Assembly (NCBI RefSeq): GCF_036320485.1
Contig: NZ_CP132911.1
Coordinates: forward strand, 2,542,001-2,606,000
Length of the DNA stretch: 64,000 bases
Source: Dyella sp. A6
Lineage (GTDB): Bacteria > Pseudomonadota > Gammaproteobacteria > Xanthomonadales > Rhodanobacteraceae
Direction of reading: 5' to 3'
Positions within the stretch are counted from its first letter, which is position 1. The number at the start of each line of letters is the position of its first letter. A program made the translations under genes and the position numbers. Of the stretch, positions 1 through 64,000 are shown piece after piece. Below the pieces are notes generated by a model. That model saw nothing but the letters and a program-made list of their open reading frames with translations, made no database searches and was not told the DNA's origin.

Positions 1-1
1 C

Positions 2-409
2 ACCGACGCCGCCCCGGCGCCGGTGGGCGCGTATCCGCATGCGCGGCGCGTGGGCCAGCTGCTGTTCCTGTCCGGCGTCGGCCCGCGCGAACCCGGCACG
101 CATGTCATTCCCGGCAATGTCCACGACGCCGACGGCAGGCTGTTGAGCTATGACATCGAGGCGCAATGCCGCCAGGTATTCGCCAACGTGCGTGCGGTGC
201 TCGAAGCCAGTGGTGCACGCTGGCAGGACCTGGTCGATATCACCGTGTTCCTGACCGACATGACCCGCGACTTTGCCAGCTATAACCGCATCTATGCCGA
301 ATGCTTTGCCGGGGTGGATGCCTGTCGCACCACAGTGGGCATCACCGCCTTGCCCACGCCGATTGCGATCGAGTTGAAGTGCGTGGCGGCACTGCTGCCC
401 CAGGCATGA
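2..409 (+). CDS. RidA/YjgF-family deaminase, probably 2-aminomuconate deaminase (5' partial)
   Basis: The reading frame is open from the first bases of the window, so the true start lies upstream; a GTG at 23 is internal. The C-terminal 135 or so residues show the RidA fold pattern: a G-G-x-G-type loop near FLSGVGPREPGT, a central VFANVRAVLEASG helix and the closing R-T-T-V-G ... P-x-P-x-x-I-E-L stretch, with the Arg expected to bind the substrate carboxylate. The GPREPGT and ALPTPIAIELKCVA wording resembles 2-aminomuconate deaminases of tryptophan/aminophenol meta-cleavage pathways more than housekeeping RidA; that sub-assignment is inference from memory of the family. The rest of the pathway would lie to the left, outside the window. 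It ends just before a strong hairpin. Confidence 0.75.
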   Translation, partial: TDAAPAPVGAYPHARRVGQLLFLSGVGPREPGTHVIPGNVHDADGRLLSYDIEAQCRQVFANVRAVLEASGARWQDLVDITVFLTDMTRDFASYNRIYAECFAGVDACRTTVGITALPTPIAIELKCVAALLPQA

Positions 410-411
410 AA

Positions 412-440
412 AAACCCGGCGCACGATGTGCGCCGGGTTT
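412..440. terminator. Bidirectional rho-independent terminator
   Basis: A perfect 13-bp stem (412-424 with 428-440) and a 3-nt loop lie between the convergent ends of the RidA gene and the His-rich gene. On the minus strand the stem is followed by six T (from A409-414), so it works best for the leftward gene. Confidence 0.8.
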
Positions 441-478
441 CCGAGCGGGCTGCAAGCCTGCGGCGCGCCCGATCGTCT

Positions 479-724
479 TCACTTCCCGGTGTTGCCGTCG
501 GTCATCGGCTTGGCGGCCTTCTTGGCATGCGCCTTGTGGTGATGGTGATGATGGTGCTTGTGGTGATGCTTGTGATGCTTCTTGGCGTGATGATGTTCGG
601 CCGTCGTCGCATGGGGCGCCGCCATGGCCTTGGGCGTGGGCTGCTCGGTGGTCTGGGCCAGCACCGATCCGGAAAGGGCCACACCCACCACCAGCAGGAT
701 AGCGATTGCGAATTTACGAATCAT
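479..724 (-). CDS. Small exported His-rich protein
   Basis: About 81 residues. The N-terminus (MIRKFAIAILLVVGVALS, then SVLAQ) is a clear Sec signal peptide with an A-x-A-like cleavage site after VLA. The mature part is a short Thr/Pro/Ala spacer followed by a run of roughly 17 His mixed with Lys between about residues 43 and 72. No known domain. Two in-frame ATGs exist (730 and 724); 724 is preferred because AGAGG then sits 9 nt upstream. His-rich tails of this kind can bind Ni, Cu or Zn, but nothing in the neighbourhood names a metal, so function is unknown. It stands alone and is followed by the bidirectional terminator at 412-440. Confidence 0.7.
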   Translation of the reverse strand: MIRKFAIAILLVVGVALSGSVLAQTTEQPTPKAMAAPHATTAEHHHAKKHHKHHHKHHHHHHHKAHAKKAAKPMTDGNTGK

Positions 725-863
725 GATCATGAGCCTCTACGTGATGTAGTGTCGCGGACCCGGCCGGAACCCGGCTGCCTCGAGCGGCGCGACGGGCCAA
801 CAATGCGACCGCCCTGGCATACCGAAACTGAACGAGCCACCCCCGGTATGGCCCCGGCAGGAT

Positions 864-1643
864 CTAAGCCAGGCAGGCCTGCAGCAGGCGCCGGATCAGA
901 TCCTGCACCGGACGCGCCTTCGTCGCATCCCACTCGAAACTGCCTTCGTCCATGTAGCGATGCTGGGCCAACTCCAGTTGGATCCCCTGCACGCCCTCGT
1001 CCGGCTGGCCGAAATGACGGGTGATGAAACCACCCTTGAAACGCCCGTTGACCACGAAGTCGTAGGCATCCTGCGATTCGAGCACATTGGTGAGTTGCCA
1101 CTGCAGTTCGGCGCTGCAGCTGGCGCCATCGGCCGTGCCCAGGTTGAAATCCGGCAGCCGCCCCTCGAACAGCATCGGCACCTGGCTACGGATCGAATGC
1201 CCTTCCCACAGCACCACCGAGCCGAAGCGCTCGCGCAGCCGTTGCACCTCGTCCGCCAGTGACTGGTGATACGGCCGCCACCAGTCGGTGACGCGTTGTG
1301 CCACCTCAGCCGCATCGGGTTCACAGCCGTCGAGGTACAGCGGCTCGCCATCGAAACCGACGGTCGAGACCAGGCCGGTTTCGCGGCGCCCCGGATACAG
1401 CGCATGCCCATCGGCCGGTCGGTTGAGGTCGACCACGTAGCGCGAGGCCAGCGGCCGGATCAGGCTGGCGCCCAGTTCCTCCGCCAACGGTCCGTAAAGC
1501 TGACCGACATGCCAGTCGGTGTCCGGCGAGTGACGCGCGGCCGGTCGCATGCGCGCCGCGATGTCGTTGGGAATATGACTGCCGTCGTGCGGCAGGCTGA
1601 TCAGTAGCGGCACGCTGCCGCGATGCAGGGTATGGGTTTCCAT
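864..1643 (-). CDS. N-formylglutamate amidohydrolase family protein
   Basis: 259 residues from the ATG at 1643; the frame stays open to 1724 but that extension (Arg/Ala/Cys rich) does not look like protein. The sequence shows the family's SLPHDGSHIP N-terminal motif, DTDWHVGQLYG, the DLNRPADG segment and WEGHSIRSQVP, with His and Asp/Glu residues expected to bind zinc. The enzyme hydrolyses N-formyl-L-glutamate to glutamate and formate, the last step of one histidine-degradation route (HutG). No other hut gene is adjacent; the upstream neighbour on the same strand is a DadA-like oxidase 114 bp away, so a general amino-acid catabolic role is as likely as histidine use. No convincing Shine-Dalgarno sequence precedes the start. 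Confidence 0.8.
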   Translation of the reverse strand: METHTLHRGSVPLLISLPHDGSHIPNDIAARMRPAARHSPDTDWHVGQLYGPLAEELGASLIRPLASRYVVDLNRPADGHALYPGRRETGLVSTVGFDGEPLYLDGCEPDAAEVAQRVTDWWRPYHQSLADEVQRLRERFGSVVLWEGHSIRSQVPMLFEGRLPDFNLGTADGASCSAELQWQLTNVLESQDAYDFVVNGRFKGGFITRHFGQPDEGVQGIQLELAQHRYMDEGSFEWDATKARPVQDLIRRLLQACLA

Positions 1644-1757
1644 GACCACGCAGTGTCGCGCCAACGCGGCGCATGCGGCAACAGCAGATCGCCCGGCTCG
1701 GCAACGCGGAAATCGCATCCGCAAACCGTGATCCTGGCCGGTGAGTGATGGCGCGCT

Positions 1758-3017
1758 TCAGATACCGAAGCGCGCTGGCGCGTAGGGCGCCGGATCGATC
1801 GCCGGCGCCGTTCCGGCAAGCTGTGCCGCCACCAGTTCGCCGGTGGCGGCCGACATGCTCACACCCAGCATGCCGTGCGCGGTGGCGAAATGCAGGTTGG
1901 CCCAACGCGAACTGGGCCCGATGATCGGCACTTCGTCCACACACATCGGGCGCCAACCCCACCATTCCTCCAGCAACTCCGCGCCCTCGGGCTCGTGCAT
2001 GCCCGCAGCCGCACCTCGACGCAGTGCGTCGAGACGGGTCTGGTTGAGGCCTTCCGCATAACCCGAGAATTCCATGGTGCTGCCCAGCCGGTAACCGCTG
2101 GACCAGGTGGTCACGCATACCGACGGCTCGCGCAGCACCAGCGCACGGCGCGGTACGCGGACAGGCCGGGTGTAGGTGAGCGAATAGCCCTTGCCCGGCT
2201 GCATCGGTACGCGCAGGCCAAGCATGCGCCCCAGCATCGGCGTCCATGCGCCCAACGCCATCATCACCTGTTCGCCACTGAAGACGCCGCGCGTGCTGCG
2301 AACATGGGTGAGACGCTTCGCATCGGTATCCAGCCGGTCGATTTTCGCACCGGAGACGATCGCTCCGCCCAGTGCCCGCACGCGCTCGGCCAGCTGCGAC
2401 ACATAACGATCGGGGCGCAGCTGGGCATCTCCCGGGTGGAACAGGCCGCCGACCACGCCCGGCTTCAGCACCGGCTCCATCGCCTCGACATCCTCACCAC
2501 GCAGCCGCTGCGTCTCGACGCCCAGGCCATCGAGCACGGCGGCGTGATGGCGTTCGTCGTCGGCCAGCGGCTTGGTGGTGCGGTAAACGTAGAGCACTCC
2601 GGTTTCGGTGAACTCGCACTCAAGGCCCTCCGTCTGGATCAGTTCGGCCAGCAGACGACGCGAGCGTTGCAGGATGGCCGCGCGCGCCACCGTGGCGCGC
2701 TGGAAGTCACGCCAGTTGCAATGCCGCGCGAAGCCGAGCAGCCAGCGCAGGCGCGGGCCATCGAAACGCGGATTGAGATAAAGCGGCGCGTCAGCATGCA
2801 GGATCGAGCGCAGCGCCATGCCGAAGGTGCCAGGCATGGCCAGCGAAGGCGCATGACTGGGCGTGATCGTGCCGCAGTTGCCGTGCGAGGCACCGTTGCC
2901 CGGCATGCCCTGCTCCAGCACCCGCACACTGATGCCCGACCTGAGCAGGAACAGCGCGCACGATAGGCCGATCACGCCGCCGCCCAGAATCAGTACATCG
3001 CTGCTGTGATCATTCAT
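1758..3017 (-). CDS. FAD-dependent D-amino-acid dehydrogenase-like oxidoreductase (DadA family)
   Basis: 419 residues. The N-terminus carries the Rossmann dinucleotide motif (DVLILGGGVIGLSCALFLL, GxGxxG at about residues 11-17) and the DAO fold continues through HGNCGTITPSHAP, the FAD-contact region ALGAWTPML and the C-terminal HGMLGVSMSAATGELVA glycine motif. Length and motif order match DadA-type membrane-associated dehydrogenases that oxidise D-amino acids (or proline/hydroxyproline relatives) and pass electrons to the respiratory chain. DadA from E. coli is similar in size; no alanine racemase gene is adjacent, so the exact substrate is open. It lies upstream of the N-formylglutamate amidohydrolase and probably shares its transcript. 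Confidence 0.8.
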   Translation of the reverse strand: MNDHSSDVLILGGGVIGLSCALFLLRSGISVRVLEQGMPGNGASHGNCGTITPSHAPSLAMPGTFGMALRSILHADAPLYLNPRFDGPRLRWLLGFARHCNWRDFQRATVARAAILQRSRRLLAELIQTEGLECEFTETGVLYVYRTTKPLADDERHHAAVLDGLGVETQRLRGEDVEAMEPVLKPGVVGGLFHPGDAQLRPDRYVSQLAERVRALGGAIVSGAKIDRLDTDAKRLTHVRSTRGVFSGEQVMMALGAWTPMLGRMLGLRVPMQPGKGYSLTYTRPVRVPRRALVLREPSVCVTTWSSGYRLGSTMEFSGYAEGLNQTRLDALRRGAAAGMHEPEGAELLEEWWGWRPMCVDEVPIIGPSSRWANLHFATAHGMLGVSMSAATGELVAAQLAGTAPAIDPAPYAPARFGI

Positions 3018-3125
3018 GCCGCCATTCTAAGCACAGCCATCAGGGATCAAGGAACAGGTCATGGCACTTGATTACCCGTGTGTGCGAAGCGCACGATCAT
3101 TGGATATCGGTCGCATGAGTCCTCC

Positions 3126-4478
3126 ATGTCGAACAGGGTATTACGCACACTCCTTGTCGCGGTCCTGCTGCTCTCGACCGCAGCCTCGGCGCAGTCATTC
3201 GACCCTGTCGAGATCCGGCTTTTCAGGACGCTTTTCGCACTGCCGAGCGCGCTGGCGCGTTACACCTACCTACAGAACGAGATGCCGCACCTGAATGCGG
3301 ACGATCGTATCGTCGCCATGCAGATGCTGGCCTCCGCCGAAAGCGAGCTGGGCCTCTACAACCGGGCGGTATTCAGTTTCCCGATCAAGGTCAGTCCGCC
3401 GCCCGGACTGGTTCTTCCCACGGCCGCCCAATGGCGACCCGCTGGGGCAGTGGACGTGATTGCCAGGCTCGCGGCGCATCGTCATATCGTGATGGTCAAC
3501 GAAGCGCACCACGACGCCCAGACCCGCGTGCTGGCCCTCGCTCTGCTGCCACGCCTGTATGCACTCGGCTTCCGCTATTTTGCGGCGGAGGCACTGGTCG
3601 ACACCGACCCAGGCCTGCAGAAGCGCGGATACCCAGTCAGATCCAGCGGCACCGAATACCTGCACGAACCGATCTACGGCGAGATCGTGCGGGAAGCGAT
3701 CCGGCTGGGTTTCACCATCGTCCCGTACGATATCGAGCACCAGGTCGCCGAACAGGCGCGCGAGACCGGACAGGCCGAGAACCTCTATCGCGAGGTTTTC
3801 GCCAAACATCCCGATGCACACCTGTTCGTGCTGGCAGGCTACGCGCACATCGACAAGGCGAAAGGGCGCCTGGGCGACATCACTCCAATGGCGATGCACC
3901 TGGAAGCACTCAGCGGGCATGTGCCGCTGTCCATCGACCAGACCCAATTTCTCGAGACGGGCTTGCAGGACACGGACAACTATCACCGGCTGATCGCCCG
4001 CTTCCGGCCCACCCGACCCATCGTGCTGATCAACCGTTCCGACGGAAAGGTCTGGAGCGCCGATCCGAAGCTCTATGACGCCAATGTGATCCTGCCGCCG
4101 GCACTGAGCATGAAATCCTTCGGCAACAGCCAGTCAGTCGATGGCCAGATGTACAAGAACGTAGCGGACCCGGCACATCTTTCGCTCAGCACCTTCATGG
4201 CACTCGACAAGATGTTTCGCCCCGCCTGGCTGAGCCTGGGCGGCAAGCGGCAGGCGTTCCCTATCAGTGCGGCATTGTGCCGGAAGCAATTGCCCTGTGT
4301 GGTCGAAGCCCAGTATGCGGATGAAAGCGACAATGCCATCGCGGCCGACCGCTACGCCTTTCTGCAGGAAAGCGCGATAACGAACCTGTACCTGTTCCCC
4401 GGCAAGTACCACTTGCGGGCCATCGACAGTCGCGGCAAGACACTCGACGAACAGGCCATCACGATACCCAGGCAGTGA
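3126..4478 (+). CDS. Secreted protein with ChaN/Tiki/erythromycin-esterase-like features
   Basis: 450 residues from the ATG at 3126, chosen because it begins a textbook signal peptide (MSNRVLRTLLVAVLLLSTA, cleavage near ASA-QS); the frame extends to 3078 without a good start. The central region has VMVNEAHHD, a downstream FAAEAL and VLAGYAHIDKAKG. The spacing of a Glu/His pair, a second Glu and a late His after a hydrophobic strand recalls the ChaN/Tiki/EreA fold of haem-binding and metallohydrolase proteins. That is a fold-level impression, not an identification. The C-terminal 120 residues contain two Cys (AALCRKQLPC) that could form a periplasmic disulfide. It is monocistronic; an imperfect GC hairpin follows the stop. 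Confidence 0.6.
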   Translation: MSNRVLRTLLVAVLLLSTAASAQSFDPVEIRLFRTLFALPSALARYTYLQNEMPHLNADDRIVAMQMLASAESELGLYNRAVFSFPIKVSPPPGLVLPTAAQWRPAGAVDVIARLAAHRHIVMVNEAHHDAQTRVLALALLPRLYALGFRYFAAEALVDTDPGLQKRGYPVRSSGTEYLHEPIYGEIVREAIRLGFTIVPYDIEHQVAEQARETGQAENLYREVFAKHPDAHLFVLAGYAHIDKAKGRLGDITPMAMHLEALSGHVPLSIDQTQFLETGLQDTDNYHRLIARFRPTRPIVLINRSDGKVWSADPKLYDANVILPPALSMKSFGNSQSVDGQMYKNVADPAHLSLSTFMALDKMFRPAWLSLGGKRQAFPISAALCRKQLPCVVEAQYADESDNAIAADRYAFLQESAITNLYLFPGKYHLRAIDSRGKTLDEQAITIPRQ

Positions 4479-4571
4479 ACAACGGCCGATCGCGGCCGGC
4501 ACGCCCACAGAGTTGAGAGTAATTTTCGAAATAGCACAGACAGCATTGATTTGCGTACGAATTATTGACTT

Positions 4572-4606
4572 GATAACCTCACCACAAAGCAATTTTCGAG
4601 GTTATC
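4572..4606 (+). promoter_or_regulatory. 5'-UTR hairpin that buries the Shine-Dalgarno sequence
   Basis: GATAACCTC (4572-4580) and GAGGTTATC (4598-4606) form a perfect 9-bp inverted repeat with a 17-nt A-rich loop. The GAGG of the right arm is the ribosome-binding site for the GTG start at 4610 (8 nt spacing), so the folded RNA would hide it. Seen directly in the sequence; the regulatory meaning is inferred. Confidence 0.55.
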
Positions 4607-4609
4607 GTC

Positions 4610-5179
4610 GTGAACACCACTCCAGCCCATCGATCCCGCACCTGCGCGATACGGCAGCCGTGGCGCGGCGGCGTGCTGGCCTGCACCGTGCTGTTGCTAG
4701 CCGCCTGTGCCGGCAACCCGCATCGGCGCGAACCGACCTTCCGCGCCTCGCACTCCTCGCTGGCTGACGAACCGGCCCGTGCCCCCAGCGGTGAGGCCGC
4801 CACCGCCAACGACGTGCTGTTCCGTGCCTTGGCGCTGGTCGGCACGCCCTATCACTGGGGCGGCAACACACCCGAGAGTGGTTTCGACTGCAGCGGTCTG
4901 GTCGACTACATCTATCGGCATGGCGCCGACATCCTGCTGCCGCACAGCTCGCGCGAAATGGCGCGTATGGATGGCCGCAAGGTGAAACAGATGCGCGACC
5001 TGGTCAGCGGTGACCTGGTGTTCTTCGACATCAACGGTGGGATCAGCCACGTGGGCGTCTATGTCGGCAAGGGACGCTTCGTCCATGCGCCCAACAGTGG
5101 CGGTACCGTGCGACTGGACGATATCGACGGCCCGTACTGGCGCACCCACTTCGCCTACGGCAAGCGACTGCTGGACTGA
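4610..5179 (+). CDS. NlpC/P60 (C40) peptidoglycan endopeptidase, lipoprotein
   Basis: 189 residues with a GTG start. A basic n-region is followed by VLACTVLLLAAC, a lipobox with the acylated Cys near residue 33; the next residue is Ala, so outer-membrane sorting is likely. The catalytic domain fills the C-terminal 120 residues: GTPYHWGGNTPESGFDCSGL has the nucleophile Cys, SHVGVYVG the His, and FVHAPNSGG the third polar residue. Such enzymes (Spr/MepS-like) cut the D-Glu-mDAP or stem-crosslink bonds during wall growth. A second NlpC/P60 protein lies at 47.0-47.7 kb. Translation may be controlled by the hairpin at 4572-4606. The gene ends at a strong bidirectional terminator. Confidence 0.88.
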   Translation: MNTTPAHRSRTCAIRQPWRGGVLACTVLLLAACAGNPHRREPTFRASHSSLADEPARAPSGEAATANDVLFRALALVGTPYHWGGNTPESGFDCSGLVDYIYRHGADILLPHSSREMARMDGRKVKQMRDLVSGDLVFFDINGGISHVGVYVGKGRFVHAPNSGGTVRLDDIDGPYWRTHFAYGKRLLD

Positions 5180-5201
5180 ACTCCCACCGCGGCGCTGCAG
5201 C

Positions 5202-5238
5202 AAACGAAAAACGGCGCCAACGGCGCCGCTTTTCGTTT
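5202..5238. terminator. Bidirectional rho-independent terminator
   Basis: AAACGAAAA (5202-5210) and CGGCGCC (5212-5218) pair with GGCGCCG (5222-5228) and TTTTCGTTT (5230-5238) around a 3-nt loop, with one mismatch. GC core and A/U flanks on both sides serve the convergent NlpC/P60 and FKBP genes. Confidence 0.9.
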
Positions 5239-5256
5239 TACCGGGTACGGACGGAA

Positions 5257-5742
5257 TCAGTGCACCTCAGCGCCCGGAGCATGCGCGTGGCCGTGCTTCA
5301 GCTCCTCCTCGGTCGCGTCACGCACGTCCTGGATCGCCACGTCGAAGTGCAGCGTCTTGCCGGCCATCGGGTGGTTCAGATCCACGTCGATCGCACTCAT
5401 GCCGACCTTGTGCACGGTCACCGCACGCTGGCCACCTTCCTTCAGCGCCAGCACGGTGGTCATGCCGGGCTTCAGATACTTGGCATCGCGGAAGTACTTC
5501 TTCGGCACGCGCTGGATCTGGCCTTCCTGACGCTCTCCATAACCGTCGGCAGGAGCGATCTCGACCTGCAGGCTCTCGCCCGCCTCATGCCCTTCCAGTG
5601 CCGTTTCCAGCCCCGGAATCAGCTGGCCGTGGCCGAGCAGGACCCACAGCGCCTCGTCGCGGTCATGCGAGCTTTCGACCTTGTCGCCATCCACCGTCAG
5701 CGTGTAGTGGAGCGAGATCACCTTGTCCTTGCCAGCCTTCAT
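5257..5742 (-). CDS. slyD: SlyD-type FKBP peptidyl-prolyl cis-trans isomerase
   Basis: 161 residues. The FKBP half-barrel opens with VISLHYTLTVDGDKVESS, continues with the LLGHGQLIPGLETALEGHE core and contains the inserted-flap domain (about residues 70-125, VPKKYF ... DVDLNHPMAGK), then HFDVAIQDVRDATEEE. NHPMAGKTLHFDV is a SlyD signature. The tail is short but contains GHAHAP, a reduced version of the metal-binding His/Cys tail of E. coli SlyD (196 residues). Expected role: cytoplasmic prolyl isomerase and chaperone, possibly in nickel handling. The gene has its own start spacing and is separated from the upstream MFS gene by about 70 bp on the same strand. Confidence 0.9.
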   Translation of the reverse strand: MKAGKDKVISLHYTLTVDGDKVESSHDRDEALWVLLGHGQLIPGLETALEGHEAGESLQVEIAPADGYGERQEGQIQRVPKKYFRDAKYLKPGMTTVLALKEGGQRAVTVHKVGMSAIDVDLNHPMAGKTLHFDVAIQDVRDATEEELKHGHAHAPGAEVH

Positions 5743-5813
5743 GTTCGTCTCTGTGTCATTGGAATCGGGCCGACAAGTTTATCAGGCCCCGGCGTTGTCA
5801 GACCGCGGGGGTA

Positions 5814-7049
5814 TCAGCCCTCGGGAGGCTGGCCGAAGCGCACCCCGCGCACCTCCGGCCCTCGCCAGGCCAGCAGGGCCAGCAGCAGGGCGACCGCCAC
5901 CATCCAGACCGACATCACGCTGGCGTAATTGCCTCCATGGGCTTCGGCCAACCGGGCCTGCACATAGGCCGTGCTGGCGGCAAGCAGGTTGCCCAGCTGG
6001 TAGGCGAACCCCGGCAGGGTGCCACGCACCGCATCCGGCGAAAGCTCGTTGAGGTAGCTCGGCACCACGCCCCAGGCGCCCTGGACCATCACCTGGATCA
6101 GGAACGCGCCGATCGCCAGCAGCACCAGCGAACCGCCGTACATCCACAGCGGAATGCACGGCAACGCGAGCAGCGCCGCCACGGTGATCGCACGCCTGCG
6201 CCCCACCCGCTCCGACCATGCGCCGAAGCTCAGGCCACCGATGATCGCGCCGACATTCAGCAGCATCGTCAGCACGGTCACCTCGCCCGGGCCAAAATGC
6301 AGCTGCGACTTGAGGAAGGTCGGATACATGTCCTGCGAGCCATGACTGAACATGTTGAACGCGGCCATCAGCAGCATCATGTAGACCAGCCGACGACCCT
6401 GGCCGCGCATCGCCTTCCGCGCGCTGCTTGGCTCCGACCGTGCCTGCGCCGCCTGCCACACCGGCGATTCCGGCACCTTGCTGCGCAGGTAGAGCACCAG
6501 CAGCGACGGCAGCGCACCGGCCACGAACATGGCGCGCCAGTTCAGACCGAATACGCTGAAGACCAGCCAGTAGGTGATCGCGGCCAGGAAGTAGCCGAAC
6601 GGATAGCCACTCTGCAGCAGACCCGAGACCAGCCCGCGCGACTTCGACGGAATGCTCTCCATCGCCAGCGAGGCTCCGATGCCCCACTCGCCGCCCATCG
6701 CCACTCCGAACAGGAAGCGCAGCACCAGCAGCACGCCCAGGGATGGCGCGAAGGCACAGGCCAGTTCCAGCGCGGCGAAACACAGTACGTCGATCATCAG
6801 CACTGGCTTGCGCCCGAAGCGGTCGGCCAGCCGGCCGAACAGCAGCGCGCCCAGCGGACGGGCGCCCAGGGTCAGCAGGATGCTGAAAGCCACCTCGGGA
6901 GTCTTCACGTGGAAGTCGCCGGCGATATTGCTCATGACGAAAACCAGCAGGAAGAAATCAAACGCGTCCAGCGTCCAGCCAAGGAAGCTGGCCAGCACGG
7001 TATGGCGCTGCTGGCTATTCAGTTCGCGCAGGGAAGCCAGGAACGGCAT
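5814..7049 (-). CDS. MFS transporter, sialate/lactate (SHS-type) or aromatic-acid symporter group
   Basis: 411 residues from the ATG at 7049; the open frame continues upstream but loses membrane character. Twelve hydrophobic segments are apparent. The TM1 region (FLGWTLDAFDFFLLVFVM) with its D-A-x-D motif, the loop GRLADRFGRKPVL (MFS motif A) and GVAMGGEWGIGASLAMESIP are typical of proton symporters for organic acids (NanT/JenP/ShiA-like). A second motif-A-like loop, GAWSERVGRRRAI, marks the C-terminal half. Substrate cannot be set from sequence; a monocarboxylate or aromatic acid is the best guess. Divergent from rhlE across a 242-bp gap. Confidence 0.85.
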   Translation of the reverse strand: MPFLASLRELNSQQRHTVLASFLGWTLDAFDFFLLVFVMSNIAGDFHVKTPEVAFSILLTLGARPLGALLFGRLADRFGRKPVLMIDVLCFAALELACAFAPSLGVLLVLRFLFGVAMGGEWGIGASLAMESIPSKSRGLVSGLLQSGYPFGYFLAAITYWLVFSVFGLNWRAMFVAGALPSLLVLYLRSKVPESPVWQAAQARSEPSSARKAMRGQGRRLVYMMLLMAAFNMFSHGSQDMYPTFLKSQLHFGPGEVTVLTMLLNVGAIIGGLSFGAWSERVGRRRAITVAALLALPCIPLWMYGGSLVLLAIGAFLIQVMVQGAWGVVPSYLNELSPDAVRGTLPGFAYQLGNLLAASTAYVQARLAEAHGGNYASVMSVWMVAVALLLALLAWRGPEVRGVRFGQPPEG

Positions 7050-7291
7050 GCCTCGTCTCCAACAGAGCAACAGTCGGCGGAGGCTAACACGAGTCGGCGA
7101 TGGCTCCATGCGCACCGGCACCCTCGCGTTTCGATCCTGGCGCACACCGCACGATACGACACGGTATTTCGACCGGTTTCGGCTATACTTGCGCGACGGT
7201 TCCCCCACCGTCGCGGCTTTCGCCGCCGTCCATTCCCCCACCGCAACACGGTTCTGCACGAACGCTCCGGGTTGCACATAGGAGTTGTTCC

Positions 7292-8599
7292 ATGTCTTTT
7301 GAATCGCTGGGCCTTGCGCCCGCGTTGCTGCGTGCGCTTGCCGAACAGGGCTACGCCGAGCCCACCCCGATCCAGGCCGCCGCCATCCCGGTGGTGCTGG
7401 AAGGCCACGACCTGCTGGCCGCCGCACAGACCGGCACCGGCAAGACCGCCGCCTTCGCGCTGCCCCTGCTGCAGCGGCTGGCCGACACCCCCGCAACCAC
7501 CCGCAAACCGCGCGCGCTGGTGCTCACGCCCACCCGCGAACTGGCTGCGCAGATCGACGACAACCTGCGCGCCTATGCGCGTCACCTGAAGGTGCGCAGC
7601 ACGGTGATCTTCGGCGGCGTCGGCATGAACCCGCAGATCAATGCGCTGCGCCGCGGCGTGGACGTGATCATCGCCACGCCGGGTCGCCTGATCGACCACA
7701 TGCAGCAGCGCACCGTCGACCTGTCCGGCATTGAGGTGCTGGTGCTGGACGAAGCCGACCGCATGCTCGACATGGGCTTCCTGCCGGCGCTCAAGCGTGT
7801 GCTTTCGGCGCTGCCCGCCGCCCGCCAGACCCTGCTGTTCTCCGCCACCTTCGCGGCCCCGATCAAGGCACTGGCGATGCAGTTCATGCACCAGCCGCGC
7901 GAAGTTTCGGTGACCCCGCCGAATACCGTGACCCAGCTGATCACCCACCGGGTGCACCCGGTCGACGCCGAGCGCAAGCGCGACTTGCTGCTGCACGTGC
8001 TCAGCGAGGACAGCCGGCGACAGACGCTGGTGTTCAGCCGCACCAAGCACGGCGCCGACAAGCTGGTGAAGTTCCTGGAGGCTTCCGGCCTGCGCGCCGC
8101 GGCGATCCACGGCAACAAGAGCCAGAACGCGCGTACCCGTGCACTGGGCGACTTCAAGAGCGGCCGCATCACCGTACTGGTGGCGACCGACATCGCCGCA
8201 CGCGGCATCGACATCGACCAGTTGCCGGTGGTGATCAATTACGACCTGCCGATGGTCGCCGAGGATTACGTGCACCGCATCGGCCGGACCGGCCGCGCGG
8301 GTGCCGAGGGCCTGGCCCTGTCGCTGGTCAGCCACGACGAATCCGGGCTGCTGCGCGACATCCGCCGCCTGCTGGACAAGGACGTGGCCATCACCGACGT
8401 CGCCGGCTTCGAACCGTCGGCCCCGCTGCGCCTGGACGCCGGCGCACCGCGTCCCAAGCAGGGGCAGCGGCAGCCACGCCAGGGCGGCCAGGGCAACGGC
8501 CGTGCCCACGGCCATGGCCAGTCGCAGGGCGCGAACGGTTCGCATGCGGCCGGCAACCGCAAGCGGCAGCGGCGCAGGCGGCCAGCCGCTAAGGCCTGA
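7292..8599 (+). CDS. rhlE: DEAD-box ATP-dependent RNA helicase RhlE
   Basis: 435 residues from the ATG at 7292, supported by AGGAG 8 nt upstream; the frame is open to 7100 but the extra part is non-protein-like. Motifs in order: Q motif (F near residue 3 and PTPIQ), motif I AQTGTGKT, Ia PTRELAAQ, Ib [54 protein letters not shown]. The C-terminus is a Gly/Gln/Arg-rich tail with NGRAHGHGQ and RKRQRRRR, a typical RhlE basic extension for RNA binding. Likely acts in ribosome assembly and RNA turnover. The 5' leader contains a TATACT box near 7183 and a small GACGGT/ACCGTC hairpin. Confidence 0.93.
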
Positions 8600-8615
8600 T
8601 CCGCCCACATCAGCC

Positions 8616-8640
8616 GGAGCGCCCGCCTTGCGGGTGCTCC
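8616..8640. terminator. GC hairpin between convergent rhlE and rimJ
   Basis: GGAGCGCCCGC and GCGGGTGCTCC pair (one G-U) around a 3-nt loop, 17 bp after the rhlE stop. No U run follows on either strand, so termination efficiency is uncertain. Confidence 0.45.
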
Positions 8641-8690
8641 GTGTCTCCTTCGCACCGCAGCCGGGATATCTTCGACGGAAGCCGCAGTGC

Positions 8691-9245
8691 TCAGTCGTCG
8701 GCGCGGGTTCTGGCGGTGAGCACGTGGTCCTCCCAGACGCCGTTGATGCGCAGGTAACGCTTGGCGTAACCCTCGCGCTCGAACCCCAACCGCGCCAGCA
8801 GACGCGCGCTGCGCTCATTGCGCGGCATGTGGTTGGCCATGACGCGGTGCAGGTCCAGCTCGCCGAAGGCCCAGTCCAGGCCAGCGCGCAGGGCTTCCTG
8901 CATCAGGCCCTGCCCCTGCGCTTCGGCCGCCACGCCATAACCCAGATGACAGGCCTGGAACACACCACGTACCACGTTGGCGAAGGTGAAGGTCGCCAGG
9001 ATCGTCTCGCCGTCGGGATCCAGCACCAGCAGCGGATAACCGCGCCCCTGTGCGGCCGCCTCGCGGCCCTCGGCAATCGTGCGCACGCAATGATCGAGCG
9101 TGTAGTACGAAGCATCGCGTAGCGGCTCCCACGGCGCCAGATGCACACGGTTGTCGGCGCGGTAGCGCAGCAGTGCCACCGCATCGACCTCGTCGGCCAG
9201 GCGGATCCGGGTACGCGGCGTGTACAGCTCGGGCGAAGCGATCAC
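8691..9245 (-). CDS. rimJ: RimJ/RimL-family GNAT N-acetyltransferase
   Basis: 184 residues. The RimJ arrangement is visible: TRIRLADEVDAVALLRY at the N-terminus, NRVHLAPWEP, the central LLVLDPDGETILATFTF strands, the acetyl-CoA loop GYGVAAEAQGQGLMQEAL (Q/RxxGxG/A type) and HRVMANHMPRNERSARLLARLGF. RimJ acetylates the N-terminal Ala of ribosomal protein S5; relatives act on other N-termini or small amines. Its start overlaps the stop of the S-formylglutathione hydrolase gene by 4 bp, so the two are translationally coupled. Confidence 0.85.
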   Translation of the reverse strand: MIASPELYTPRTRIRLADEVDAVALLRYRADNRVHLAPWEPLRDASYYTLDHCVRTIAEGREAAAQGRGYPLLVLDPDGETILATFTFANVVRGVFQACHLGYGVAAEAQGQGLMQEALRAGLDWAFGELDLHRVMANHMPRNERSARLLARLGFEREGYAKRYLRINGVWEDHVLTARTRADD

Positions 9246-10090
9246 GCCAGTCCCAGCGCGCGGGCATGGTGCTGCAGATGCTCGCCGGCAAAGCTGGCGA
9301 TGAACCAGTAGCTGTGGTCATAGCCGGCATGCCGGCGCAGGTCCAGCGCCTGCCCCGCTTCAGCGCAGGCCTGCTCGAACAGTTCGGGCCTGAGCTGGTT
9401 GGCCAGGAACGGGTCGGCCTCGCCCTGGTCGATCAGGATCGTGCCCGGGAAGCCACCGCGACGCACCAGCTCGCAGGCGTCGTGCCGGGCCCAGGCAGCG
9501 CGGTCGTCGCCCAGGTAACGCGGCAGCGCCTTGTGCCCCCACGGCACCTGCATGGGCGCCACGATGGGCGCGAACGCGGATACCGAGCGATAGCGTTCGG
9601 GATGCTTGAGTGCCAGGGTCAGGGCGCCGTGGCCACCCATCGAATGGCCGCAGATCGCGCTGCGCGACACGTCCACCGGAAAGTGCGCTGCCAGCAAGGC
9701 CGGCAGTTCGTCCACCACGTAGCTTTCCATGCGGAAACGCGAGGACCATGGCGTCTGCGTGGCATCGAGATAAAACCCGGCGCCCTCGCCGAACTCCCAG
9801 TCGCCGGTGGCACCCTTGAAGCCGGTCTCGCGCGGGCTGGTGTCCGGCATCACCAGCGCCAGTCCCAGCCGGGCGGCAAGGCGCTGCATACCGGCCTTGA
9901 TCGTGGCGGTCTCTTCGGTACAGGTCAGTCCGGCCAGGTAGTAGAGCACCGGACAGGGCGCCGCCTCGGCCTGCGGCGGCAGATACAGTGCGAAGCGCAT
10001 CGGCCCGCCGCAGCTGGCCGACACGTGCCGGTGGAAGCCCTGCGTGCCGCCGAAGCAGTGTTGCGCGGAAATCGTCTCGATCGCAGTCAT
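9242..10090 (-). CDS. fghA: S-formylglutathione hydrolase
   Basis: 282 residues, the usual size. Esterase D family signatures: LPPQAEAAPCPVLYYLAGLTCTE, the GATGDWEFGEGAGFYLDAT segment, nucleophile elbow GHSMGGHGAL (Ser about 150), a catalytic Asp in DQGEADPFL and His in AGYDHSYWFI. It hydrolyses S-formylglutathione to formate and glutathione, the second step of glutathione-dependent formaldehyde detoxification. The partner dehydrogenase FrmA/AdhC is not in the window; downstream coupling is to rimJ instead, so the enzyme may rely on an unlinked dehydrogenase. Confidence 0.92.
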   Translation of the reverse strand: MTAIETISAQHCFGGTQGFHRHVSASCGGPMRFALYLPPQAEAAPCPVLYYLAGLTCTEETATIKAGMQRLAARLGLALVMPDTSPRETGFKGATGDWEFGEGAGFYLDATQTPWSSRFRMESYVVDELPALLAAHFPVDVSRSAICGHSMGGHGALTLALKHPERYRSVSAFAPIVAPMQVPWGHKALPRYLGDDRAAWARHDACELVRRGGFPGTILIDQGEADPFLANQLRPELFEQACAEAGQALDLRRHAGYDHSYWFIASFAGEHLQHHARALGLA

Positions 10091-10129
10091 GGTGCCCTCG
10101 CCGTGTGCAAGAGCGCCATGATAACGGGC

Positions 10130-10879
10130 TCAGCGTTCCTGGTCGGTCGGCCGCATCAGCACCTCGTTGATGTTGACGTGCGACGGGCGGCTCACGCAGA
10201 AGGCGATCGTCTCGGCCACGTCCTGGCTCTGCAACTGGCGCATGCTGTCGGCCCAGGCATTCAGTGCATCCTTGGTCGCGGCATGGCCGATGTGGTCGCG
10301 CAGCTCGGTTTCGACCACCCCCGGCTCGATCACGCTGACCCGGATGTTGTCCTTGTAGACCTCGCGACGCAGCGCCTCGGAGAACGCCACCACGCCGAAC
10401 TTGGTGGCCGAATAGGCGGCCGCGTTCGGGTTGGCCACGCGGCCGGCAGTGGACGAGATGTTGACGATGTGGCCGTCGCGCCGCGCGCGCATGCCGGCCA
10501 GTGCGGCCTGGGTCGAGGCGATCAGACCCAGCACGTTGAGCTCCAGCATGTGCCGCCAGCGGCCCAGATCGGCCTCGCCGACTGGCTCCAGATACATCAC
10601 GCCGGCATTGTTCACGAGGATGTCCAGACGTCCAAAATGCCGCTCGGTCTCGTGCACGATGCGCTGCGCCTCGGCCTCGTCGGCCAGGTCGGCGGTGAGC
10701 ACCAGCGGCTCGGCACCGAGTGCCTTGAGCTGCGCCGCCAGCGCATCCAGCCGGTCGCGCCGGCGAGCGGTGACAGCCAGTCTGGCGCCCTGCCGGGCCA
10801 GCTCCAGCGCGGTGGCTTCGCCGATGCCCGAGGATGCGCCGGTGACCAGGGCGACGCGGCCGTTCAATCGATTCGACAT
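10130..10879 (-). CDS. Short-chain dehydrogenase/reductase (YdfG-like)
   Basis: 249 residues, classical SDR. Cofactor motif ALVTGASSGIGEATAL (TGxxxGxG), a basic residue pair after strand 2 (TARRRDRLDAL) indicating NADP(H), VLTADLADEA, NNAGVMYLEP, catalytic Ser in VNISSTAGR and YSATKFGVVAFSEAL (YxxxK), then VIEPGVVETEL. The VETELRDHI wording is like YdfG/serine 3-dehydrogenase-type enzymes acting on 3-hydroxy acids. It is 39 bp upstream of the fghA start and faces away from deaD. Confidence 0.88.
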   Translation of the reverse strand: MSNRLNGRVALVTGASSGIGEATALELARQGARLAVTARRRDRLDALAAQLKALGAEPLVLTADLADEAEAQRIVHETERHFGRLDILVNNAGVMYLEPVGEADLGRWRHMLELNVLGLIASTQAALAGMRARRDGHIVNISSTAGRVANPNAAAYSATKFGVVAFSEALRREVYKDNIRVSVIEPGVVETELRDHIGHAATKDALNAWADSMRQLQSQDVAETIAFCVSRPSHVNINEVLMRPTDQER

Positions 10880-10985
10880 GATGGACCCCTATACGGATGG
10901 ACTCAGTGAGGGTGGGGGCGCGCCAAGCTGATACAATAGGGGCCTCTCCCCCGCATGCCGTCGCGCGTGCCACTCGAGGTTTCCC

Positions 10986-12818
10986 ATGTCCGCCCCGTCT
11001 TCCGACCACGCCCCGGCTGCCGCCGGCTTCACCGCGCTTGCCCTCTCACCGGAAGTGCTGCGCGCGCTGGCCGACGTGGGCTACGAATCGCCCTCGCCGA
11101 TCCAGGCCGCCACCATTCCGCCGCTGCTGGAAGGTCGCGACGTACTGGGCCAGGCACAGACCGGCACCGGCAAGACCGCCGCTTTCGCCCTGCCGATCCT
11201 GACCCGGATCGACCTCAAGCCCGGCAAGCCGCAGGCGCTGGTGCTGGCGCCCACGCGCGAGCTGGCGATCCAGGTGGCCGAGGCGTTCCAGCGCTATGCC
11301 GCGCACCTGCCCGGACTGCAGGTGCTGCCGATCTACGGCGGACAGAGCTACGGCCCGCAGCTGCACGCGCTGCGCCGTGGCGTGCACATCGTGGTGGGCA
11401 CGCCCGGTCGCGTGATCGATCATCTGGACAAGGGCACGCTCGACCTGTCGGAACTGAAATACCTGGTGCTCGACGAAGCCGACGAAATGCTGCGCATGGG
11501 CTTCATCGACGACGTCGAGAAGGTGCTTGAGGCCACCCCGCCCGGTCGTCAGGTGGCGCTGTTCTCGGCCACCATGCCGGCACCGATCCGCAAGATCGCC
11601 CAGCGGCACCTGAAGGATCCGACCGAGATCACCATCAAGGCCGCCACCACCACCAACACCAATATCCGCCAGCGTTACTGGTTCGTCAGCGGCTTGCACA
11701 AGCTGGACGCGATGACGCGCATCCTGGAAGCCGAGCCGTTCGACGCGATGATCGTGTTCTCGCGTACCAAGCAGGCCACCGAGGAGCTGGCCGAGAAGCT
11801 GTCCGCCCGCGGTTTCGCCGCGGCCGCGATCAACGGCGACATCGCCCAGCCCCAGCGCGAGCGGGTGATCCAGCAGCTGAAGGACGGCAAGCTCGACATC
11901 CTGGTCGCCACCGACGTGGCCGCCCGCGGCCTCGATGTAGAGCGGATCAGCCACGTGCTGAACTACGACATTCCCTACGATACCGAAAGCTATGTCCACC
12001 GCATCGGCCGCACCGGCCGTGCCGGGCGCAGCGGCGAGGCGATCCTGTTCGTCACCCCGCGCGAGAAGGGCATGCTGCGGGCGATCGAGCGCGCCACGCG
12101 CCAGAAGATCGACGAGATGAAGCTGCCCACCGTCGAGGCGGTGAACGACCAGCGCATCGCCCGCTTCAAGCAGCGCATCAGCGACGTGCTGGCGATCGGC
12201 GGGCTGGAGCAGTTCCAGCAGCTGGTCGAGCAGTACGAGCAGGAACACGACGTGCCGGCGGTGGAGATCGCCGCCGCACTCGCCCGCATCGCCCAGGGCG
12301 ACCGCCCGCTGCTGATGGAGCCGCCGCCGGTGCGCGAGCGCGCGCCGCGCGAAAACGACAGCGAACGCGCGCCGCGACGCCGCGACGCCGATGGCAGCCA
12401 CGAACGGGCACCGCGCCGCGAACATGCGCCGCGGCCGCACGCCACCGAGCCGGGCAAGATCACCTACCGCATCGAAGTCGGTCACGAACACGGCGTGAAG
12501 CCCGGCAACATCATCGGCGCCATCGCCAACGAAGCCGGCCTGGACAGCCAGTTCATCGGCAAGCTCAGCATCCGCGGCGACCACAGCCTGGTCGATCTTC
12601 CCGAGGGCATGCCGAAGGAAATCTTCGAGCACCTGAAGAAGGTGTGGGTCGCCCGCCAGCAACTGCAGATCCATGCATGGGACGGCAACGACGACGGCGG
12701 TTCCGCCGCACCGACGCGTCGGCCTGGCGGCTTCCGCAAGCCCGGCGGCAACCGTCCCGGCAATCGCAAGCCACATCCGCACGGACACGGTGGCGGCAAG
12801 CCGGGCCGCGGCAAGTGA
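10986..12818 (+). CDS. deaD: DEAD-box ATP-dependent RNA helicase DeaD/CsdA
   Basis: 610 residues. Helicase core motifs: [84 protein letters not shown] and [11 protein letters not shown]. After the core comes a conserved dimerisation/linker region, an Arg/Glu-rich low-complexity stretch (about residues 440-490) and the DbpA-like RNA-binding domain (ITYRIEVGHEHGVKPGNIIG ... IRGDHSLVDLPEGMP). A basic GNRPGNRKPHPHGHGGG tail ends it. The family acts on structured mRNA and 50S assembly, particularly at low temperature. TACAAT at 10932 may be its -10 box. Confidence 0.93.
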   Translation: MSAPSSDHAPAAAGFTALALSPEVLRALADVGYESPSPIQAATIPPLLEGRDVLGQAQTGTGKTAAFALPILTRIDLKPGKPQALVLAPTRELAIQVAEAFQRYAAHLPGLQVLPIYGGQSYGPQLHALRRGVHIVVGTPGRVIDHLDKGTLDLSELKYLVLDEADEMLRMGFIDDVEKVLEATPPGRQVALFSATMPAPIRKIAQRHLKDPTEITIKAATTTNTNIRQRYWFVSGLHKLDAMTRILEAEPFDAMIVFSRTKQATEELAEKLSARGFAAAAINGDIAQPQRERVIQQLKDGKLDILVATDVAARGLDVERISHVLNYDIPYDTESYVHRIGRTGRAGRSGEAILFVTPREKGMLRAIERATRQKIDEMKLPTVEAVNDQRIARFKQRISDVLAIGGLEQFQQLVEQYEQEHDVPAVEIAAALARIAQGDRPLLMEPPPVRERAPRENDSERAPRRRDADGSHERAPRREHAPRPHATEPGKITYRIEVGHEHGVKPGNIIGAIANEAGLDSQFIGKLSIRGDHSLVDLPEGMPKEIFEHLKKVWVARQQLQIHAWDGNDDGGSAAPTRRPGGFRKPGGNRPGNRKPHPHGHGGGKPGRGK

Positions 12819-12937
12819 GTTGACGCGCGGGCGCCACGCCCGCGCGATTGTCGCCGTCGGCAAGACGCTGCGTTCCGCCGTACCGGGCTGCAAACCGGTC
12901 GACGGAACCCCATGATGACCTCATTCATCGAGGTCAC

Positions 12938-13726
12938 ATGCCCATGTCCACCCTGCCCAGCCTGTATATCTCCCACGGCTCACCGATGACCGCGCTCCAG
13001 CCCGGCGCCACCGGCGAGCGCCTGGCCGAGCTGTCCGCCAGCCTGCCGCGCCCCGAAGCCATCGTGGTCGCCAGCGCGCACTGGCTTGCCCCCGCCCCGA
13101 CGGTCGGCGGCGCGGCGCAACCGGAAACCATCCACGATTTCCATGGCTTTCCGCCTGAACTGTACCGGCTGCGTTACCCGGCCCCCGGCGCGCCCGCGCT
13201 GGCCGCACGGGTAGCCAAGCGACTGCAGGCCACCGGCATGCCGGCGCGGCTGGACCCGCAACGCGGCCTGGACCATGGCGTGTGGGTGCCGTTGCGCATG
13301 CTGTATCCGCAGGCCGACATCCCGGTGATCCCGCTCACGATCCAGCCGCAGCTCGGGCCGGCGCATCAGTACGCCATCGGTCGCGCGCTGGCGCCACTGC
13401 GCGAGGAAGGCGTCCTGGTGATCGGTTCGGGCAGCATCACCCACAACCTGTACGACCTGCGCGCCGGCTACGACGCGGACCACGAGGCACCGTACGTGCG
13501 CCCGTTCATCAGCTGGATCGAACAACGTCTTGCCGCGGGCGATCTCGACGCCCTGCTGGACTACCGCCGCCAGGCGCCATTCGCCGAACGCGCGCACCCC
13601 ACCGACGAGCACCTGCTGCCGCTGTTCGTCGCGCTCGGTGCCGCCGGCGAACAGGCGCACGCGCAACGCATCGACGCCGGGATCGACCTGGGTTTCCTGG
13701 CGATGGATATCTACCGCTTCGACTGA
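12938..13726 (+). CDS. ygiD: LigB-family extradiol dioxygenase, YgiD (4,5-DOPA dioxygenase) type
   Basis: 262 residues, exactly the usual YgiD size, from the ATG at 12938 (an ATG at 12944 fits the GAGG spacing slightly better). Metal ligands of the class III dioxygenase fold are visible: ISHGSPMTAL (His), VASAHWLAPAP (His) and DHGVWVPLRMLYP (His), with GSGSITHNLYDLR late. Members cleave DOPA-like catechols in vitro and share the fold of protocatechuate 4,5-dioxygenase LigB; the physiological substrate in proteobacteria is not settled. It begins about 120 bp after deaD on the same strand, possibly read through from it. Confidence 0.85.
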   Translation: MPMSTLPSLYISHGSPMTALQPGATGERLAELSASLPRPEAIVVASAHWLAPAPTVGGAAQPETIHDFHGFPPELYRLRYPAPGAPALAARVAKRLQATGMPARLDPQRGLDHGVWVPLRMLYPQADIPVIPLTIQPQLGPAHQYAIGRALAPLREEGVLVIGSGSITHNLYDLRAGYDADHEAPYVRPFISWIEQRLAAGDLDALLDYRRQAPFAERAHPTDEHLLPLFVALGAAGEQAHAQRIDAGIDLGFLAMDIYRFD

Positions 13727-13747
13727 CCGCCCGCGCCGCGGCTGCGC

Positions 13748-14134
13748 TCACGCGCTGCGCGGCAGCGGCGGGTCACTGGGGCCGGGGCGTTCCAGCCAGT
13801 CTTCCGGCGTCAGTACGGCAAGACCGTGCGCGATGCGCCCCTTGTCGCACTGCAGGCTGTGCCGGCCGAACTCCCACGACGGCTCGACTTCGCGGCAGAC
13901 CGACGGCTTGATCGGATGGATGCCGCAGCAGGCAGCCTCACCGATGGTGCCCTGCAGCGCCACGCAACGCGGCGTTTTCGACTGCGTACCGCGCATCACC
14001 ACGCGGTGCGGATCGAGTTTCTCGGTCAGCTCGACGGGCACCGTGCCGCCAAGAAAAGGATCGGTTTCGGACCAGTGGAAGGCGATCCGGAAATGCGCGC
14101 AGCAGGCGCCACAACTCAGGCAGGGATGACTCAT
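13748..14134 (-). CDS. YkgJ-family cysteine-cluster protein (putative Zn/Fe-S)
   Basis: 128 residues. The N-terminal CLSCGACCAHFRI (CxxCxxCC) and later CVALQ ... CCGIHPIKPSVCREVEP and a final Cys in LQCDKG give the eight-or-so Cys pattern of the YkgJ/FliB-related CxxCxxCC family, thought to hold zinc or an iron-sulfur centre. No catalytic role is established for the family. Short, cytoplasmic, single gene, convergent with ygiD. Confidence 0.8.
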   Translation of the reverse strand: MSHPCLSCGACCAHFRIAFHWSETDPFLGGTVPVELTEKLDPHRVVMRGTQSKTPRCVALQGTIGEAACCGIHPIKPSVCREVEPSWEFGRHSLQCDKGRIAHGLAVLTPEDWLERPGPSDPPLPRSA

Positions 14135-14258
14135 ACAAGCCAGCGAAAGCGCACCCCGAGGCGCGCAGCGAGCGGATTCTAGAGCCAGTCGCGAGCCGGC
14201 GGAAGATCCCCCGTCACGGCCTGCCGGCGTCGCCGACAGGCCGCTCCCGGAGTCCGCG

Positions 14259-15122
14259 TCAGGGCTCGCCGGCGAAGGTGTTGCAACTGCGTATATCGCC
14301 GCTGTCCAGTCCGGTCTTGAACCACTTCACCCGCTGCGCCGACGTACCGTGGGTGAACGAGTCGGGCACCACAGTGCCGCGTGCCTCGCGCTGCAGGGTG
14401 TCGTCGCCGATCTGGCTTGCCGCATTCAGCGCCGACGCCACGTCGCCGGGCTGCAGCCACTGCAGCCGTTGCTGGCTGCGGTTGGCCCACACGCCGGCGA
14501 AACAGTCGGCCTGCAGCTCCTGCCGCACCGACAGCCCGTCGGGCCCGTCCATCGGCACGCCACGGCGCTGCAGCTGCTGCACCTTGGCGAAGATGCCGAG
14601 CTGGTTCTGCACGTGGTGCCCCACCTCGTGCGCGATCACGTAGGCCCGCGCGAAATCGCCGCTGGCGTGGAAGCGCTGCTGCAGCTCGCGGAAGAAATCC
14701 AGGTCGAGGTAGACCTTCTGGTCGCCCGGGCAGTAGAACGGCCCCACCGCAGTGGACGCCGTGCCGCAGGCGGTGCGCACGCTGCCGCTGAAAAGCTCCA
14801 GCTTCGGGTCGACATAGGTACGCCCCATCGAGGCAAAAATGTCGCCCCAAGTCTTCTCGGTGGAGCCGAGTATTTTTTCCACGAAAAGCTTCTGTTGCGG
14901 ATCGACCTGGGCCGGCTGGCTTGTGGGCGCATAACCGCCAGTCTGCTGACCGCCCTGGTCCAGCAGGGCCATCGGATTCTTGAAGAACACCCAGCCGAGC
15001 ACGGCCAGGATCAGCAGGCCGCCAAGTCCCAGCCCACGGCCACCACCGAAACGCGGACCTCCGCCACCGCCGCCGCTGTCGACTTCCACGTTGTTGCTGG
15101 TTTCGCCTTTTTGCCAGTCCAT
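14259..15122 (-). CDS. ypfJ: YpfJ-family neutral zinc metallopeptidase, membrane anchored
   Basis: 287 residues from the ATG at 15122, preferred over 15161 because GAGGA lies 8 nt upstream and the MDWQKG start is the family's. Order: a Gly-rich cytoplasmic stretch, one TM helix (LGLGGLLILAVLGWVFF, about 40-58), then a periplasmic peptidase domain with YVIAHEVGHHVQNQLG (HExxH) and a downstream DCFAGVWAN Glu/Asp region. RQELQADCFAGVW is characteristic of the KPN_02809/YpfJ family. Substrate unknown. It is divergent from the MAPEG gene. Confidence 0.88.
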   Translation of the reverse strand: MDWQKGETSNNVEVDSGGGGGGPRFGGGRGLGLGGLLILAVLGWVFFKNPMALLDQGGQQTGGYAPTSQPAQVDPQQKLFVEKILGSTEKTWGDIFASMGRTYVDPKLELFSGSVRTACGTASTAVGPFYCPGDQKVYLDLDFFRELQQRFHASGDFARAYVIAHEVGHHVQNQLGIFAKVQQLQRRGVPMDGPDGLSVRQELQADCFAGVWANRSQQRLQWLQPGDVASALNAASQIGDDTLQREARGTVVPDSFTHGTSAQRVKWFKTGLDSGDIRSCNTFAGEP

Positions 15123-15234
15123 CGCACCGTCCTCGTCCAGGCTGCCGTCTGCGGCATGCAACCATGACGATAGCGCCAGGCGCAGGCTGCGGCCAAACCG
15201 TTAAAGTGGGATACCGCCACCAAAAAGCCTGCCC

Positions 15235-15630
15235 ATGCTCCAGCAACTCCCCGCCCTGGTCGTCCTGCTTTCCGTGCTGCTGATGTTCGGCACCATGTAC
15301 GCCGCGGGCAAGGCACGCGAGAAACACAGCATCAAGGCACCCGCCACCAGCGGCCATCCCGCGTTCGAGCGCGCCTACCGGGTCCAGATGAACACGCTGG
15401 AAAGCACAATGCTGTTCCTGCCCACGCTGTGGCTGGCCGTGCATTACGGCTTTGCCGCCTGGGCCGGCGTGGCCGGGCTGGTGTGGGTTGCCGGCCGGAT
15501 CTGGTATGCCCTGGCCTACCTGCAGGACGCATCGCGTCGCGGCGGTGGCTTCCTACTTGGCATGCTAGGCTGGGCCGCGGTCGTGCTGATGGCCGTCACC
15601 GGTATCGCGCGCACGCTGCTGGCCGGCTGA
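15235..15630 (+). CDS. MAPEG-family membrane protein
   Basis: 131 residues with four hydrophobic segments (about 5-22, 58-76, 80-95, 108-126). The loop KAPATSGHPAFERAYRVQMNTLES contains the E-R-x-x-R-x-x-x-N-x-x-E signature of MAPEG proteins (microsomal glutathione transferase/leukotriene synthase superfamily). Bacterial members are trimeric inner-membrane proteins, some with glutathione transferase activity. It is 9 bp upstream of the CPBP gene and probably co-transcribed. Confidence 0.88.
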   Translation: MLQQLPALVVLLSVLLMFGTMYAAGKAREKHSIKAPATSGHPAFERAYRVQMNTLESTMLFLPTLWLAVHYGFAAWAGVAGLVWVAGRIWYALAYLQDASRRGGGFLLGMLGWAAVVLMAVTGIARTLLAG

Positions 15631-15639
15631 AGGTCCACC

Positions 15640-16497
15640 ATGAATTCCGCGTCGATCACATCTCCGGCCGAACTGCCGCCTCTGCCACCGCCAGCGGCAC
15701 GCATCGACAACGGTCCGCCACAGCTGCCGCAGGCCCCCGGGCTATGGTCCGCGGTCGGCATGATCGCGCTGTATTTCCTGCTGCAGCTTGCACTGAGCGT
15801 CGCCGGCGGGTTCATGGTCGGGCTGGTCGTCGGCCTGAAGCACATGGGCGAGACCGGCGCGCGCATCCGCCAACAGGTCTCGGCGATCATGCAGCAGCCC
15901 GACGCGCTGACCCTGATGGTCGTGCTTACCGTACCGTTGGCCGCACTGGTCGTGATGACGGTGGTCCGCCGCAACTGGCCACGGCTGTGGACACAGGCCT
16001 ACCCGCCGGGCTTCGGCATGCGCCGGCCGGTTACGCCGGCGTTTTTCGTCATCGCCGCCACGGTGGGACTGCTGGTGCCGCCGCTGGGTGGCCTGATCAC
16101 GCAATGGCTGGCGCACGGCCAGCAGGTGACCCAGAACGTGGCCCAGATGGGCCAGAGTGCGACACCGGCGATGCGTGCCCTGCTGCTGGTCGTCGTGGTC
16201 AGCGTCGGCCCGCTGGTGGAAGAACTGCTGTTCCGCGGGGTGCTGCTGTCCGCGCTGCTGCGCCGCTTCCCGACAGCCTGGTCGGTAGCCGCATGCGTGC
16301 TGTTGTTCGGCCTGGTGCATCTGCCCGGCCTGCACTTTCGCTGGTACGCCTTGCCCGACCTGATGCTGCTCGCGCTGGCGCTGTGCTGGCTGCGGCTGAA
16401 GTCCGGTTCGCTGTGGCCTTCGGTGCTGGCGCATGGCGTCAACAACCTGGTGGCGATGGTGGCGCTGTTCGTGACCGTGGCGCATCACCACACCTGA
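15640..16497 (+). CDS. CPBP (Abi/Rce1-like) intramembrane metalloprotease
   Basis: 285 residues, about eight membrane segments after a Pro-rich cytoplasmic N-terminus (LPPLPPPAAR). Catalytic motifs of the CPBP family: EELLFRGVLLSALLRRF (EExxxR), FGLVHLPGLHF (FxxxH) and a final AHGVNNLVAM (HxxxN). These membrane proteases relate to eukaryotic CAAX prenyl endopeptidase Rce1 and, in bacteria, to bacteriocin self-immunity; no bacteriocin gene is near, so the role is open. It lies downstream of the MAPEG gene and converges on maf. Confidence 0.88.
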   Translation: MNSASITSPAELPPLPPPAARIDNGPPQLPQAPGLWSAVGMIALYFLLQLALSVAGGFMVGLVVGLKHMGETGARIRQQVSAIMQQPDALTLMVVLTVPLAALVVMTVVRRNWPRLWTQAYPPGFGMRRPVTPAFFVIAATVGLLVPPLGGLITQWLAHGQQVTQNVAQMGQSATPAMRALLLVVVVSVGPLVEELLFRGVLLSALLRRFPTAWSVAACVLLFGLVHLPGLHFRWYALPDLMLLALALCWLRLKSGSLWPSVLAHGVNNLVAMVALFVTVAHHHT

Positions 16498-16504
16498 TCC
16501 GGCC

Positions 16505-17104
16505 TTATCCCACCGGGCCGAACAGCACCATGCCGGCCTCGCGCAACAAACGGGCCGTCTCGAACAGCGGCAGCCCCATCACGCCCGAATAACTGCCTTG
16601 CAGATGCTCGATCAGCGCCGCGCCGGCGCCCTGGATCGCATAAGCCCCGGCCTTGCCGAACGACTCGCCGGTGGCCACGTACGCCGCGATCGTGGCCTCG
16701 TCCAGGTCAGCGAAACGCACCTCCGACTCGCAGCCGGCCACATGCTCGTCCGCAGCACCGACCAGCCAGGCCACCGAGATCACCCGATGGCTGCGGCCCG
16801 ACAGCCGGCGCAGCATCGCGGCCGCGTCCGAGGCGTCGCGTGGCTTGCCGAATACCTCGTCGTCCAGCACCACTTCGGTGTCCGCGCCCAGTACCCAGGC
16901 ATGCACGGCATCGCCCAGCGCTTCCCTGCCCGCACGGGCCTTGTCGCGGGCGACCCGGCTGACGTAGTCGTACGGCGACTCGCCGGCTGTGCGCTGCTCG
17001 GGCACATCCACATCGAGCGCGGAAAACGCCACGCCGAGTTGTTCGAGCAACTGGCGCCGACGCGGCGACTGCGAGGCGAGGTACAGCTGCGGTGCAGACG
17101 CCAT
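16505..17104 (-). CDS. maf: Maf-family nucleotide pyrophosphatase
   Basis: 199 residues from the ATG at 17104; a GTG at 17110 overlaps the upstream stop and could also serve. Family motif SQSPRRRQLLEQLGVAF at the N-terminus, the VARDKARAGREA helix, GADTEVVLDDEVFGKP and the C-terminal GAYAIQGAGAALIEHLQGSYSGVMGLPLFE. Maf proteins hydrolyse non-canonical or specific NTPs (dTTP/UTP-type for YhdE-like members) to monophosphates. It follows a GNAT gene and rlmH on the same strand, part of the conserved rsfS-rlmH-maf block. Confidence 0.92.
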   Translation of the reverse strand: MASAPQLYLASQSPRRRQLLEQLGVAFSALDVDVPEQRTAGESPYDYVSRVARDKARAGREALGDAVHAWVLGADTEVVLDDEVFGKPRDASDAAAMLRRLSGRSHRVISVAWLVGAADEHVAGCESEVRFADLDEATIAAYVATGESFGKAGAYAIQGAGAALIEHLQGSYSGVMGLPLFETARLLREAGMVLFGPVG

Positions 17105-17106
17105 GG

Positions 17107-17556
17107 TCACAGTCGCAGCCCGTAATGGCAGAAGTGCTGATCGCGCTGCCAGCCCAGTGACTCGTAGAGTGTCTGCGCCGGCAGATTGTCCAGCGCAGTG
17201 GAAAGCGACAGGCTGGATGCGCCACGTGCTGTCGCCGCGGCAGCGGCCGCCTGCATCAGGGCTTTCGCCACGCCCTGCCGACGCGCGGAGATCGCCACGA
17301 ACAGGTCATTGAGCAGATAGGTACGCACGGCACGCACCGATGAAAACAACGGATACAGCTGGGTGAAGCCCAGCGCCGCACCCTGCGCATCGCGGGCCAG
17401 CAGGATCAGCGACTCGCTCCGCTCGATCCGCTCGGCCAGAAAGTCACGGGCGCGGACGGGATCGGGCGCCTGGTCGTAGAACTGGCGATAAGCGTCGTAC
17501 AGCGGAGCCAGATCGTCGAGATCGTGGACAGTCGCCGACTCGATGCGGAAGGACAT
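17107..17556 (-). CDS. GNAT-family N-acetyltransferase
   Basis: 149 residues from the ATG at 17556, where GGAGAG precedes the start by 6-7 nt. A single GNAT domain: IESATVHDLDDLAPLYDAYR, the LLARDAQGAALGFTQLYP strands, LLNDLFVAISARRQGVAKALMQ (R/QxxGxx acetyl-CoA loop) and LSTALDNLPAQTLYESLGW. Substrate unknown. It sits between rlmH and maf and is an addition to the usual rsfS-rlmH-maf order. Confidence 0.85.
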   Translation of the reverse strand: MSFRIESATVHDLDDLAPLYDAYRQFYDQAPDPVRARDFLAERIERSESLILLARDAQGAALGFTQLYPLFSSVRAVRTYLLNDLFVAISARRQGVAKALMQAAAAAATARGASSLSLSTALDNLPAQTLYESLGWQRDQHFCHYGLRL

Positions 17557-17593
17557 GGAAGCTCTCCGGGTTTGCAGTGTGGTCGCCTGACGA

Positions 17594-18064
17594 TCAGGCG
17601 CGATGGTAGGGATGGCCGGCCACAATCGTCGTGGCGCGGTAAAGCTGTTCGGCCAGCACCAGCCGCACCAGCATGTGCGGCAGAGTCAGCGGCCCCAGCG
17701 ACCAGCGCTGGTCGGCCCGGGCCAGAACCTCGGGCGCGTGGCCGTCCGGTCCGCCGATCAGGAAGGCCAGTTCGCGACCGGCCATGCGCCAGTTCGTCAG
17801 CTGCGCTGCCAGATCCTCGCTGGACCACGACTTGCCGCGGCCATCGAGCGCGATCACATGACTGTCGCGCGGCAGCGCGGCCAGGATCGCCACGCCCTCG
17901 TCATGCATGGCGCGTGCATCGTCGCGCCCCTTGCCGCGTACGCCCGGTTTCAGCTCGATCAATTCCAGCGGCAGCTCGTGCGACAGACGCTTGCGGTACT
18001 CGGCAAAACCGTCAGCGACCCAGCCGGGCATGCGCTCGCCGACGGCGATCAGGCGTGCGCGCAC
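17594..18064 (-). CDS. rlmH: 23S rRNA (pseudouridine1915-N3)-methyltransferase RlmH
   Basis: 156 residues with a GTG start at 18064, giving VRARLIAVGERMPGWV, the expected N-terminus and the usual family length. SPOUT features: ALDGRGKSWSSEDLA, LAFLIGGPDGHAPEV (the knot glycine loop) and SLGPLTLPHMLVRLVLAEQLYRA, with the conserved C-terminal HPYHRA. It methylates N3 of pseudouridine 1915 in helix 69 of 23S rRNA in 70S ribosomes. The 136 bp separating it from rsfS hold a repeated GGGGCCTAC; no gene is seen there. Confidence 0.93.
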   Translation of the reverse strand: MRARLIAVGERMPGWVADGFAEYRKRLSHELPLELIELKPGVRGKGRDDARAMHDEGVAILAALPRDSHVIALDGRGKSWSSEDLAAQLTNWRMAGRELAFLIGGPDGHAPEVLARADQRWSLGPLTLPHMLVRLVLAEQLYRATTIVAGHPYHRA

Positions 18065-18200
18065 GATCGCCGTCCAGCCAGTGCGGGGCCTACCCGTCCG
18101 GGGCCTACGGAAAAAGGCATCACGGCGTTGCCGGATACCCGTCGGGCGATGCCGGTGTCGCGTTCTCGCCCACCCGCGCGGGAAGACGGATGTCCCTGGG

Positions 18201-18587
18201 TCACACCGCGCCCGCGGCGTCGAGGTCGGGCTCGCGGTCGCCGATGGTCCACAGGCGCTCCAGCCCGTAGAACTCGCGGATGCGCGGCAGCATGACATGG
18301 ACGATCACGTCACCCAGGTCGACCAGCACCCATTCGGCTTCCTGCTCGCCTTCCACGCCCAGCGGCATCACCCCGGCTTTCTTGGCGAACTTCACCACTT
18401 CGTCGGCGATGGATTTGACGTGACGGGCCGAGGTACCGGAGGCGATTACCAGCAGATCGGCGATGGAGGTCTTGCCGCGGACATCGATCTCGCGGATGTC
18501 CTTGGCCTTCAGTTCTTCCAGCGCGTCGATGACAGTCTTGCGCAGGGCGGCCGTGGTGTCGGCCTTGACGTTACGGGTTGTGCTCAA
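18201..18587 (-). CDS. rsfS: Ribosomal silencing factor RsfS
   Basis: 128 residues with an apparent TTG start, supported by GAGG 9 nt upstream. DUF143/Iojap fold: [56 protein letters not shown] and [10 protein letters not shown] are all conserved. RsfS binds ribosomal protein L14 (uL14) and blocks subunit joining when nutrients are short. In relatives it directly follows nadD; here nadD is 8 kb away. Confidence 0.93.
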
Positions 18588-18703
18588 GTGCGGGTGCCTC
18601 GCGGCGTGGTCTGTACGCGGGATCGCGTAGCCCCATTATAGCCGCCAGACCACAAACGCAAGAGATTGCGCCCGCTGGCCGGCCCGGACGGCCCCGGCGC
18701 GGC

Positions 18704-19768
18704 TCAGCCCAGCGCACGCGCCGCGCTGTCGTATTCGTCCATCAGCAGCGCCACCAGTTCGCCGGCGGGCAGGTTGCGCGCCATCGCGGCGGCCTGTCCG
18801 CACCACTCGGACAGCAGGTCACCGCGCCCGGCCTGTGCCGCGGCACGCCGCAGCGGCGCGGTAAGCGCGTTGAGCACCGGATAGAGTGGCAGCGCGTCGA
18901 CACCGGGCTCCATCATCGCCACGTAGTGGTTGCGCAGGCCGCGGGCCGCGCGCCCGGAAAAACTGCGTATGGTGACCACACGGTGTTCCTCGACATTCGG
19001 CAGGTCGCGCTTCCAGGCTGCGGCGGCGGTCGATTCCGGACAGGCCAGGAAGGCCGTGCCCAGCTGGCTGGCGGACGCGCCCAGCACCTCGGCAGCGAGC
19101 ATGCCGCGGCCATCCATGATGCCGCCGGCGGCGATCACCGGAATCTCCACGGCACGGGCCACCAGCGGCAACAGCGCGAACAGGCCAATCATGGATTCTT
19201 CCGGCGCATGCAGGAAGCTGCCGCGATGACCGCCCGCCTCGGCGCCCTGCACGCACACCGCATCGGCTCCCAGCTCGGCCCAGGCGCGCGCCTCGGCCAC
19301 GCTGGTGGCATTGCCGACCACGACGATGCCGCGCTGTTTCAGTTCGTGTACCTGCGTGGGCGAAATCAGGTCGAAGGCGAAGCTGGCCACCGCCGGGCGC
19401 GCTTCGCACAGGGCAGCGAACTGGTCGGAGAAGCGTGGTGCCCAGCGTGCCGGCATCGTGGTGCGTACATCGAGGCCTTCGCGTTCCATCAACGCATCGA
19501 GCCGCTCGCGCGCACGTGCCACTGCCGCCATGTCGGGCTCTAAATCGTCGGGCAGCACGAACAGGTTGATCGCAAACGGCCGACTCGTGCCGGCGCGGAT
19601 CTGGGTCGCCTGGTCGAGTATGGCCTGCGGTTCCAGGTAGCCAGCCCCCAGCGAACCGAGGCCGCCCGCCGCTGACACCGCAGCCACCAGCGCCGCAGAC
19701 GTGGACCCGGCCATCGGGGCCTGGATCAGTGGATGCTCGATGCCGAGCCGGCGCGCGAACGAGGACAT
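18704..19768 (-). CDS. NAD(P)H-dependent flavin oxidoreductase / nitronate monooxygenase family
   Basis: 354 residues from the ATG at 19768. TIM-barrel FMN enzyme: HPLIQAPMAGSTSAALVAAV at the N-terminus, GGLGSLGAGYL, GADAVCVQGAEAGGHRGSF (the class I nitronate monooxygenase segment with the catalytic His in AGGHRG), VIAAGGIMDGRGMLAAEVLGA phosphate loop, and LGTAFLACPE. Such enzymes oxidise alkyl nitronates (propionate-3-nitronate) or act as quinone reductases. It starts the 8-kb block that separates rsfS from nadD. Confidence 0.87.
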   Translation of the reverse strand: MSSFARRLGIEHPLIQAPMAGSTSAALVAAVSAAGGLGSLGAGYLEPQAILDQATQIRAGTSRPFAINLFVLPDDLEPDMAAVARARERLDALMEREGLDVRTTMPARWAPRFSDQFAALCEARPAVASFAFDLISPTQVHELKQRGIVVVGNATSVAEARAWAELGADAVCVQGAEAGGHRGSFLHAPEESMIGLFALLPLVARAVEIPVIAAGGIMDGRGMLAAEVLGASASQLGTAFLACPESTAAAAWKRDLPNVEEHRVVTIRSFSGRAARGLRNHYVAMMEPGVDALPLYPVLNALTAPLRRAAAQAGRGDLLSEWCGQAAAMARNLPAGELVALLMDEYDSAARALG

Positions 19769-19879
19769 GCTGACCACCACGTGCGGAAAGTCGCGGTCAT
19801 TATCCGCCTCGCGGGCCGGTTACGCACGAACACCCCCGACGTGGCGGGCCACAATGCGCCCGCCATGCCATGCGGTCGC

Positions 19880-20254
19880 TCAGCCGCCGTGCCCCATGGC
19901 TGCGTCCTTCTTCATTTTCTTCGCGTCTTTTTTCATGGCATCCATGCTGCCTTTCTTCATCATGTGGCCGTGTTTCTTCATGTGGTCGTGCTTCCACATG
20001 GCGTGATGCTTCATCGCATCCTTCTTCTTCATCGCATCCTTCTTCTTCATCGCATCTTTCTTCATCATCATGCCGTCCTTGTGCATGGTGCTTTTCATCA
20101 TCGCATCCTTGTGCATCTCTCCCTTGTGCATCGCCTCCTGCGACATCGACGAGCTGTTGCCCGCGCTCATCGCGTCCTGCGCGAAGGCCGGAGCCAGGGC
20201 AAAGCAGCCGATGGCGACAGCCACGGCAAGGGTGCTGAGCATGCGTGTGTTCAT
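19880..20254 (-). CDS. Exported Met/Lys-rich MXKDX-repeat protein
   Basis: 124 residues, ATG at 20254 with AAGGA 9 nt upstream. Signal peptide MNTRMLSTLAVAVAIGC ... APAFA-QD. The mature part is almost wholly built of Met, Lys, Asp, Ala and His, with repeats such as MKKKDAMKKKDAM and MHKDGMMMKKDAM; about one mature residue in five is Met (roughly 21). This is the 'pentapeptide MXKDX repeat' family, of unknown function. The gene has its own sigma-type promoter match at 20316-20341 and sits just downstream of the DUF1109 anti-sigma gene. A Met-rich sink for oxidants and substrate for exported MsrB, or a copper/silver ligand, are both possible (inference). Confidence 0.82.
   Translation of the reverse strand: MNTRMLSTLAVAVAIGCFALAPAFAQDAMSAGNSSSMSQEAMHKGEMHKDAMMKSTMHKDGMMMKKDAMKKKDAMKKKDAMKHHAMWKHDHMKKHGHMMKKGSMDAMKKDAKKMKKDAAMGHGG
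20012..20065 (-). repeat. Three 18-bp tandem repeats inside the MXKDX gene
   Basis: Units at 20012-20029, 20030-20047 (identical) and 20048-20065 (two or so changes) each encode a KKKDAM-type hexamer on the minus strand. Near-identity at DNA level would allow copy-number slippage without frameshift. Confidence 0.75.
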
Positions 20255-20315
20255 GAGTGGAATCCTTGTATGCGGAGAAAGCGTGGAAAGCCGCGACGCG
20301 ACCCCCATAGGCTTG

Positions 20316-20341
20316 TTCGCCGAAGGTACCCTCACGGTTAC
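20316..20341 (-). promoter_or_regulatory. Predicted ECF sigma promoter for the MXKDX gene
   Basis: Read on the minus strand: GTAACC (20341-20336), 16 nt, CGAA (20319-20316), about 60 nt before the ATG at 20254. It is identical in pattern to the site before dipZ, and matches the GTAACC-N16-CGAA consensus I recall for Caulobacter SigF, the sigma factor controlled by NrsF. Confidence 0.7.
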
Positions 20342-20361
20342 CTCGCTGCGTAAACGCCGCG

Positions 20362-21015
20362 TCAATGCCGCGTCAACAGTCGCCCGCCCATCGCCGCATT
20401 CAGCGCCACCACGATGCCTACCGCCAGCGCATGGGTCAGCAGGTCGGTGGCGGCAGCGTCGAAGGCGTGGCAGATCTCCAGCAGGCTGGCCGATGCCGCC
20501 GCGCTGGCCAATCCCACCATCATCGCCGCAAGCACCGGGCGCAACGGGCAGGCCCGGCGCAATAGCCAGATCATCAGCGCCGACAGCGGTATCGAGAAGC
20601 TGACGATGAACACCAGGCAATCGGTGGACTGATGCAGCGTGGCGATGCTGGTTCCCGGCGCCAGCCAGGTGCGCAGACAACCCACGCCGCTGGCGCCGAT
20701 CCACAGCAGCGCGCCCGGCAACGGCAGCCAGGCCCATGCACGCGAGCGCCCCGGCACACCAAGCGTGAACGCCGCCCATGCCGCCGACACGGCCGTCAGC
20801 ACCGCACCCGCGGCGGCCCAGGCCAGGTCGTGGGCTCCAGCCCAGCGTCGCAGCATGGGCGCGGTACCGTAATGGACCAGCAACACCACCGCGATCGCCG
20901 CCACTGCCAGCAGCCAGCAGAGCGTACGCAGCCAAGGCGGCAGCAGACGCCGCACCGGCGTCAGCTCTGCGCCCAGCGCGTCGATCAGGGCTTGGTGGCG
21001 TGGATCGGACGACAT
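20362..21015 (-). CDS. DUF1109/NrsF-like membrane anti-sigma factor
   Basis: 217 residues. After about 28 cytoplasmic residues (LGAELTPVRRLLPPW) there are six hydrophobic segments at roughly 31-49, 64-85, 94-112, 132-152, 159-178 and 191-210, the DUF1109/NrsF layout. Cys residues fall at 33, 113, 133, 156 and 182. In Caulobacter NrsF two conserved Cys near 131 and 181 (from memory) are needed for sensing; C133 and C182 are the natural candidates here. The start is 5 bp after the sigma-factor stop, so the two are co-transcribed. Expected role: hold the sigma factor at the inner membrane and release it upon a redox or heavy-metal signal. Confidence 0.85.
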   Translation of the reverse strand: MSSDPRHQALIDALGAELTPVRRLLPPWLRTLCWLLAVAAIAVVLLVHYGTAPMLRRWAGAHDLAWAAAGAVLTAVSAAWAAFTLGVPGRSRAWAWLPLPGALLWIGASGVGCLRTWLAPGTSIATLHQSTDCLVFIVSFSIPLSALMIWLLRRACPLRPVLAAMMVGLASAAASASLLEICHAFDAAATDLLTHALAVGIVVALNAAMGGRLLTRH

Positions 21016-21020
21016 GGGTA

Positions 21021-21677
21021 TCAGGGTTCTCCGTGCAGACGCCCGCGCAGGGCTTTCAGTGCGCGGTGCAGGTTCACTTTCAGGGCACCGGTGTTGCGCC
21101 CTGTGCGTTCGGCCACCTCGGCCAGCGATTGTTCCTTCAGGCCCAGCTCCTCGACCGCCTCGCGTTGTCCGGGCGGCAGGGTTTCGATCGCCGCGCGCAG
21201 GCGCGCGGCCTCCTGTGCACGCTCGCTGTCGACACTTGCATCGTCGTGGCCGTGCGCCAGGTCCAGCACGGACTCGTCGTGCACCTCGCGGCGATCGCGG
21301 CGTCCACGTCGACGCAATGCATCGATCGCCCGACGGCCCGCGATGGCAGCCAGCCAGGCATCGTAGGAACGAGCCGGATCGTAGGTGTGCCGCACCCGAT
21401 GCACGGTGAGCAGGGTTTCCTGCACCACGTCGTCGAGCAGATCGACCGGCACCCCGTGACGCCGTGCCACGCTGCGGACCAGCGCCACCGAATCGGCCAG
21501 CACGCGCTCGTAGGCGCGACGGTCGCCGGCCTGTGCGGCCGCCATCCACGCAGCGCGGCGCTGGTCGGCTGGCTCGTCAGGGCTGGAGGATTCGGCTGAC
21601 ACGCGCGCGCAGAGGTCCGATGACGGCGAAAGTCCATCATCTAGTACCCAGGTCGCCTCGGTGGTCAAGTGCAGCAT
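21021..21677 (-). CDS. ECF RNA polymerase sigma factor (SigF/NrsF-type module)
   Basis: 218 residues from the ATG at 21677 (GGA about 9 nt upstream and a predicted promoter just before it; the frame is open to 21698). Region 2: DLLDDVVQETLLTVHRVRHT and YDAWLAAIAGRRAIDALRRR. Region 4: LPPGQREAVEELGLKEQSLAEVAERTGRNTGALKVNLHRALKAL, a good helix-turn-helix. The N-terminal 35-45 residues are a polar extension not needed for the fold, so a GTG further in is possible. Immediately upstream of the DUF1109 anti-sigma gene. A GTAACG-N16-CGAA site in front suggests autoregulation. Confidence 0.88.
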   Translation of the reverse strand: MLHLTTEATWVLDDGLSPSSDLCARVSAESSSPDEPADQRRAAWMAAAQAGDRRAYERVLADSVALVRSVARRHGVPVDLLDDVVQETLLTVHRVRHTYDPARSYDAWLAAIAGRRAIDALRRRGRRDRREVHDESVLDLAHGHDDASVDSERAQEAARLRAAIETLPPGQREAVEELGLKEQSLAEVAERTGRNTGALKVNLHRALKALRGRLHGEP

Positions 21678-21709
21678 GCAGATTCCGCGGCAAAGCACTC
21701 ATCATGCGA

Positions 21710-21735
21710 TTCGCCGCATCCATCGCCGCCGTTAC
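21710..21735 (-). promoter_or_regulatory. Predicted autoregulatory ECF promoter of the sigma gene
   Basis: Minus strand: GTAACG (21735-21730), 16 nt, CGAA (21713-21710). One mismatch to the GTAACC -35 element seen at the two neighbouring promoters, same spacing. It lies 33 nt before the ATG at 21677, which supports that start. Confidence 0.6.
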
Positions 21736-21758
21736 TCCGTATCGGTTGCGACGAAGGT

Positions 21759-21784
21759 GTAACCGGCGCACCGATCACGGCGAA
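21759..21784 (+). promoter_or_regulatory. Predicted ECF sigma promoter of dipZ-msrB
   Basis: GTAACC (21759-21764), exactly 16 nt, CGAA (21781-21784), 36 nt before the dipZ ATG. It lies in the divergent sigma/dipZ intergenic region, back to back with the sigma gene's own site. Confidence 0.72.
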
Positions 21785-21819
21785 TAACCCGTCGAACCTA
21801 TTCCAGGAACCTGCTGATC

Positions 21820-23547
21820 ATGATCCTGCTGCTTCTCGCCTATCTCGGCGGTGTGCTCACCATCCTCAGCCCGTGCATCCTGCCGGTGCTGCCATTCGTG
21901 TTCGCCCGTGCCGACCGGCCATTCATGCGCAACGGCCTGCCGATGCTGGCGGGCATGGCACTGACCTTCGCACTGGTCGCCACGCTGGCCGCGGTGGGCG
22001 GCGGCTGGGCCGTGCACGCCAACCAGTACGGCCGCATCGCAGCGCTGGTGGTACTGGCCCTGCTCGGCCTGACCCTGCTTTCCACGCATCTGGCCGAATG
22101 GATCACGCGGCCGTTCGTGGCGCTGGGCAACCGGCTGTCGCAGCGTTCGCACGATGACGGCGACTCGATCTGGGGCGCGGTGGGCCTGGGCATCGCCACG
22201 GGCCTGCTGTGGGCGCCCTGCGCGGGACCGATCCTGGGCCTGCTGCTGACCGGTGCGGCACTGAAGGGCGCCAGCGTGGCGACCACGCTGTTGCTGCTGG
22301 TCTATGCCGCTGGCGCAGCCACCTCGCTGGCTTTGGCGCTGGCCGTGGGCGGTCGCGTGTTCGCCGTGATGAAGCGGTCGCTGGGCGCGGGCGAGTGGAT
22401 CCGCCGCGTGCTGGGCGTGCTGGTGCTGTGTGGCGTGGCAGCGATCGCGCTGGGACTGGATACCGGTCTGCTCACCCGCGTTTCGCTGGCCAGTACCAAC
22501 CATATCGAGCAGACCCTGATCAATGCCGTGCGGCCCGCACCCGCCGAAGCCGCGGAAGCGCAGCCCAAGGCCGGGCAGGCACTGCCGGTGGAGGGGCGGT
22601 TCCCGTCGCTGGCCGGTGCCACCGGCTGGCTCAACAGCGCACCGCTGACGCGCGCCTCGCTGCGCGGCAAGGTGGTGCTAGTCGATTTCTGGACCTACTC
22701 CTGCATCAACTGCCTGCGTTCGCTGCCCTACGTCGAGGCCTGGTACAACAAGTACAAGGACCACGGACTGGTGGTGATCGGCGTGCATTCGCCGGAGTTC
22801 GCCTTCGAGAAGGACCCGGCCAACGTGGCGGCGGCGGTCAAGCGCCTCGGTGTCACCTACCCGGTGGCGCTGGACTCCGACTACGCCATCTGGCAGGGCT
22901 TCAACAACGAGTACTGGCCCGCCCACTACTTCATCGACGCACAGGGGCGTATCCGTCATCACCACTTCGGCGAAGGTGGCTATGCCGAGAGCGAGGACGT
23001 GATCCGTCGCCTGCTCGCCGACGCCGGCTACAAGAACCTGCCCGGCGGCTACGTGGACCCCGATGGCAAGGGTGCGGAAGCGGCCGCTCCCGGCGATGCC
23101 AACCGTTCGCCGGAAACCTATGTGGGTTATGCCCGCGCGGAGAATTTCGCCAGCGGCCAGGTAGCCCATGACGACCCGTTCGACTACCACGCCCCGGCCA
23201 CCCTGGCGACCAACCAGTGGGCACTGGACGGTCGCTGGACGGTGCACCCGCAGTCCGCCGTGCTGGAACGGGCCGGCGGCAGCATCACCTACCGCTTCCG
23301 CGGCCGCGACCTGCATCTGGTGCTGGGTCCGGGCAAGGACGGCAAGCCGGTACGTTTCCGCATCACCCTGGACGGCAAGGCGCCCGGCGCCGACCACGGC
23401 ATGGATACCGACGCCGCCGGCAACGGCACGGTGACCTCGCAGCGCCTGTACCAGCTGGTACGCCAGGCCCACGGCACCGGCGAGCGGGTGTTCGAGATCA
23501 CCTTCCTCGATCCGGGCGTGCATGCCTACGCCTTCACGTTCGGTTGA
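21820..23547 (+). CDS. dipZ: DipZ-like membrane thiol-disulfide carrier (CcdA + TlpA-type thioredoxin + C-terminal domain)
   Basis: 575 residues. Residues 1-225: CcdA/DsbD-beta-like membrane part with six or so TM segments and the redox Cys pair in ILSPCILPVLP and LLWAPCAGPILG. Residues 265-400: a periplasmic TlpA/AhpC-like thioredoxin domain, LVDFWTYSCINCLRSLPYVEAWY with active site C-I-N-C. Residues 430-575: a beta-rich C-terminal domain (YVGYARAENFASG ... RFRGRDLHLVLG) found in DipZ of actinobacteria and some proteobacteria. It carries electrons from the cytoplasmic thioredoxin pool to the periplasm. The msrB gene follows after 29 bp, so exported MsrB is the likely client. Confidence 0.9.
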   Translation: MILLLLAYLGGVLTILSPCILPVLPFVFARADRPFMRNGLPMLAGMALTFALVATLAAVGGGWAVHANQYGRIAALVVLALLGLTLLSTHLAEWITRPFVALGNRLSQRSHDDGDSIWGAVGLGIATGLLWAPCAGPILGLLLTGAALKGASVATTLLLLVYAAGAATSLALALAVGGRVFAVMKRSLGAGEWIRRVLGVLVLCGVAAIALGLDTGLLTRVSLASTNHIEQTLINAVRPAPAEAAEAQPKAGQALPVEGRFPSLAGATGWLNSAPLTRASLRGKVVLVDFWTYSCINCLRSLPYVEAWYNKYKDHGLVVIGVHSPEFAFEKDPANVAAAVKRLGVTYPVALDSDYAIWQGFNNEYWPAHYFIDAQGRIRHHHFGEGGYAESEDVIRRLLADAGYKNLPGGYVDPDGKGAEAAAPGDANRSPETYVGYARAENFASGQVAHDDPFDYHAPATLATNQWALDGRWTVHPQSAVLERAGGSITYRFRGRDLHLVLGPGKDGKPVRFRITLDGKAPGADHGMDTDAAGNGTVTSQRLYQLVRQAHGTGERVFEITFLDPGVHAYAFTFG

Positions 23548-23576
23548 TCCGCAGGGGCTGGCCCAGGGAGTCCGTC

Positions 23577-24197
23577 ATGTCACGCATCGATGATGTTGTC
23601 GTCATGGAACGCCGCCGTTTCCTTCGCTCGGCCTTGGTCGGTGGAGCGGTCCTGGTCACTGGCGGCAGCCTGGCACTGCCACGCCTGCTTGCAGCCGGTG
23701 CCGACACCTGGCCACCCGGGCTGATCCACACCACTCCCGGCATGGTGCTGCTGGAAGTGTTCGCCGACGACGGCCGCGACCTGGGCCGGAAACGCCTGCC
23801 CCGGCTCGTGCTGAGCGACGCCGAATGGCATCGGCGACTGTCGCCGGCGGCCTTCGACATCATGCGTCGCAGCGGCACCGAGCGTGCCTTCAGCGGTCCG
23901 CACGAACGCCCCGCCGCACGCGGTATCTATCGCTGCGCAGGCTGCGCCACGGCCCTGTTCGACGACGCGACCCAGTTCGACTCCGGCACCGGCTGGCCCA
24001 GCTTCTGGCAGCCGATATCCCATCTCAACGTGATCGAACGCAACGACGACAGCCTTGGCATGGAACGTACCGAGGTGCGCTGTGCCCGCTGCGAAAGTCA
24101 CCTCGGCCACGTCTTCGACGACGGCCCGCGCCCGACCGGCCTGCGTTACTGCATGAACTCGCTGGCCCTGCATTTCGTGGCGCGCACGGCCGGCTGA
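23577..24197 (+). CDS. msrB: Tat-exported peptide-methionine (R)-S-oxide reductase MsrB
   Basis: 206 residues; ATG at 23577 with AGGGAG 6 nt upstream. The N-terminus ERRRFLRSALVGGAVLVTGG is a twin-arginine signal, so export in folded form is expected. The SelR domain (about 75-200) has both zinc pairs (YRCAGCAT and VRCARCESHLGHVFDDGP), the FDSGTGWPSFWQP core and the catalytic Cys in LRYCMNSLAL. It reduces R-methionine sulfoxide in proteins. Most MsrB are cytoplasmic; an exported version needs periplasmic reductant, and dipZ directly upstream supplies it. The operon sits under the predicted ECF promoter at 21759. Confidence 0.93.
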   Translation: MSRIDDVVVMERRRFLRSALVGGAVLVTGGSLALPRLLAAGADTWPPGLIHTTPGMVLLEVFADDGRDLGRKRLPRLVLSDAEWHRRLSPAAFDIMRRSGTERAFSGPHERPAARGIYRCAGCATALFDDATQFDSGTGWPSFWQPISHLNVIERNDDSLGMERTEVRCARCESHLGHVFDDGPRPTGLRYCMNSLALHFVARTAG

Positions 24198-24263
24198 AGC
24201 CACAGGCCGCTCCCGCGCCACGCCACCCTGACCGGCCGCATTGCCGACCGGCCCTGCGCTATG

Positions 24264-24282
24264 CATAATAAGAATTATTCGC
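24264..24282 (+). promoter_or_regulatory. Fur-box-like operator
   Basis: CATAATAAGAATTATTCGC matches the 19-bp Fur consensus at about 13 of 19 positions by my count and is an A/T island in GC-rich DNA. It lies about 175 bp upstream of the DUF3325-DUF3649-PepSY genes. No other feature was seen in 24198-24456. Confidence 0.55.
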
Positions 24283-24456
24283 ATTAACTGACAGACGTCG
24301 CGGCCTGTCCGGCGGTGCCCGGCAGCTGCATCGGGCCGGTCGCCACGGAACAAGCGTCGCCGCGTGGCATATCCGATCTCGCGCAGGGCCTTGCATGTCC
24401 AGACCTATTCCCCACCCGTCGTGCCGCTGCCGGTATCCAGCGCAGGACACACGCTC

Positions 24457-24750
24457 ATGAGCGCATGGTTGCCGGGCATGGCTGGCGTGGCCAGCCTCAT
24501 TTCCGCCGTCCTGATCTACGCCGCATCGCCGCACGGCCGGTGGTCCGCGGGCCGCTGGCGTCCCCGCCTGCTCGCTACCGGTGTCGCATCGGCCGTGCCG
24601 GCGCTGGGCGGCTGGATCGCCGCCCTCGGCGTCGGCGCCGGATGCTGCGCGATGCTGGCCGGCTGGATGCTGGCCTTGCTGGTGCAGCCCGGCGCAGGTC
24701 TGCTCGTCGGTCATGCCCCGACCGCCACGGCCGCACGGGACCACGCCTGA
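24457..24750 (+). CDS. Small membrane protein of iron-uptake cassette (DUF3325-like)
   Basis: 97 residues from the ATG at 24457 (AGGAC about 8 nt upstream); upstream codons to 24364 are open but unlike protein. Three hydrophobic segments: LPGMAGVASLISAVLIY, LATGVASAVPALGGWIAALG and AMLAGWMLALLVQ, separated by an Arg-rich cytoplasmic loop (HGRWSAGRWRPR). Size, topology and position before a second small membrane protein and a PepSY protein fit the DUF3325 members of siderophore-uptake operons; the family name is inferred from that context. Its stop shares one base with the next start (TGATG). Confidence 0.6.
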   Translation: MSAWLPGMAGVASLISAVLIYAASPHGRWSAGRWRPRLLATGVASAVPALGGWIAALGVGAGCCAMLAGWMLALLVQPGAGLLVGHAPTATAARDHA

Positions 24751-25013
24751 TGTGGGCCCGTGCGAGTGCCGGGGTCGTGCCCGGGTTCTTCCTGGTGACG
24801 GCCGTCATCGGGCTGGTCGACTGGCTGCTGCCCGGCCCCTGGCAGTCGGCCCTGGTGCCCAGCGTGCTGGCGTTCTGCCCGCTGTGGGTCGGGGTGATCT
24901 GCGCCAGCCTGCAGTTCGCGGGCGGTCGGCAGGCATGGCTGTGGCTGGGCGCGCTGGCCGGCACTGGACTGCTCCTGCTGCATGCGCTGCAGACGCTCGA
25001 CTGGGTCCGCTGA
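24750..25013 (+). CDS. Small membrane protein of iron-uptake cassette (DUF3649-like)
   Basis: 87 residues; the ATG overlaps the upstream stop by one base, so translation is coupled. Three hydrophobic helices: VVPGFFLVTAVIGLVDWLL, ALVPSVLAFCPLWVGVIC and AWLWLGALAGTGLLLLHAL. The F-C-P-L-W-V-G and R-Q-A-W-L-W-L pattern is like DUF3649 'iron uptake' proteins. Only context and topology support a role in iron handling. PepSY gene follows after 13 bp. Confidence 0.6.
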   Translation: MWARASAGVVPGFFLVTAVIGLVDWLLPGPWQSALVPSVLAFCPLWVGVICASLQFAGGRQAWLWLGALAGTGLLLLHALQTLDWVR

Positions 25014-25026
25014 GGCAGGCACAGCG

Positions 25027-26583
25027 ATGAAACTGAAATCCACCACCCTGCGGGCCTTCACCGCCCTGCACTCATGGGTCGGCCTGTGCGCAGGATTCGC
25101 GCTGTTCGTGGCGTTCTACGCGGGCGCCATCACCGTGTTCCAGCAACCGGTGCAGCAATGGGCCTCGCCGCGGACCGTCGCCGCGGCCTCGCTGGATGAC
25201 ATGCAAGGCCTGCTCGACCACGTGCTGGCCACGCATCAGGAAGCACGCATCCGGCTGGGCATGACCTTCCCCGGTTATGCAGGGAACAGCCCGACCGCCT
25301 ACTGGCCCGACCGCCACGGCACATGGCAGTTCGCGTCGCCGGAGCAGCCTGATGGCGGCCCGACCCTGCCCGGTGCCGCGCTGCCCGAGCTGATCAACGC
25401 ACTGCACTATTCGCTGGGCCTGCCGCTGGCCGGCATGTACCTGATGGGGGTGGTCAGCCTGCTGTACGGCATCGCCTTGGTCAGCGGCCTGATCATCCAC
25501 CTGCCTCGGCTGACGAAGGACCTGTTCGCCCTGCGCCCCGGACGCAACCTGAAACGCTTCTGGCAGGATGCGCACAACGCCATCGGCGTGCTGAGCCTGC
25601 CCTTCCATGCAGTGTTCGCCGTCACCGGCGCCATGCTGTGCCTGTCCGTGGTGCTGATGATGGCAATCGGCCCGCTGGCCTACCGTGGCCAGCTGCTGGG
25701 CGCATCGGCAACGGCGATGGACACTGCACCGCAGCGTCCCGTAACCGGTGTCGCCGCCACGCTGGCACCGGTTTCGACCTGGGTCGCACAGGCACGCGCG
25801 GTCGCACGACAACAGGGATTGCGGGATTTCGAGCCGCGCTACCTCAAGCTGTCGCATGCAGGCGATAGCCACGCGACCGTGGAAATCACCGGTGAGGTGC
25901 CACATGCCATGGCGACCGGCACGCTGGCGCTGGACGCCCATGACGGCACCTTGCTGGCTGACCAGTTGCCGGGCCAGCGCGACGCCAACCACGCCACTCT
26001 GGCCTGGGCATACGCGCTGCACTTCGGCGACTACGGCAATGCGCTGGTGCAATGGCTGTATTTACTGCTCGGACTCGGCGGCGCCTTCCTGTTCTATTCC
26101 GGCAATCTGCTGTGGATCGAGACGCGCCGTCGGCGCCAGCAGGCCGAGCAACGCCGTTCGTCGCGGCTGATGGCCCGCGCCACGGTAGGCGTGTGCATCG
26201 GCGTCTGCGTGGCGATCTCGAGCGCCGCGGTGGCTGCGCAGTGGCTGCCCCGGCTGGGCCTGTCGGTGGACAATGGCGAGCGCTGGGCGTGCTTCGTCAG
26301 CTGGGCGTTATGCCTGCTGTGGGCCTGCCTGCGCACACCGGCCCAGGCCGCGCGCGAACTGCTGTGGCTGGCCGCCGTAGTCACCGCAATGGTCCCGCTG
26401 GCGCACGGCATGGCCACCGGCGCGTGGTTCTGGCGCAGCGCGGCGGCCGGCCAGACTGCGATCGCCGCGGTCGACCTTGGCGCACTCGCCCTGGCCGCAG
26501 GCTTCGCCGCCATGGCTCGCGCTTCCGCACGCCGCGCCCGGACCGGCGAACCGAACAGCGTGTGGGCCGATACCCGCGAGTGA
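25027..26583 (+). CDS. PepSY-associated membrane protein (PiuB-like)
   Basis: 518 residues from the ATG at 25027. PF03929 pattern: FTALHSWVGLCAGFALFVAFYAGAI first TM, a periplasmic PepSY-like part, NALHYSLGLPLAGMYLMGVVSLLYGIALVSGLIIHLP, RFWQDAHNAIGVLSLPFHAVFAVTGAML (His pairs inside membrane helices, possible haem or iron ligands), HFGDYGNALVQWLYLLLGLGGAFLFYSGNLLWIE, then three or four more TMs. Family members are encoded with siderophore receptors and are proposed to reduce or release iron from siderophores. Here no TonB receptor is adjacent; the Fur-like box upstream supports iron control. Confidence 0.85.
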   Translation: MKLKSTTLRAFTALHSWVGLCAGFALFVAFYAGAITVFQQPVQQWASPRTVAAASLDDMQGLLDHVLATHQEARIRLGMTFPGYAGNSPTAYWPDRHGTWQFASPEQPDGGPTLPGAALPELINALHYSLGLPLAGMYLMGVVSLLYGIALVSGLIIHLPRLTKDLFALRPGRNLKRFWQDAHNAIGVLSLPFHAVFAVTGAMLCLSVVLMMAIGPLAYRGQLLGASATAMDTAPQRPVTGVAATLAPVSTWVAQARAVARQQGLRDFEPRYLKLSHAGDSHATVEITGEVPHAMATGTLALDAHDGTLLADQLPGQRDANHATLAWAYALHFGDYGNALVQWLYLLLGLGGAFLFYSGNLLWIETRRRRQQAEQRRSSRLMARATVGVCIGVCVAISSAAVAAQWLPRLGLSVDNGERWACFVSWALCLLWACLRTPAQAARELLWLAAVVTAMVPLAHGMATGAWFWRSAAAGQTAIAAVDLGALALAAGFAAMARASARRARTGEPNSVWADTRE

Positions 26584-26599
26584 AGCGTGCCCGCGCCGC

Positions 26600-27238
26600 T
26601 CAGGCGACGCGATGGCGATAAGGTGCCAGCAAGGCCTCGTCGGCCAGCAGGCCGGCGGGCAACAGGTAACGCGGCACGCGGCCTTCGGCCAGCAGCTCGC
26701 GTACATGGGTGGCGGAAATCTCCAGTGGCGTGATCGGCACGGCGGCAACCTGACCGGCGGCGCTGTCGGCCAGCGCCGCCGGCGGCACCAGCCGCGCCTG
26801 GGTCGCTTCGTGCAACGCGGCCGGCCAGGCCAGCGCCGTGCCCGGCCGGGTCAGCACGCCGACGTGGGCCAGCTCGAACAATGCCTGCCAGCGATGCCAG
26901 CTGGCCAGGCCCGCAAAAGCATCCTCGCCGACCAGCAGCACCAGCGGGCGTGCACCGACTTCCGCACGCAGCGCGGCCAGCGTGTCGACCGTATAGGAAG
27001 GCCCCGCACGCTCCAGCTCGCGGGCATCCAGCGACAGCCGCGACTGTCCCGCCAGCGCGGCGCGCAGCATGGCAACCCGCTGCGCTGCCGTGGCGACCGG
27101 CGGCGGCCGGTGCGGCGGCACGCTGGCCGGCATCAGGCGGACATCGGCGCCCAGCACCTCGGCTGCTTCCCAGGCTGCGTTCAGATGACCGATGTGCACC
27201 GGGTCGAAGGTGCCGCCGAGGATCGCAAGCGGGCGCAT
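26600..27238 (-). CDS. nadD: Nicotinate-nucleotide adenylyltransferase
   Basis: 212 residues, ATG at 27238. Nucleotidyltransferase signature LAILGGTFDPVHIGHLNAA (GGxFDPxHxGH), MPASVPPHRPPP, YTVDTLAALR, LLVGEDAFAGLASWHRW and the C-terminal ISATHVRELLAEG (ISxTxxR). It makes nicotinate adenine dinucleotide from NaMN and ATP. Downstream of holA by 13 bp. In relatives rsfS comes next; here the downstream DNA is occupied by the oppositely oriented PepSY gene. Confidence 0.94.
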   Translation of the reverse strand: MRPLAILGGTFDPVHIGHLNAAWEAAEVLGADVRLMPASVPPHRPPPVATAAQRVAMLRAALAGQSRLSLDARELERAGPSYTVDTLAALRAEVGARPLVLLVGEDAFAGLASWHRWQALFELAHVGVLTRPGTALAWPAALHEATQARLVPPAALADSAAGQVAAVPITPLEISATHVRELLAEGRVPRYLLPAGLLADEALLAPYRHRVA

Positions 27239-27251
27239 GATCCGGACCAGA

Positions 27252-28268
27252 TCAGGCCAGGGCGCCGGCCGCGCGGGGTTCGGCGATGGCCGCGACCAGC
27301 CGTTCGGCTTCCAGCCACGGCTCGCCGGCCTCGCGTCCCTTGGCCATGCGGTCGATTCGCGACGCACGGGCCAGGCAGGCCAGCCAGTGCTCGCGCGGCG
27401 CGCGGCGGAGTGCCTTGCGGAACAGTTGTTCGCGCGCGGGCCACAGGCGCTCGGCGCGGGCCTGCGCGGCAAAGTCGCGCGCGTTGGCCAGGCGCAGCGC
27501 CAGCTGCAGTTGGTTGACCAGCCAGCCCATCAGGCCGATCAGTTCTTCGCCCTCGGCATGCAGCCCGGCCAGAATGCGCAGTGCGCGCGCGCCGTCGCCG
27601 GCAAACGCCGCATCGGTGAGCTTGAAGGCATCGTAGCGGGCGCTGTCGGCGACCAGTTCCTCCATCGCCGCCGCATCGATGCGCGCGCCATCGCCACCGC
27701 GCAGCACCGCCAGCTTGTCGATCTCCTGCGCCGCGGCAAGCAGGTTGCCCTCGACGCGTTCGGCCAGCAACGCGGCCGCGTCGGGCGTCGCCGACAGTCC
27801 GCGCGAGGCCAGCCGAGCACCGATCCAGGCATTCCATTCGTTCGGTCGCGGCGCATTGAACACCACCATCGCGCCGGCAGCATCCAGCTTCTTGCTCCAG
27901 GCACCTTCGTGCTTGTTGCTCCAGGTGGTGGCGGTGACCAGCAGGGTCACGTCGGGCGGCGGATCGTTGCAGAATTCGACCAGTGCTGCCGCCCCGTCCT
28001 TGCCCGGACGACCGGTCGGCAGACGCAGGTCGATCAGCCGCCGGGTGGCGAACAGCGACATGCCGGCACCGGCACGGGCCAGGTCGTTCCAGTCGAAATG
28101 CTGGCCTGCGTCGAGCACCTCGCGCTCGGTGTAGCCCAGCTGGCGCGCCTGCGCGCGCAGCGCATCGGCCGCTTCGAGCACCAGCAGTTCCTCACCCGCC
28201 AGCAGGTAAACCGGCCGCAGCTGATCGGCGGCCAGCGACTTTTGCCATTGGGCGATGTTCAGCGGCAC
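27252..28268 (-). CDS. holA: DNA polymerase III subunit delta
   Basis: 338 residues. N-terminal AAA+-like domain: PVYLLAGEELLVLEAADALRAQA, ATRRLIDLRLPTGRPGKDG, LLVTATTWSNKHEGAWSKKLDAAG; middle NEWNAWIGARLASRGL and LLAAAQEIDKLAVL; C-terminal collar domain RRAPREHWLACLARASRIDRMAKG. Delta is the clamp-opening subunit of the gamma complex. In the leuS-lptE-holA-nadD operon. Confidence 0.93.
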   Translation of the reverse strand: MPLNIAQWQKSLAADQLRPVYLLAGEELLVLEAADALRAQARQLGYTEREVLDAGQHFDWNDLARAGAGMSLFATRRLIDLRLPTGRPGKDGAAALVEFCNDPPPDVTLLVTATTWSNKHEGAWSKKLDAAGAMVVFNAPRPNEWNAWIGARLASRGLSATPDAAALLAERVEGNLLAAAQEIDKLAVLRGGDGARIDAAAMEELVADSARYDAFKLTDAAFAGDGARALRILAGLHAEGEELIGLMGWLVNQLQLALRLANARDFAAQARAERLWPAREQLFRKALRRAPREHWLACLARASRIDRMAKGREAGEPWLEAERLVAAIAEPRAAGALA

Positions 28269-28281
28269 GGGCTGTCGGCAC

Positions 28282-31466
<3,185 letters not shown>

Positions 31467-31567
31467 TTATGCCGGGATTCGGCGCCGGAAACCGCCATGG
31501 CCGGCGCACCGCGTAGAACGCGCCAGACTAGCAGAACGACGCCCGCCCGGGAGCCGTCCGCGCCCGC

Positions 31568-32170
31568 TCAGCCTCCCGGACAGGCCGGTACGCGGCCACC
31601 GGCGACGGCCGGCGCCACGCCGGCGATACGTCCGGCCAGTGCCGTCAGCGCCTGCTGATGGCCGGCGACCAGTGCGTCGAAGCCACGGCCGACGGGTTTC
31701 TCGATCCGGCTGGTACAGGCCAGCACGGCACCGTTCTTGAGATCGTGGACGCTCCATGCAGCCTCGACCAGCGCGTACTGGCCGGGGTCGGAGTCGAAGC
31801 GGCGCACGTCCACCTTGATGCGCAGTACCGGCTTGTCACCCGCCGGCAGGCCACTGACGTCCTGCGTATGGAGGTCGCGGGCAAGGTCGGCCGACAACGC
31901 ACCGCGGATCTCGTCGCCCAGCGGCGCGATCCAGCGGTGATCGTCGAGCATCGCGACGCCCTGTGCGTTCTGGCGGACGACCAGTTGCGGCTGGTCCACC
32001 TGCGCGGGAATCGTCACCGGCAGCAGCGCGAACCGGAATGGCGCCTGCGCACCCACCGGCGACTGGCTGCCGGCCGGTGCGATCAGCGTGTAATAGTGCA
32101 TCGGCGCCGAGGCACAGGCCGCCAGCATGACGGCCAGGGCGGCAAGCGCCGGGTAACGCAGACGGATCAT
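31568..32170 (-). CDS. pqiC: PqiC-type ABC auxiliary lipoprotein
   Basis: 200 residues. Lipobox ALAVMLAACASAPMHYYTL with Cys near 19 and the M-H-Y-Y-T-L start of mature PqiC/YmbA proteins. ALLPVTIPAQVDQPQLVVR, then the RWIAPLGDEIRGAL segment. Outer-membrane-anchored partner of the PqiB needle; the gene start overlaps the pqiB stop by 4 bp. Confidence 0.88.
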   Translation of the reverse strand: MIRLRYPALAALAVMLAACASAPMHYYTLIAPAGSQSPVGAQAPFRFALLPVTIPAQVDQPQLVVRQNAQGVAMLDDHRWIAPLGDEIRGALSADLARDLHTQDVSGLPAGDKPVLRIKVDVRRFDSDPGQYALVEAAWSVHDLKNGAVLACTSRIEKPVGRGFDALVAGHQQALTALAGRIAGVAPAVAGGRVPACPGG

Positions 32171-33846
32171 GGCTTGCTCCCTTGCGAGGCATTGGACGTT
32201 GCTGCAGGCGCTGGCTGCATGAGTTTGGGATCGGCGCGGCGGCCGCGGATCAGCGCATCCGGATGCACGCCCAGGTAATCGCTGAGCACGCGCAGCGAGC
32301 GGGCCATCCGGCGCAGTTCGTCCAGCGTGGCGCCCAGGTTCTGCTGCAGTGGCGAGTCGCCGGCCAGCATGTTGTTGGCCGAGCCCAGGGTGTGCTGCGC
32401 GCCCTTCAGTGTGTCGTTGACCTGTGGCAACACCTGGCCATTGACCTGTTTCAGGGTCTTGTCCAGATCGGCCAGCGTGCTGTTCAGATGCTGGCCGATG
32501 CTGTCGAAGGGAACCTTCTGGATCTTGGTCACGATCTCCGCCAGCTGCTCCTGCAGCTTGTCGAAGCTGCCCGGTGCGGTGGGAATCTCCAGCGGCCGCA
32601 CATCCGGGTTGTAGTTGACCTTGGCCGCATTCGGCAGGAAGTCCAGCGCGATGTACAGCTGCCCGGTCAGCAGGTTGCCCGTACGCGCCTGCGCGCGCAG
32701 CCCATGTGCCACCAGCATGCCGACCATGTGCGACAGATCGGCGTTGTCGCCACGCGCCTTGGCCAGCGCCACCAGCTTCTCGTTCGCGCGTCCGAGCCGC
32801 TGCGGGTAGACCACTGCACCGACGATCAGCGGGAAGCGCTGTGTCTTCTCGTCGTAATCCATTCGGATCGACACCACCTTGCCGAAGTCGACGCCAAGGA
32901 ATTCGACCGGCGCGCCCACCGTCAGCCCGCGCAGCGACTGATCGAAACGCATGCGGATGTAGTGCGGCGGACCGTCCGGCGGAGCCATCGCCGTGGCCTC
33001 GTCACCGAACAGGCGGAAGCTGGCATCTTCCTTGGCCGGCGAGCTGTCATGCGGCCCTTGCGGACTCTGGAAAGCCACGCCACCCGCCAACACGGTGGCC
33101 AGCGACTGGGTGTCCAGCTTCAGCCCGTTGGCGCCCAGCGACACGTCCACGCCACTGGCATTCCAGAAACGCGAGGACACCGAGACGAAACGGTCATACG
33201 GGCTGTCCACGAAAATCTGGATCGAGACACCCTGGCCATCCTTGTCCAGCCGGTAGGACGCCACCTGGCCGACCTGGATTCGCCGGTAGTAGACCGGCGA
33301 ACCCACATCGAGCGAGCCCAGGTCGCTGCTGTGCAGGACGAAGCTGCGACCGGACACATCGTGGGTGACCGACGGCGGGAACTCCAGCCCCTTGAACTCG
33401 TGCTGCGGTTTTTTCGAATCGCCGACATCGACACCGATGTACGCACCCGAAAGCAAAGTGCCGATACCCGACACGCCGCCCAGGCCGATCCGCGGCCGCA
33501 CCACCCAGAACCGGGTCCCGGCGGTGGCGAAATTTTCGGCGCTCTTGTCCAGGTCCACCCGGACTTCGACATGGCTGTGATCGCGGCTGAGCCGGATCTT
33601 GCGCACCTTGCCGATCACCACGCTCTTGTAGGTCACGGGGGTCTTGTTCGCAGTCAGTCCCTCGGCCGTCTTGAAGCTGATGGTGATGACCGGTCCGGCC
33701 TGCATCCAGGCGTGGACCATCAGCGAGATGCCGACGACCGCAGCCAGGATCGGCACCAACCAGATCAGCGATACGCCGACACGGCGATGCCGCACGACCG
33801 GCTGGGGCAGCTCGCCATCTTGTGGCGTGGTGGATTGATCAGTCAT
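32167..33846 (-). CDS. pqiB: PqiB, three-domain MCE lipid-transport protein
   Basis: 559 residues, ATG at 33846 inside the end of the upstream pqiA gene (8-bp overlap). One N-terminal TM (VSLIWLVPILAAVVGISLMVHAW) then three MCE domains starting near VITISFKTAEGLTANKTPV, VLHSSDLGSLDVGSPVYYR and IRMRFDQSLRGLTVGAPVEF, and a coiled-coil C-terminus (DKLQEQLAEIVTKIQKVP ... LDELRRMARSLRVLSDYLGV). E. coli PqiB (546 residues) stacks its MCE rings and coils to bridge the inner and outer membranes for lipid movement. Confidence 0.93.
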   Translation of the reverse strand: MTDQSTTPQDGELPQPVVRHRRVGVSLIWLVPILAAVVGISLMVHAWMQAGPVITISFKTAEGLTANKTPVTYKSVVIGKVRKIRLSRDHSHVEVRVDLDKSAENFATAGTRFWVVRPRIGLGGVSGIGTLLSGAYIGVDVGDSKKPQHEFKGLEFPPSVTHDVSGRSFVLHSSDLGSLDVGSPVYYRRIQVGQVASYRLDKDGQGVSIQIFVDSPYDRFVSVSSRFWNASGVDVSLGANGLKLDTQSLATVLAGGVAFQSPQGPHDSSPAKEDASFRLFGDEATAMAPPDGPPHYIRMRFDQSLRGLTVGAPVEFLGVDFGKVVSIRMDYDEKTQRFPLIVGAVVYPQRLGRANEKLVALAKARGDNADLSHMVGMLVAHGLRAQARTGNLLTGQLYIALDFLPNAAKVNYNPDVRPLEIPTAPGSFDKLQEQLAEIVTKIQKVPFDSIGQHLNSTLADLDKTLKQVNGQVLPQVNDTLKGAQHTLGSANNMLAGDSPLQQNLGATLDELRRMARSLRVLSDYLGVHPDALIRGRRADPKLMQPAPAATSNASQGSKP

Positions 33847-34462
33847 CGTCGCCCTTGTCATCCCATATCAGACGTGGATCGAAACTCATCGAGGCCAGCA
33901 TGGTCAGCACCACGGTGAGGCCGAAATAGATCACCCCGGGCAGCGGCGCCACCAGGCTGAAGAAACCGAACTGCACCAGCGCCGTCATCAGCGCCACCAC
34001 GAAAACGTCGAGCATCGACCAGTAGCCGACGAACTCCACCAGCCGGTACAACCGCGCGCGCTGCGGGCGGGCCCACTGGCTGCGCCGCTTCGCGCTGATC
34101 AGCAGCGTGCTGAGCACCAGGAACTTGGTCAGCGGCACCAGGATGCTGGCGGTGAACACGATCACGGCCAGGTCTGGCGAGCCCTTGGCCCACAACTCCA
34201 TCACACCGCTAATGATGGTGTTGTCGTCGACATCGCCGAGGCTGGCCGTGCGCATGATCGGCAGCACATTGGCCGGGATATACAGGATGAAGGCGGCGAT
34301 CAGCAATGCCCAGGTCCGCGCGAAGCTGGCCGTCTTGCGCCGGTGCAGCGAGGTGCCGCAGCGTGGACAGACCATGCCCTCGCACGCCGCATCACGGCAG
34401 ACCAGCCCGCATACGTGGCAACTGATCAGGCCAAGTTCGCTTGCGCGCGGCAAGGCACTCAT
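33839..34462 (-). CDS. pqiA: PqiA-domain membrane protein (second half)
   Basis: 207 residues. N-terminal zinc-ribbon Cys pairs (CHVCGLVC and CPRCGTSL) precede four TM helices (WALLIAAFILYIPANVLPIM ... VFTASILVPLTKFLVLSTLL ... EFVGYWSMLDVFVVALMTALV ... VIYFGLTVVLTMLASMSF). This corresponds to the second PqiA domain of E. coli PqiA. Starts 4 bp inside the preceding pqiA gene and overlaps pqiB, so stoichiometric production is likely. Confidence 0.9.
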   Translation of the reverse strand: MSALPRASELGLISCHVCGLVCRDAACEGMVCPRCGTSLHRRKTASFARTWALLIAAFILYIPANVLPIMRTASLGDVDDNTIISGVMELWAKGSPDLAVIVFTASILVPLTKFLVLSTLLISAKRRSQWARPQRARLYRLVEFVGYWSMLDVFVVALMTALVQFGFFSLVAPLPGVIYFGLTVVLTMLASMSFDPRLIWDDKGDDD

Positions 34463-35106
34463 GCATGCGGCTCCGGCACCATGTCCCACAGGCGACGCAG
34501 GTCGATGCCGGCGAACACGGTGATCAGGATCACCAGCACCGCATAGGCGAACACGCCCACGTCCGGTATGACGTCGAAGTACAGATGCGCCTTCACGATG
34601 GACACCAGCACCCCGAGCACGAACACCTCGCTCATCGTCCAGGGCTGCAGGTAATGCAGCATCACCATCAGGGCACGGAACCCCGGTGCTCGCCGTCCGA
34701 CGCGACCGAACAGCAGCAGCCAGCCCAGGGTCAGGATCTTCACCAGCGGAAAGAAGAACAACGTGGCCGCGGCCAGCAGCGAGACCACCTTGGCATCTTC
34801 CGTCCACATCGTCGCGATCATGCCCCACAGCGTGGTGCTCACATCGGTACCGTTCAGGCCAAAGGTGACGATCGGCCAGACATTGGCCTCCACGAACACC
34901 ACCAATGCAGTCAGCACCAGCGCCAGCATCGCACCGGTACCCAGACTGTGATGACGCTCGAGCACCGCATGGCAGCGTGCGCAATGGGCGGTTTCCCCAC
35001 GCGCCAGCGGGCGCCGCTGGTACACCGTGTCGCAATGCTCGCAGATCAGCAGCGACGCCGCGCCCGACGAAGGGGGCTGGTCGATGACGGTGGATGGAGC
35101 GCTCAT
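34459..35106 (-). CDS. pqiA: PqiA-domain membrane protein (first half)
   Basis: 215 residues from MSAPST (ATG 35106; another ATG at 35115). Zinc-ribbon CEHCDTVY and CARCHAVLER, then four TM helices (AMLALVLTALVVFVEANVWPI, VVSLLAAATLFFFPLVKILT, MSEVFVLGVLVSIVKAHLYF, VFAYAVLVILITVFAGID). First of a pair of single-domain PqiA proteins that together equal one E. coli PqiA. Head gene of the pqiA-pqiA-pqiB-pqiC operon. Confidence 0.9.
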   Translation of the reverse strand: MSAPSTVIDQPPSSGAASLLICEHCDTVYQRRPLARGETAHCARCHAVLERHHSLGTGAMLALVLTALVVFVEANVWPIVTFGLNGTDVSTTLWGMIATMWTEDAKVVSLLAAATLFFFPLVKILTLGWLLLFGRVGRRAPGFRALMVMLHYLQPWTMSEVFVLGVLVSIVKAHLYFDVIPDVGVFAYAVLVILITVFAGIDLRRLWDMVPEPHA

Positions 35107-35215
35107 GTCCGCCATTCTCGCAAATCCCGCCGCCGTACGCGCGCGTCCGCAGCCACTTGATATGCTCGTGCCTGCCCCGACCTAGTGCGGGCATCACGCC
35201 AACCCGGAGCATTTC

Positions 35216-36079
35216 GTGACCGACACCGCCAGCCCCCATGTCTTCGACGTCGACCAGGCCAACTTCGAGACCGAGGTCATCAAGGCCTCGCTGGAAATGC
35301 CAGTGCTGGTGGATTTGTGGGCAACCTGGTGCGAGCCCTGCAAGACACTGGGGCCGATGCTGGAAAAGCTTGCCGTCGAATACAACGGCGCCTTCCGTCT
35401 GGCCAAGGTCGACGTGGATGCCAACCAGGAGCTGGCCGCCATGTTCGGCATCCGCTCCGTGCCCACCGTGATCCTGGTGAAGGACGGCCAGATCGCCGAT
35501 GGCTTCAGCGGTGCACTGCCGGAAGGCCAGCTGCGCGAATTCCTGTCACGCCACGTGCAGCCGCTGGAGGGTGGCGGCAACGATCAGGCCGATGACGCAC
35601 CGGCGGAAACACCCGAACAGGCCATCAGCCGCCTGCAGCAGGCCATCGCCACCGCCCCCGACCAGGCCGAGCTGAAGCTCGAGCTGGCCGTCGCCCTGGT
35701 GCAGGCCGGACAGAGCGACGCTGCCGAGGCCGAACTCGACACCCTGCCCGCGAACCTGGCCACCGACGGTCGCGCCGTGCGCCTGCGCAGCCAGCTCGAC
35801 CTGGCGCACTCGCTGCAGGACGCTCCCGCACTGGGCGACCTGCAACAGCGTGTGGAAGCCAATGCCGAGGACTGGCAGGCGCGCGACCTGCTCGGCGTGC
35901 GCCTGCTGCTGGGCAATGACCCCGCGGCCGGCCTGGAACAATTCCTGGCCATCTTCGAGCGTGCCCGTGACTGGAACGACGGTGCCGCGAAGAAGCGCCT
36001 GCTCGCGGCCTTCAACACACTGGACGACGCCGAACTGGTGGGCCGCTATCGCCGACGGATGGCCTCGCTGCTGTTTTGA
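35216..36079 (+). CDS. ybbN: Thioredoxin-TPR co-chaperone CnoX/YbbN
   Basis: 287 residues with a GTG start at 35216 (CCGGAG 7 nt upstream). Residues 1-115: thioredoxin fold with DLWATWCEPCKTLGPMLEKL, i.e. an intact C-E-P-C active site where E. coli YbbN has S-Q-H-C, and the cis-Pro in RSVPTVILVKDG. Residues 130-287: TPR-like helices (ISRLQQAIATAPDQAELKLELAVALVQAG ... LGVRLLLGNDPAAGLEQFLAIFERA). CnoX proteins hold unfolded substrates under oxidative stress and pass them to GroEL/DnaK. Divergent from the pqi operon. Confidence 0.9.
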   Translation: MTDTASPHVFDVDQANFETEVIKASLEMPVLVDLWATWCEPCKTLGPMLEKLAVEYNGAFRLAKVDVDANQELAAMFGIRSVPTVILVKDGQIADGFSGALPEGQLREFLSRHVQPLEGGGNDQADDAPAETPEQAISRLQQAIATAPDQAELKLELAVALVQAGQSDAAEAELDTLPANLATDGRAVRLRSQLDLAHSLQDAPALGDLQQRVEANAEDWQARDLLGVRLLLGNDPAAGLEQFLAIFERARDWNDGAAKKRLLAAFNTLDDAELVGRYRRRMASLLF

Positions 36080-36172
36080 GCACGCCAATCCGGGCACGCC
36101 AGCCACGGCCGGCGCCTATCCATACGTCAAGGTATGTTATGGTCGGCCGCCCCCTGACTGGCCCCGTGAACC

Positions 36173-36625
36173 ATGCGTGCATCCACTTTCCGCAGGCTGC
36201 TGAACCTGTGGCCGCCGTTCCTGTTCAACAGCATCCGCGTGCAGTCGGTCAGCGACGACTACCTCGAAGCCAGGGTGACGCTGCGCCTGCGCCCCTGGAA
36301 CCGCAACTACGTCAAGAGCCAGTTCGGCGGCAACCTGTTCGCGATGACCGACCCGTTCTGGATGCTGCTGGTGATGCAGCAGCTCGGCAACGACTACTAC
36401 GTGTGGGACAAGTCGGCCACCATCGACTTCGTGGCGCCTGGCCGCGAGGACGTCTTCGCCCATTTCAAACTGGAACCGCAGGTGGTGGACGAACTGCGCG
36501 CCGCCGCAGCCGGCGGCGAAAAGGTGCTGCGCTGGTTCGATACCGAGGTGAAGACCGCCAGCGGCCAGCTGGTGGCCAAGGTCCGCAAGCAGCTCTATGT
36601 GCGGCTGAAGCCACAGGCGCGTTGA
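36173..36625 (+). CDS. DUF4442 hot-dog-fold protein (thioesterase-like)
   Basis: 150 residues. LNLWPPFLFNSIRVQSVSDD and LRLRPWNRNYVKSQFGGNLFAMTDPFW are typical of DUF4442, a hot-dog fold family near YiiD/acyl-CoA thioesterases; the G-G-N-L-F-A-M-T-D region aligns with the helix that carries the active site in related enzymes. WDKSATIDFVAPG and KVRKQLYVRLK complete the sheet. No substrate is known. TATGTTATG at 36131 could be a -10 region. Confidence 0.78.
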   Translation: MRASTFRRLLNLWPPFLFNSIRVQSVSDDYLEARVTLRLRPWNRNYVKSQFGGNLFAMTDPFWMLLVMQQLGNDYYVWDKSATIDFVAPGREDVFAHFKLEPQVVDELRAAAAGGEKVLRWFDTEVKTASGQLVAKVRKQLYVRLKPQAR

Positions 36626-36665
36626 GCTCTGACCTTGCTCGCAGGCGAAGGTTTGCGGCAGTAGT

Positions 36666-37337
36666 TCACTCCCGTTCGAAACTCGCCATCTCCGCCAAAG
36701 CCTCTTCGGCCCTGACGATGGCGTTGCCCGCCAGACCGTTTTCCAGCCAACGGCCGTGGCCGAGCCAGCGCACCACGTAGCGCGCCAGAAACACCGCACC
36801 TACCCCGACACCCAACGACAAGGCCATCCATACCAGCACGACGGGCCGGACGTGCTGCCACAGGTTCAACCCGAAGCGATCCCCCTCGTACTGCGCGCCC
36901 ATCAACAGCGCTGGTATCCAGATCACACCACCCAGCACTGCAATTAACGGCGCTTCCACCTTCACTCTCCACGCGCGCATCCGTACGAGATGCCGCTGAA
37001 TTTCCAGTACAGGCGCGGCGTAGTCGATACTCTGCTGCATCTGGAGCAGATGCGCTGAAAGGATCAGCGCCAACGTGCCGAGCACCTGCATGGCGACACC
37101 GCAAACTACGTTCTGCCATACCGACGCATGCGTCGACCAGAAGCTGATGCCCCACAGCATGGCGGCGAGGCCGAACACGATCTGCAGTGACTGCCTCCAC
37201 ACCAGCGGACGCAGATGGCGACGCAGACGATCGGCCAGCCCCTGGTGGAACAACTGCTCGTTCAACGCATTCTGCCGTTCCAGTTGCTGCACCAGCGCCG
37301 GCCAAGCCATCTTCATCTCGTCGAGTTCCATCGTCAT
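36666..37337 (-). CDS. Uncharacterised membrane protein coupled to an ECF sigma factor
   Basis: 223 residues. A charged N-terminal cytoplasmic stretch of about 48 residues (LDEMKMAWPALVQQLERQNA, predicted helical) is followed by four hydrophobic segments (about 50-67, 73-93, 130-147, 163-185) and an acidic/helical tail. The ATG overlaps the sigma-factor stop by 4 bp. Position and topology argue for an anti-sigma role, but no zinc-binding ZAS motif or RskA-like fold was seen. Function unknown; not assigned to a family. Confidence 0.65.
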   Translation of the reverse strand: MTMELDEMKMAWPALVQQLERQNALNEQLFHQGLADRLRRHLRPLVWRQSLQIVFGLAAMLWGISFWSTHASVWQNVVCGVAMQVLGTLALILSAHLLQMQQSIDYAAPVLEIQRHLVRMRAWRVKVEAPLIAVLGGVIWIPALLMGAQYEGDRFGLNLWQHVRPVVLVWMALSLGVGVGAVFLARYVVRWLGHGRWLENGLAGNAIVRAEEALAEMASFERE

Positions 37338-37858
37338 GCTCCGGTGGCCGCTGCGCCAGCCATCTGCCCGCGCAGCGTCTGCTTGATTCGGCCAATCTTG
37401 GTGGCCACGTTGGTTTCGCTGATGCCGAGGATCTCGGCGATCTCGGCATGGGACCGGTCCTCCAGATAGAGCAGGATCAACGCGCGATTGAACGCATCGA
37501 GCCGCTCGATGAAGGCGTATAGCTCGCCCCGCCGCTCGTCCGGCTCCACCGGAAGTTCGCCACCGATGGTATCCAGGTGGTGCGGCTGCAGCGGTTCGAG
37601 CTTTCCGTCCAGCGAAGCCCTGCGACGACGCGACTGCGAGATCGCCACGTTCAGCGCTACCCGATAGAGCCAGGTGGAAAACTTCGACCGGCGCTCGTCG
37701 TAACGCCCGAACGAGCGCCAGGCCTGCAGCCGGATCTCTTGAGCCAGATCGTCACGGTCCACCAATGACGCCGCATAGATAGACGACACCTTGAATACGA
37801 TGCCGCGATGCTCGTGCAGCCATGCCTCGAATCGTTGCTGGTGACGTCTGCTTGTCAT
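37334..37858 (-). CDS. ECF RNA polymerase sigma factor
   Basis: 174 residues from the ATG at 37858; the open frame to 37954 looks non-coding. Region 2: RGIVFKVSSIYAASLVDRDDLAQEIRLQAWRSF and FSTWLYRVALNVAISQSRRRR. Region 4: RLDAFNRALILLYLEDRSHAEIAEILGISETNVATKIGRIKQTL. Pairs with the overlapping membrane protein. No conserved -35/-10 was found by eye in front of it, so its regulon is unknown. Confidence 0.87.
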   Translation of the reverse strand: MTSRRHQQRFEAWLHEHRGIVFKVSSIYAASLVDRDDLAQEIRLQAWRSFGRYDERRSKFSTWLYRVALNVAISQSRRRRASLDGKLEPLQPHHLDTIGGELPVEPDERRGELYAFIERLDAFNRALILLYLEDRSHAEIAEILGISETNVATKIGRIKQTLRGQMAGAAATGA

Positions 37859-38060
37859 GCTGCCCGCGTTCCCGTTGCCTGCCCCATGATTCGCACGGCC
37901 CGCAGGAAAATCACACGCCGGGGATGTCCGCGCCCGGGAAAGCATCGTCAGCACTGCCCGGCTGCCGGTATCCCGTGGCCATGTCCCCGACTCAGTATCG
38001 GCACACCCGTTACGCTGCCTTTAGAATGACATGGCCCCTATTCGAGCGAAGCACCTGCCC

Positions 38061-38723
38061 ATGCAGCCCCTGCGTCTCAAGCGCTATCTCCTGACCGGCC
38101 TGCTCACCTTCATCCCGCTGTGGGTGACCTGGCTGGTGTTCAAGTTCGTGCTGGGCCTGCTGGCCGACATCGGTGCGCCGGTGGTCGCTGCCTTCGTGCA
38201 GGCACTGGGCCTGGTCGCGCCGCATGCGGCCGAGGCACTCAACCAGCGCTGGCTGATCTTCATCCTGGCACTGCTGCTGACACTGGGCGCGCTGTACCTG
38301 CTGGGCTGGCTGGCGAACCGGGTGATCGGCCAACGCCTGCTCGACGCCTTCGACAACCTGCTGCAGCGCATTCCGCTGGTGCAGACCATCTACGGCGGCA
38401 CCAAGAAGCTCATGACCGTGCTGCAGAACAAGCCAGGCGGCATGCAGCGCGTGGTGCTGATCGACTTTCCGCGTAAGGGCATGAAGGTGGTCGGCTTCGT
38501 CACCCGCACCCTGATCGAGGAAGGCACCGGCCGCGAGATGGCAGCGGTCTACATCCCCACCACGCCCAACCCCACCGGCGGTTACCTCGAGCTGGTGCCG
38601 GTGGACGAGCTCACCCCCACCGACTGGACGATGGACCAGGCGATGGCCTTCATCATCTCCGGCGGTGCGGTATCGCCCGACAGCTTGCCCGCGCCGCGCC
38701 CCGGCCAGGACCTGCCGCATTGA
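38061..38723 (+). CDS. DUF502 family membrane protein
   Basis: 220 residues from the ATG at 38061 (38031 also in frame). RLKRYLLTGLLTFIPLWVTWLVFKFVLGLL and WLIFILALLLTLGALYLLGWLANRVIG form two TM hairpins, followed by the conserved RIPLVQTIYGGTKKLMTVL, VVLIDFPRKGMKVVGFVT and VYIPTTPNPTGGYLELVP segments of DUF502. The family is widespread in proteobacteria and plants (COV proteins); molecular role unknown. Often next to aspS in relatives; here it stands alone. Confidence 0.9.
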   Translation: MQPLRLKRYLLTGLLTFIPLWVTWLVFKFVLGLLADIGAPVVAAFVQALGLVAPHAAEALNQRWLIFILALLLTLGALYLLGWLANRVIGQRLLDAFDNLLQRIPLVQTIYGGTKKLMTVLQNKPGGMQRVVLIDFPRKGMKVVGFVTRTLIEEGTGREMAAVYIPTTPNPTGGYLELVPVDELTPTDWTMDQAMAFIISGGAVSPDSLPAPRPGQDLPH

Positions 38724-38766
38724 GCCAGACCGGGTCGTCGACCGGCCCCAGCCCTCGGCGCCCGCT

Positions 38767-39456
38767 TCAGTGCAGCAGCCAGGCGATCGCCGGGGCCGCC
38801 AGGACATTGAGCAGGCCGGCTAGCACCATCGCCAAACTGGCCACGGTCCCTTCCTCGTCGCCCACATCGTAGGCTTTGGCCGTACCGGCTCCGTGAGCCC
38901 CGATGCCGAACAGCATGCCCCGCGCCAGGGCCGAACGCAGCGGCAGGAAGCGCAGCAGCAGTTCGCCCAGGGCGATACCGGCCACGCCGGTGATCACCAC
39001 GAACAGCGCGGTCAGGTCCGGCACGCCGCCGATGTCCGCCGAGACCAGCATCGCCAGCGGCGTGGTGATCGAGCGCGGCACCAGGCTGAGCCGCAGGCTG
39101 CCGCTGAGGCCGAACAGGGTCGCCAGCCCCCACGCGGTGCTCATCGCCACCGCACTGCCACCGGCCACGCCGGCCAGCAAGGCCATCCAGTGGCGCCGGA
39201 TCAGCGCGCGATGACGCCATATCGGCAATGCGAACGCCACGGTCGCGGGGCCGAGCATGAAGATCAGCCAGTGCGCATCGCGCATGTAGACCGGATAGTT
39301 CATGCCGAACACCAGGCCCAGCGCGATCAGCAGCACGGGCACGCTGAACAGCGGTGAGGTCCACCAGCGCGGTAGGCGCCGGTACAGCGGTTTGAGCAGG
39401 TAATAGCCAGCCAGCGTCACCGCGAACCAGGCCAGGGAGGCCAGTTCACTGCGCAT
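38767..39456 (-). CDS. lrgB: LrgB/CidB family membrane protein
   Basis: 229 residues, about eight hydrophobic segments. HRALIRRHWMALLAGVAGGSAVAM, SLVPRSITTPLAMLVSADIGG and GIGAHGAGTAKAYDVGDEEG are the family's conserved stretches. LrgB/CidB proteins with their LrgA/CidA partners influence holin-like lysis control or pyruvate/glycolate movement. The start lies 11 bp inside lrgA, so the two are coupled. Confidence 0.9.
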   Translation of the reverse strand: MRSELASLAWFAVTLAGYYLLKPLYRRLPRWWTSPLFSVPVLLIALGLVFGMNYPVYMRDAHWLIFMLGPATVAFALPIWRHRALIRRHWMALLAGVAGGSAVAMSTAWGLATLFGLSGSLRLSLVPRSITTPLAMLVSADIGGVPDLTALFVVITGVAGIALGELLLRFLPLRSALARGMLFGIGAHGAGTAKAYDVGDEEGTVASLAMVLAGLLNVLAAPAIAWLLH

Positions 39457-39856
39457 GTCGCTGCCTCCAGCGCCACACCAGATCGACCAGCAACGCCGTG
39501 CTGGTCATCACCGCCACGGTACCCAGCAGTATCACCAGCAGTATCCGCACGCCATCCGCGCGCAGCAGCGCCAGATGCTGCGAGACCGCCATCACCGCGG
39601 GAATGAAGAACAGCAGCATTTCGGCCAGCAACCAGTTCGCACCACGCCGCAACGACCCGGCCGGTACCGTGCCGGTCGCCAGCAGGACCAGCAGCAGACC
39701 CAGCGCACACACGCTGCCCGGAATCGGCAGGCCAAACATCGTCACGATGCCCTGACCCAGCGCGCAGAGGCCGCCGATCAGCGCGACCTGCACCACCAGG
39801 GCGAGCAGCGGCCTGCGCCGGCTCAACCAGCGCAAACGGGCATGGATGGCTTTCAT
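39446..39856 (-). CDS. lrgA: LrgA/CidA family holin-like membrane protein
   Basis: 136 residues, four TM segments: LLALVVQVALIGGLCALGQGI, FGLPIPGSVCALGLLLVLLA (the conserved P-I-P-G-S/P-x-x-G motif), WLLAEMLLFFIPAVMAVSQHL and ILLVILLGTVAVMTSTALLVDLV. FIPAxVGV-like wording marks LrgA. Divergent from the LysR gene with a shared 77-bp AT-rich promoter region. Confidence 0.9.
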   Translation of the reverse strand: MKAIHARLRWLSRRRPLLALVVQVALIGGLCALGQGIVTMFGLPIPGSVCALGLLLVLLATGTVPAGSLRRGANWLLAEMLLFFIPAVMAVSQHLALLRADGVRILLVILLGTVAVMTSTALLVDLVWRWRQRHAQ

Positions 39857-39892
39857 GGGAGTCAGCGTACGTCCGCCTCATGCATAATGAAA

Positions 39893-39910
39893 ATGAATTG
39901 TTCAAATCAT
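39893..39910. promoter_or_regulatory. Candidate LysR-type operator between lrgA and the LysR gene
   Basis: TGAATTGTTCA (39894-39904) is a perfect 4-3-4 palindrome inside the wider ATGA-N10-TCAT dyad at 39893-39910, in the only AT-rich stretch of the divergent spacer. Spacing and position fit a LysR regulator site; unproven. Confidence 0.45.
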
Positions 39911-39933
39911 TTCAATGCCTAAAAGGAATGAAC

Positions 39934-40818
39934 ATGGACCTACGCAGCCTGCGCTACATGATCGAAGTGGTCCGCCACGACGGTTTCGGACGCGCCAGCA
40001 AACACGCGCATGCCAGCCAGCCCACCCTGAGCAAGGCCGTCGCCCAGCTGGAGGCCGAGCTCGATGTCCGCCTGCTCGAACGCGATCGCCGCGGCGTCCA
40101 GCTGACCCAGGCCGGCGAAATCGTGCACCGCCACGCCCTTGCCATGCTGGCGCACACCGAACACATGCGTGCCGAGCTGGATGCGCTGCAGAGCCTGGAG
40201 CGCGGCGAGCTGCGCCTGGGCCTGCCACCGCTGGGCAGCAGTGTGCTGTTCGCACCCTTGCTCGCACGCTTCCGCGAACAGCATCCGCAGATCGACATCC
40301 ACCTGCTCGAACACGGCAGCCGCCGGCTGGAGCAGGCCGTGCTTGCCGGCGAAGTGGAAATCGCCGCCACGCTACAGCCGATCGGTCGCGGCCTGGACAG
40401 CCAACCGGTCTGCGACGAGCCGATGCTGGCCCTGCTTCCGCCCTCGCATCCCCGTGCCGGCGCACGCCAGTTCAGGCTCGACTGGCTGGCCGAATCACCA
40501 CTGATCCTGTTCGAGCAAGGCTTTGCGCTGAACCAGCTGATCCGCGATGCCTGCGCACGTCGCGACATCGTGCCCCGGGAAACCGTGCACAGCGCCCAGG
40601 TCGACTTCATATTCGCCCTGGTCGCGGCCGGCGGCGGCGTCGCACTGCTGCCCCGGCTGGCCCTGCGGGGACGCATGCTGAGCGGCATCTCGGCAATTCC
40701 GCTGGCTGGCCGCAGCCTGCGCTGGCAGTTGAGCCTGGCCTGGCGGCACGGCACCCGACTGTCGCCGGCCGGGCAGGCGTGGCTGGAGCTCGTCGCGGCA
40801 CACACCCCTGACCTTTGA
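39934..40818 (+). CDS. LysR-family transcriptional regulator (CidR-like)
   Basis: 294 residues; ATG at 39934 is favoured by AAAAGGA 6 nt upstream (39928 and 39880 are alternatives). Winged HTH at residues 1-60: FGRASKHAHASQPTLSKAVAQLEAELDVRLLERD. Effector domain: RGELRLGLPPLGSSVLFAPLLARFREQHPQIDI and FALVAAGGGVALLPRLALRG. Divergent arrangement with lrgAB suggests it controls that operon, as CidR does in Gram-positive bacteria in response to acetate/pyruvate; inducer here unknown. Confidence 0.9.
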   Translation: MDLRSLRYMIEVVRHDGFGRASKHAHASQPTLSKAVAQLEAELDVRLLERDRRGVQLTQAGEIVHRHALAMLAHTEHMRAELDALQSLERGELRLGLPPLGSSVLFAPLLARFREQHPQIDIHLLEHGSRRLEQAVLAGEVEIAATLQPIGRGLDSQPVCDEPMLALLPPSHPRAGARQFRLDWLAESPLILFEQGFALNQLIRDACARRDIVPRETVHSAQVDFIFALVAAGGGVALLPRLALRGRMLSGISAIPLAGRSLRWQLSLAWRHGTRLSPAGQAWLELVAAHTPDL

Positions 40819-40843
40819 CACTGGGCACCCCATGACCTTTGAC
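40809..40843. repeat. 11-bp direct repeat spanning the LysR stop codon
   Basis: TGACCTTTGAC occurs at 40809-40819 (over the LysR stop) and again at 40833-40843, both preceded by CCC. The second copy begins a TGACC-N10-GGTCA dyad. Probably a small slippage duplication. Confidence 0.6.
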
Positions 40844-40942
40844 CTAGCGTGGTGGGTCATGGTCGCGGACGGGTGGGCCCACTGGCATGCTCTGGCGCAC
40901 CAGGACGCCTCCGGGCACATCAACCGCAATAGAGGGATACCC

Positions 40943-43084
40943 ATGACCAAGCAGTATCTGAAGCCACTGGCTCTGGCCGCCAGCCTGAGCCTTGCCCTGG
41001 CCGCCTGCGGCAAGAGCGAGCACGCCGCCGCTCCGGCACCGGCCAAACCGGCCAGCACCGCACCGGCCAAGGCCGCCAGCACCGCCGCCGCCATGACCGC
41101 GAAGCCGAAGAGCGTGTTCGACGTCAGCGAGCTTGGGCCGTCCAGCGAGGCCTGCCAGGACTTCAACACCTTCGTGAATGCCAAGTGGGTCGCTGCCAAC
41201 CCGATCCCGGCCGACCGCACGCGTTGGGGCGCATTCGACGAACTGGCCGAGAAGAGCCTGGACGACCAGCACCAGATCGCCGAGAACGCCGCCAAGAATG
41301 CTGCCACGGCCAAGGCCGGCTCGATCGAGCAGAAGATCGGCTGGCTGTACGACGCCGGCATGGACAAGGACGCGATCAACAAGGCCGGTTTTGACCCGAT
41401 CAAGCCACAGCTGGCCGAGATCGCCGCGCTGAAGAACAGCGCCGAGATCGCCACATTCCTCGACAAGAGCTTCAACAACGGCGACAGCTACGTCTTCAGC
41501 TTCGGCTCCGGCGCCGACCAGAAGGACGCCAGCAAGCAGATCGGCTATGTGTTCGAGAGCGGCCTGGGTCTGCCGACCAAGGACTATTACCTCAAGCCGC
41601 AGTACAAGAAGATCCGCGAGGCGTATGTCGCCTACATCACCAAGAGCCTGGAGCTGACCGGCGTGTCCGACGCCGACGCCAAGAAGCAGGCTGGCGAAGT
41701 GATGAAGTTCGAGACCGAACTGGCCAAGGCCTCGCTGACCCCGACCGAGATGCGCAATCTCGACAACCAGTATCACTGGGTCACCGTGAAGCAGGCTGAC
41801 CGCATCACGCCGCACTTCAGCTGGCAGAAGTTCTTCGCGGCGCAGGGCGTCGACGTGGGCGGCGGCTTCTCGCTGTCGCAGCCGAAATTCATGGCCGAAT
41901 TCGACCGCCTGCTGGCCCACGCGCCGGTTTCGCAGTGGCAGGCCTACCTGCGCTTCCACCTGATCAGCAGCTCCTCGCCCGCGCTGAGCGACGCCTTCCA
42001 GGCCAACCGCTTCGACTTCTACGGCAAGGAACTTGCCGGTCAGCCCGAACAGCGGCCGCGCTGGAAGCGCGTGATGGGCGGCATCAATGGCGCCATGGGC
42101 ATGGGCCTGGGCCAGCTGTACGTGGCCAAGTACTTCCCGGCCGACGCCAAGGCCCGCGCCGAGCAGCTGGTCACCAACGTGCGCAACGCGCTGAAGAACC
42201 GCATCGAGCATCTGGACTGGATGAGCGAGGCGACCAAGAAGAAGGCGCTGCAGAAGTGGTCGCTGTTCCTGCCCAAGATCGGCTACCCCGACAAGGGCGA
42301 ATGGCGTGACTGGAGCGGTCTGGACATCCAGCAGGGTCAGTGGTTCGCCGACCTGCAGGCAGCCAGCAAGTACAACTACCACTTCGATCTGAGCCACATC
42401 GGCAAGAAGACCGACCGCAAGGAGTGGGGCATGACCCCGCAGACGGTCAACGCCTACTATGACCCGAGCACCAACACCATCAACTTCCCGGCCGCGATCC
42501 TGCAGCCGCCGTTCTTCTATGCTCACGGCGACGACGCGATCAACTACGGCGGCATCGGTGCGGTGATCGGCCACGAGTCCAGCCATGGCTTCGACGACCA
42601 GGGCAGCCAGTTCGACGGCTACGGCAACCGCGTCAACTGGTGGACCGCTCAGGACAAGAAGCAGTTCGACGAACGCACCAAGGCGCTGGTCGAGCAGTTC
42701 GACGCCTACACGCCGATCAAGGGCAAGCCGAACCTGCACGTCAACGGCAAGCTGACCCTGGGCGAGAACATCGCCGACCTGGGCGGCCTGAACATCGCCT
42801 ACGACGCCCTGCAGACCGCGCTGAAGAACCATCCGAAGGAAGCCGCCGAGAAGATCGACGGCTACACCGAGGACCAGCGCTTCTTCCTGAACTGGGCCCG
42901 CGTGTGGCGCGGCAACGTCCGCGAGAAGGCGGCCGAGCTCTACCTGAACATCGATCCGCATTCGCCGGCATCGATCCGCGCCATCGCGGCACCGTCGAAC
43001 ATGACGGCATTCGCCAAGGCGTTCGAGTGCAAGCCGACCGACCCGATGGTCCGCGCCGGCAAGAAGCAGGTGAAGATCTGGTAA
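40943..43084 (+). CDS. M13-family zinc metallopeptidase (neprilysin/PepO-like), lipoprotein
   Basis: 713 residues from the ATG at 40943 (AGAGGG upstream). Lipobox SLSLALAACGKS with Cys about 22, followed by an Ala/Pro/Lys linker. Peptidase features: DFNTFVNAKWVAANPIPADRT at the N-terminus, VNAYYDPSTNTINFPAAILQPPFF (substrate-binding N-A-Y-Y), VIGHESSHGFDDQGSQFDG (HExxH) and GENIADLGGLNIAYDAL (third zinc ligand Glu), ending in VRAGKKQVKIW. Cell-envelope oligopeptidase. It is followed by two hairpins. Confidence 0.93.
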   Translation: MTKQYLKPLALAASLSLALAACGKSEHAAAPAPAKPASTAPAKAASTAAAMTAKPKSVFDVSELGPSSEACQDFNTFVNAKWVAANPIPADRTRWGAFDELAEKSLDDQHQIAENAAKNAATAKAGSIEQKIGWLYDAGMDKDAINKAGFDPIKPQLAEIAALKNSAEIATFLDKSFNNGDSYVFSFGSGADQKDASKQIGYVFESGLGLPTKDYYLKPQYKKIREAYVAYITKSLELTGVSDADAKKQAGEVMKFETELAKASLTPTEMRNLDNQYHWVTVKQADRITPHFSWQKFFAAQGVDVGGGFSLSQPKFMAEFDRLLAHAPVSQWQAYLRFHLISSSSPALSDAFQANRFDFYGKELAGQPEQRPRWKRVMGGINGAMGMGLGQLYVAKYFPADAKARAEQLVTNVRNALKNRIEHLDWMSEATKKKALQKWSLFLPKIGYPDKGEWRDWSGLDIQQGQWFADLQAASKYNYHFDLSHIGKKTDRKEWGMTPQTVNAYYDPSTNTINFPAAILQPPFFYAHGDDAINYGGIGAVIGHESSHGFDDQGSQFDGYGNRVNWWTAQDKKQFDERTKALVEQFDAYTPIKGKPNLHVNGKLTLGENIADLGGLNIAYDALQTALKNHPKEAAEKIDGYTEDQRFFLNWARVWRGNVREKAAELYLNIDPHSPASIRAIAAPSNMTAFAKAFECKPTDPMVRAGKKQVKIW

Positions 43085-43129
43085 GCAGCAGCGCAAGCCA
43101 CCCGGCCAACCGGGTGGCTCCGCTCACAG

Positions 43130-43158
43130 GGCCCCGCACGCAAATGCGGGGCCTTTTT
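43130..43158 (+). terminator. Rho-independent terminator of the M13 peptidase gene
   Basis: GGCCCCGCA (43130-43138) pairs with TGCGGGGCC (43145-43153) across a 6-nt loop and is followed by TTTTT. A second perfect hairpin, CCACCCGG/CCGGGTGG, lies at 43098-43117. The rest of 43159-43350 shows nothing recognisable. Confidence 0.9.
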
Positions 43159-43350
43159 CTTGCGTCCGGCCGCTTGGCGACAACCCGGAGCGATGTCGCC
43201 GCGGCATCTGCCGCAGCCTCGTCAAGGCAGCCGTTCCGTCCCGGCACAGCGACGAATCGCCGGCCAATGCAGCCGGAATGCATCGCCGAGGTTTTCAGCG
43301 CCGCGCGGTGAGCGGATAATTGGCGGCCCTCGAAACACTGTAGCTGCCTC

Positions 43351-46191
43351 ATGTTCGTACCTGGTCAACGCTGGATCTCCACCGCCGAACCCGAACTCGG
43401 TCTCGGCACCGTACTGCGCGTCGAAGGACGCGGCGTACAGGTGCTGTTCGCCAAGGCTGGGGTGCTACGGCCCTATGCGATCGATTCGGCGCCCCTGGTG
43501 CGCGCCGAATTCCGCGCTGGCCAGCGCGTGGCTGGCAAGGGCATCGCCTTCCTGGTCGAGCGCGTCGAAGTGAAGGACGACCTGCTGATCTACCGCGGCG
43601 AAGGTCGCGAACTGCACGAAGGGCAGCTCGACGACGAACAGAGCGTGAGCCAGGCCGACGACCGCCTGATCGGCGGACGTACCGACCCGGTGGCGAACTT
43701 CGAGCTGCGCCTGGACGGTCTGCAGCGCCGTGCCGACGCGCGCCGCTCGCCGACCTGGGGCCTCGGTGCGGCACGCATCGGGCTGGTGCCGCACCAGTTG
43801 CGCGTGGCCGGCATCGCCGCTGCGCGCCGACCGCCACGGGTCCTGCTCGCCGACGAAGTCGGCCTGGGCAAGACCATCGAGGCTGGCATGATCGTGGCAC
43901 GCCAGCTCGCCGCCGGCCGCGCGTCGCGCGTGCTGGTGCTGCTGCCCGACACGTTGGTCTACCAGTGGTTCGTCGAACTGCTGCGCCGCTTCAACCTCAG
44001 CTTCGCGATCTACGACGAAGAACGCTGCGAGGCGCTGGAACAGGCCGGCGACAACCACAACCCGTTCGAGGACGAACAGCTGGTGATCGCCGACTTCGGC
44101 TTTCTCGAGGCCAGCCCGAAACGTGCGCAGCAATTGCTCGATGCACCGTGGGACCTGCTGGTGGTCGACGAGGCACACCACCTGGAATGGACGCCCGAGG
44201 CCGCCAGCCCGCGCTACACGCTGGTCGAACAGCTGGCCGCACGGACACCCGGCGTCATCCTGCTCACCGCCACGCCCGAACAGCTGGGTCGCAGCGGCCA
44301 CTTCGCCCGCCTGCGCCTGCTCGATCCGCAGCGTTACCACGACCTGGACGTCTACCTGGCCGAATCGGAGCAGTTCCAGCCGCTCTCGCACATCGCCGAC
44401 AAACTGCTCGACGGCGACGCACTCGATGCCGATCAGCTGACCCACCTGCACACCTTGTTCGCTGGCGACGATGCGCTGCAGGCCTGTCTCGCCAATCCGG
44501 CGAAACCGGCCCATGCACGCGAACTGCTGGACGCCCTGATCGACCGTCACGGTACCGGCCGCGCCATGTTCCGCAACCGGCGTGCCGGCATCGGCGGGTT
44601 TCCACAGCGGCAACCGGTGTGGCATGTGCTCGACGGTGCCGCGCTCAGTGACGATGGCCGCCAGGCCCTGCTCGCCGAATTCCATGCCGACATCCAGCAG
44701 CCGGTGCCGCCACTCGAACTCGACTATGCCGGCGACCCGCGGCTGGAGGCCCTGGTCGCCCTGCTCGACGAACACCCGCAGGACAAGTTCCTGCTGATCT
44801 GCCGCAGCCAGCCCAAGGTACTGGCCCTGGAGGAAGCGCTGCGCACGCGCACAGGTGCCGGCATCGCGCGCTTCCATGAAGGCCTGGGCATCATGCAGCG
44901 CGACCGCAACGCCGCTTTCTTCGCCCAGCCCGACGGCGCCCGCCTGCTGCTGTGCTCGGAGATCGGCTCGGAAGGTCGCAACTTCCAGTTCGCGCACCGG
45001 CTGGTGCTGTGGGACCTGCCGCTGGATCCCGACCTTCTGGAACAGCGCATCGGTCGCCTCGACCGCATCGGCCAGAAACACGACATCAGCATCCACGTGC
45101 TCGCCGTCGCCGAGAGCGCGCAGCACGTGCTGGCCCGCTGGTACGACGAAGGCGTGGATGCGTTCCGCCACAGCCCGGCCGACGGCCGCGAACTGCTGCG
45201 CCGGTTCGGCGACACCCTGGCCCAGCTTGCCGCCGAACATGCGCGCGGCCCGGACAGCCGCGACCAGGAACTGGATGCCCTGCTGGCCGAGACCCGTGCG
45301 GCCCACGAGGACATGGCTGAGCTGATCCGTGCCGGCCGCGATCACCTGCTGGAACTGGCCGCCAGTCGAGACCTGCACGCCGACGCACTGGAACGCGCCT
45401 TCCGCCACGAGGACAACGACCCGTCGCGTGACCTGTTCGTGCAGCGACTGCTCGAGGGTTTCGGCATCCATGCCGAGGAGCTGGGCAGCCAGGTACTGCT
45501 GCTCGACCCGCAATACCTGTCCACCGACGCCCTGCCCGGCTTTGCCGAGGGCCCGCAGTCGGTGACCTTCTCGCGCGAGGTGGCGCTGGCCCGGGAAGAC
45601 CTGCCGCTGCTGCGGCTCGATCATCCGCTGGTCAGCGGCGCCCTGGATCTGGCGCTGTCTGGCGAGCACGGCAACGCGGCCTTCATGGTGGACGACGCCC
45701 TGCCGCCACGCTCGGCGCTGCTGCAGGCCGTGTTCCTGATCGAATGCGTGGCCGACCGCCAGCTGGATGCCGAGCGCTTCCTGCCGACCCAGCCTGTGGT
45801 GGTGACGGTCGACACCAAGCTCGGCGAACATGCGAATTTCCGCCCCAGCGACGTGGCGCTGCGCAAGGCCGCGGACCGCACCATCGAGGTGCCGCGCTAC
45901 CGCAAGTTCCTCGCCAAGCTGGTACCGCCGATGCTGGAACGGGCCGAAACCATCGCCACATTGCGTGCCCAGTCGGCCATCGGCGAAGCGACCCTGCTGG
46001 CCACCGACGTGCTGGATGCGGAACTGACCCGACTGCGCGCGCTGCACGCGGTGAATCCGTCGATCAGCGAAACCGAAATCGCCGCGTTGGCCGACGAGCG
46101 CAGCGCGCTGCTGGCGGCGCTGCCGCAGGCCCGGCTGCGACTGGACGCGGTACGTTTCGTGGTCAGCGCGGACTTCCTGTCACTGCGCTGA
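43351..46191 (+). CDS. rapA: RNA polymerase-associated SWI2/SNF2 ATPase RapA
   Basis: 946 residues (E. coli 968). N-terminal tandem Tudor-like domains (MFVPGQRWISTAEPELGLGTV). Snf2 helicase motifs: I ADEVGLGKTIEAGMIVARQL, Ia VLVLLPDTLVYQW, II LVVDEAHHLEW, III LLTATPEQLG, V SEIGSEGRNFQFAHRLVLWDLP, VI QRIGRLDRIGQKHDI. The long C-terminal half ends with ALRKAADRTIEVPRYRKFLAKLVPPML. RapA binds core RNA polymerase and promotes its recycling from stalled post-termination complexes. Confidence 0.95.
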   Translation: MFVPGQRWISTAEPELGLGTVLRVEGRGVQVLFAKAGVLRPYAIDSAPLVRAEFRAGQRVAGKGIAFLVERVEVKDDLLIYRGEGRELHEGQLDDEQSVSQADDRLIGGRTDPVANFELRLDGLQRRADARRSPTWGLGAARIGLVPHQLRVAGIAAARRPPRVLLADEVGLGKTIEAGMIVARQLAAGRASRVLVLLPDTLVYQWFVELLRRFNLSFAIYDEERCEALEQAGDNHNPFEDEQLVIADFGFLEASPKRAQQLLDAPWDLLVVDEAHHLEWTPEAASPRYTLVEQLAARTPGVILLTATPEQLGRSGHFARLRLLDPQRYHDLDVYLAESEQFQPLSHIADKLLDGDALDADQLTHLHTLFAGDDALQACLANPAKPAHARELLDALIDRHGTGRAMFRNRRAGIGGFPQRQPVWHVLDGAALSDDGRQALLAEFHADIQQPVPPLELDYAGDPRLEALVALLDEHPQDKFLLICRSQPKVLALEEALRTRTGAGIARFHEGLGIMQRDRNAAFFAQPDGARLLLCSEIGSEGRNFQFAHRLVLWDLPLDPDLLEQRIGRLDRIGQKHDISIHVLAVAESAQHVLARWYDEGVDAFRHSPADGRELLRRFGDTLAQLAAEHARGPDSRDQELDALLAETRAAHEDMAELIRAGRDHLLELAASRDLHADALERAFRHEDNDPSRDLFVQRLLEGFGIHAEELGSQVLLLDPQYLSTDALPGFAEGPQSVTFSREVALAREDLPLLRLDHPLVSGALDLALSGEHGNAAFMVDDALPPRSALLQAVFLIECVADRQLDAERFLPTQPVVVTVDTKLGEHANFRPSDVALRKAADRTIEVPRYRKFLAKLVPPMLERAETIATLRAQSAIGEATLLATDVLDAELTRLRALHAVNPSISETEIAALADERSALLAALPQARLRLDAVRFVVSADFLSLR

Positions 46192-46200
46192 GCGAACCGC

Positions 46201-46866
46201 TCAGCGCAGCAAGATCCGCTTCGGCTTGATCGGCAGCTTGCCGCGCCAGTACTGGATCAGCGCGATGCCGCCCACCATGCCGCCAAGGTGGGCGAAGTGC
46301 GCCACGCCGGCCTCCGTTCCGGTGACGCCCATGTACAGCTCCGCCGCGGCATAGCCGATCACGAACAGCCAGGCCGGCATCGGGATCGGCAGGAAGATCA
46401 GCATGACCTTTTCCTGCGGGTAAAGCATGCCGAAGGCCAGCAACAGGCCGAAGATGGCGCCGGAGGCGCCGATGGTGGGGTAGAACCCATGGGTGAAGTA
46501 CTTCACCACCAGCAGCTGTGCCACCGCCGCGGCCACCGCGCAGAGCAGGTAATACACCAGGTAGCGGCCCGCGCCGAAGGTGCGTTCGATCACCCCGCCG
46601 AACATGTACAGACCGAACATGTTGAACAGGATGTGGGTCAGCCCGCCGTGCATGAAGGCATAGGTGAGCAGCTGCCACACCTGGAACCCCGCCCTGACCA
46701 CGTGGCCGTCCGGCGCCAGGCCGGTATGGTCCGGCCCCAGTGGCCACAATGCGAAATGCTGGGTGAGCGCCATGGTGGTCGTGTCATGCAACCACCACTG
46801 CAGGGCGAACACCACGATATTGGCGATCAGCAGGTTGCGGGTAACGGGCGGCAGGTCAGTAGGCAT
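46201..46866 (-). CDS. Rhomboid-family intramembrane serine protease
   Basis: 221 residues with six TM segments. AFMHGGLTHILFNMFGLYMFG (H-x-x-x-N oxyanion region), TIGASGAIFGLLLAF (GxSGA, nucleophile Ser) and AHFAHLGGMVGGI (catalytic His). C-terminal basic tail KLPIKPKRILLR. Cleaves TM segments of membrane proteins; substrates unknown. Convergent with rapA, 9 bp apart. Confidence 0.92.
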   Translation of the reverse strand: MPTDLPPVTRNLLIANIVVFALQWWLHDTTTMALTQHFALWPLGPDHTGLAPDGHVVRAGFQVWQLLTYAFMHGGLTHILFNMFGLYMFGGVIERTFGAGRYLVYYLLCAVAAAVAQLLVVKYFTHGFYPTIGASGAIFGLLLAFGMLYPQEKVMLIFLPIPMPAWLFVIGYAAAELYMGVTGTEAGVAHFAHLGGMVGGIALIQYWRGKLPIKPKRILLR

Positions 46867-46988
46867 GCGGATTCCGGAACATGGGCCAGGGCAATGGCCC
46901 TATTGTCGCGTGACCGGCCGGCAAACGCTTGCTTCCGACCCCGCGCGGCGGCAAGACACCGCACCCGGACCATCCGCCCAAACGACAA

Positions 46989-47009
46989 ACCGCCCCGGAT
47001 CGAGGCGGT
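46989..47009 (-). terminator. Probable terminator of the second NlpC/P60 gene
   Basis: ACCGCC and GGCGGT form a short stem downstream of the stop at 47035 on the minus strand, followed on that strand by TTGTCGTTT. Moderate quality. Confidence 0.5.
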
Positions 47010-47034
47010 CTGCAAACCGATGGGAAACGACGAC

Positions 47035-47688
47035 TCAGCCCCGGTCGGAAGCCATCGAATCGATTTCGGCCATGGCATCGGGGCGCTTGGCGCCAGCGAA
47101 GCGCTTGGCCCAGTAGGCTTCCTGCAGGCTGTCGATGCGCACCGTCTCGCCGTGCCGCGGCGAGTGGATGAAGCGACCGTGGCTGATGTAGATGCCGACA
47201 TGCGAGACGCGGCCACGGCCATTGCGCCCGGCCGTGCGGAAGAACACCAGGTCGCCCGGCTTCATCTGGTCGCGCTTGACCCGATGTCCCACGCGGAACT
47301 GCGAGGCGGAGTTGGTGGGAAGCTCCAGACCGATGGCATGGGCAAACACATAGCGCACGAAACCGCTGCAATCGAAGCCGGTCGCCGGGCTGTGGCCACC
47401 GAGCACGTAACGTGTATGGCGCAGCTTCATGGCCAGCGAGATCAGCGTCTTGCGCAGGTCCAGAGCCTGTTCGCTGGCCGCAGGCACAGGCGGTGCGATC
47501 GGGCCACTGGGCACCACCGACTGGGCCAGCCGGGCGGCCGGATTGAAGATCGGCAGAGCGTCCATCAACGGCACCGTCACGCGGTCGACGACGGCAGGGA
47601 CAGGCACATTACCCGACGCAAGCGCGACACCCGGCACCAGGAGGGCCGGCACCAGCACGACGAGAGCGGTCAGGCGCTTGAAGGACAT
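47035..47688 (-). CDS. NlpC/P60 (C40) peptidoglycan hydrolase, secreted
   Basis: 217 residues from the ATG at 47688, which opens a Sec signal peptide (MSFKRLTALVVLVPALLV, cleavage near ALA-SG). A Pro/Val-rich linker of about 70 residues leads to the catalytic domain: YVLGGHSPATGFDCSGFVRY (Cys nucleophile), VSHVGIYISHGRFIHSP (His). PGDLVFFRT is the family's PGDLVFF. It lacks the lipobox of the paralogue at 4610-5179, so it may be free in the periplasm. The frame runs to 47730 without improving the start. Confidence 0.88.
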   Translation of the reverse strand: MSFKRLTALVVLVPALLVPGVALASGNVPVPAVVDRVTVPLMDALPIFNPAARLAQSVVPSGPIAPPVPAASEQALDLRKTLISLAMKLRHTRYVLGGHSPATGFDCSGFVRYVFAHAIGLELPTNSASQFRVGHRVKRDQMKPGDLVFFRTAGRNGRGRVSHVGIYISHGRFIHSPRHGETVRIDSLQEAYWAKRFAGAKRPDAMAEIDSMASDRG

Positions 47689-47889
47689 GCGGGAAACCCC
47701 GTTGCGGTCGGATAACCCGATCGCCGGCATGGCCGACGACCGTGATGAAGCCGTGAACTTAGCAAAGGGATCGTGGCCGCTTGTTCGGATCGCGTTAACT
47801 GGACCCTGTCGTACACGAATGCCGTCCAGCTTCCGCTCACCTTGGGCCCACGCAGCCCTGCAGGCGGGCTTCAGCTCCAGCTTCAGGCT

Positions 47890-48594
47890 TCAGGGGCTAT
47901 TGCCATAGCTGCGACGGCCGAAAATGGCCGTACCAATACGTACCTCGGTACTGCCCTCGGCAATGGCCAGCGGAAAATCGCCGCTCATGCCCATCGAAAG
48001 CCTGGGCAGCACATGTCCACGGTCGATCTCGGCCTCACGCAGCTCGCGCAGCAGGCGGAAGCAGGCACGCACCTCGTCCTGATCCTCGGTATGCGTGGCC
48101 ATGGTCATCAGCCCCTGCACACGCAGGCTGTCGTAGTCGCGCAGACGATCCAGAAAGGCCGGCAGCTCGGCCGGTGACAGGCCGTACTTGCTCTCCTCGG
48201 GAGAGGTTTTCACCTGGACCAGCACATCGATCGCCCGTCCCTCGACAGACAGGCGATGATGCAGCGCCTCGGCCAGTTCCAGCCGGTCCAGCGACTGCAC
48301 TTCGCTGGCCAGCCGCGCCACATCCCGGGCCTTGTTGGTCTGCAGGTGGCCGATCATCACCCAGTCGATGCCGCTGGCCTCGAGCGCACCCGCCTTGTCG
48401 CGGATCTCCTGCACCTTGTTCTCGCCGAATCGCCGCATCCCCAGCGATACGGCGGCACGCACCGTCTCGATGCCGAAGGTCTTGCTGACCGGCAGGATCG
48501 TCACTTCCGCCGGGTCGCGACCGATGGCGCGACAGGCCTCGGCAACCCGATGTCGCACGTCGGCCCAGTTGGCGGCTAGATGCAGATGGTCCAT
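47890..48594 (-). CDS. yggS: YggS-family PLP homeostasis protein (PLPBP)
   Basis: 234 residues. Fold-type III PLP barrel: VTILPVSKTFGIETVRAAV (PLP Lys), RFGENKVQEIRDKAGAL, DWVMIGHLQTNKARDVARL, VLVQVKTSPEESKYGLSP, LSMGMSGDFPLAIAEGSTEVRIGTAIFG. PLP carrier/homeostasis protein without known catalysis. In many gammaproteobacteria it lies by pilT or proC; neither is next to it here. Confidence 0.93.
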   Translation of the reverse strand: MDHLHLAANWADVRHRVAEACRAIGRDPAEVTILPVSKTFGIETVRAAVSLGMRRFGENKVQEIRDKAGALEASGIDWVMIGHLQTNKARDVARLASEVQSLDRLELAEALHHRLSVEGRAIDVLVQVKTSPEESKYGLSPAELPAFLDRLRDYDSLRVQGLMTMATHTEDQDEVRACFRLLRELREAEIDRGHVLPRLSMGMSGDFPLAIAEGSTEVRIGTAIFGRRSYGNSP

Positions 48595-48642
48595 GCAGAA
48601 TCCCTCAAGAAGCTCCTCGCGCCCGACAACATGGATGCGGCC

Positions 48643-50067
48643 TCAGCCCTCGGCACCCTGCGCGTAGTGCCGTGCCACCACTTCAGCCACCACCATCGAC
48701 ACCTTCTTGCCGGTGGGAATATGCAGGAATTCGTTGGGACCGTGTGCATTGGAATGCGGCCCAAGCACACCCGTGATCACGAACTGGGCCTGCGGGAATT
48801 TCTCGCCCAGCATGCCCATGAACGGAATCGAGCCACCCTCGCCCATGTAGGCCGCCGGAGCGCCGAAATAGTGCTCGGACGCCTCGGCCACGGTCTGCTC
48901 GAGCCAGGGCGACAGCTGTGGCGCGTTCCAGCCACTGCCGTCCTTTTCCAGCTTGAAACTCACCCTGGCCCCGTACGGCGGGTCTTTTTCCAGCAGCGTC
49001 TTGACGAACTGGCCAGCCTTCGCGCCCGAGAGCGTGGGCGGCACGCGCAAGCTCAGTTTCACCGACGTCTTCGGGCGCAGCACGTTGCCGGCACTTTCCA
49101 GCGGCGGCATGCCATCCACGCCGGTCACCGCAAGCTGCGGCCGCCAGGTACGGTTGAGCACCAGCTCCGCCAGATCATCGGTCACCGGCTGCATGCCTTC
49201 GACGAAGGGGAACTTGTCGAAAATCGCCGTGCCCAGCACTTCGGCCGACTTTTTCGCCTGCTCCACGCGCTGGGGCGGTATGTCGACATACAGCTCCTGC
49301 GGCTTGATCCGGCCGGTATCGGCATCTTCCAGCCGCTCCAGCAACTGGCGCAGGATGCGGAAGCTCGAGGGCACCACGCCGGAGGCATCGCCCGAGTGGA
49401 CGCCTTCCTCCAGCACCTGCACGGTCAGCTCGCCACCTGTCATGCCGCGCAGGCTGGTGGTCAGCCAGAGCTGGTCGTAATTGCCGCAACCCGAGTCCAG
49501 GCACACCACCAGCGACGGGTTGCCGATACGCGCGGCCAGATGATCAACGTAGTACGGCAGATCGTAGCTGCCCGATTCCTCGCAGGCCTCGATCAGGATG
49601 ACGCAGCGGGCATGCGGAATACCCTGCTCGTGCAGCGCCAGCAAGGCCGCCAGTGAACCGAAGATGGCGTAACCATCGTCCGCGCCACCGCGGCCATACA
49701 GCTTGTCGCCCTTGATCACCGGCTTCCAGGGACCCAGGTCGTCGGCCCAGCCGGTCATTTCGGGCTGCTTGTCGAGGTGACCGTACAGCACCACCGTGTC
49801 GTCGCCCTGTCCCGGTACTTCGATATAGATCAGCGGCGTACGCCCTTCCAGCCGCACCACTTCCAGCGTCGCGCCCGGCAGCGACGACAGCTTGGACTGC
49901 GCCCAGCCGGACATCAGCTTCACCGCTTCGTCCATATAGCCGTGTGCCACCCAGTCCTTGTCGAACATCGGCGACTTGTTGGGAATACGGATGTACTCGA
50001 CCAGCTTCGGCACGATCTCGTCGTCCCACAGGCCACTGACGAAGCGGGAAAGGCGGCTGCTATCCAC
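48643..50067 (-). CDS. M20-family metallo-dipeptidase
   Basis: 474 residues. Metal site: VVLYGHLDKQPEM (His), GRGGADDGYAIFGSLAAL (bridging Asp), ILIEACEESGSYDL (catalytic Glu-Glu), VVCLDSGCGNYDQLW (Asp), and a final GPHSNAHGPNEFLHI (His). An insertion dimerisation domain lies around residues 215-375. Related to ArgE/DapE/CPG2 and cytosolic non-specific dipeptidases. No signal peptide. Followed by yggS on the same strand. Confidence 0.9.
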   Translation of the reverse strand: MDSSRLSRFVSGLWDDEIVPKLVEYIRIPNKSPMFDKDWVAHGYMDEAVKLMSGWAQSKLSSLPGATLEVVRLEGRTPLIYIEVPGQGDDTVVLYGHLDKQPEMTGWADDLGPWKPVIKGDKLYGRGGADDGYAIFGSLAALLALHEQGIPHARCVILIEACEESGSYDLPYYVDHLAARIGNPSLVVCLDSGCGNYDQLWLTTSLRGMTGGELTVQVLEEGVHSGDASGVVPSSFRILRQLLERLEDADTGRIKPQELYVDIPPQRVEQAKKSAEVLGTAIFDKFPFVEGMQPVTDDLAELVLNRTWRPQLAVTGVDGMPPLESAGNVLRPKTSVKLSLRVPPTLSGAKAGQFVKTLLEKDPPYGARVSFKLEKDGSGWNAPQLSPWLEQTVAEASEHYFGAPAAYMGEGGSIPFMGMLGEKFPQAQFVITGVLGPHSNAHGPNEFLHIPTGKKVSMVVAEVVARHYAQGAEG

Positions 50068-50495
50068 GATGGCGACTCCACAAACCAGGTAAAGACGTAC
50101 AGTGTAACAGTGCGCCGGGAGCGTCCCCGAACAGTCGGCGACCGATCGGCGACAAGCTCAATGTAGTCCTTAACCTACATATTGATACGCACAATACCTA
50201 CACATATCGCGCTCGCCCGCTGGCGGCGATTCCCGCCCCCATACGGCACATTACCCACATGGCGGATAAGGAACAGCTGCCACACGGACGTCGCCGCAAC
50301 GGAATGCCACATGCGGGGGGAATCCGCATTCGGACAAGGATCAATTTCCCAGGATGGAGCAACTGGCGCGGCACGGAATGCTGCGCCAGCTGCGCTACAC
50401 TCTGCACAAACTCAGCCGAGGCAACGCTGAAGCGGCCCGGATTTAGCCAAGAAGCATCTATCTTCAAACTTCGAGGTAGACGGCTAATTTTCAAC
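50068..50495. other. Intergenic stretch left of the insertion sequences; no gene recognised
   Basis: About 430 bp between the M20 peptidase start and the IS zone. Candidate ORFs here (for example 50182-50430, 50259-50498 and a 30-codon ORF from 50354 starting MEQLARHGML) show no domain, and composition is mixed. It must contain the M20 promoter; nothing else is supported. Confidence 0.4.
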
Positions 50496-50513
50496 TGAAC
50501 CCGCCCCGGCTTT
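50496..50513 (+). repeat. Extra copy of the IS left-end sequence
   Basis: TGAACCCGCCCCGGCTTT directly abuts the element end at 50514 and repeats its first 18 bp with small changes, so two IS-end-like motifs stand in tandem and the same orientation. Confidence 0.6.
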
Positions 50514-50605
50514 TGAACCACCCCGGCTTTCTCGGAGCGACGCCCCCCCGGTTTTGAGTAGCACGGCCGTTTGGAGTCCAATCCCCCAACCGAAGGAGAT
50601 TGGAC

Positions 50606-50869
50606 GTGAAGAAGCGCTTTTCCGAAGAACAGATCATCGGCTTCCTGCGCGAGGCGGATGCCGGCCTGCCGATCAAGGAGCTGTGCCGCAAGCACGGCTT
50701 CAGCGAGGCCTCCTACTACCTGTGGCGCAGCAAGTTCGGCGGCATGAGCGTGCCGGACGCCAAACGCCTGAAGGAGCTGGAGACGGAGAACACGCGGCTG
50801 AAGAAGCTGCTGGCTGAGCAGATGCTTGAGAACGAGGTGATCAAGGACGTCCTGCGAAAAAAACCGTAG
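50606..50869 (+). CDS. IS3-family transposase OrfA
   Basis: 87 residues with a GTG start at 50606 (AAGGAG 7 nt upstream). HTH of the IS3 OrfA type: [17 protein letters not shown] ... [20 protein letters not shown], then a leucine-zipper segment [20 protein letters not shown] for multimerisation. Ends with LRKKP; the A7 at 50857-50863 lies four codons before the stop. Confidence 0.92.
50857..50863 (+). other. A7 slippery heptamer for programmed -1 frameshift
   Basis: Seven A near the end of OrfA. OrfB is in the -1 frame, open from here through 51684, so a -1 slip gives an OrfAB fusion transposase, as in other IS3 elements. Confidence 0.8.
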
Positions 50870-51684
50870 GCGCACCGGCCCGACGCGCGTTGGTGCGCCA
50901 GATGATCGACAAGGGGCTGAGCGAGCGGTGCGCGTTGCGCGTGGTGGGCATGAGCGCCAGCGCGTACCGCTATCAGGCGCAGCCGGACCGCAACGTGGTG
51001 CTGCGACGGCGGATCGTGGAGCTGGCGCAGCGGCACAAGCGCTACGGCGTGGGGATGATCCACCTGAAGCTTCGGCAGGAGAGCGGCGAGCCGGTGAACT
51101 ACAAGCGTGTGGAGCGGTTGTATCGGGAGGAGCGGCTGCAGGTGCGCCGGCGTAAGCGGAAGAAGGTGCCGGTGAGCGAGCGGCAGCCGCTGTGTCGTCC
51201 ATCGGCGCCCAACGAGGTGTGGTCAATGGACTTCGTGTTCGATCGCACCGCCGACGCCCGCGTCCTCAAGTGCCTGACCATCGTCGACGACGCCACCCAT
51301 GAATCGGTCGGCATCGAGGTCGAACGAGCCATCTCCGGGATCGGCGTGACGCGCGTGCTGGATCGCCTGGGGCTGATTCGCGGCTTGCCCAAGACGATCC
51401 GCACCGACAACGGCAAGGAGTTCTGCGGCAAGGCGATGGTCGCCTGGGCGCACGAGCACGGTGTGCAGCTGCGCCTGATCGAACCGGGCAAACCGAACCA
51501 GAACGCCTACATCGAATCATTCAACGGCCGCCTGCGCGACGAATGCCTCAACGAACACTGGTTTCCCAGCCTGCTGCACGCCCGCACCGAGATTGAACGC
51601 TGGCGGCGGGAATACAACGAGGAGCGACCGAAGAAGGCGTTGGGCGGGCTGACACCGGCCGCCTACGCGAAGCAGTTAAAGTAA
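50857..51684 (+). CDS. IS3-family transposase OrfB (in frame -1 to OrfA)
   Basis: About 275 residues read from the slippery site; the first ATG-like internal start is at 50899. HTH_21 region ([17 protein letters not shown]), then rve integrase core with DDE residues in WSMDFVFD (Asp), [10 protein letters not shown] (Asp) and [17 protein letters not shown] (Glu, then the K/R seven residues on), ending [19 protein letters not shown]. All catalytic residues are present, so the element may be active. Confidence 0.92.
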
Positions 51685-51759
51685 TTCCGGACTCTAAACC
51701 GACCCGCTACTCAAAGCGGGGGGACGTCGGGAGGCTCCCGATCTTGAGAGGATGGGGCC

Positions 51760-52454
51760 ATGGCGAAGCAGAAGTATTCGAAAGAAGTCCGGGAGCGAGC
51801 GGTGCGGAGTGGTTGATGCGTCGGCTTGGCCTGCAAGGCGTAATTCGTGGCCGCATGGCGCATGGTACGTACAACCTTCAGCGACAAGGCCACGTCATCA
51901 CCGCCGGACCGAGTGAACCAACACTTCCGCGCCGACCGTCCGAACCCGCTGCGGGTCATTGATTTCACGTATGTCTCGACCTGGCAGGGCTTTGTCTACG
52001 TGGCTTTCGTCATCGATGTCTACGCCCGTTGCATCGTGGGATGGCGGGTATCACGTAAGGCCCATACGGACTTTGTGCTCGATGTGCGTTGGAGCAGTCC
52101 CTGCATGACCGGCGACCGGCATGGCAGGCACTGATCCATCATTCGGACAGGGGGAGCCAATACGTCAGAATTCGCTACACCGAGCGACTGGCCGACACGG
52201 GCATCGAACCTTCCGTCGGCAGTGTTGGCGACTCCTACGACAACGCGCTGGCCGAAACCATCAACGGACTGTACAAGGCCGAAGTCATCCACCGCAGACC
52301 CTGGCCACGCATGGAAGATGTCGAGCTGGCCACGCTGGCGTGGGTGGACTGGTACAACCATCGACGCTTGCTCTCCTCGATTTATTACCGGACACCCGCT
52401 CAGGCCGAAGCCGATTACTATCAACCCAAGAGCTCACTGAGCGAGGCCGCGTGA
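51760..52454 (+). pseudogene. Remnant transposase of the older IS3-family element
   Basis: Starts as a normal OrfA (MAKQKYSKEVRERAVR) but stops after 18 codons; the rest of OrfA and the N-terminus of OrfB are deleted. OrfB resumes near RLGLQGVIRG (about 51818), shifts frame near 51860 (VRTTFSDKA ... DFTYVSTWQGFVYVAFVIDVYA) and again near 52090 (LHDRRPAWQALIHHSDRGSQYV ... SYDNALAETINGLYKAEVIH). DFTYVS and HSDRGSQY and the NALAETINGLYK segment still show the DDE core, but the pieces are in three frames. Confidence 0.85.
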
Positions 52455-52740
52455 CTCAAATCGAACGGCCTCCGATGAACTCGGGGCGGTTCAGCTGCAC
52501 TTGAACGTTGAGGCTACCATGCTGTGCTAGTCTCCTCACAACTGGCATGGATCTGTCATTGATACTTATCAGCCATACCATGCTCAACGGCAGCCACATT
52601 ACCCATCTCTAAACAACAGGCCACATCAAATCCAGGTACTAGAGATTTCCGAAGGAGTCATGAATGAGGAAACATCCAAGCTCACTAAATGACTTAAACT
52701 TGACTCCTCAGCTCCCAACATCACCGACCTGAGCATCATT

Positions 52741-53271
52741 ATGATCACAAGAGACATAATAAGTATTATTGGCGAATCCATACAAGCCGGAGCTTTGTTC
52801 GTTGCAGGCATGAGCATCTGGTGGCAGCTCAGGAAAGCTAATGAAGACCGCGAAAATGGAACCTATGATTCATTAGATGAACGCTTCACACAATTTCTTG
52901 AAGTTTGCAGCAAATACCCGAATCTGGAAGTTTATGCGCCAACCCATGACAACTGGAATGAGCTTGACAGCACAAAATACCGCCGACAACTTATACTATA
53001 TCAAATACTAGTATCAATATTTGAACGGTCGTACATTCTATACAATGAAAAGCACGCACTAAAAAGTCGCAACCGCAGAACCCAATGGGACGGGTGGGTA
53101 CAATATATGCGAGATTACGCTGCAAGCCCCGTATTTCAATACGCTTGGCACGTCGAAAAAATTGGGAAGGACATGGATAAATCGTTCTTAAAATTCATGG
53201 AGAAAGATATCAAAATCAAGGAGTATACACCTTTAATCACTGCCAAACCAGCCATCGCAAAACCCACTTAA
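52741..53271 (+). CDS. Orphan AT-rich ORF, membrane-anchored hypothetical protein
   Basis: 176 residues. One N-terminal hydrophobic segment (SIIGESIQAGALFVAGMSIWW, about 8-27) then a cytoplasmic helical part rich in Tyr, Lys and Arg: LRKANEDRENGTYDSLDERF, YRRQLILYQILVSIFERSYILY, WDGWVQYMRDYAASPVFQYAW. Layout is like the DUF4760-type single-TM proteins, but I could not assign a family. Codon use and base composition (visibly AT-rich against a two-thirds GC chromosome) mark it as foreign. No good Shine-Dalgarno precedes the ATG. Lies between the IS remnants and a normal-composition GNAT gene. Confidence 0.65.
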   Translation: MITRDIISIIGESIQAGALFVAGMSIWWQLRKANEDRENGTYDSLDERFTQFLEVCSKYPNLEVYAPTHDNWNELDSTKYRRQLILYQILVSIFERSYILYNEKHALKSRNRRTQWDGWVQYMRDYAASPVFQYAWHVEKIGKDMDKSFLKFMEKDIKIKEYTPLITAKPAIAKPT

Positions 53272-53293
53272 CAAGTGAAGAAAGCAGTCCGCC

Positions 53294-53374
53294 ACAATTA
53301 TTAATTGTAACGCACAATTAACTATTATGCATAATAAATAGTTGGACTCAATTTATTCACACTTACGTATAAGT
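53294..53374. repeat. Cluster of palindromes in AT-rich spacer
   Basis: ACAATTATTAATTGT (53294-53308, 7-1-7), TATTATGCATAATA (53323-53336, perfect) and ACTTACGTATAAGT (53361-53374, perfect 5-bp arms) follow one another in the 204-bp gap 53272-53475. No gene is seen in that gap. Confidence 0.6.
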
Positions 53375-53475
53375 ATGATGCGCATTTCACAAGTCAAGAA
53401 CACAAGAAAAACTTATTTACCTAGGCAATAAAATTTATTTTTATCTCAATAACCTCACTCGAAAACAACCTGCAA

Positions 53476-54015
53476 ATGATAAGCGTACCCGTTATCGAGA
53501 CGGCGCGCCTGCGCCTTACCGCCCTGACCGAAAAGCACTTCAACGATTACGCCAGCATGCTGGCCGATCCGGACAGCACGCGCTGGATCGGCGACGGCCA
53601 GCCACTGGACCGTACCAACGCGTGGCGCTCGCTGGCGATGCTGATCGGCCATTGGCAACTGCGTGGCTACGGCATGTGGGCACTGGAGCTGAAAGACACC
53701 GGCGAATTCATCGGCCGGGTCGGGCTGTTCCACCCCGAAGGCTGGCCCGACCTGGAGCTGGGCTGGATGCTCAAACCGGAACACCGTCACCGCGGCTTTG
53801 CCACGGAAGCGGGCAACGCCGTGCTCGACTTCGCCTGGAACAAGCTGCACGCCCCTCGTGTCATCAGCCTGGTCAGGATCGGCAACGATGCCTCGGACCG
53901 GGTTGCGGAACGACTGGGCGGCGAACACATCGAGGACATGGACTTCTACGGCAGCGACACCCACGTGTTCGCCTACTATCCACCGCATGTCGAGCAGCGC
54001 CGGGCCTTTGCCTGA
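53476..54015 (+). CDS. GNAT acetyltransferase (RimJ/RimL-like)
   Basis: 179 residues. IETARLRLTALTEKHFNDYA start, DSTRWIGDG, WALELKDTGEFIGRVGLFHPEG, ELGWMLKPEHRHRGFATEAGNAVLDFAWN (acetyl-CoA loop RxRGxA) and ISLVRIGNDASDRVAERLG. Acetyl-3 (PF13302) family; acceptor unknown. Its GC content is normal, so the AT-rich island ends just before it. Confidence 0.87.
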   Translation: MISVPVIETARLRLTALTEKHFNDYASMLADPDSTRWIGDGQPLDRTNAWRSLAMLIGHWQLRGYGMWALELKDTGEFIGRVGLFHPEGWPDLELGWMLKPEHRHRGFATEAGNAVLDFAWNKLHAPRVISLVRIGNDASDRVAERLGGEHIEDMDFYGSDTHVFAYYPPHVEQRRAFA

Positions 54016-54067
54016 CTGACTGAGGCATGCGAGGGTCACTGCCGGGCCCCGCAACCCGGCAGCAAGC

Positions 54068-54991
54068 TCAACGGGCCGGTGCGATGGCGCCCCCGCGACG
54101 CCCGGGACGCCAGCTGCGCACGACTTCGGCCAGCGCCAACAGCCGCGCGAACCGCATCCAGCCGACCACCAGCACCATGAGTTGTCCCAGCAGCAGGGCA
54201 AGCAGCAGGCCGTGGGTACCGACCGCCTCGGTGTGGATGCGCAGCAGGCCCAGGCCGCCGAACATCAGCATGCCGGCGCAGGTAACCACCAGGTAGAACA
54301 GCACGGTCCGCAACGGCCGCCGCAGCAACTGCAGGACACCCCGCCCCAGTGCCCGGGTCGCGGAACGCAGATCAGGATCGGCAATGAATGCCGCCCGCAT
54401 CGATTCGACAACCGTCTGCGCCAGCACGAACACCGCCAGCAACACCCAGTGCGCGCCATGCGCCCAGGCATCGGCCTGCGCCTGCAGTACCGCCTGCCTG
54501 GCGTGGCTTCCCGCCACCTGCTGACCCATCACGCCCACGGCAAGTACCAGCGCATACGGCAACAGCGACCAGAGCATCACGCGGAACATCCGCCCATATT
54601 CTGCCCAGCCACTCTGCAGCAGAGTGCCGAAACCCAGGGCACGCCCGCTGCGACCGCTGCCGATCATCATGCCGTCGAGGAAAGGCGACAGCAGCAGGGT
54701 GAGCAGCAGGCCGAGGATCGCGGTAGCGCCAAACCACTGTGCATGACCGCTCAATGCCATGATGGTGTCGCCGAACATCAGCGCATTGAAATGCCGCGCC
54801 CATGCGTCAGCATGCACGGAATGGTCGAGCAGCCCGCCCAGCATGCGCAGCAGCGGCAACGAGACCACCGCCACCGGCAACAGCACGAACAGCAGCCACA
54901 GCAGCAGCAGTCGCCACTGCATCGCCGTGAGCATGGCGGAAACCAGGGCCATCGGGCCCGCGCGACGGGAAGTGTTGTAGGCCATCATCAC
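54068..54991 (-). CDS. Uncharacterised polytopic membrane protein coupled to the M1 peptidase
   Basis: 307 residues with about six hydrophobic segments (LLLLWLLFVLLPVAVVSLPLL, ATAILGLLLTLLLSPFLDGM, VMLWSLLPYALVLAVGVMG, HWVLLAVFVLAQTVVESM, VLFYLVVTCAGMLMFGGLGLL, GLLLALLLGQLMVLVVGWM). No family recognised. The ATG overlaps the M1 peptidase stop by 4 bp, so it is translated with it. Possible role in placing or anchoring the peptidase; inference only. Confidence 0.7.
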   Translation of the reverse strand: MMMAYNTSRRAGPMALVSAMLTAMQWRLLLLWLLFVLLPVAVVSLPLLRMLGGLLDHSVHADAWARHFNALMFGDTIMALSGHAQWFGATAILGLLLTLLLSPFLDGMMIGSGRSGRALGFGTLLQSGWAEYGRMFRVMLWSLLPYALVLAVGVMGQQVAGSHARQAVLQAQADAWAHGAHWVLLAVFVLAQTVVESMRAAFIADPDLRSATRALGRGVLQLLRRPLRTVLFYLVVTCAGMLMFGGLGLLRIHTEAVGTHGLLLALLLGQLMVLVVGWMRFARLLALAEVVRSWRPGRRGGAIAPAR

Positions 54992-57216
54992 AGCGTCACC
55001 AGCATGGAATAGAAAGCCTGCATCACGACGGAAACATCGGCCGTCCAGCGACGCGCTGCGACACCGTTCGACGTACTGGTCAGACTGTCGTTGAGCTTGT
55101 TCGCATCCAGGTAGACCTGCTGCTTCGGATCGAGCTCGGCAGCCACCACCTTGCTCGGCTCGACGAAATCGAAACGTGCCCAGCGGCGGTCGTCATCCCA
55201 GCGCACGCTCTTGCGGGTACCGTCGGCGAACGTCACCTGCAGGGTTTCGGGCACCGGGGCGCCATCCCGCCGCACCGTCACCATGCTGTGCCATGGAAAC
55301 GGTCCGCCCTGGTCCTTCGCGGCGGCCGGGTGCGCTTTCTTCCAGGCCGCCTGCTGGCTGTCGATCTGCCTGTCGAGTGCTGCGCTGCCTAGCGTCACCG
55401 GCTGCCCGTTTTTCCAGGTCACGCCTGCCTTGGGCAGCACCTGCCAGGCATCGATGTCCGCCACCCGGTCATCAATGTGCGCGGTACCGTAGACGAACTG
55501 ACTGAAGATCTCGTTGACGTCTTTTGCATCACCCGAGCCATCGATCAGCGCCTGCCGCAGATCGGCCACGGAAGGATGCCGGTAACGCCAGCGCTGGTAG
55601 TACAGCCGCATGGCCTTTTCCATGGTCGCCTTGCCCAGGCGTTCTTCGAGATCGTGCATCGCCGTGGCCGTGCGCGTGTACACGGTGCCGTAGCTGGTGC
55701 TGGAAAGACGATCCCAACTGTTCTGCGCCAATGGGTCGGACGGATGCCGCAGGGTTGCCGCCAGTCGTTCCATCTGGAACCCGCTCAGCGTCGGCACGAT
55801 ACCCAGCCACTTCATCAGCGGCGTGGCCAGCGCGATGTCCTCGTGGCGGGAACGCATCATGCGATCGTCCCAGTATTCGTTGATGCCTTCGTCAAGCATC
55901 GGCTCCTCGAACTCGTTCGAGGCGATGATCCCGTAGAAATAACCGTGACCGAATTCGTGGATGTTCACGAAGTCGCTTTCGTACTGGTTAAGCGTGCCGG
56001 GCTCGATTTTCGCGTAGCCCTCGGAGGTGAAGAAGGTGGGGTATTCCATGCCGCCAGCCTCCTGCGCGTTGTACGGCGGGATCACCGCGGTCACCGTGCG
56101 ATACGGATAAGGACCCAGCGTGCGTGAGAAATAGCCTAGGGCATCGATGGTGGATTTCAGCGTCGGTGCCGCGCTGGCCTTATACTCCGGCGGATAGATC
56201 ACCCGCACCGCCACGACCGGGCTGCCCGGTCCGGTATAGCTGCCATCGAGAATCCGGTAGTTCTTGGCGGCCACCCAGGCGAAGTCGTGCACATCGCCCT
56301 GCACGAAATGGTAGGTGATGGTGCCGTCCTTCTGTACCGGCGCGCCCTGCTGATGCCCCACCGCCCCCACGGTGTAGTCGCTGGGCACGGTCAGGTGCAC
56401 GTCGTAGCTGCCGAAGTCGGCATAGAACTCGCTGTTGAAGTGGAACGCGTGCACGTTCCAGCGCACTTGGGTGGCGCCACGTTCGCCCGGCAGTTCCAGC
56501 ACGCCGATCTTCGGAAACCACTGACCGACCAGATTGAAATCGCCCCACCAGCCGGTACGTTCAACCACCCGCGGCAACTGGTCGAGGAAGTCGATATCCA
56601 GCGCCAGCGTGCCACCGGCAGGCACCGGCCTGGCCAGGTCGAAGCGCACCACGGTCTGATCGGTCGCCGGACCGCCGTCCGGGTGCACGAAACTCCACGT
56701 CAGCCCTGTACCGTCCTGCTGCACCTTCTGCAGGTGGATCCAGCCCCACTGTCCCTTCTTGAGCACGGCATTGCCGCGCGATCGGCCATGCGCGGTCAGC
56801 ACCCGGCGCTCGGTGAACCAGAGGCTGCCGTCGTTCGCGAATGCGTTGAGATACAGATGGAAATAAACGTGCCGGACCGGGCGATTGCTGCGGTTGCGCC
56901 AGGTCATGTGTTCGGTGGCGGCCACCTGATGCGTGGCCGCATCCAGCCGTGCATCGATCGTATAGCTGACCACGCGGTCGGACCGGGTCGGTTCCTTGCC
57001 GGTGCGCTGGCCACCCCAGGCGTCGGGCGAGCTCGGTGTAGTGATGATGGTGTGGTGCGCCGGGGCGAAGGGTATCGGCGCCATCGGCGCGGCGGGCGCA
57101 GCCACACTCGACGAGGGCGCCGGCACGGACACGACCTGCGCACGGACAACTGACCACGACACCATCACGCACATGGCAAGAGCCAGGTGGCAGGCGCGCC
57201 TCCTCACAGTTTTCAT
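54988..57216 (-). CDS. M1-family metallopeptidase, exported
   Basis: 742 residues from the ATG at 57216 (GGGGA 6-7 nt upstream). Signal peptide AMCVMVSWSVVRAQ. N-terminal beta domain (TIDARLDAATHQVAATEHMTWRN), then the gluzincin core: NAQEAGGMEYPTFF (G-x-M-E-N/Y-type exopeptidase loop as GGMEYP), FVNIHEFGHGYFYGI (HExxH) and MLDEGINEYW (Glu ligand 18 residues on). Long C-terminal region with DRVADIDAWQV. Distant aminopeptidase N relative. Heads the two-gene unit with the membrane protein and diverges from the two-component system. Confidence 0.9.
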   Translation of the reverse strand: MKTVRRRACHLALAMCVMVSWSVVRAQVVSVPAPSSSVAAPAAPMAPIPFAPAHHTIITTPSSPDAWGGQRTGKEPTRSDRVVSYTIDARLDAATHQVAATEHMTWRNRSNRPVRHVYFHLYLNAFANDGSLWFTERRVLTAHGRSRGNAVLKKGQWGWIHLQKVQQDGTGLTWSFVHPDGGPATDQTVVRFDLARPVPAGGTLALDIDFLDQLPRVVERTGWWGDFNLVGQWFPKIGVLELPGERGATQVRWNVHAFHFNSEFYADFGSYDVHLTVPSDYTVGAVGHQQGAPVQKDGTITYHFVQGDVHDFAWVAAKNYRILDGSYTGPGSPVVAVRVIYPPEYKASAAPTLKSTIDALGYFSRTLGPYPYRTVTAVIPPYNAQEAGGMEYPTFFTSEGYAKIEPGTLNQYESDFVNIHEFGHGYFYGIIASNEFEEPMLDEGINEYWDDRMMRSRHEDIALATPLMKWLGIVPTLSGFQMERLAATLRHPSDPLAQNSWDRLSSTSYGTVYTRTATAMHDLEERLGKATMEKAMRLYYQRWRYRHPSVADLRQALIDGSGDAKDVNEIFSQFVYGTAHIDDRVADIDAWQVLPKAGVTWKNGQPVTLGSAALDRQIDSQQAAWKKAHPAAAKDQGGPFPWHSMVTVRRDGAPVPETLQVTFADGTRKSVRWDDDRRWARFDFVEPSKVVAAELDPKQQVYLDANKLNDSLTSTSNGVAARRWTADVSVVMQAFYSMLVTL

Positions 57217-57436
57217 CGCGATCCCCCAGATCTGTCCGGCCAGCTTGCGGCAGCACACGCCAGCCGTCATAGCCCATTGGTCACGCTGCCTTCACATGGA
57301 CACGACGTCAAGACGCTGGAGCGCACTTTGCCGGAATACAGGCCCGGCGCATTATGCTGCTGCGGATGCCGTGCAGTTCGGACGGCACGTCCCGTGTTCA
57401 ACCGGCCCGTATCCAATCCATGAGTACCTCCCTACG

Positions 57437-58111
57437 ATGCGCATTCTCATCGCGGAAGATGACCCCTCCATTGCCTCCGGCGTGAGTGCCACGCTGCGGC
57501 AGAGCGGCCATGCCGTCGACCACGCCGCCACTGGCCTGCTCGCCGATACCGCCCTGCGCAACACACCGTACGACCTGGTCATCCTAGACCTCGGGTTGCC
57601 CGGCGCGGACGGCTCGGAAGTCCTGCAGCGCGTGCGCAAGCGTGGCGACCGCCTGCCGGTGCTGGTCATCACCGCCCGCGAAGGCCTGCGCGAGCGCGTG
57701 CGCGTGCTGGACCTCGGCGCCGACGACTACCTGGTGAAACCCTTCGCGCTGGCCGAACTCGAAGCCCGCGTGCGTGCGCTGCTGCGCCGCTATACCGCCC
57801 AGGGCGCACTCGAACTGACCCTGGGCCGGCTGCGCCTGGACCTGCCCGGACATCGTGCCTGGGTGGACGACATGCCGCTTGAACTCACCGCACGCGAATT
57901 CGGCTTGCTCGAAGCTCTCGCCACGCGGCCCGAACGGGTCACCAGCCGGGCCCAGCTGATCGAGGCACTGTGTAGCTGGGACGACGAACTGACCGACAAC
58001 GGCCTCGACATCGCCATCCACCGGCTGCGACGCAAGCTGGCCGACTCCGGCACCCAGGTGCGCACGATCCGCGGGCTCGGCTACCTGCTCGAAGAGGTGA
58101 CACCCGAATGA
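57437..58111 (+). CDS. OmpR/QseB-type response regulator
   Basis: 224 residues, ATG at 57437. Receiver: ILIAEDDPSIASGV (acidic pair), LVILDLGLPGADG (phospho-Asp 51), VITARE (Thr) and YLVKPFALAELEARVRALLRR (Lys). DNA-binding winged helix: LELTAREFGLLEALATRPERVTSR and DNGLDIAIHRLRRKLADSG, RTIRGLGYLLE. Kinase gene overlaps by 4 bp. Confidence 0.93.
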   Translation: MRILIAEDDPSIASGVSATLRQSGHAVDHAATGLLADTALRNTPYDLVILDLGLPGADGSEVLQRVRKRGDRLPVLVITAREGLRERVRVLDLGADDYLVKPFALAELEARVRALLRRYTAQGALELTLGRLRLDLPGHRAWVDDMPLELTAREFGLLEALATRPERVTSRAQLIEALCSWDDELTDNGLDIAIHRLRRKLADSGTQVRTIRGLGYLLEEVTPE

Positions 58112-59565
58112 AGCGGCAGCGCATGCTGCGGCTGCAACCCTGGCTGTACCGGCTGCTGCTGTCGGACGGACGGCAGAGCCTGCGCCGACGCCTGCTGATC
58201 ATCCTGCTGGTGCCGCTGATGGCGCTGCTGCTGTTCAACAGCCTGCTCACCTACGGTGGCGCGCTGATCTATTCGAACCACGTGCACGACCAGAGCCTGG
58301 TCAGCGACACGCTTACCCTGATGGAGATGATCGCCACCGTTGACCCCGGCGGCCAGATCACCCCACAGGCGCGCTTCCTGCTCGAATACGATCCCGACGG
58401 GCACAACTACTACAGCCATTTCAGCGTGCGCAGCATGCGGCACGGCCTGATCGCCGGCGACCCCACCCTGCAGCCGCCAGCCAATCTGGCACTGCAGGGC
58501 AAGCAGCCCGTGCTCTATACCATCCGGCGCGATCATCACGACCTGCGCGCGGCCACGGTCGTGATAGCCAACGACAGGGACCCCGGCGACAAGCTGTTCA
58601 TCACGGTCGCCGAATCGCTGCGCGACCGGCACCTGGTCGCGCGGCAGATCCTGCTGCTCAGCATCCCCGCGCAGACGGTGCTGATCCTGGCCGTATTCCT
58701 GCTGGTCTGGTTGGGCGTGCATACCGGCCTGCGCCAGCTGGACCCGCTGACCGAACGTCTGTCCAACCGCGAGCACGACCTGGCCCCCATCGGCGATGCC
58801 GACGTGCCGATGGAGATCCGCCCTCTTACGCACACCATCGACGGACTGTTCGCCCGCCTGCGCGGCATGCTGGCCCTGCAGGAGCGCTTCATCGCCGATG
58901 CCGCACACCAGTTGCGCACACCGCTTGCCGGCCTGCGCGTGCATGCGGAACGGGCACACGCGCAACCCGACCCGGCCATCGTCGACGATGCACTGAAGCA
59001 GATCCTGCATCTGATCGACCGCGCCAACCGCACCTCGTCGCAGCTGCTGGCATTGACTCGCGCACAGTCGGTCGAACTCGAACCTTCGCCCACGACCCGG
59101 CTTGACCTGGCCACACGGGTTCCGGAACTGCTCGGCCAGCGTGTCCACGAGGCGCTCGCGGCGGGTATCGACCTGGGCTACGAGGCAGCGCCCGGCCCGC
59201 TGTGGATCGCCTGCGACGAACACAACCTGCAGGAACTGCTCGACAACCTGATCGACAACAGCATCCGCTATGCCGGCCGCGGCAGCACGGTGACGGTGAC
59301 GCTGGAGCACTCGGCCGCCTGGATATGCCTGGGCGTGGAAGACAACGGCCCCGGCGTGCCCGACGAATGGCGCGACCGTCTGGGCGAGCGCTTCTTCCGC
59401 GTGCCCGGCGTGGCGCAGGAAGGCAGTGGTCTTGGGCTGGCGATCGTGCAGCGCATCGCCGAACGGCACGCTGCCGAGGTCCACTACATCAACCGCCCCG
59501 AAGGCGGCTTCCGCGTCGAAGTACGATTCCCGGCCAGCGATGCCGGAAAAAACACGGCCATATAA
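58108..59565 (+). CDS. Sensor histidine kinase (TctE/QseC type, 2CSK_N sensor)
   Basis: 485 residues. TM1 at about 32-52 (LLIILLVPLMALLLFNSLLTY), a periplasmic sensor of about 140 residues (DQSLVSDTLTLMEMI ... 2CSK_N-like), TM2 (ILLLSIPAQTVLILAVFLLVWLG), a HAMP-like linker, H-box FIADAAHQLRTPLAGL, N-box ELLDNLIDNSIRYAG, G1 EDNGPGVPDE, G2 GSGLGLAIVQRIAERH. Signals for this class include tricarboxylates; nothing in the neighbourhood fixes it here. Diverges from the M1 peptidase pair, a plausible target. Confidence 0.92.
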   Translation: MKRQRMLRLQPWLYRLLLSDGRQSLRRRLLIILLVPLMALLLFNSLLTYGGALIYSNHVHDQSLVSDTLTLMEMIATVDPGGQITPQARFLLEYDPDGHNYYSHFSVRSMRHGLIAGDPTLQPPANLALQGKQPVLYTIRRDHHDLRAATVVIANDRDPGDKLFITVAESLRDRHLVARQILLLSIPAQTVLILAVFLLVWLGVHTGLRQLDPLTERLSNREHDLAPIGDADVPMEIRPLTHTIDGLFARLRGMLALQERFIADAAHQLRTPLAGLRVHAERAHAQPDPAIVDDALKQILHLIDRANRTSSQLLALTRAQSVELEPSPTTRLDLATRVPELLGQRVHEALAAGIDLGYEAAPGPLWIACDEHNLQELLDNLIDNSIRYAGRGSTVTVTLEHSAAWICLGVEDNGPGVPDEWRDRLGERFFRVPGVAQEGSGLGLAIVQRIAERHAAEVHYINRPEGGFRVEVRFPASDAGKNTAI

Positions 59566-59594
59566 AAAAATACGGCGACGCCTGGGCGCCGCCG
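59563..59594 (-). terminator. Rho-independent terminator of the transaminase gene
   Basis: On the minus strand, ACGGCGGCGCCCAGGCGTCG folds as a GC stem (one mismatch) and is followed by a run of T from A7 at 59564-59570. It is about 90 bp beyond the stop at 59684 and abuts the convergent kinase gene. Confidence 0.75.
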
Positions 59595-59683
59595 TGTGTG
59601 CCACCTTCCCCTGCACGGGAAATTCGACAACTAAAAGCGTGATGCCGCGAATGACGCTATGCCGGCCATTCGCGGCAGAGCCA

Positions 59684-61090
59684 TTACATCGCCTTCTTGG
59701 CCTTGGTAAGCAGCTGGTCGAGCAGCGCGATGGCCAGGTCGATTTCCTCGTGGGTGATTTCCAGCGAGGGCGCGAAGGTGATCACGTTCTTGTACCAACC
59801 GCCCACGTCGAGCACCAGGCCGATCTTCTTGCCGTTGTGCTCCAGGTCGCCGGCCAAGCCGATGTCGACCATCTTGTCGAGCAGCGCCTTGTTCGGAGTG
59901 AATCCGTCCTCGGTGCAAATCTCGGCGCGCAGCGCCAGACCCAGACCGTCGACGTCGCCGATCTCCTTGTGGCGCTTCTGTAGGTCGCGCAGGCCTTCGA
60001 GGAAGTGCGCACCTTTCTTCGGCACGCTGGTCTCGTAGTCCAGCTCGTAACCCATCTTCACCACTTCCAGGCCAAGCGAGGTGCCCAGCGGGTTGGAGTT
60101 GAAGGTGGAATGGGTGGAGCCCGGCGGGAAGATGGTCGGGTTGATCATCTCTTCGCGCGCCCACAGGCCGGACAGCGGGTTCAGGCCGTTGGTCAGTGCC
60201 TTGCCGAACACGATCACGTCCGGCGTCACGCCGAAGTGCTCGATCGACCACAGCTTGCCGGTGCGCCAGAAACCCATCTGGATCTCGTCGACCACCATCA
60301 GGATGCCGTACTGGTCCAGCACCTTCTTCAGGCCCTTGAAGAAACCCATCGGCGGCACGACGTAACCGCCGGTGCCCTGGATCGGCTCGACGTAGAACGC
60401 CGCGTACTCGGCCTGGCCGGTCTTCGGGTCCCACACGCCGTTGTATTCGGTCTCGAACAGGCGCGCGAACTGGTTCACGCAGCTATCCGAATACTCTTCG
60501 GCGGTCATGCCCTTCGGGCGACGGAACGGATACGGGAACGGCAGGAACATCGCGCGCTCGCCGAAGTGACCGAAGCGACGACGGTAGCGGTAGCTGGAAG
60601 TGATCGACGAAGCGCCCAGGGTGCGACCGTGATAGCCGCCCTCGAAGGCGAACATCAGGCTCTTGCCGTTCTTGAAGTTGCGCACCAGCTTCAGCGAGTC
60701 CTCGACCGCCTGCGCGCCACCCACGTTGAAATGCACGCGACCGTCCAGGCCGAACTTCTTCTTGGCGTCGACCGCGATGGTCTTGGCCAGCTCGATGCGG
60801 GTCTGGTGCAGATACTGGCTGGCCACCTGCGGCAGCAGATCGATCTGCGCCTTAAGCACGTCGTTGAGGCGCTTGTTGGCATAGCCGAAGTTGACCGCCG
60901 AGTACCACATCTGCAGGTCCAGGAACGGCGTGCCGGCCGTGTCGTACATGTAGCTGCCGTTGCAGGTACGGAAGATCTTCGGCGGATCCACGTAGTGCAC
61001 GGTGTCGCCGAAGGAGCTGTACTTCGCCTCGTCGGCGAGCAGCTGCGCGTCATCGATCACCAGACCGGTGTTCTTGTCGAAAGCGTTCAT
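59684..61090 (-). CDS. Class III PLP-dependent aminotransferase, substrate unknown
   Basis: 468 residues from the ATG at 61090; the frame is open upstream but shadows the phosphatase gene. Class III fold: TAGTPFLDLQMWYSAVNFGYA, FEGGYHGRTLGASSITSS, AAFYVEPIQGTGGYVVPP, GILMVVDEIQMGFWRTG (PLP-binding Asp) and PDVIVFGKALTNGLNPLSG (Schiff-base Lys). Close in layout to ornithine/GABA/lysine aminotransferases, but the K-A-L-T-N-G and HSTFNSNPLGTS motifs form a separate group. The MtnX-like phosphatase gene lies 38 bp upstream on the same strand, so the two likely serve one pathway. Confidence 0.85.
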   Translation of the reverse strand: MNAFDKNTGLVIDDAQLLADEAKYSSFGDTVHYVDPPKIFRTCNGSYMYDTAGTPFLDLQMWYSAVNFGYANKRLNDVLKAQIDLLPQVASQYLHQTRIELAKTIAVDAKKKFGLDGRVHFNVGGAQAVEDSLKLVRNFKNGKSLMFAFEGGYHGRTLGASSITSSYRYRRRFGHFGERAMFLPFPYPFRRPKGMTAEEYSDSCVNQFARLFETEYNGVWDPKTGQAEYAAFYVEPIQGTGGYVVPPMGFFKGLKKVLDQYGILMVVDEIQMGFWRTGKLWSIEHFGVTPDVIVFGKALTNGLNPLSGLWAREEMINPTIFPPGSTHSTFNSNPLGTSLGLEVVKMGYELDYETSVPKKGAHFLEGLRDLQKRHKEIGDVDGLGLALRAEICTEDGFTPNKALLDKMVDIGLAGDLEHNGKKIGLVLDVGGWYKNVITFAPSLEITHEEIDLAIALLDQLLTKAKKAM

Positions 61091-61128
61091 GGGCGGGGTA
61101 TCCAGAAAAACGTGATTCAGTAGACAGA

Positions 61129-61830
61129 TCAGGCGCCGGCCAGGGTGGCCAGCTGCGGCGCGGTGCCGGCCAGCAGGCTGCCATCGAGCAGCGCCGGCAG
61201 CAGTTCCAGCGCGTCCTCGAAGCCGGTGATCGGCACATAGGGAATGCCGGCGTGGCGGCAGTGTTCGATCAGGCGATGCTTGGCGAACACGAAATCGACC
61301 CGGTCGGCGGCGCAGAAATCCGAGGCGCCGTCGCCGATCAGCAGGGTGCGCGTGGCACCGGAGGCACGGGCCTGCTCCACGCAGGCACACTTGCAGGTTC
61401 CGCTGCGGCAGCCCTCGGCCTGGAACGGCGAGCTCAGCTGCCAGCGCTGCGGCGGGGTGCCGGGCGCCAGATGGTTCGCCGCCAGCGGCAGATCGTCGAG
61501 CCCGTAGCGGCCCAGGATGCGATGGATGGCATAATCGAGGCCGTCGCTGACCACCCGTACCGGCACGTGCAGGTCGCGCGCACGGGACACGAAGTCGGGG
61601 AAGGCGTGGTCGATCCACATGCCGTCCAGATGATGGTCGAGTGCCTGCCGATCCATGTCCAGCAGAGCCACCTGGCCGGTCATGCATTCACGGGAGCCGA
61701 TGCGGCCCGCGCGCCAGTCGGATTCGAGCGCTTCCCAGCCCGGCCGGCCAAAGCGGTCGAGCAGGGAGTCGATGACGTCCTCAACGGAAATGGTCCCATC
61801 GAAGTCACAGAGGATGTTCCATCCGGACAC
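61129..61830 (-). CDS. MtnX-like HAD-IB family phosphatase
   Basis: 233 residues from a GTG at 61830, which has GGGAG 8 nt upstream and gives VSGWNILCDFDGTISVED; an ATG at 61848 would add six residues. HAD motifs: I LCDFDGTIS (D-x-D nucleophile), II VRVVSDGLDY (Ser/Asp), III-IV LLIGDGASDFCAAD. A Cys cluster, GCRSGTCKCACVE, sits in the middle and may bind zinc. Similar to MtnX (methionine salvage) and phosphoserine phosphatases, but mtn genes are not present. Forms a two-gene unit with the aminotransferase. Confidence 0.85.
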   Translation of the reverse strand: MSGWNILCDFDGTISVEDVIDSLLDRFGRPGWEALESDWRAGRIGSRECMTGQVALLDMDRQALDHHLDGMWIDHAFPDFVSRARDLHVPVRVVSDGLDYAIHRILGRYGLDDLPLAANHLAPGTPPQRWQLSSPFQAEGCRSGTCKCACVEQARASGATRTLLIGDGASDFCAADRVDFVFAKHRLIEHCRHAGIPYVPITGFEDALELLPALLDGSLLAGTAPQLATLAGA

Positions 61831-61944
61831 GCAGCACGCTCCCGTCATCAGAAAGCGTTACGATAGCGGTCATCACCTTTCGCTTCCCTTTCCGACTCAC
61901 CCATGGGCCAGCCAGGAAAAGCAAACACCAAGCTTTGCCGGGCT

Positions 61945-63462
61945 ATGCTTCCGTGGTTGAGCGCAGAGAATTCCGCCCCCTTGTCACTCCCCACTCCACG
62001 CCTCCCGTTCTCCAGGCGACCGCGCCGACTGCGCGCCATGGCCTGCCTGCTGCCCGCACTCGCGGTCATGGCGCTCGCCGGCTGCACGGCGCCCGCCATA
62101 CCCGACCTCAAGCCGTCGGTACCGACGACCTGGCGCAACGCGCCGGCATCGGCAGTCCCGGCCCGGCCCGACCTGCGCGACTGGTGGCAGGCCTTCGACG
62201 ACCCCGCGCTCAACGCAGTGGTCGGACGGGCCCTGAAGGGCAATCTCACCCTGGCCGGGGCGGCGGAACGGGTGAAGGCGGCACGCCTGCTCGACCGGCA
62301 CGCCCACGACGACTACCTGCCCTCGCTGCGCGCCGCCACCAACGACGTGATCAACCCGGACACCACGGCGTCCTACTTCATCGTCGGCTTCGACGCGATG
62401 TGGGAACTGCCACTGTTCGGTGCATGGCAGAGTTCGGCGCGCATCGCCCAGGGCGACCTGGATGCCAACGAGGCCGACCTTCAGGGCGCGCGTGTCACCC
62501 TGATCGCCGAGGTGGTACGCCGCTGGATCGACCTGCGTTCGGCCCAGCAGCAGGAACGCATCCTGGACGAGATACTCGCCGCTAACCGCGAGAAACTGCA
62601 CCTGCTCGAAGTACGCGAACGGCTGCACCTGACCTCGCCCGACGAGGTCGCCGACGCACAGGCCGACTGCGCACAGGCCGAGGCGGCGCTGGCCGACCCG
62701 CGCCAGGCGATCAATGCCAGCGCGCAGCAGCTGGCCGCCCTGCTGGGCCAGCCCGAACCCGACCCGCAATGGCTGCAGGCCGGCGCCCAGCCCAGGCTGG
62801 GCCACTGGCAACTCGACGCCGTACCCGCCGACCTGCTGCGCACCCAGCCGCAGATCGCCCGGGCCGAGGCGGACGTGCTCAGCGCCCTCGGCGAACTGGG
62901 CATCAGCCGGGCCGACATCTACCCGCACATCGGCATCGGCACATCGCTGCAATGGTCGGTCAACATCGCGCACAACCATCGCTCGCGCACCGGCGAGGGC
63001 ATCTTTTCGCTGGGCCCGGTGATCGACATGCCACTGTTCGACTGGGGGCAGCGAGTAGCCCGAGCGCATGCCAAGGATCACCAGCTGAAGGCGGCCGTCT
63101 ACGCCTATCGCCAGGCCGTGCTGCAGGGTGTCGCCGACACCGAGACCGCGCTGGGCGACCTGCACCAGTCGCGGCAGCGTGAAATGGCGCTGGGCCAAGC
63201 GGTCCAGGCACTGGACTCGGCCACGGCCTCGGCCCGCAAACGGCAACAGCTGGGCCTGGCCAGCAAGCTGCAGGTGCAGGACCAGCGGATCCGCGAGCAG
63301 CAGGCCAGGCAGTCGCTGGTGGCCGCCCGCGCTGCCCGCGACCTGGCCTACGTGGCCCTTTACAAGGCGCTGGGAGGCGCTCCACTGCCGGCAGCGGACG
63401 CCGATCATGCGCGCACTCCGGACGCGCATGCCAGGTCGATGCCGACAAAGGCTGCACGCTGA
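61945..63462 (+). CDS. TolC/NodT-type outer-membrane efflux lipoprotein
   Basis: 505 residues if started at the ATG at 61945; ATGs at 61903 and 62038 are alternatives and no start has a good ribosome site. Lipobox LPALAVMALAGCTAP. The two OEP repeats are visible: DWWQAFDDPALNAVVGRALKGNLTLAGAAERVKAA and ALGELGISRADIYPHIGIG ... VIDMPLFDWGQRVARAHAKDHQL, with long coiled-coil helices. Outer channel of a tripartite exporter. The permease gene starts at its stop codon (TGATG). Confidence 0.87.
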   Translation: MLPWLSAENSAPLSLPTPRLPFSRRPRRLRAMACLLPALAVMALAGCTAPAIPDLKPSVPTTWRNAPASAVPARPDLRDWWQAFDDPALNAVVGRALKGNLTLAGAAERVKAARLLDRHAHDDYLPSLRAATNDVINPDTTASYFIVGFDAMWELPLFGAWQSSARIAQGDLDANEADLQGARVTLIAEVVRRWIDLRSAQQQERILDEILAANREKLHLLEVRERLHLTSPDEVADAQADCAQAEAALADPRQAINASAQQLAALLGQPEPDPQWLQAGAQPRLGHWQLDAVPADLLRTQPQIARAEADVLSALGELGISRADIYPHIGIGTSLQWSVNIAHNHRSRTGEGIFSLGPVIDMPLFDWGQRVARAHAKDHQLKAAVYAYRQAVLQGVADTETALGDLHQSRQREMALGQAVQALDSATASARKRQQLGLASKLQVQDQRIREQQARQSLVAARAARDLAYVALYKALGGAPLPAADADHARTPDAHARSMPTKAAR

Positions 63463-64000
63463 TGGTGGCCCTGGCACGCAAGACCCTGATCTACGAATGG
63501 CGGCGCTTCCTGCCGGCCATCCTGGCGGTGGGCTTCGCCGGCCTGCTGCAGTTGCTGCAGGCCGCACTGGTACTGGGTATCTTCGGCAGTGCCAGCATCT
63601 ACATCACTGGCTCCACCGGGGACCTGTGGGCCGGCTATCCCGGCACGCAGAGCGTCAGCCTGGGCCAGCCGATCGACCGCAGCGTCGCCATGCGGCTGTA
63701 CATGGACCCCGACGTGACCCGGGTCGAGCCGTTCGACTGGGTCGACGGCAACTGGCGCGGCCCGCGCGGCGGTGGCGGCGTGTCGGTGTTCGTGTGCGGC
63801 ATCGATGCCAATGCCGACGGCATGATGTTCGCCCGCAAGCTCACGCCCGCCATGCGCGAACTGCTGAAGCAGCCCGACTCGATCATCGTGGACGAGGCCG
63901 ACCTCGGTACGCTCGGCATCCGCCTGGGCGAAACCGCCAGGATCAACGGCCAGCGCGTGCATGTGGTCGGCATCAGCCACGGCCTGCGCGCCCTCGGCGG
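63462..64000 (+). CDS. ABC exporter permease, FtsX/DevC-like (3' partial)
   Basis: 179 codons visible before the window ends; the ATG shares one base with the upstream stop. MVALARKTLIYEWRRFLPAI leads into TM1 (LAVGFAGLLQLLQAALVLGIF) and then a large periplasmic MacB_PCD-like domain (ITGSTGDLWAGYPGTQSVSL ... IIVDEADLGTLGIRLGETARING). An ATPase and a membrane-fusion subunit should follow or lie nearby. Substrate unknown. Confidence 0.82.
   Translation, partial: MVALARKTLIYEWRRFLPAILAVGFAGLLQLLQAALVLGIFGSASIYITGSTGDLWAGYPGTQSVSLGQPIDRSVAMRLYMDPDVTRVEPFDWVDGNWRGPRGGGGVSVFVCGIDANADGMMFARKLTPAMRELLKQPDSIIVDEADLGTLGIRLGETARINGQRVHVVGISHGLRALG

Follow-up and report, generated by a model that had tools for sequence, protein, structure and literature searches.

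A probable ECF16-type regulon for the repair of oxidised methionine outside the inner membrane

Introduction

In the window, the whole stretch of 64,000 nucleotides analysed here, three copies of one promoter-like motif stand before an ECF sigma factor gene with its nrsF-like neighbour, before dipZ-msrB and before the gene of a methionine-rich MXKDX protein (Table 1). Do these genes form one regulon, and what would such a regulon serve? To our knowledge, the powering and induction of thiol-based MsrA and MsrB outside the inner membrane have been worked out in only a few bacteria. Our analyses suggested that the genes probably belong to an ECF16-type (SigF-like) regulon that repairs oxidised methionine outside the inner membrane. 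The existence of one regulon is well supported by sequence comparison; its signal, its electron path and the role of the MXKDX protein we infer.

Table 1. Genes and predicted promoters of the locus (window positions)
Feature	Position	Strand	Basis
MXKDX Met-rich exported protein, 124 aa	19880-20254	-	TIGR02953 41.4 bits, cut-off 41
Predicted ECF16-type promoter of MXKDX gene	20316-20341	-	GTAACC-N16-CGAA; motif scan
nrsF-like anti-sigma, 217 aa, six TM helices	20362-21015	-	PF06532 E 3.3e-21; alignments; AlphaFold model
ECF sigma factor gene	21021-21602	-	Sigma70_r2 + Sigma70_r4_2; orthologues in 90/197 family genomes
Predicted promoter of sigma-nrsF	21710-21735	-	GTAACG-N16-CGAA; motif scan
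Predicted promoter of dipZ-msrB	21759-21784	+	GTAACC-N16-CGAA; motif scan
DipZ: DsbD/CcdA-like membrane, TlpA-like CxxC and Thioredoxin_10 C-terminal domains	21820-23547	+	Pfam; PDB
MsrB	23577-24197	+	SelR E 3.7e-46; TIGR00357 169 bits

Results

Promoter Motif in the Window and the Host Genome

The sequence-only reading had described three motifs with 16-nt spacing, oriented toward the sigma gene, dipZ-msrB and the MXKDX gene, and the motif scan confirmed them: GTAACS-N16-CGAA matched three times in the 64-kb window vs 0.04 expected, and at least three matches arose in none of 100 shuffles. From CGAA to the start codon there are 61 nt for MXKDX, 35 nt for dipZ and 107 nt for the sigma gene, the last counted to a GTG at 21602 that was picked from the orthologues, with further in-frame starts at about 21677 and 21698. 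The divergent sites of sigma and dipZ together span 75 bp, with 23 bp between the -35 elements. The assignment to a SigF/ECF16-type promoter also held, GTAACC-N16-CGAA being printed for Caulobacter in the accessible text of PMC3511200.

The same reading had looked for support to scans of the whole genome and of related genomes, and the first gave none. The host genome (G000), a single contig of 3.72 Mb, contains 8 GTAACS-N16-CGAA matches vs 13 for the reversed pattern and no match to GTAACT-N16-CGAA, and eight relatives summed gave 56 GTAACC-N16-CGAA matches vs 53 for the control, exceeding it in 4 of the 8. Because the genome-wide number is at background, the motif count says nothing beyond the locus; enrichment was dropped as evidence, and only position and conservation carry weight. 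Five host matches lie outside the window, including one before msrA and one before trxB. By eye, matches L010 and L013 are apparently inside genes; match L009 has a membrane-protein-like frame ∼100 nt downstream.

Conservation of the Motif Before Sigma and dipZ

The second scan bore that reading out. Searching 197 family genomes with the sigma protein returned 95 with a match at E 1e-20, 90 of them with close orthologues (hereafter sigma-positive); five paralogous loci were set aside before counting, and the 76 loci compared are the window and 75 of the other 89 close loci. The strict motif (GTAACS-N16-CGAA) was found before sigma in 74/76 loci and the relaxed core (GTAAC-N17-CGA) in 76/76, and before dipZ the figures were 58/70 and 67/70, nine dipZ sites reading GTAACT and three loci (L046, L100, and L103) having not even the core. 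In five loci where msrB is present and dipZ missing, the promoter stands directly before msrB (four strict, one core). Spacer lengths from 10 to 23 other than the motif's own let the core match in at most 4 loci per gene, and 200 permuted motifs gave a mean of 0.05 and a maximum of 2 matches vs 117 for GTAACC-N16-CGAA. Between loci, the identity of the 16-nt spacer is only 0.37-0.44; that of the motif is 0.96-0.98, partly by construction, and is not independent evidence because sites were chosen by the motif core. In addition, among the matches listed for 80 loci from named records, which partly overlap the 76, the motif (strict or core) occurs before sigma in 79/79 loci where sigma was found and before dipZ in 69/71, being absent in L284 and L304. 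We take this cross-locus conservation as the proof that the motif is not chance.

Control dipZ genes behaved differently: none of 18 had the motif within 450 nt upstream, comprising seven genes of sigma-negative genomes, nine second copies in sigma-positive genomes and two partial copies. Genome G127 (L406), of the same genus, with no NrsF match and no MsrA match at E 1e-40, has kept dipZ, and the motif is absent there.

msrA, a Target Outside the Window

In the host genome, the motif also lies 34 nt before a lipoprotein-like MsrA gene (PF01625 E 2.1e-55) that is unlinked to the window locus. MsrA was matched at E 1e-40 in 87/90 sigma-positive genomes and was not found at that threshold in G069, G128, and G165. 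We examined 52 of the 87, namely the 30 best-scoring, including the window genome, and 22 that were picked. The core was present before msrA in 30/30 of the former (29 strict) and 22/22 of the latter (21 strict), that is, in 52/52 examined sigma-positive genomes (50 strict, 2 core only); an internal stop was reported in the msrA match of three of the 30 best (G104, G066, and G106). By contrast, the msrA promoter was found in 0/38 family genomes without the window sigma (20 without any NrsF match, 15 with canonical NrsF only and 3 more without), among which L198 offers only 200 nt of upstream sequence, could hide a site and is not a fair test. One of the sigma-negative genomes (G182, L201) has a near-match, GTAACC-N16-CGT, which stands before msrA at the usual distance and may be what is left of a site. 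In genus g24 alone, the msrA motif is present in 4/4 sigma-positive vs 0/7 fully readable sigma-negative genomes. As far as sequence can tell, this dependence of the msrA motif on the window sigma is the strongest evidence that this sigma reads the motif. The membership first proposed, sigma-nrsF, dipZ-msrB and MXKDX, is supported for these genes; it had missed msrA, outside the window.

Sigma Factor and Anti-Sigma Factor

The sigma factor has regions 2 and 4 only, a DUF1109/NrsF anti-sigma gene is its same-strand neighbour in 76/76 loci, and GTAACC-N16-CGAA precedes both the sigma operon and the target genes, with GTAACG at the sigma site of the window itself; all three are ECF16 traits. The neighbour had been called NrsF-like and proved a true NrsF by its PF06532 match. 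One ECF16 trait differs: the two NrsF cysteines C131 and C181. When 11 window-type sequences were aligned together with 4 canonical and 2 intermediate ones, the C131 column was the invariant C133 of the window type and the C181 column was His183. Cys113, Cys133, and His183 are constant in 75/75 complete window-type sequences, and a variable Cys182 occurs in 65/75. PF06532 scores of the window type are mostly about 60-81 bits vs about 205-248 for canonical NrsF of the same bacterial family, and the window protein reaches 16.5 bits on the NCBIfam NrsF equivalog vs a cut-off of 300. The cysteine pattern, with C181 replaced by His183 and Cys113 present instead, therefore marks a divergent subfamily. 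Named relatives, among the matches listed, come from Fulvimonas, Rhodanobacter, Dyella, Frateuria, and unclassified MAGs.

The AlphaFold model of the protein has six long helices (pLDDT 85). With a cytoplasmic N-terminus, helix order would place the 113-133 loop in the periplasm, which makes a Cys113-Cys133 disulfide switch plausible there. The NrsF profile had no sequence relative in the PDB at E 1, and Foldseek returned nothing at E 0.001 or better.

The dipZ-msrB Operon

DipZ joins a CcdA/DsbD-like transmembrane domain to TlpA-like and Thioredoxin_10 domains and matches DipZ (2hyx, E 3.1e-68) and CcdA (5vkv, E 8.1e-9) in the PDB. Separated from it by a 29-nt gap, msrB is the predicted second gene of the operon and follows dipZ in nearly all fetched loci; its product is probably exported, its N-terminal RRRFLRSA being twin-arginine-like by eye. 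In two relatives without the window sigma (L407 and L408), msrB, dipZ, and msrA follow one another on a single strand, an arrangement that we regard as independent evidence that DipZ serves both reductases. Downstream, an AT-rich, palindrome-like and, by eye, Fur-box-like stretch (24262-24288) precedes a hypothetical membrane gene and a PepSY_TM gene (24982-26583).

The MXKDX Gene and Its Slot

The MXKDX protein, above the TIGR02953 cut-off and with Met-rich repeats like MrpX/MXKDX proteins, contains 23 Met and 10 His and has a signal peptide ending AFA (by eye). TIGR02953 matched in 43/197 family genomes, and 30 MXKDX loci were examined. The promoter precedes 12/12 linked genes, two of them with the motif 238 and 299 nt away under automatic start choice, and 12/16 unlinked genes of sigma-positive genomes, the four without it belonging to genus g18; in sigma-negative genomes, it was found in 0/2 examined. 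The majority of loci have no MXKDX gene beside nrsF, and among the matches listed for the 80 named-record loci, some of them incomplete, the promoter occupies the MXKDX slot in just 19. The gene, carrying the motif in part of the genomes, is therefore a frequent accessory, and its status as a core member, as first supposed, has to be given up.

In 2/76 loci (L059:6761-8766 and L081:2540-4583), a bufferin-type operon, DUF2282-DUF692-DUF2063, replaces MXKDX in the promoter slot; Pfam domains were assigned on L059 only and carried over to L081 by near-identical sequence, L313 being a named copy of L081. The make-up of this operon is that of the bufferin operons in the accessible text of PMC12452194, where sigma/NrsF genes are given for Buf1 and not Buf2 clusters. 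Several loci (L045, L053, L065, L103, L105, and others) hold a second exported Met/Lys/Ser repeat protein with a MKVSRYAVLA-like start, located after nrsF about 1.6-1.9 kb past the sigma start, and the motif is absent from it.

MsrP and Other Motif-Led Genes

MsrP (NF003767) scored above cut-off in 43/197 family genomes and in 0/90 of those with the window sigma (Fisher P 4e-14, kinship ignored); the exclusion follows clades, so these are not 197 independent observations. The host genome has no NF003767 match at E 0.001, hence no MsrPQ-type system by that search, and weaker MsrP-like genes below cut-off occur in some sigma-positive genomes. In L400 (1501-2448) and L377, the motif leads a cytochrome b561 gene followed by an MsrP-like gene below cut-off, and a molybdenum-type branch may therefore belong to the regulon in a few genomes.

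The trxB gene was considered as a core member and dropped: its motif, 39 nt upstream in the host (C1:2097184-2097209) and in the near relative G041, was found in just 2/30 orthologues and is possibly a lineage-specific gain. Further motif-led genes occur in single relatives (L380, L383, L404, L382, and L381), including a catalase-family gene with a TM-like start (two genera), DoxX and carboxymuconolactone-decarboxylase-family genes (Pfam), and an rpoH-like gene at 137 nt (by eye).

Discussion

In the mechanism that we propose, NrsF would hold the sigma factor at the membrane until a periplasmic oxidant oxidises it, probably at the Cys113/Cys133 pair flanking the predicted periplasmic loop; the freed sigma factor would then amplify itself and turn on DipZ. 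DipZ would carry electrons from cytoplasmic thioredoxin to exported MsrB, for R-sulfoxides, and MsrA, for S-sulfoxides, and the MXKDX protein may act as a renewable methionine sink for the oxidant. Such a regulon would do what falls to MsrPQ in Azospira and Brucella. A hypochlorite-like oxidant is its most likely signal, with copper as the main alternative.

Comparison with known systems places this regulon within a family of related circuits. Caulobacter crescentus SigF-NrsF likewise pairs a sigma factor with a six-TM DUF1109/NrsF protein, and the promoter is identical (PMC3511200, accessible text). Unlike in the window, the targets given there are YedY and DUF2282/DUF692/DUF2063 genes, the msrA homologues are unchanged, and the NrsF, with C131 and C181, has the classical Cys181 where the window protein has His183. 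In Brucella BcrS-AbcS/bcrXQP, a DUF1109-controlled sigma factor drives an MXKDX protein and MsrQP, and PMC8315932 cites the same for the Azospira SigF/NrsF-yedYZ-mrpX system; the Azospira work (Melnyk 2015) is given here as told by the citing papers PMC8315932 and PMC4623255. In the available portions of these two papers, both systems share with the window an NrsF-type sigma factor, MXKDX and a periplasmic Met-sulfoxide reductase, and both respond to hypochlorite; PMC4623255 describes sigF/nrsF, yedYZ, and mrpX, and some of the perchlorate islands in it also carry exported msrA and msrB. Their reductase is MsrPQ/YedYZ, whereas here DipZ goes together with MsrA and MsrB, and the host genome gave no MsrP match. 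Bradyrhizobium japonicum EcfF-OsrA, with an ECF16 consensus and a DUF1109 anti-sigma factor, drives a DsbD-like protein, a membrane-anchored periplasmic thioredoxin and Msr enzymes, and its authors speculate on a DsbD-thioredoxin-Msr electron path (PMC3420878, accessible text). It differs from the window in its seven transcription units, its N14-15 promoter spacing and its DsbD-like and thioredoxin functions on separate proteins, and the accessible target table names nothing as MXKDX. Given these precedents in Brucella, Azospira, and Bradyrhizobium (PMC8315932 and PMC3420878, each in its accessible part), the supposition that the link of an NrsF-type sigma factor to dipZ, msrB and MXKDX was undescribed does not hold as a general statement. 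Other DUF1109 or ECF16 systems appear in the accessible text of PMC9751292 and PMC6180224; the sigma pair with Rhodanobacter homologues in that of PMC5507510 is a different one and was set aside as not relevant. In Haemophilus and Neisseria, too, an ECF sigma factor (RpoE2/sigma-E) controls Msr (MsrAB), as far as the accessible accounts go. There the anti-sigma factors are of other types, MsrAB is one fused protein and no MXKDX protein is known to take part.

What looks new is the combination of DipZ with MsrA and MsrB, no MsrP above cut-off in 90 sigma-positive genomes, and an NrsF with Cys113/Cys133 and His183. No DipZ-MsrA-MsrB-MXKDX regulon was among the literature matches listed, in a search that covered chiefly open-access papers. 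A broader reading is tentative and, in our judgement, somewhat short of an even chance: a distinct NrsF subfamily would sense through Cys113-Cys133 rather than C131/C181, an NADPH-thioredoxin-DipZ-MsrA/MsrB cycle would replace MsrPQ in this lineage, and the output slot would swap MXKDX for copper-binding bufferin. In this broader reading, the swap would imply one shared input, namely a chemical attack on sulfur in the periplasm by either hypochlorite or copper.

Several other explanations were weighed. An origin of the three motifs by chance, or their use by a different sigma factor, might seem in keeping with the background-level counts in G000 and the eight relatives, yet 0.04 matches were expected in the window, the conservation before sigma and dipZ extends to 74/76 and 67/70 loci, and the msrA motif separates sigma-positive from sigma-negative genomes without exception (52/52 vs 0/38), so that we regard this as extremely improbable. 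It is also improbable, if less so, that DipZ and MsrB have a different task, for instance in cytochrome c maturation or disulfide isomerisation, with incidental co-regulation of Msr. DipZ-like proteins are members of the DsbD/CcdA class, a class with roles in several pathways of the periplasm, and nine sigma-positive genomes keep promoterless second dipZ copies; against this stand the near-constant position of msrB after dipZ, the msrB-dipZ-msrA rows of L407 and L408, and the five dipZ-less loci where the promoter (four strict, one core) stands directly before msrB.

A response mainly to copper or other metals, in which MXKDX would chelate through Met and His like the DUF2282 bufferins and Msr would repair collateral damage, deserves more weight and is still rather unlikely. 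It would account for the 10 His and 23 Met of MXKDX and for the DUF2282 gene with DUF692 and DUF2063 partners in the slot of L059 and L081; paralogous sigma/NrsF loci of the same family (L082-L084) lie near bufferin-type genes (by eye) with the same motif, and in Caulobacter, SigF has bufferin-type genes under its control and responds to chromate and cadmium (PMC3511200, accessible text). However, the most conserved members, dipZ-msrB and msrA, are redox repair and not metal-binding genes, the bufferin swap is confined to 2/76 loci, the paralogous loci L063 and L064 are without the strict motif, and PMC8315932, in its available part, connects the MXKDX homologues of Brucella and Azospira with hypochlorite. 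Repair of oxidised methionine thus remains our preferred function. The locus matters in that both stereospecific reductases, a likely electron importer and a candidate sacrificial sink come under one promoter tracking one sigma factor across a family. It also offers natural comparisons, of MsrP lineages with regulon lineages and of MXKDX with bufferin in the same slot, which could settle the function of the MXKDX protein and what NrsF senses.

As to taxonomic range, the NrsF subfamily profile at E 1e-8 found, in 321 sampled genomes of the class, the window genome and three others (two clear matches, one weak), and the named subfamily loci, among the matches listed, all come from the host's family or unclassified MAGs; the system therefore seems mainly confined to the host's bacterial family. 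The two clear outside matches (L339 and L340) have the NrsF sigma pair and the same motif, with no adjoining dipZ seen, and there GTAACC-N16-CGAA points away from the pair (L339:4729-8777, L340:3406-4714). What follows the motif in L339 is, by eye, a bufferin-like set: a gene for an exported, Cys-rich peptide with EGKCG repeats, then one for a membrane protein and others that are DUF692-like and DUF2063-like.
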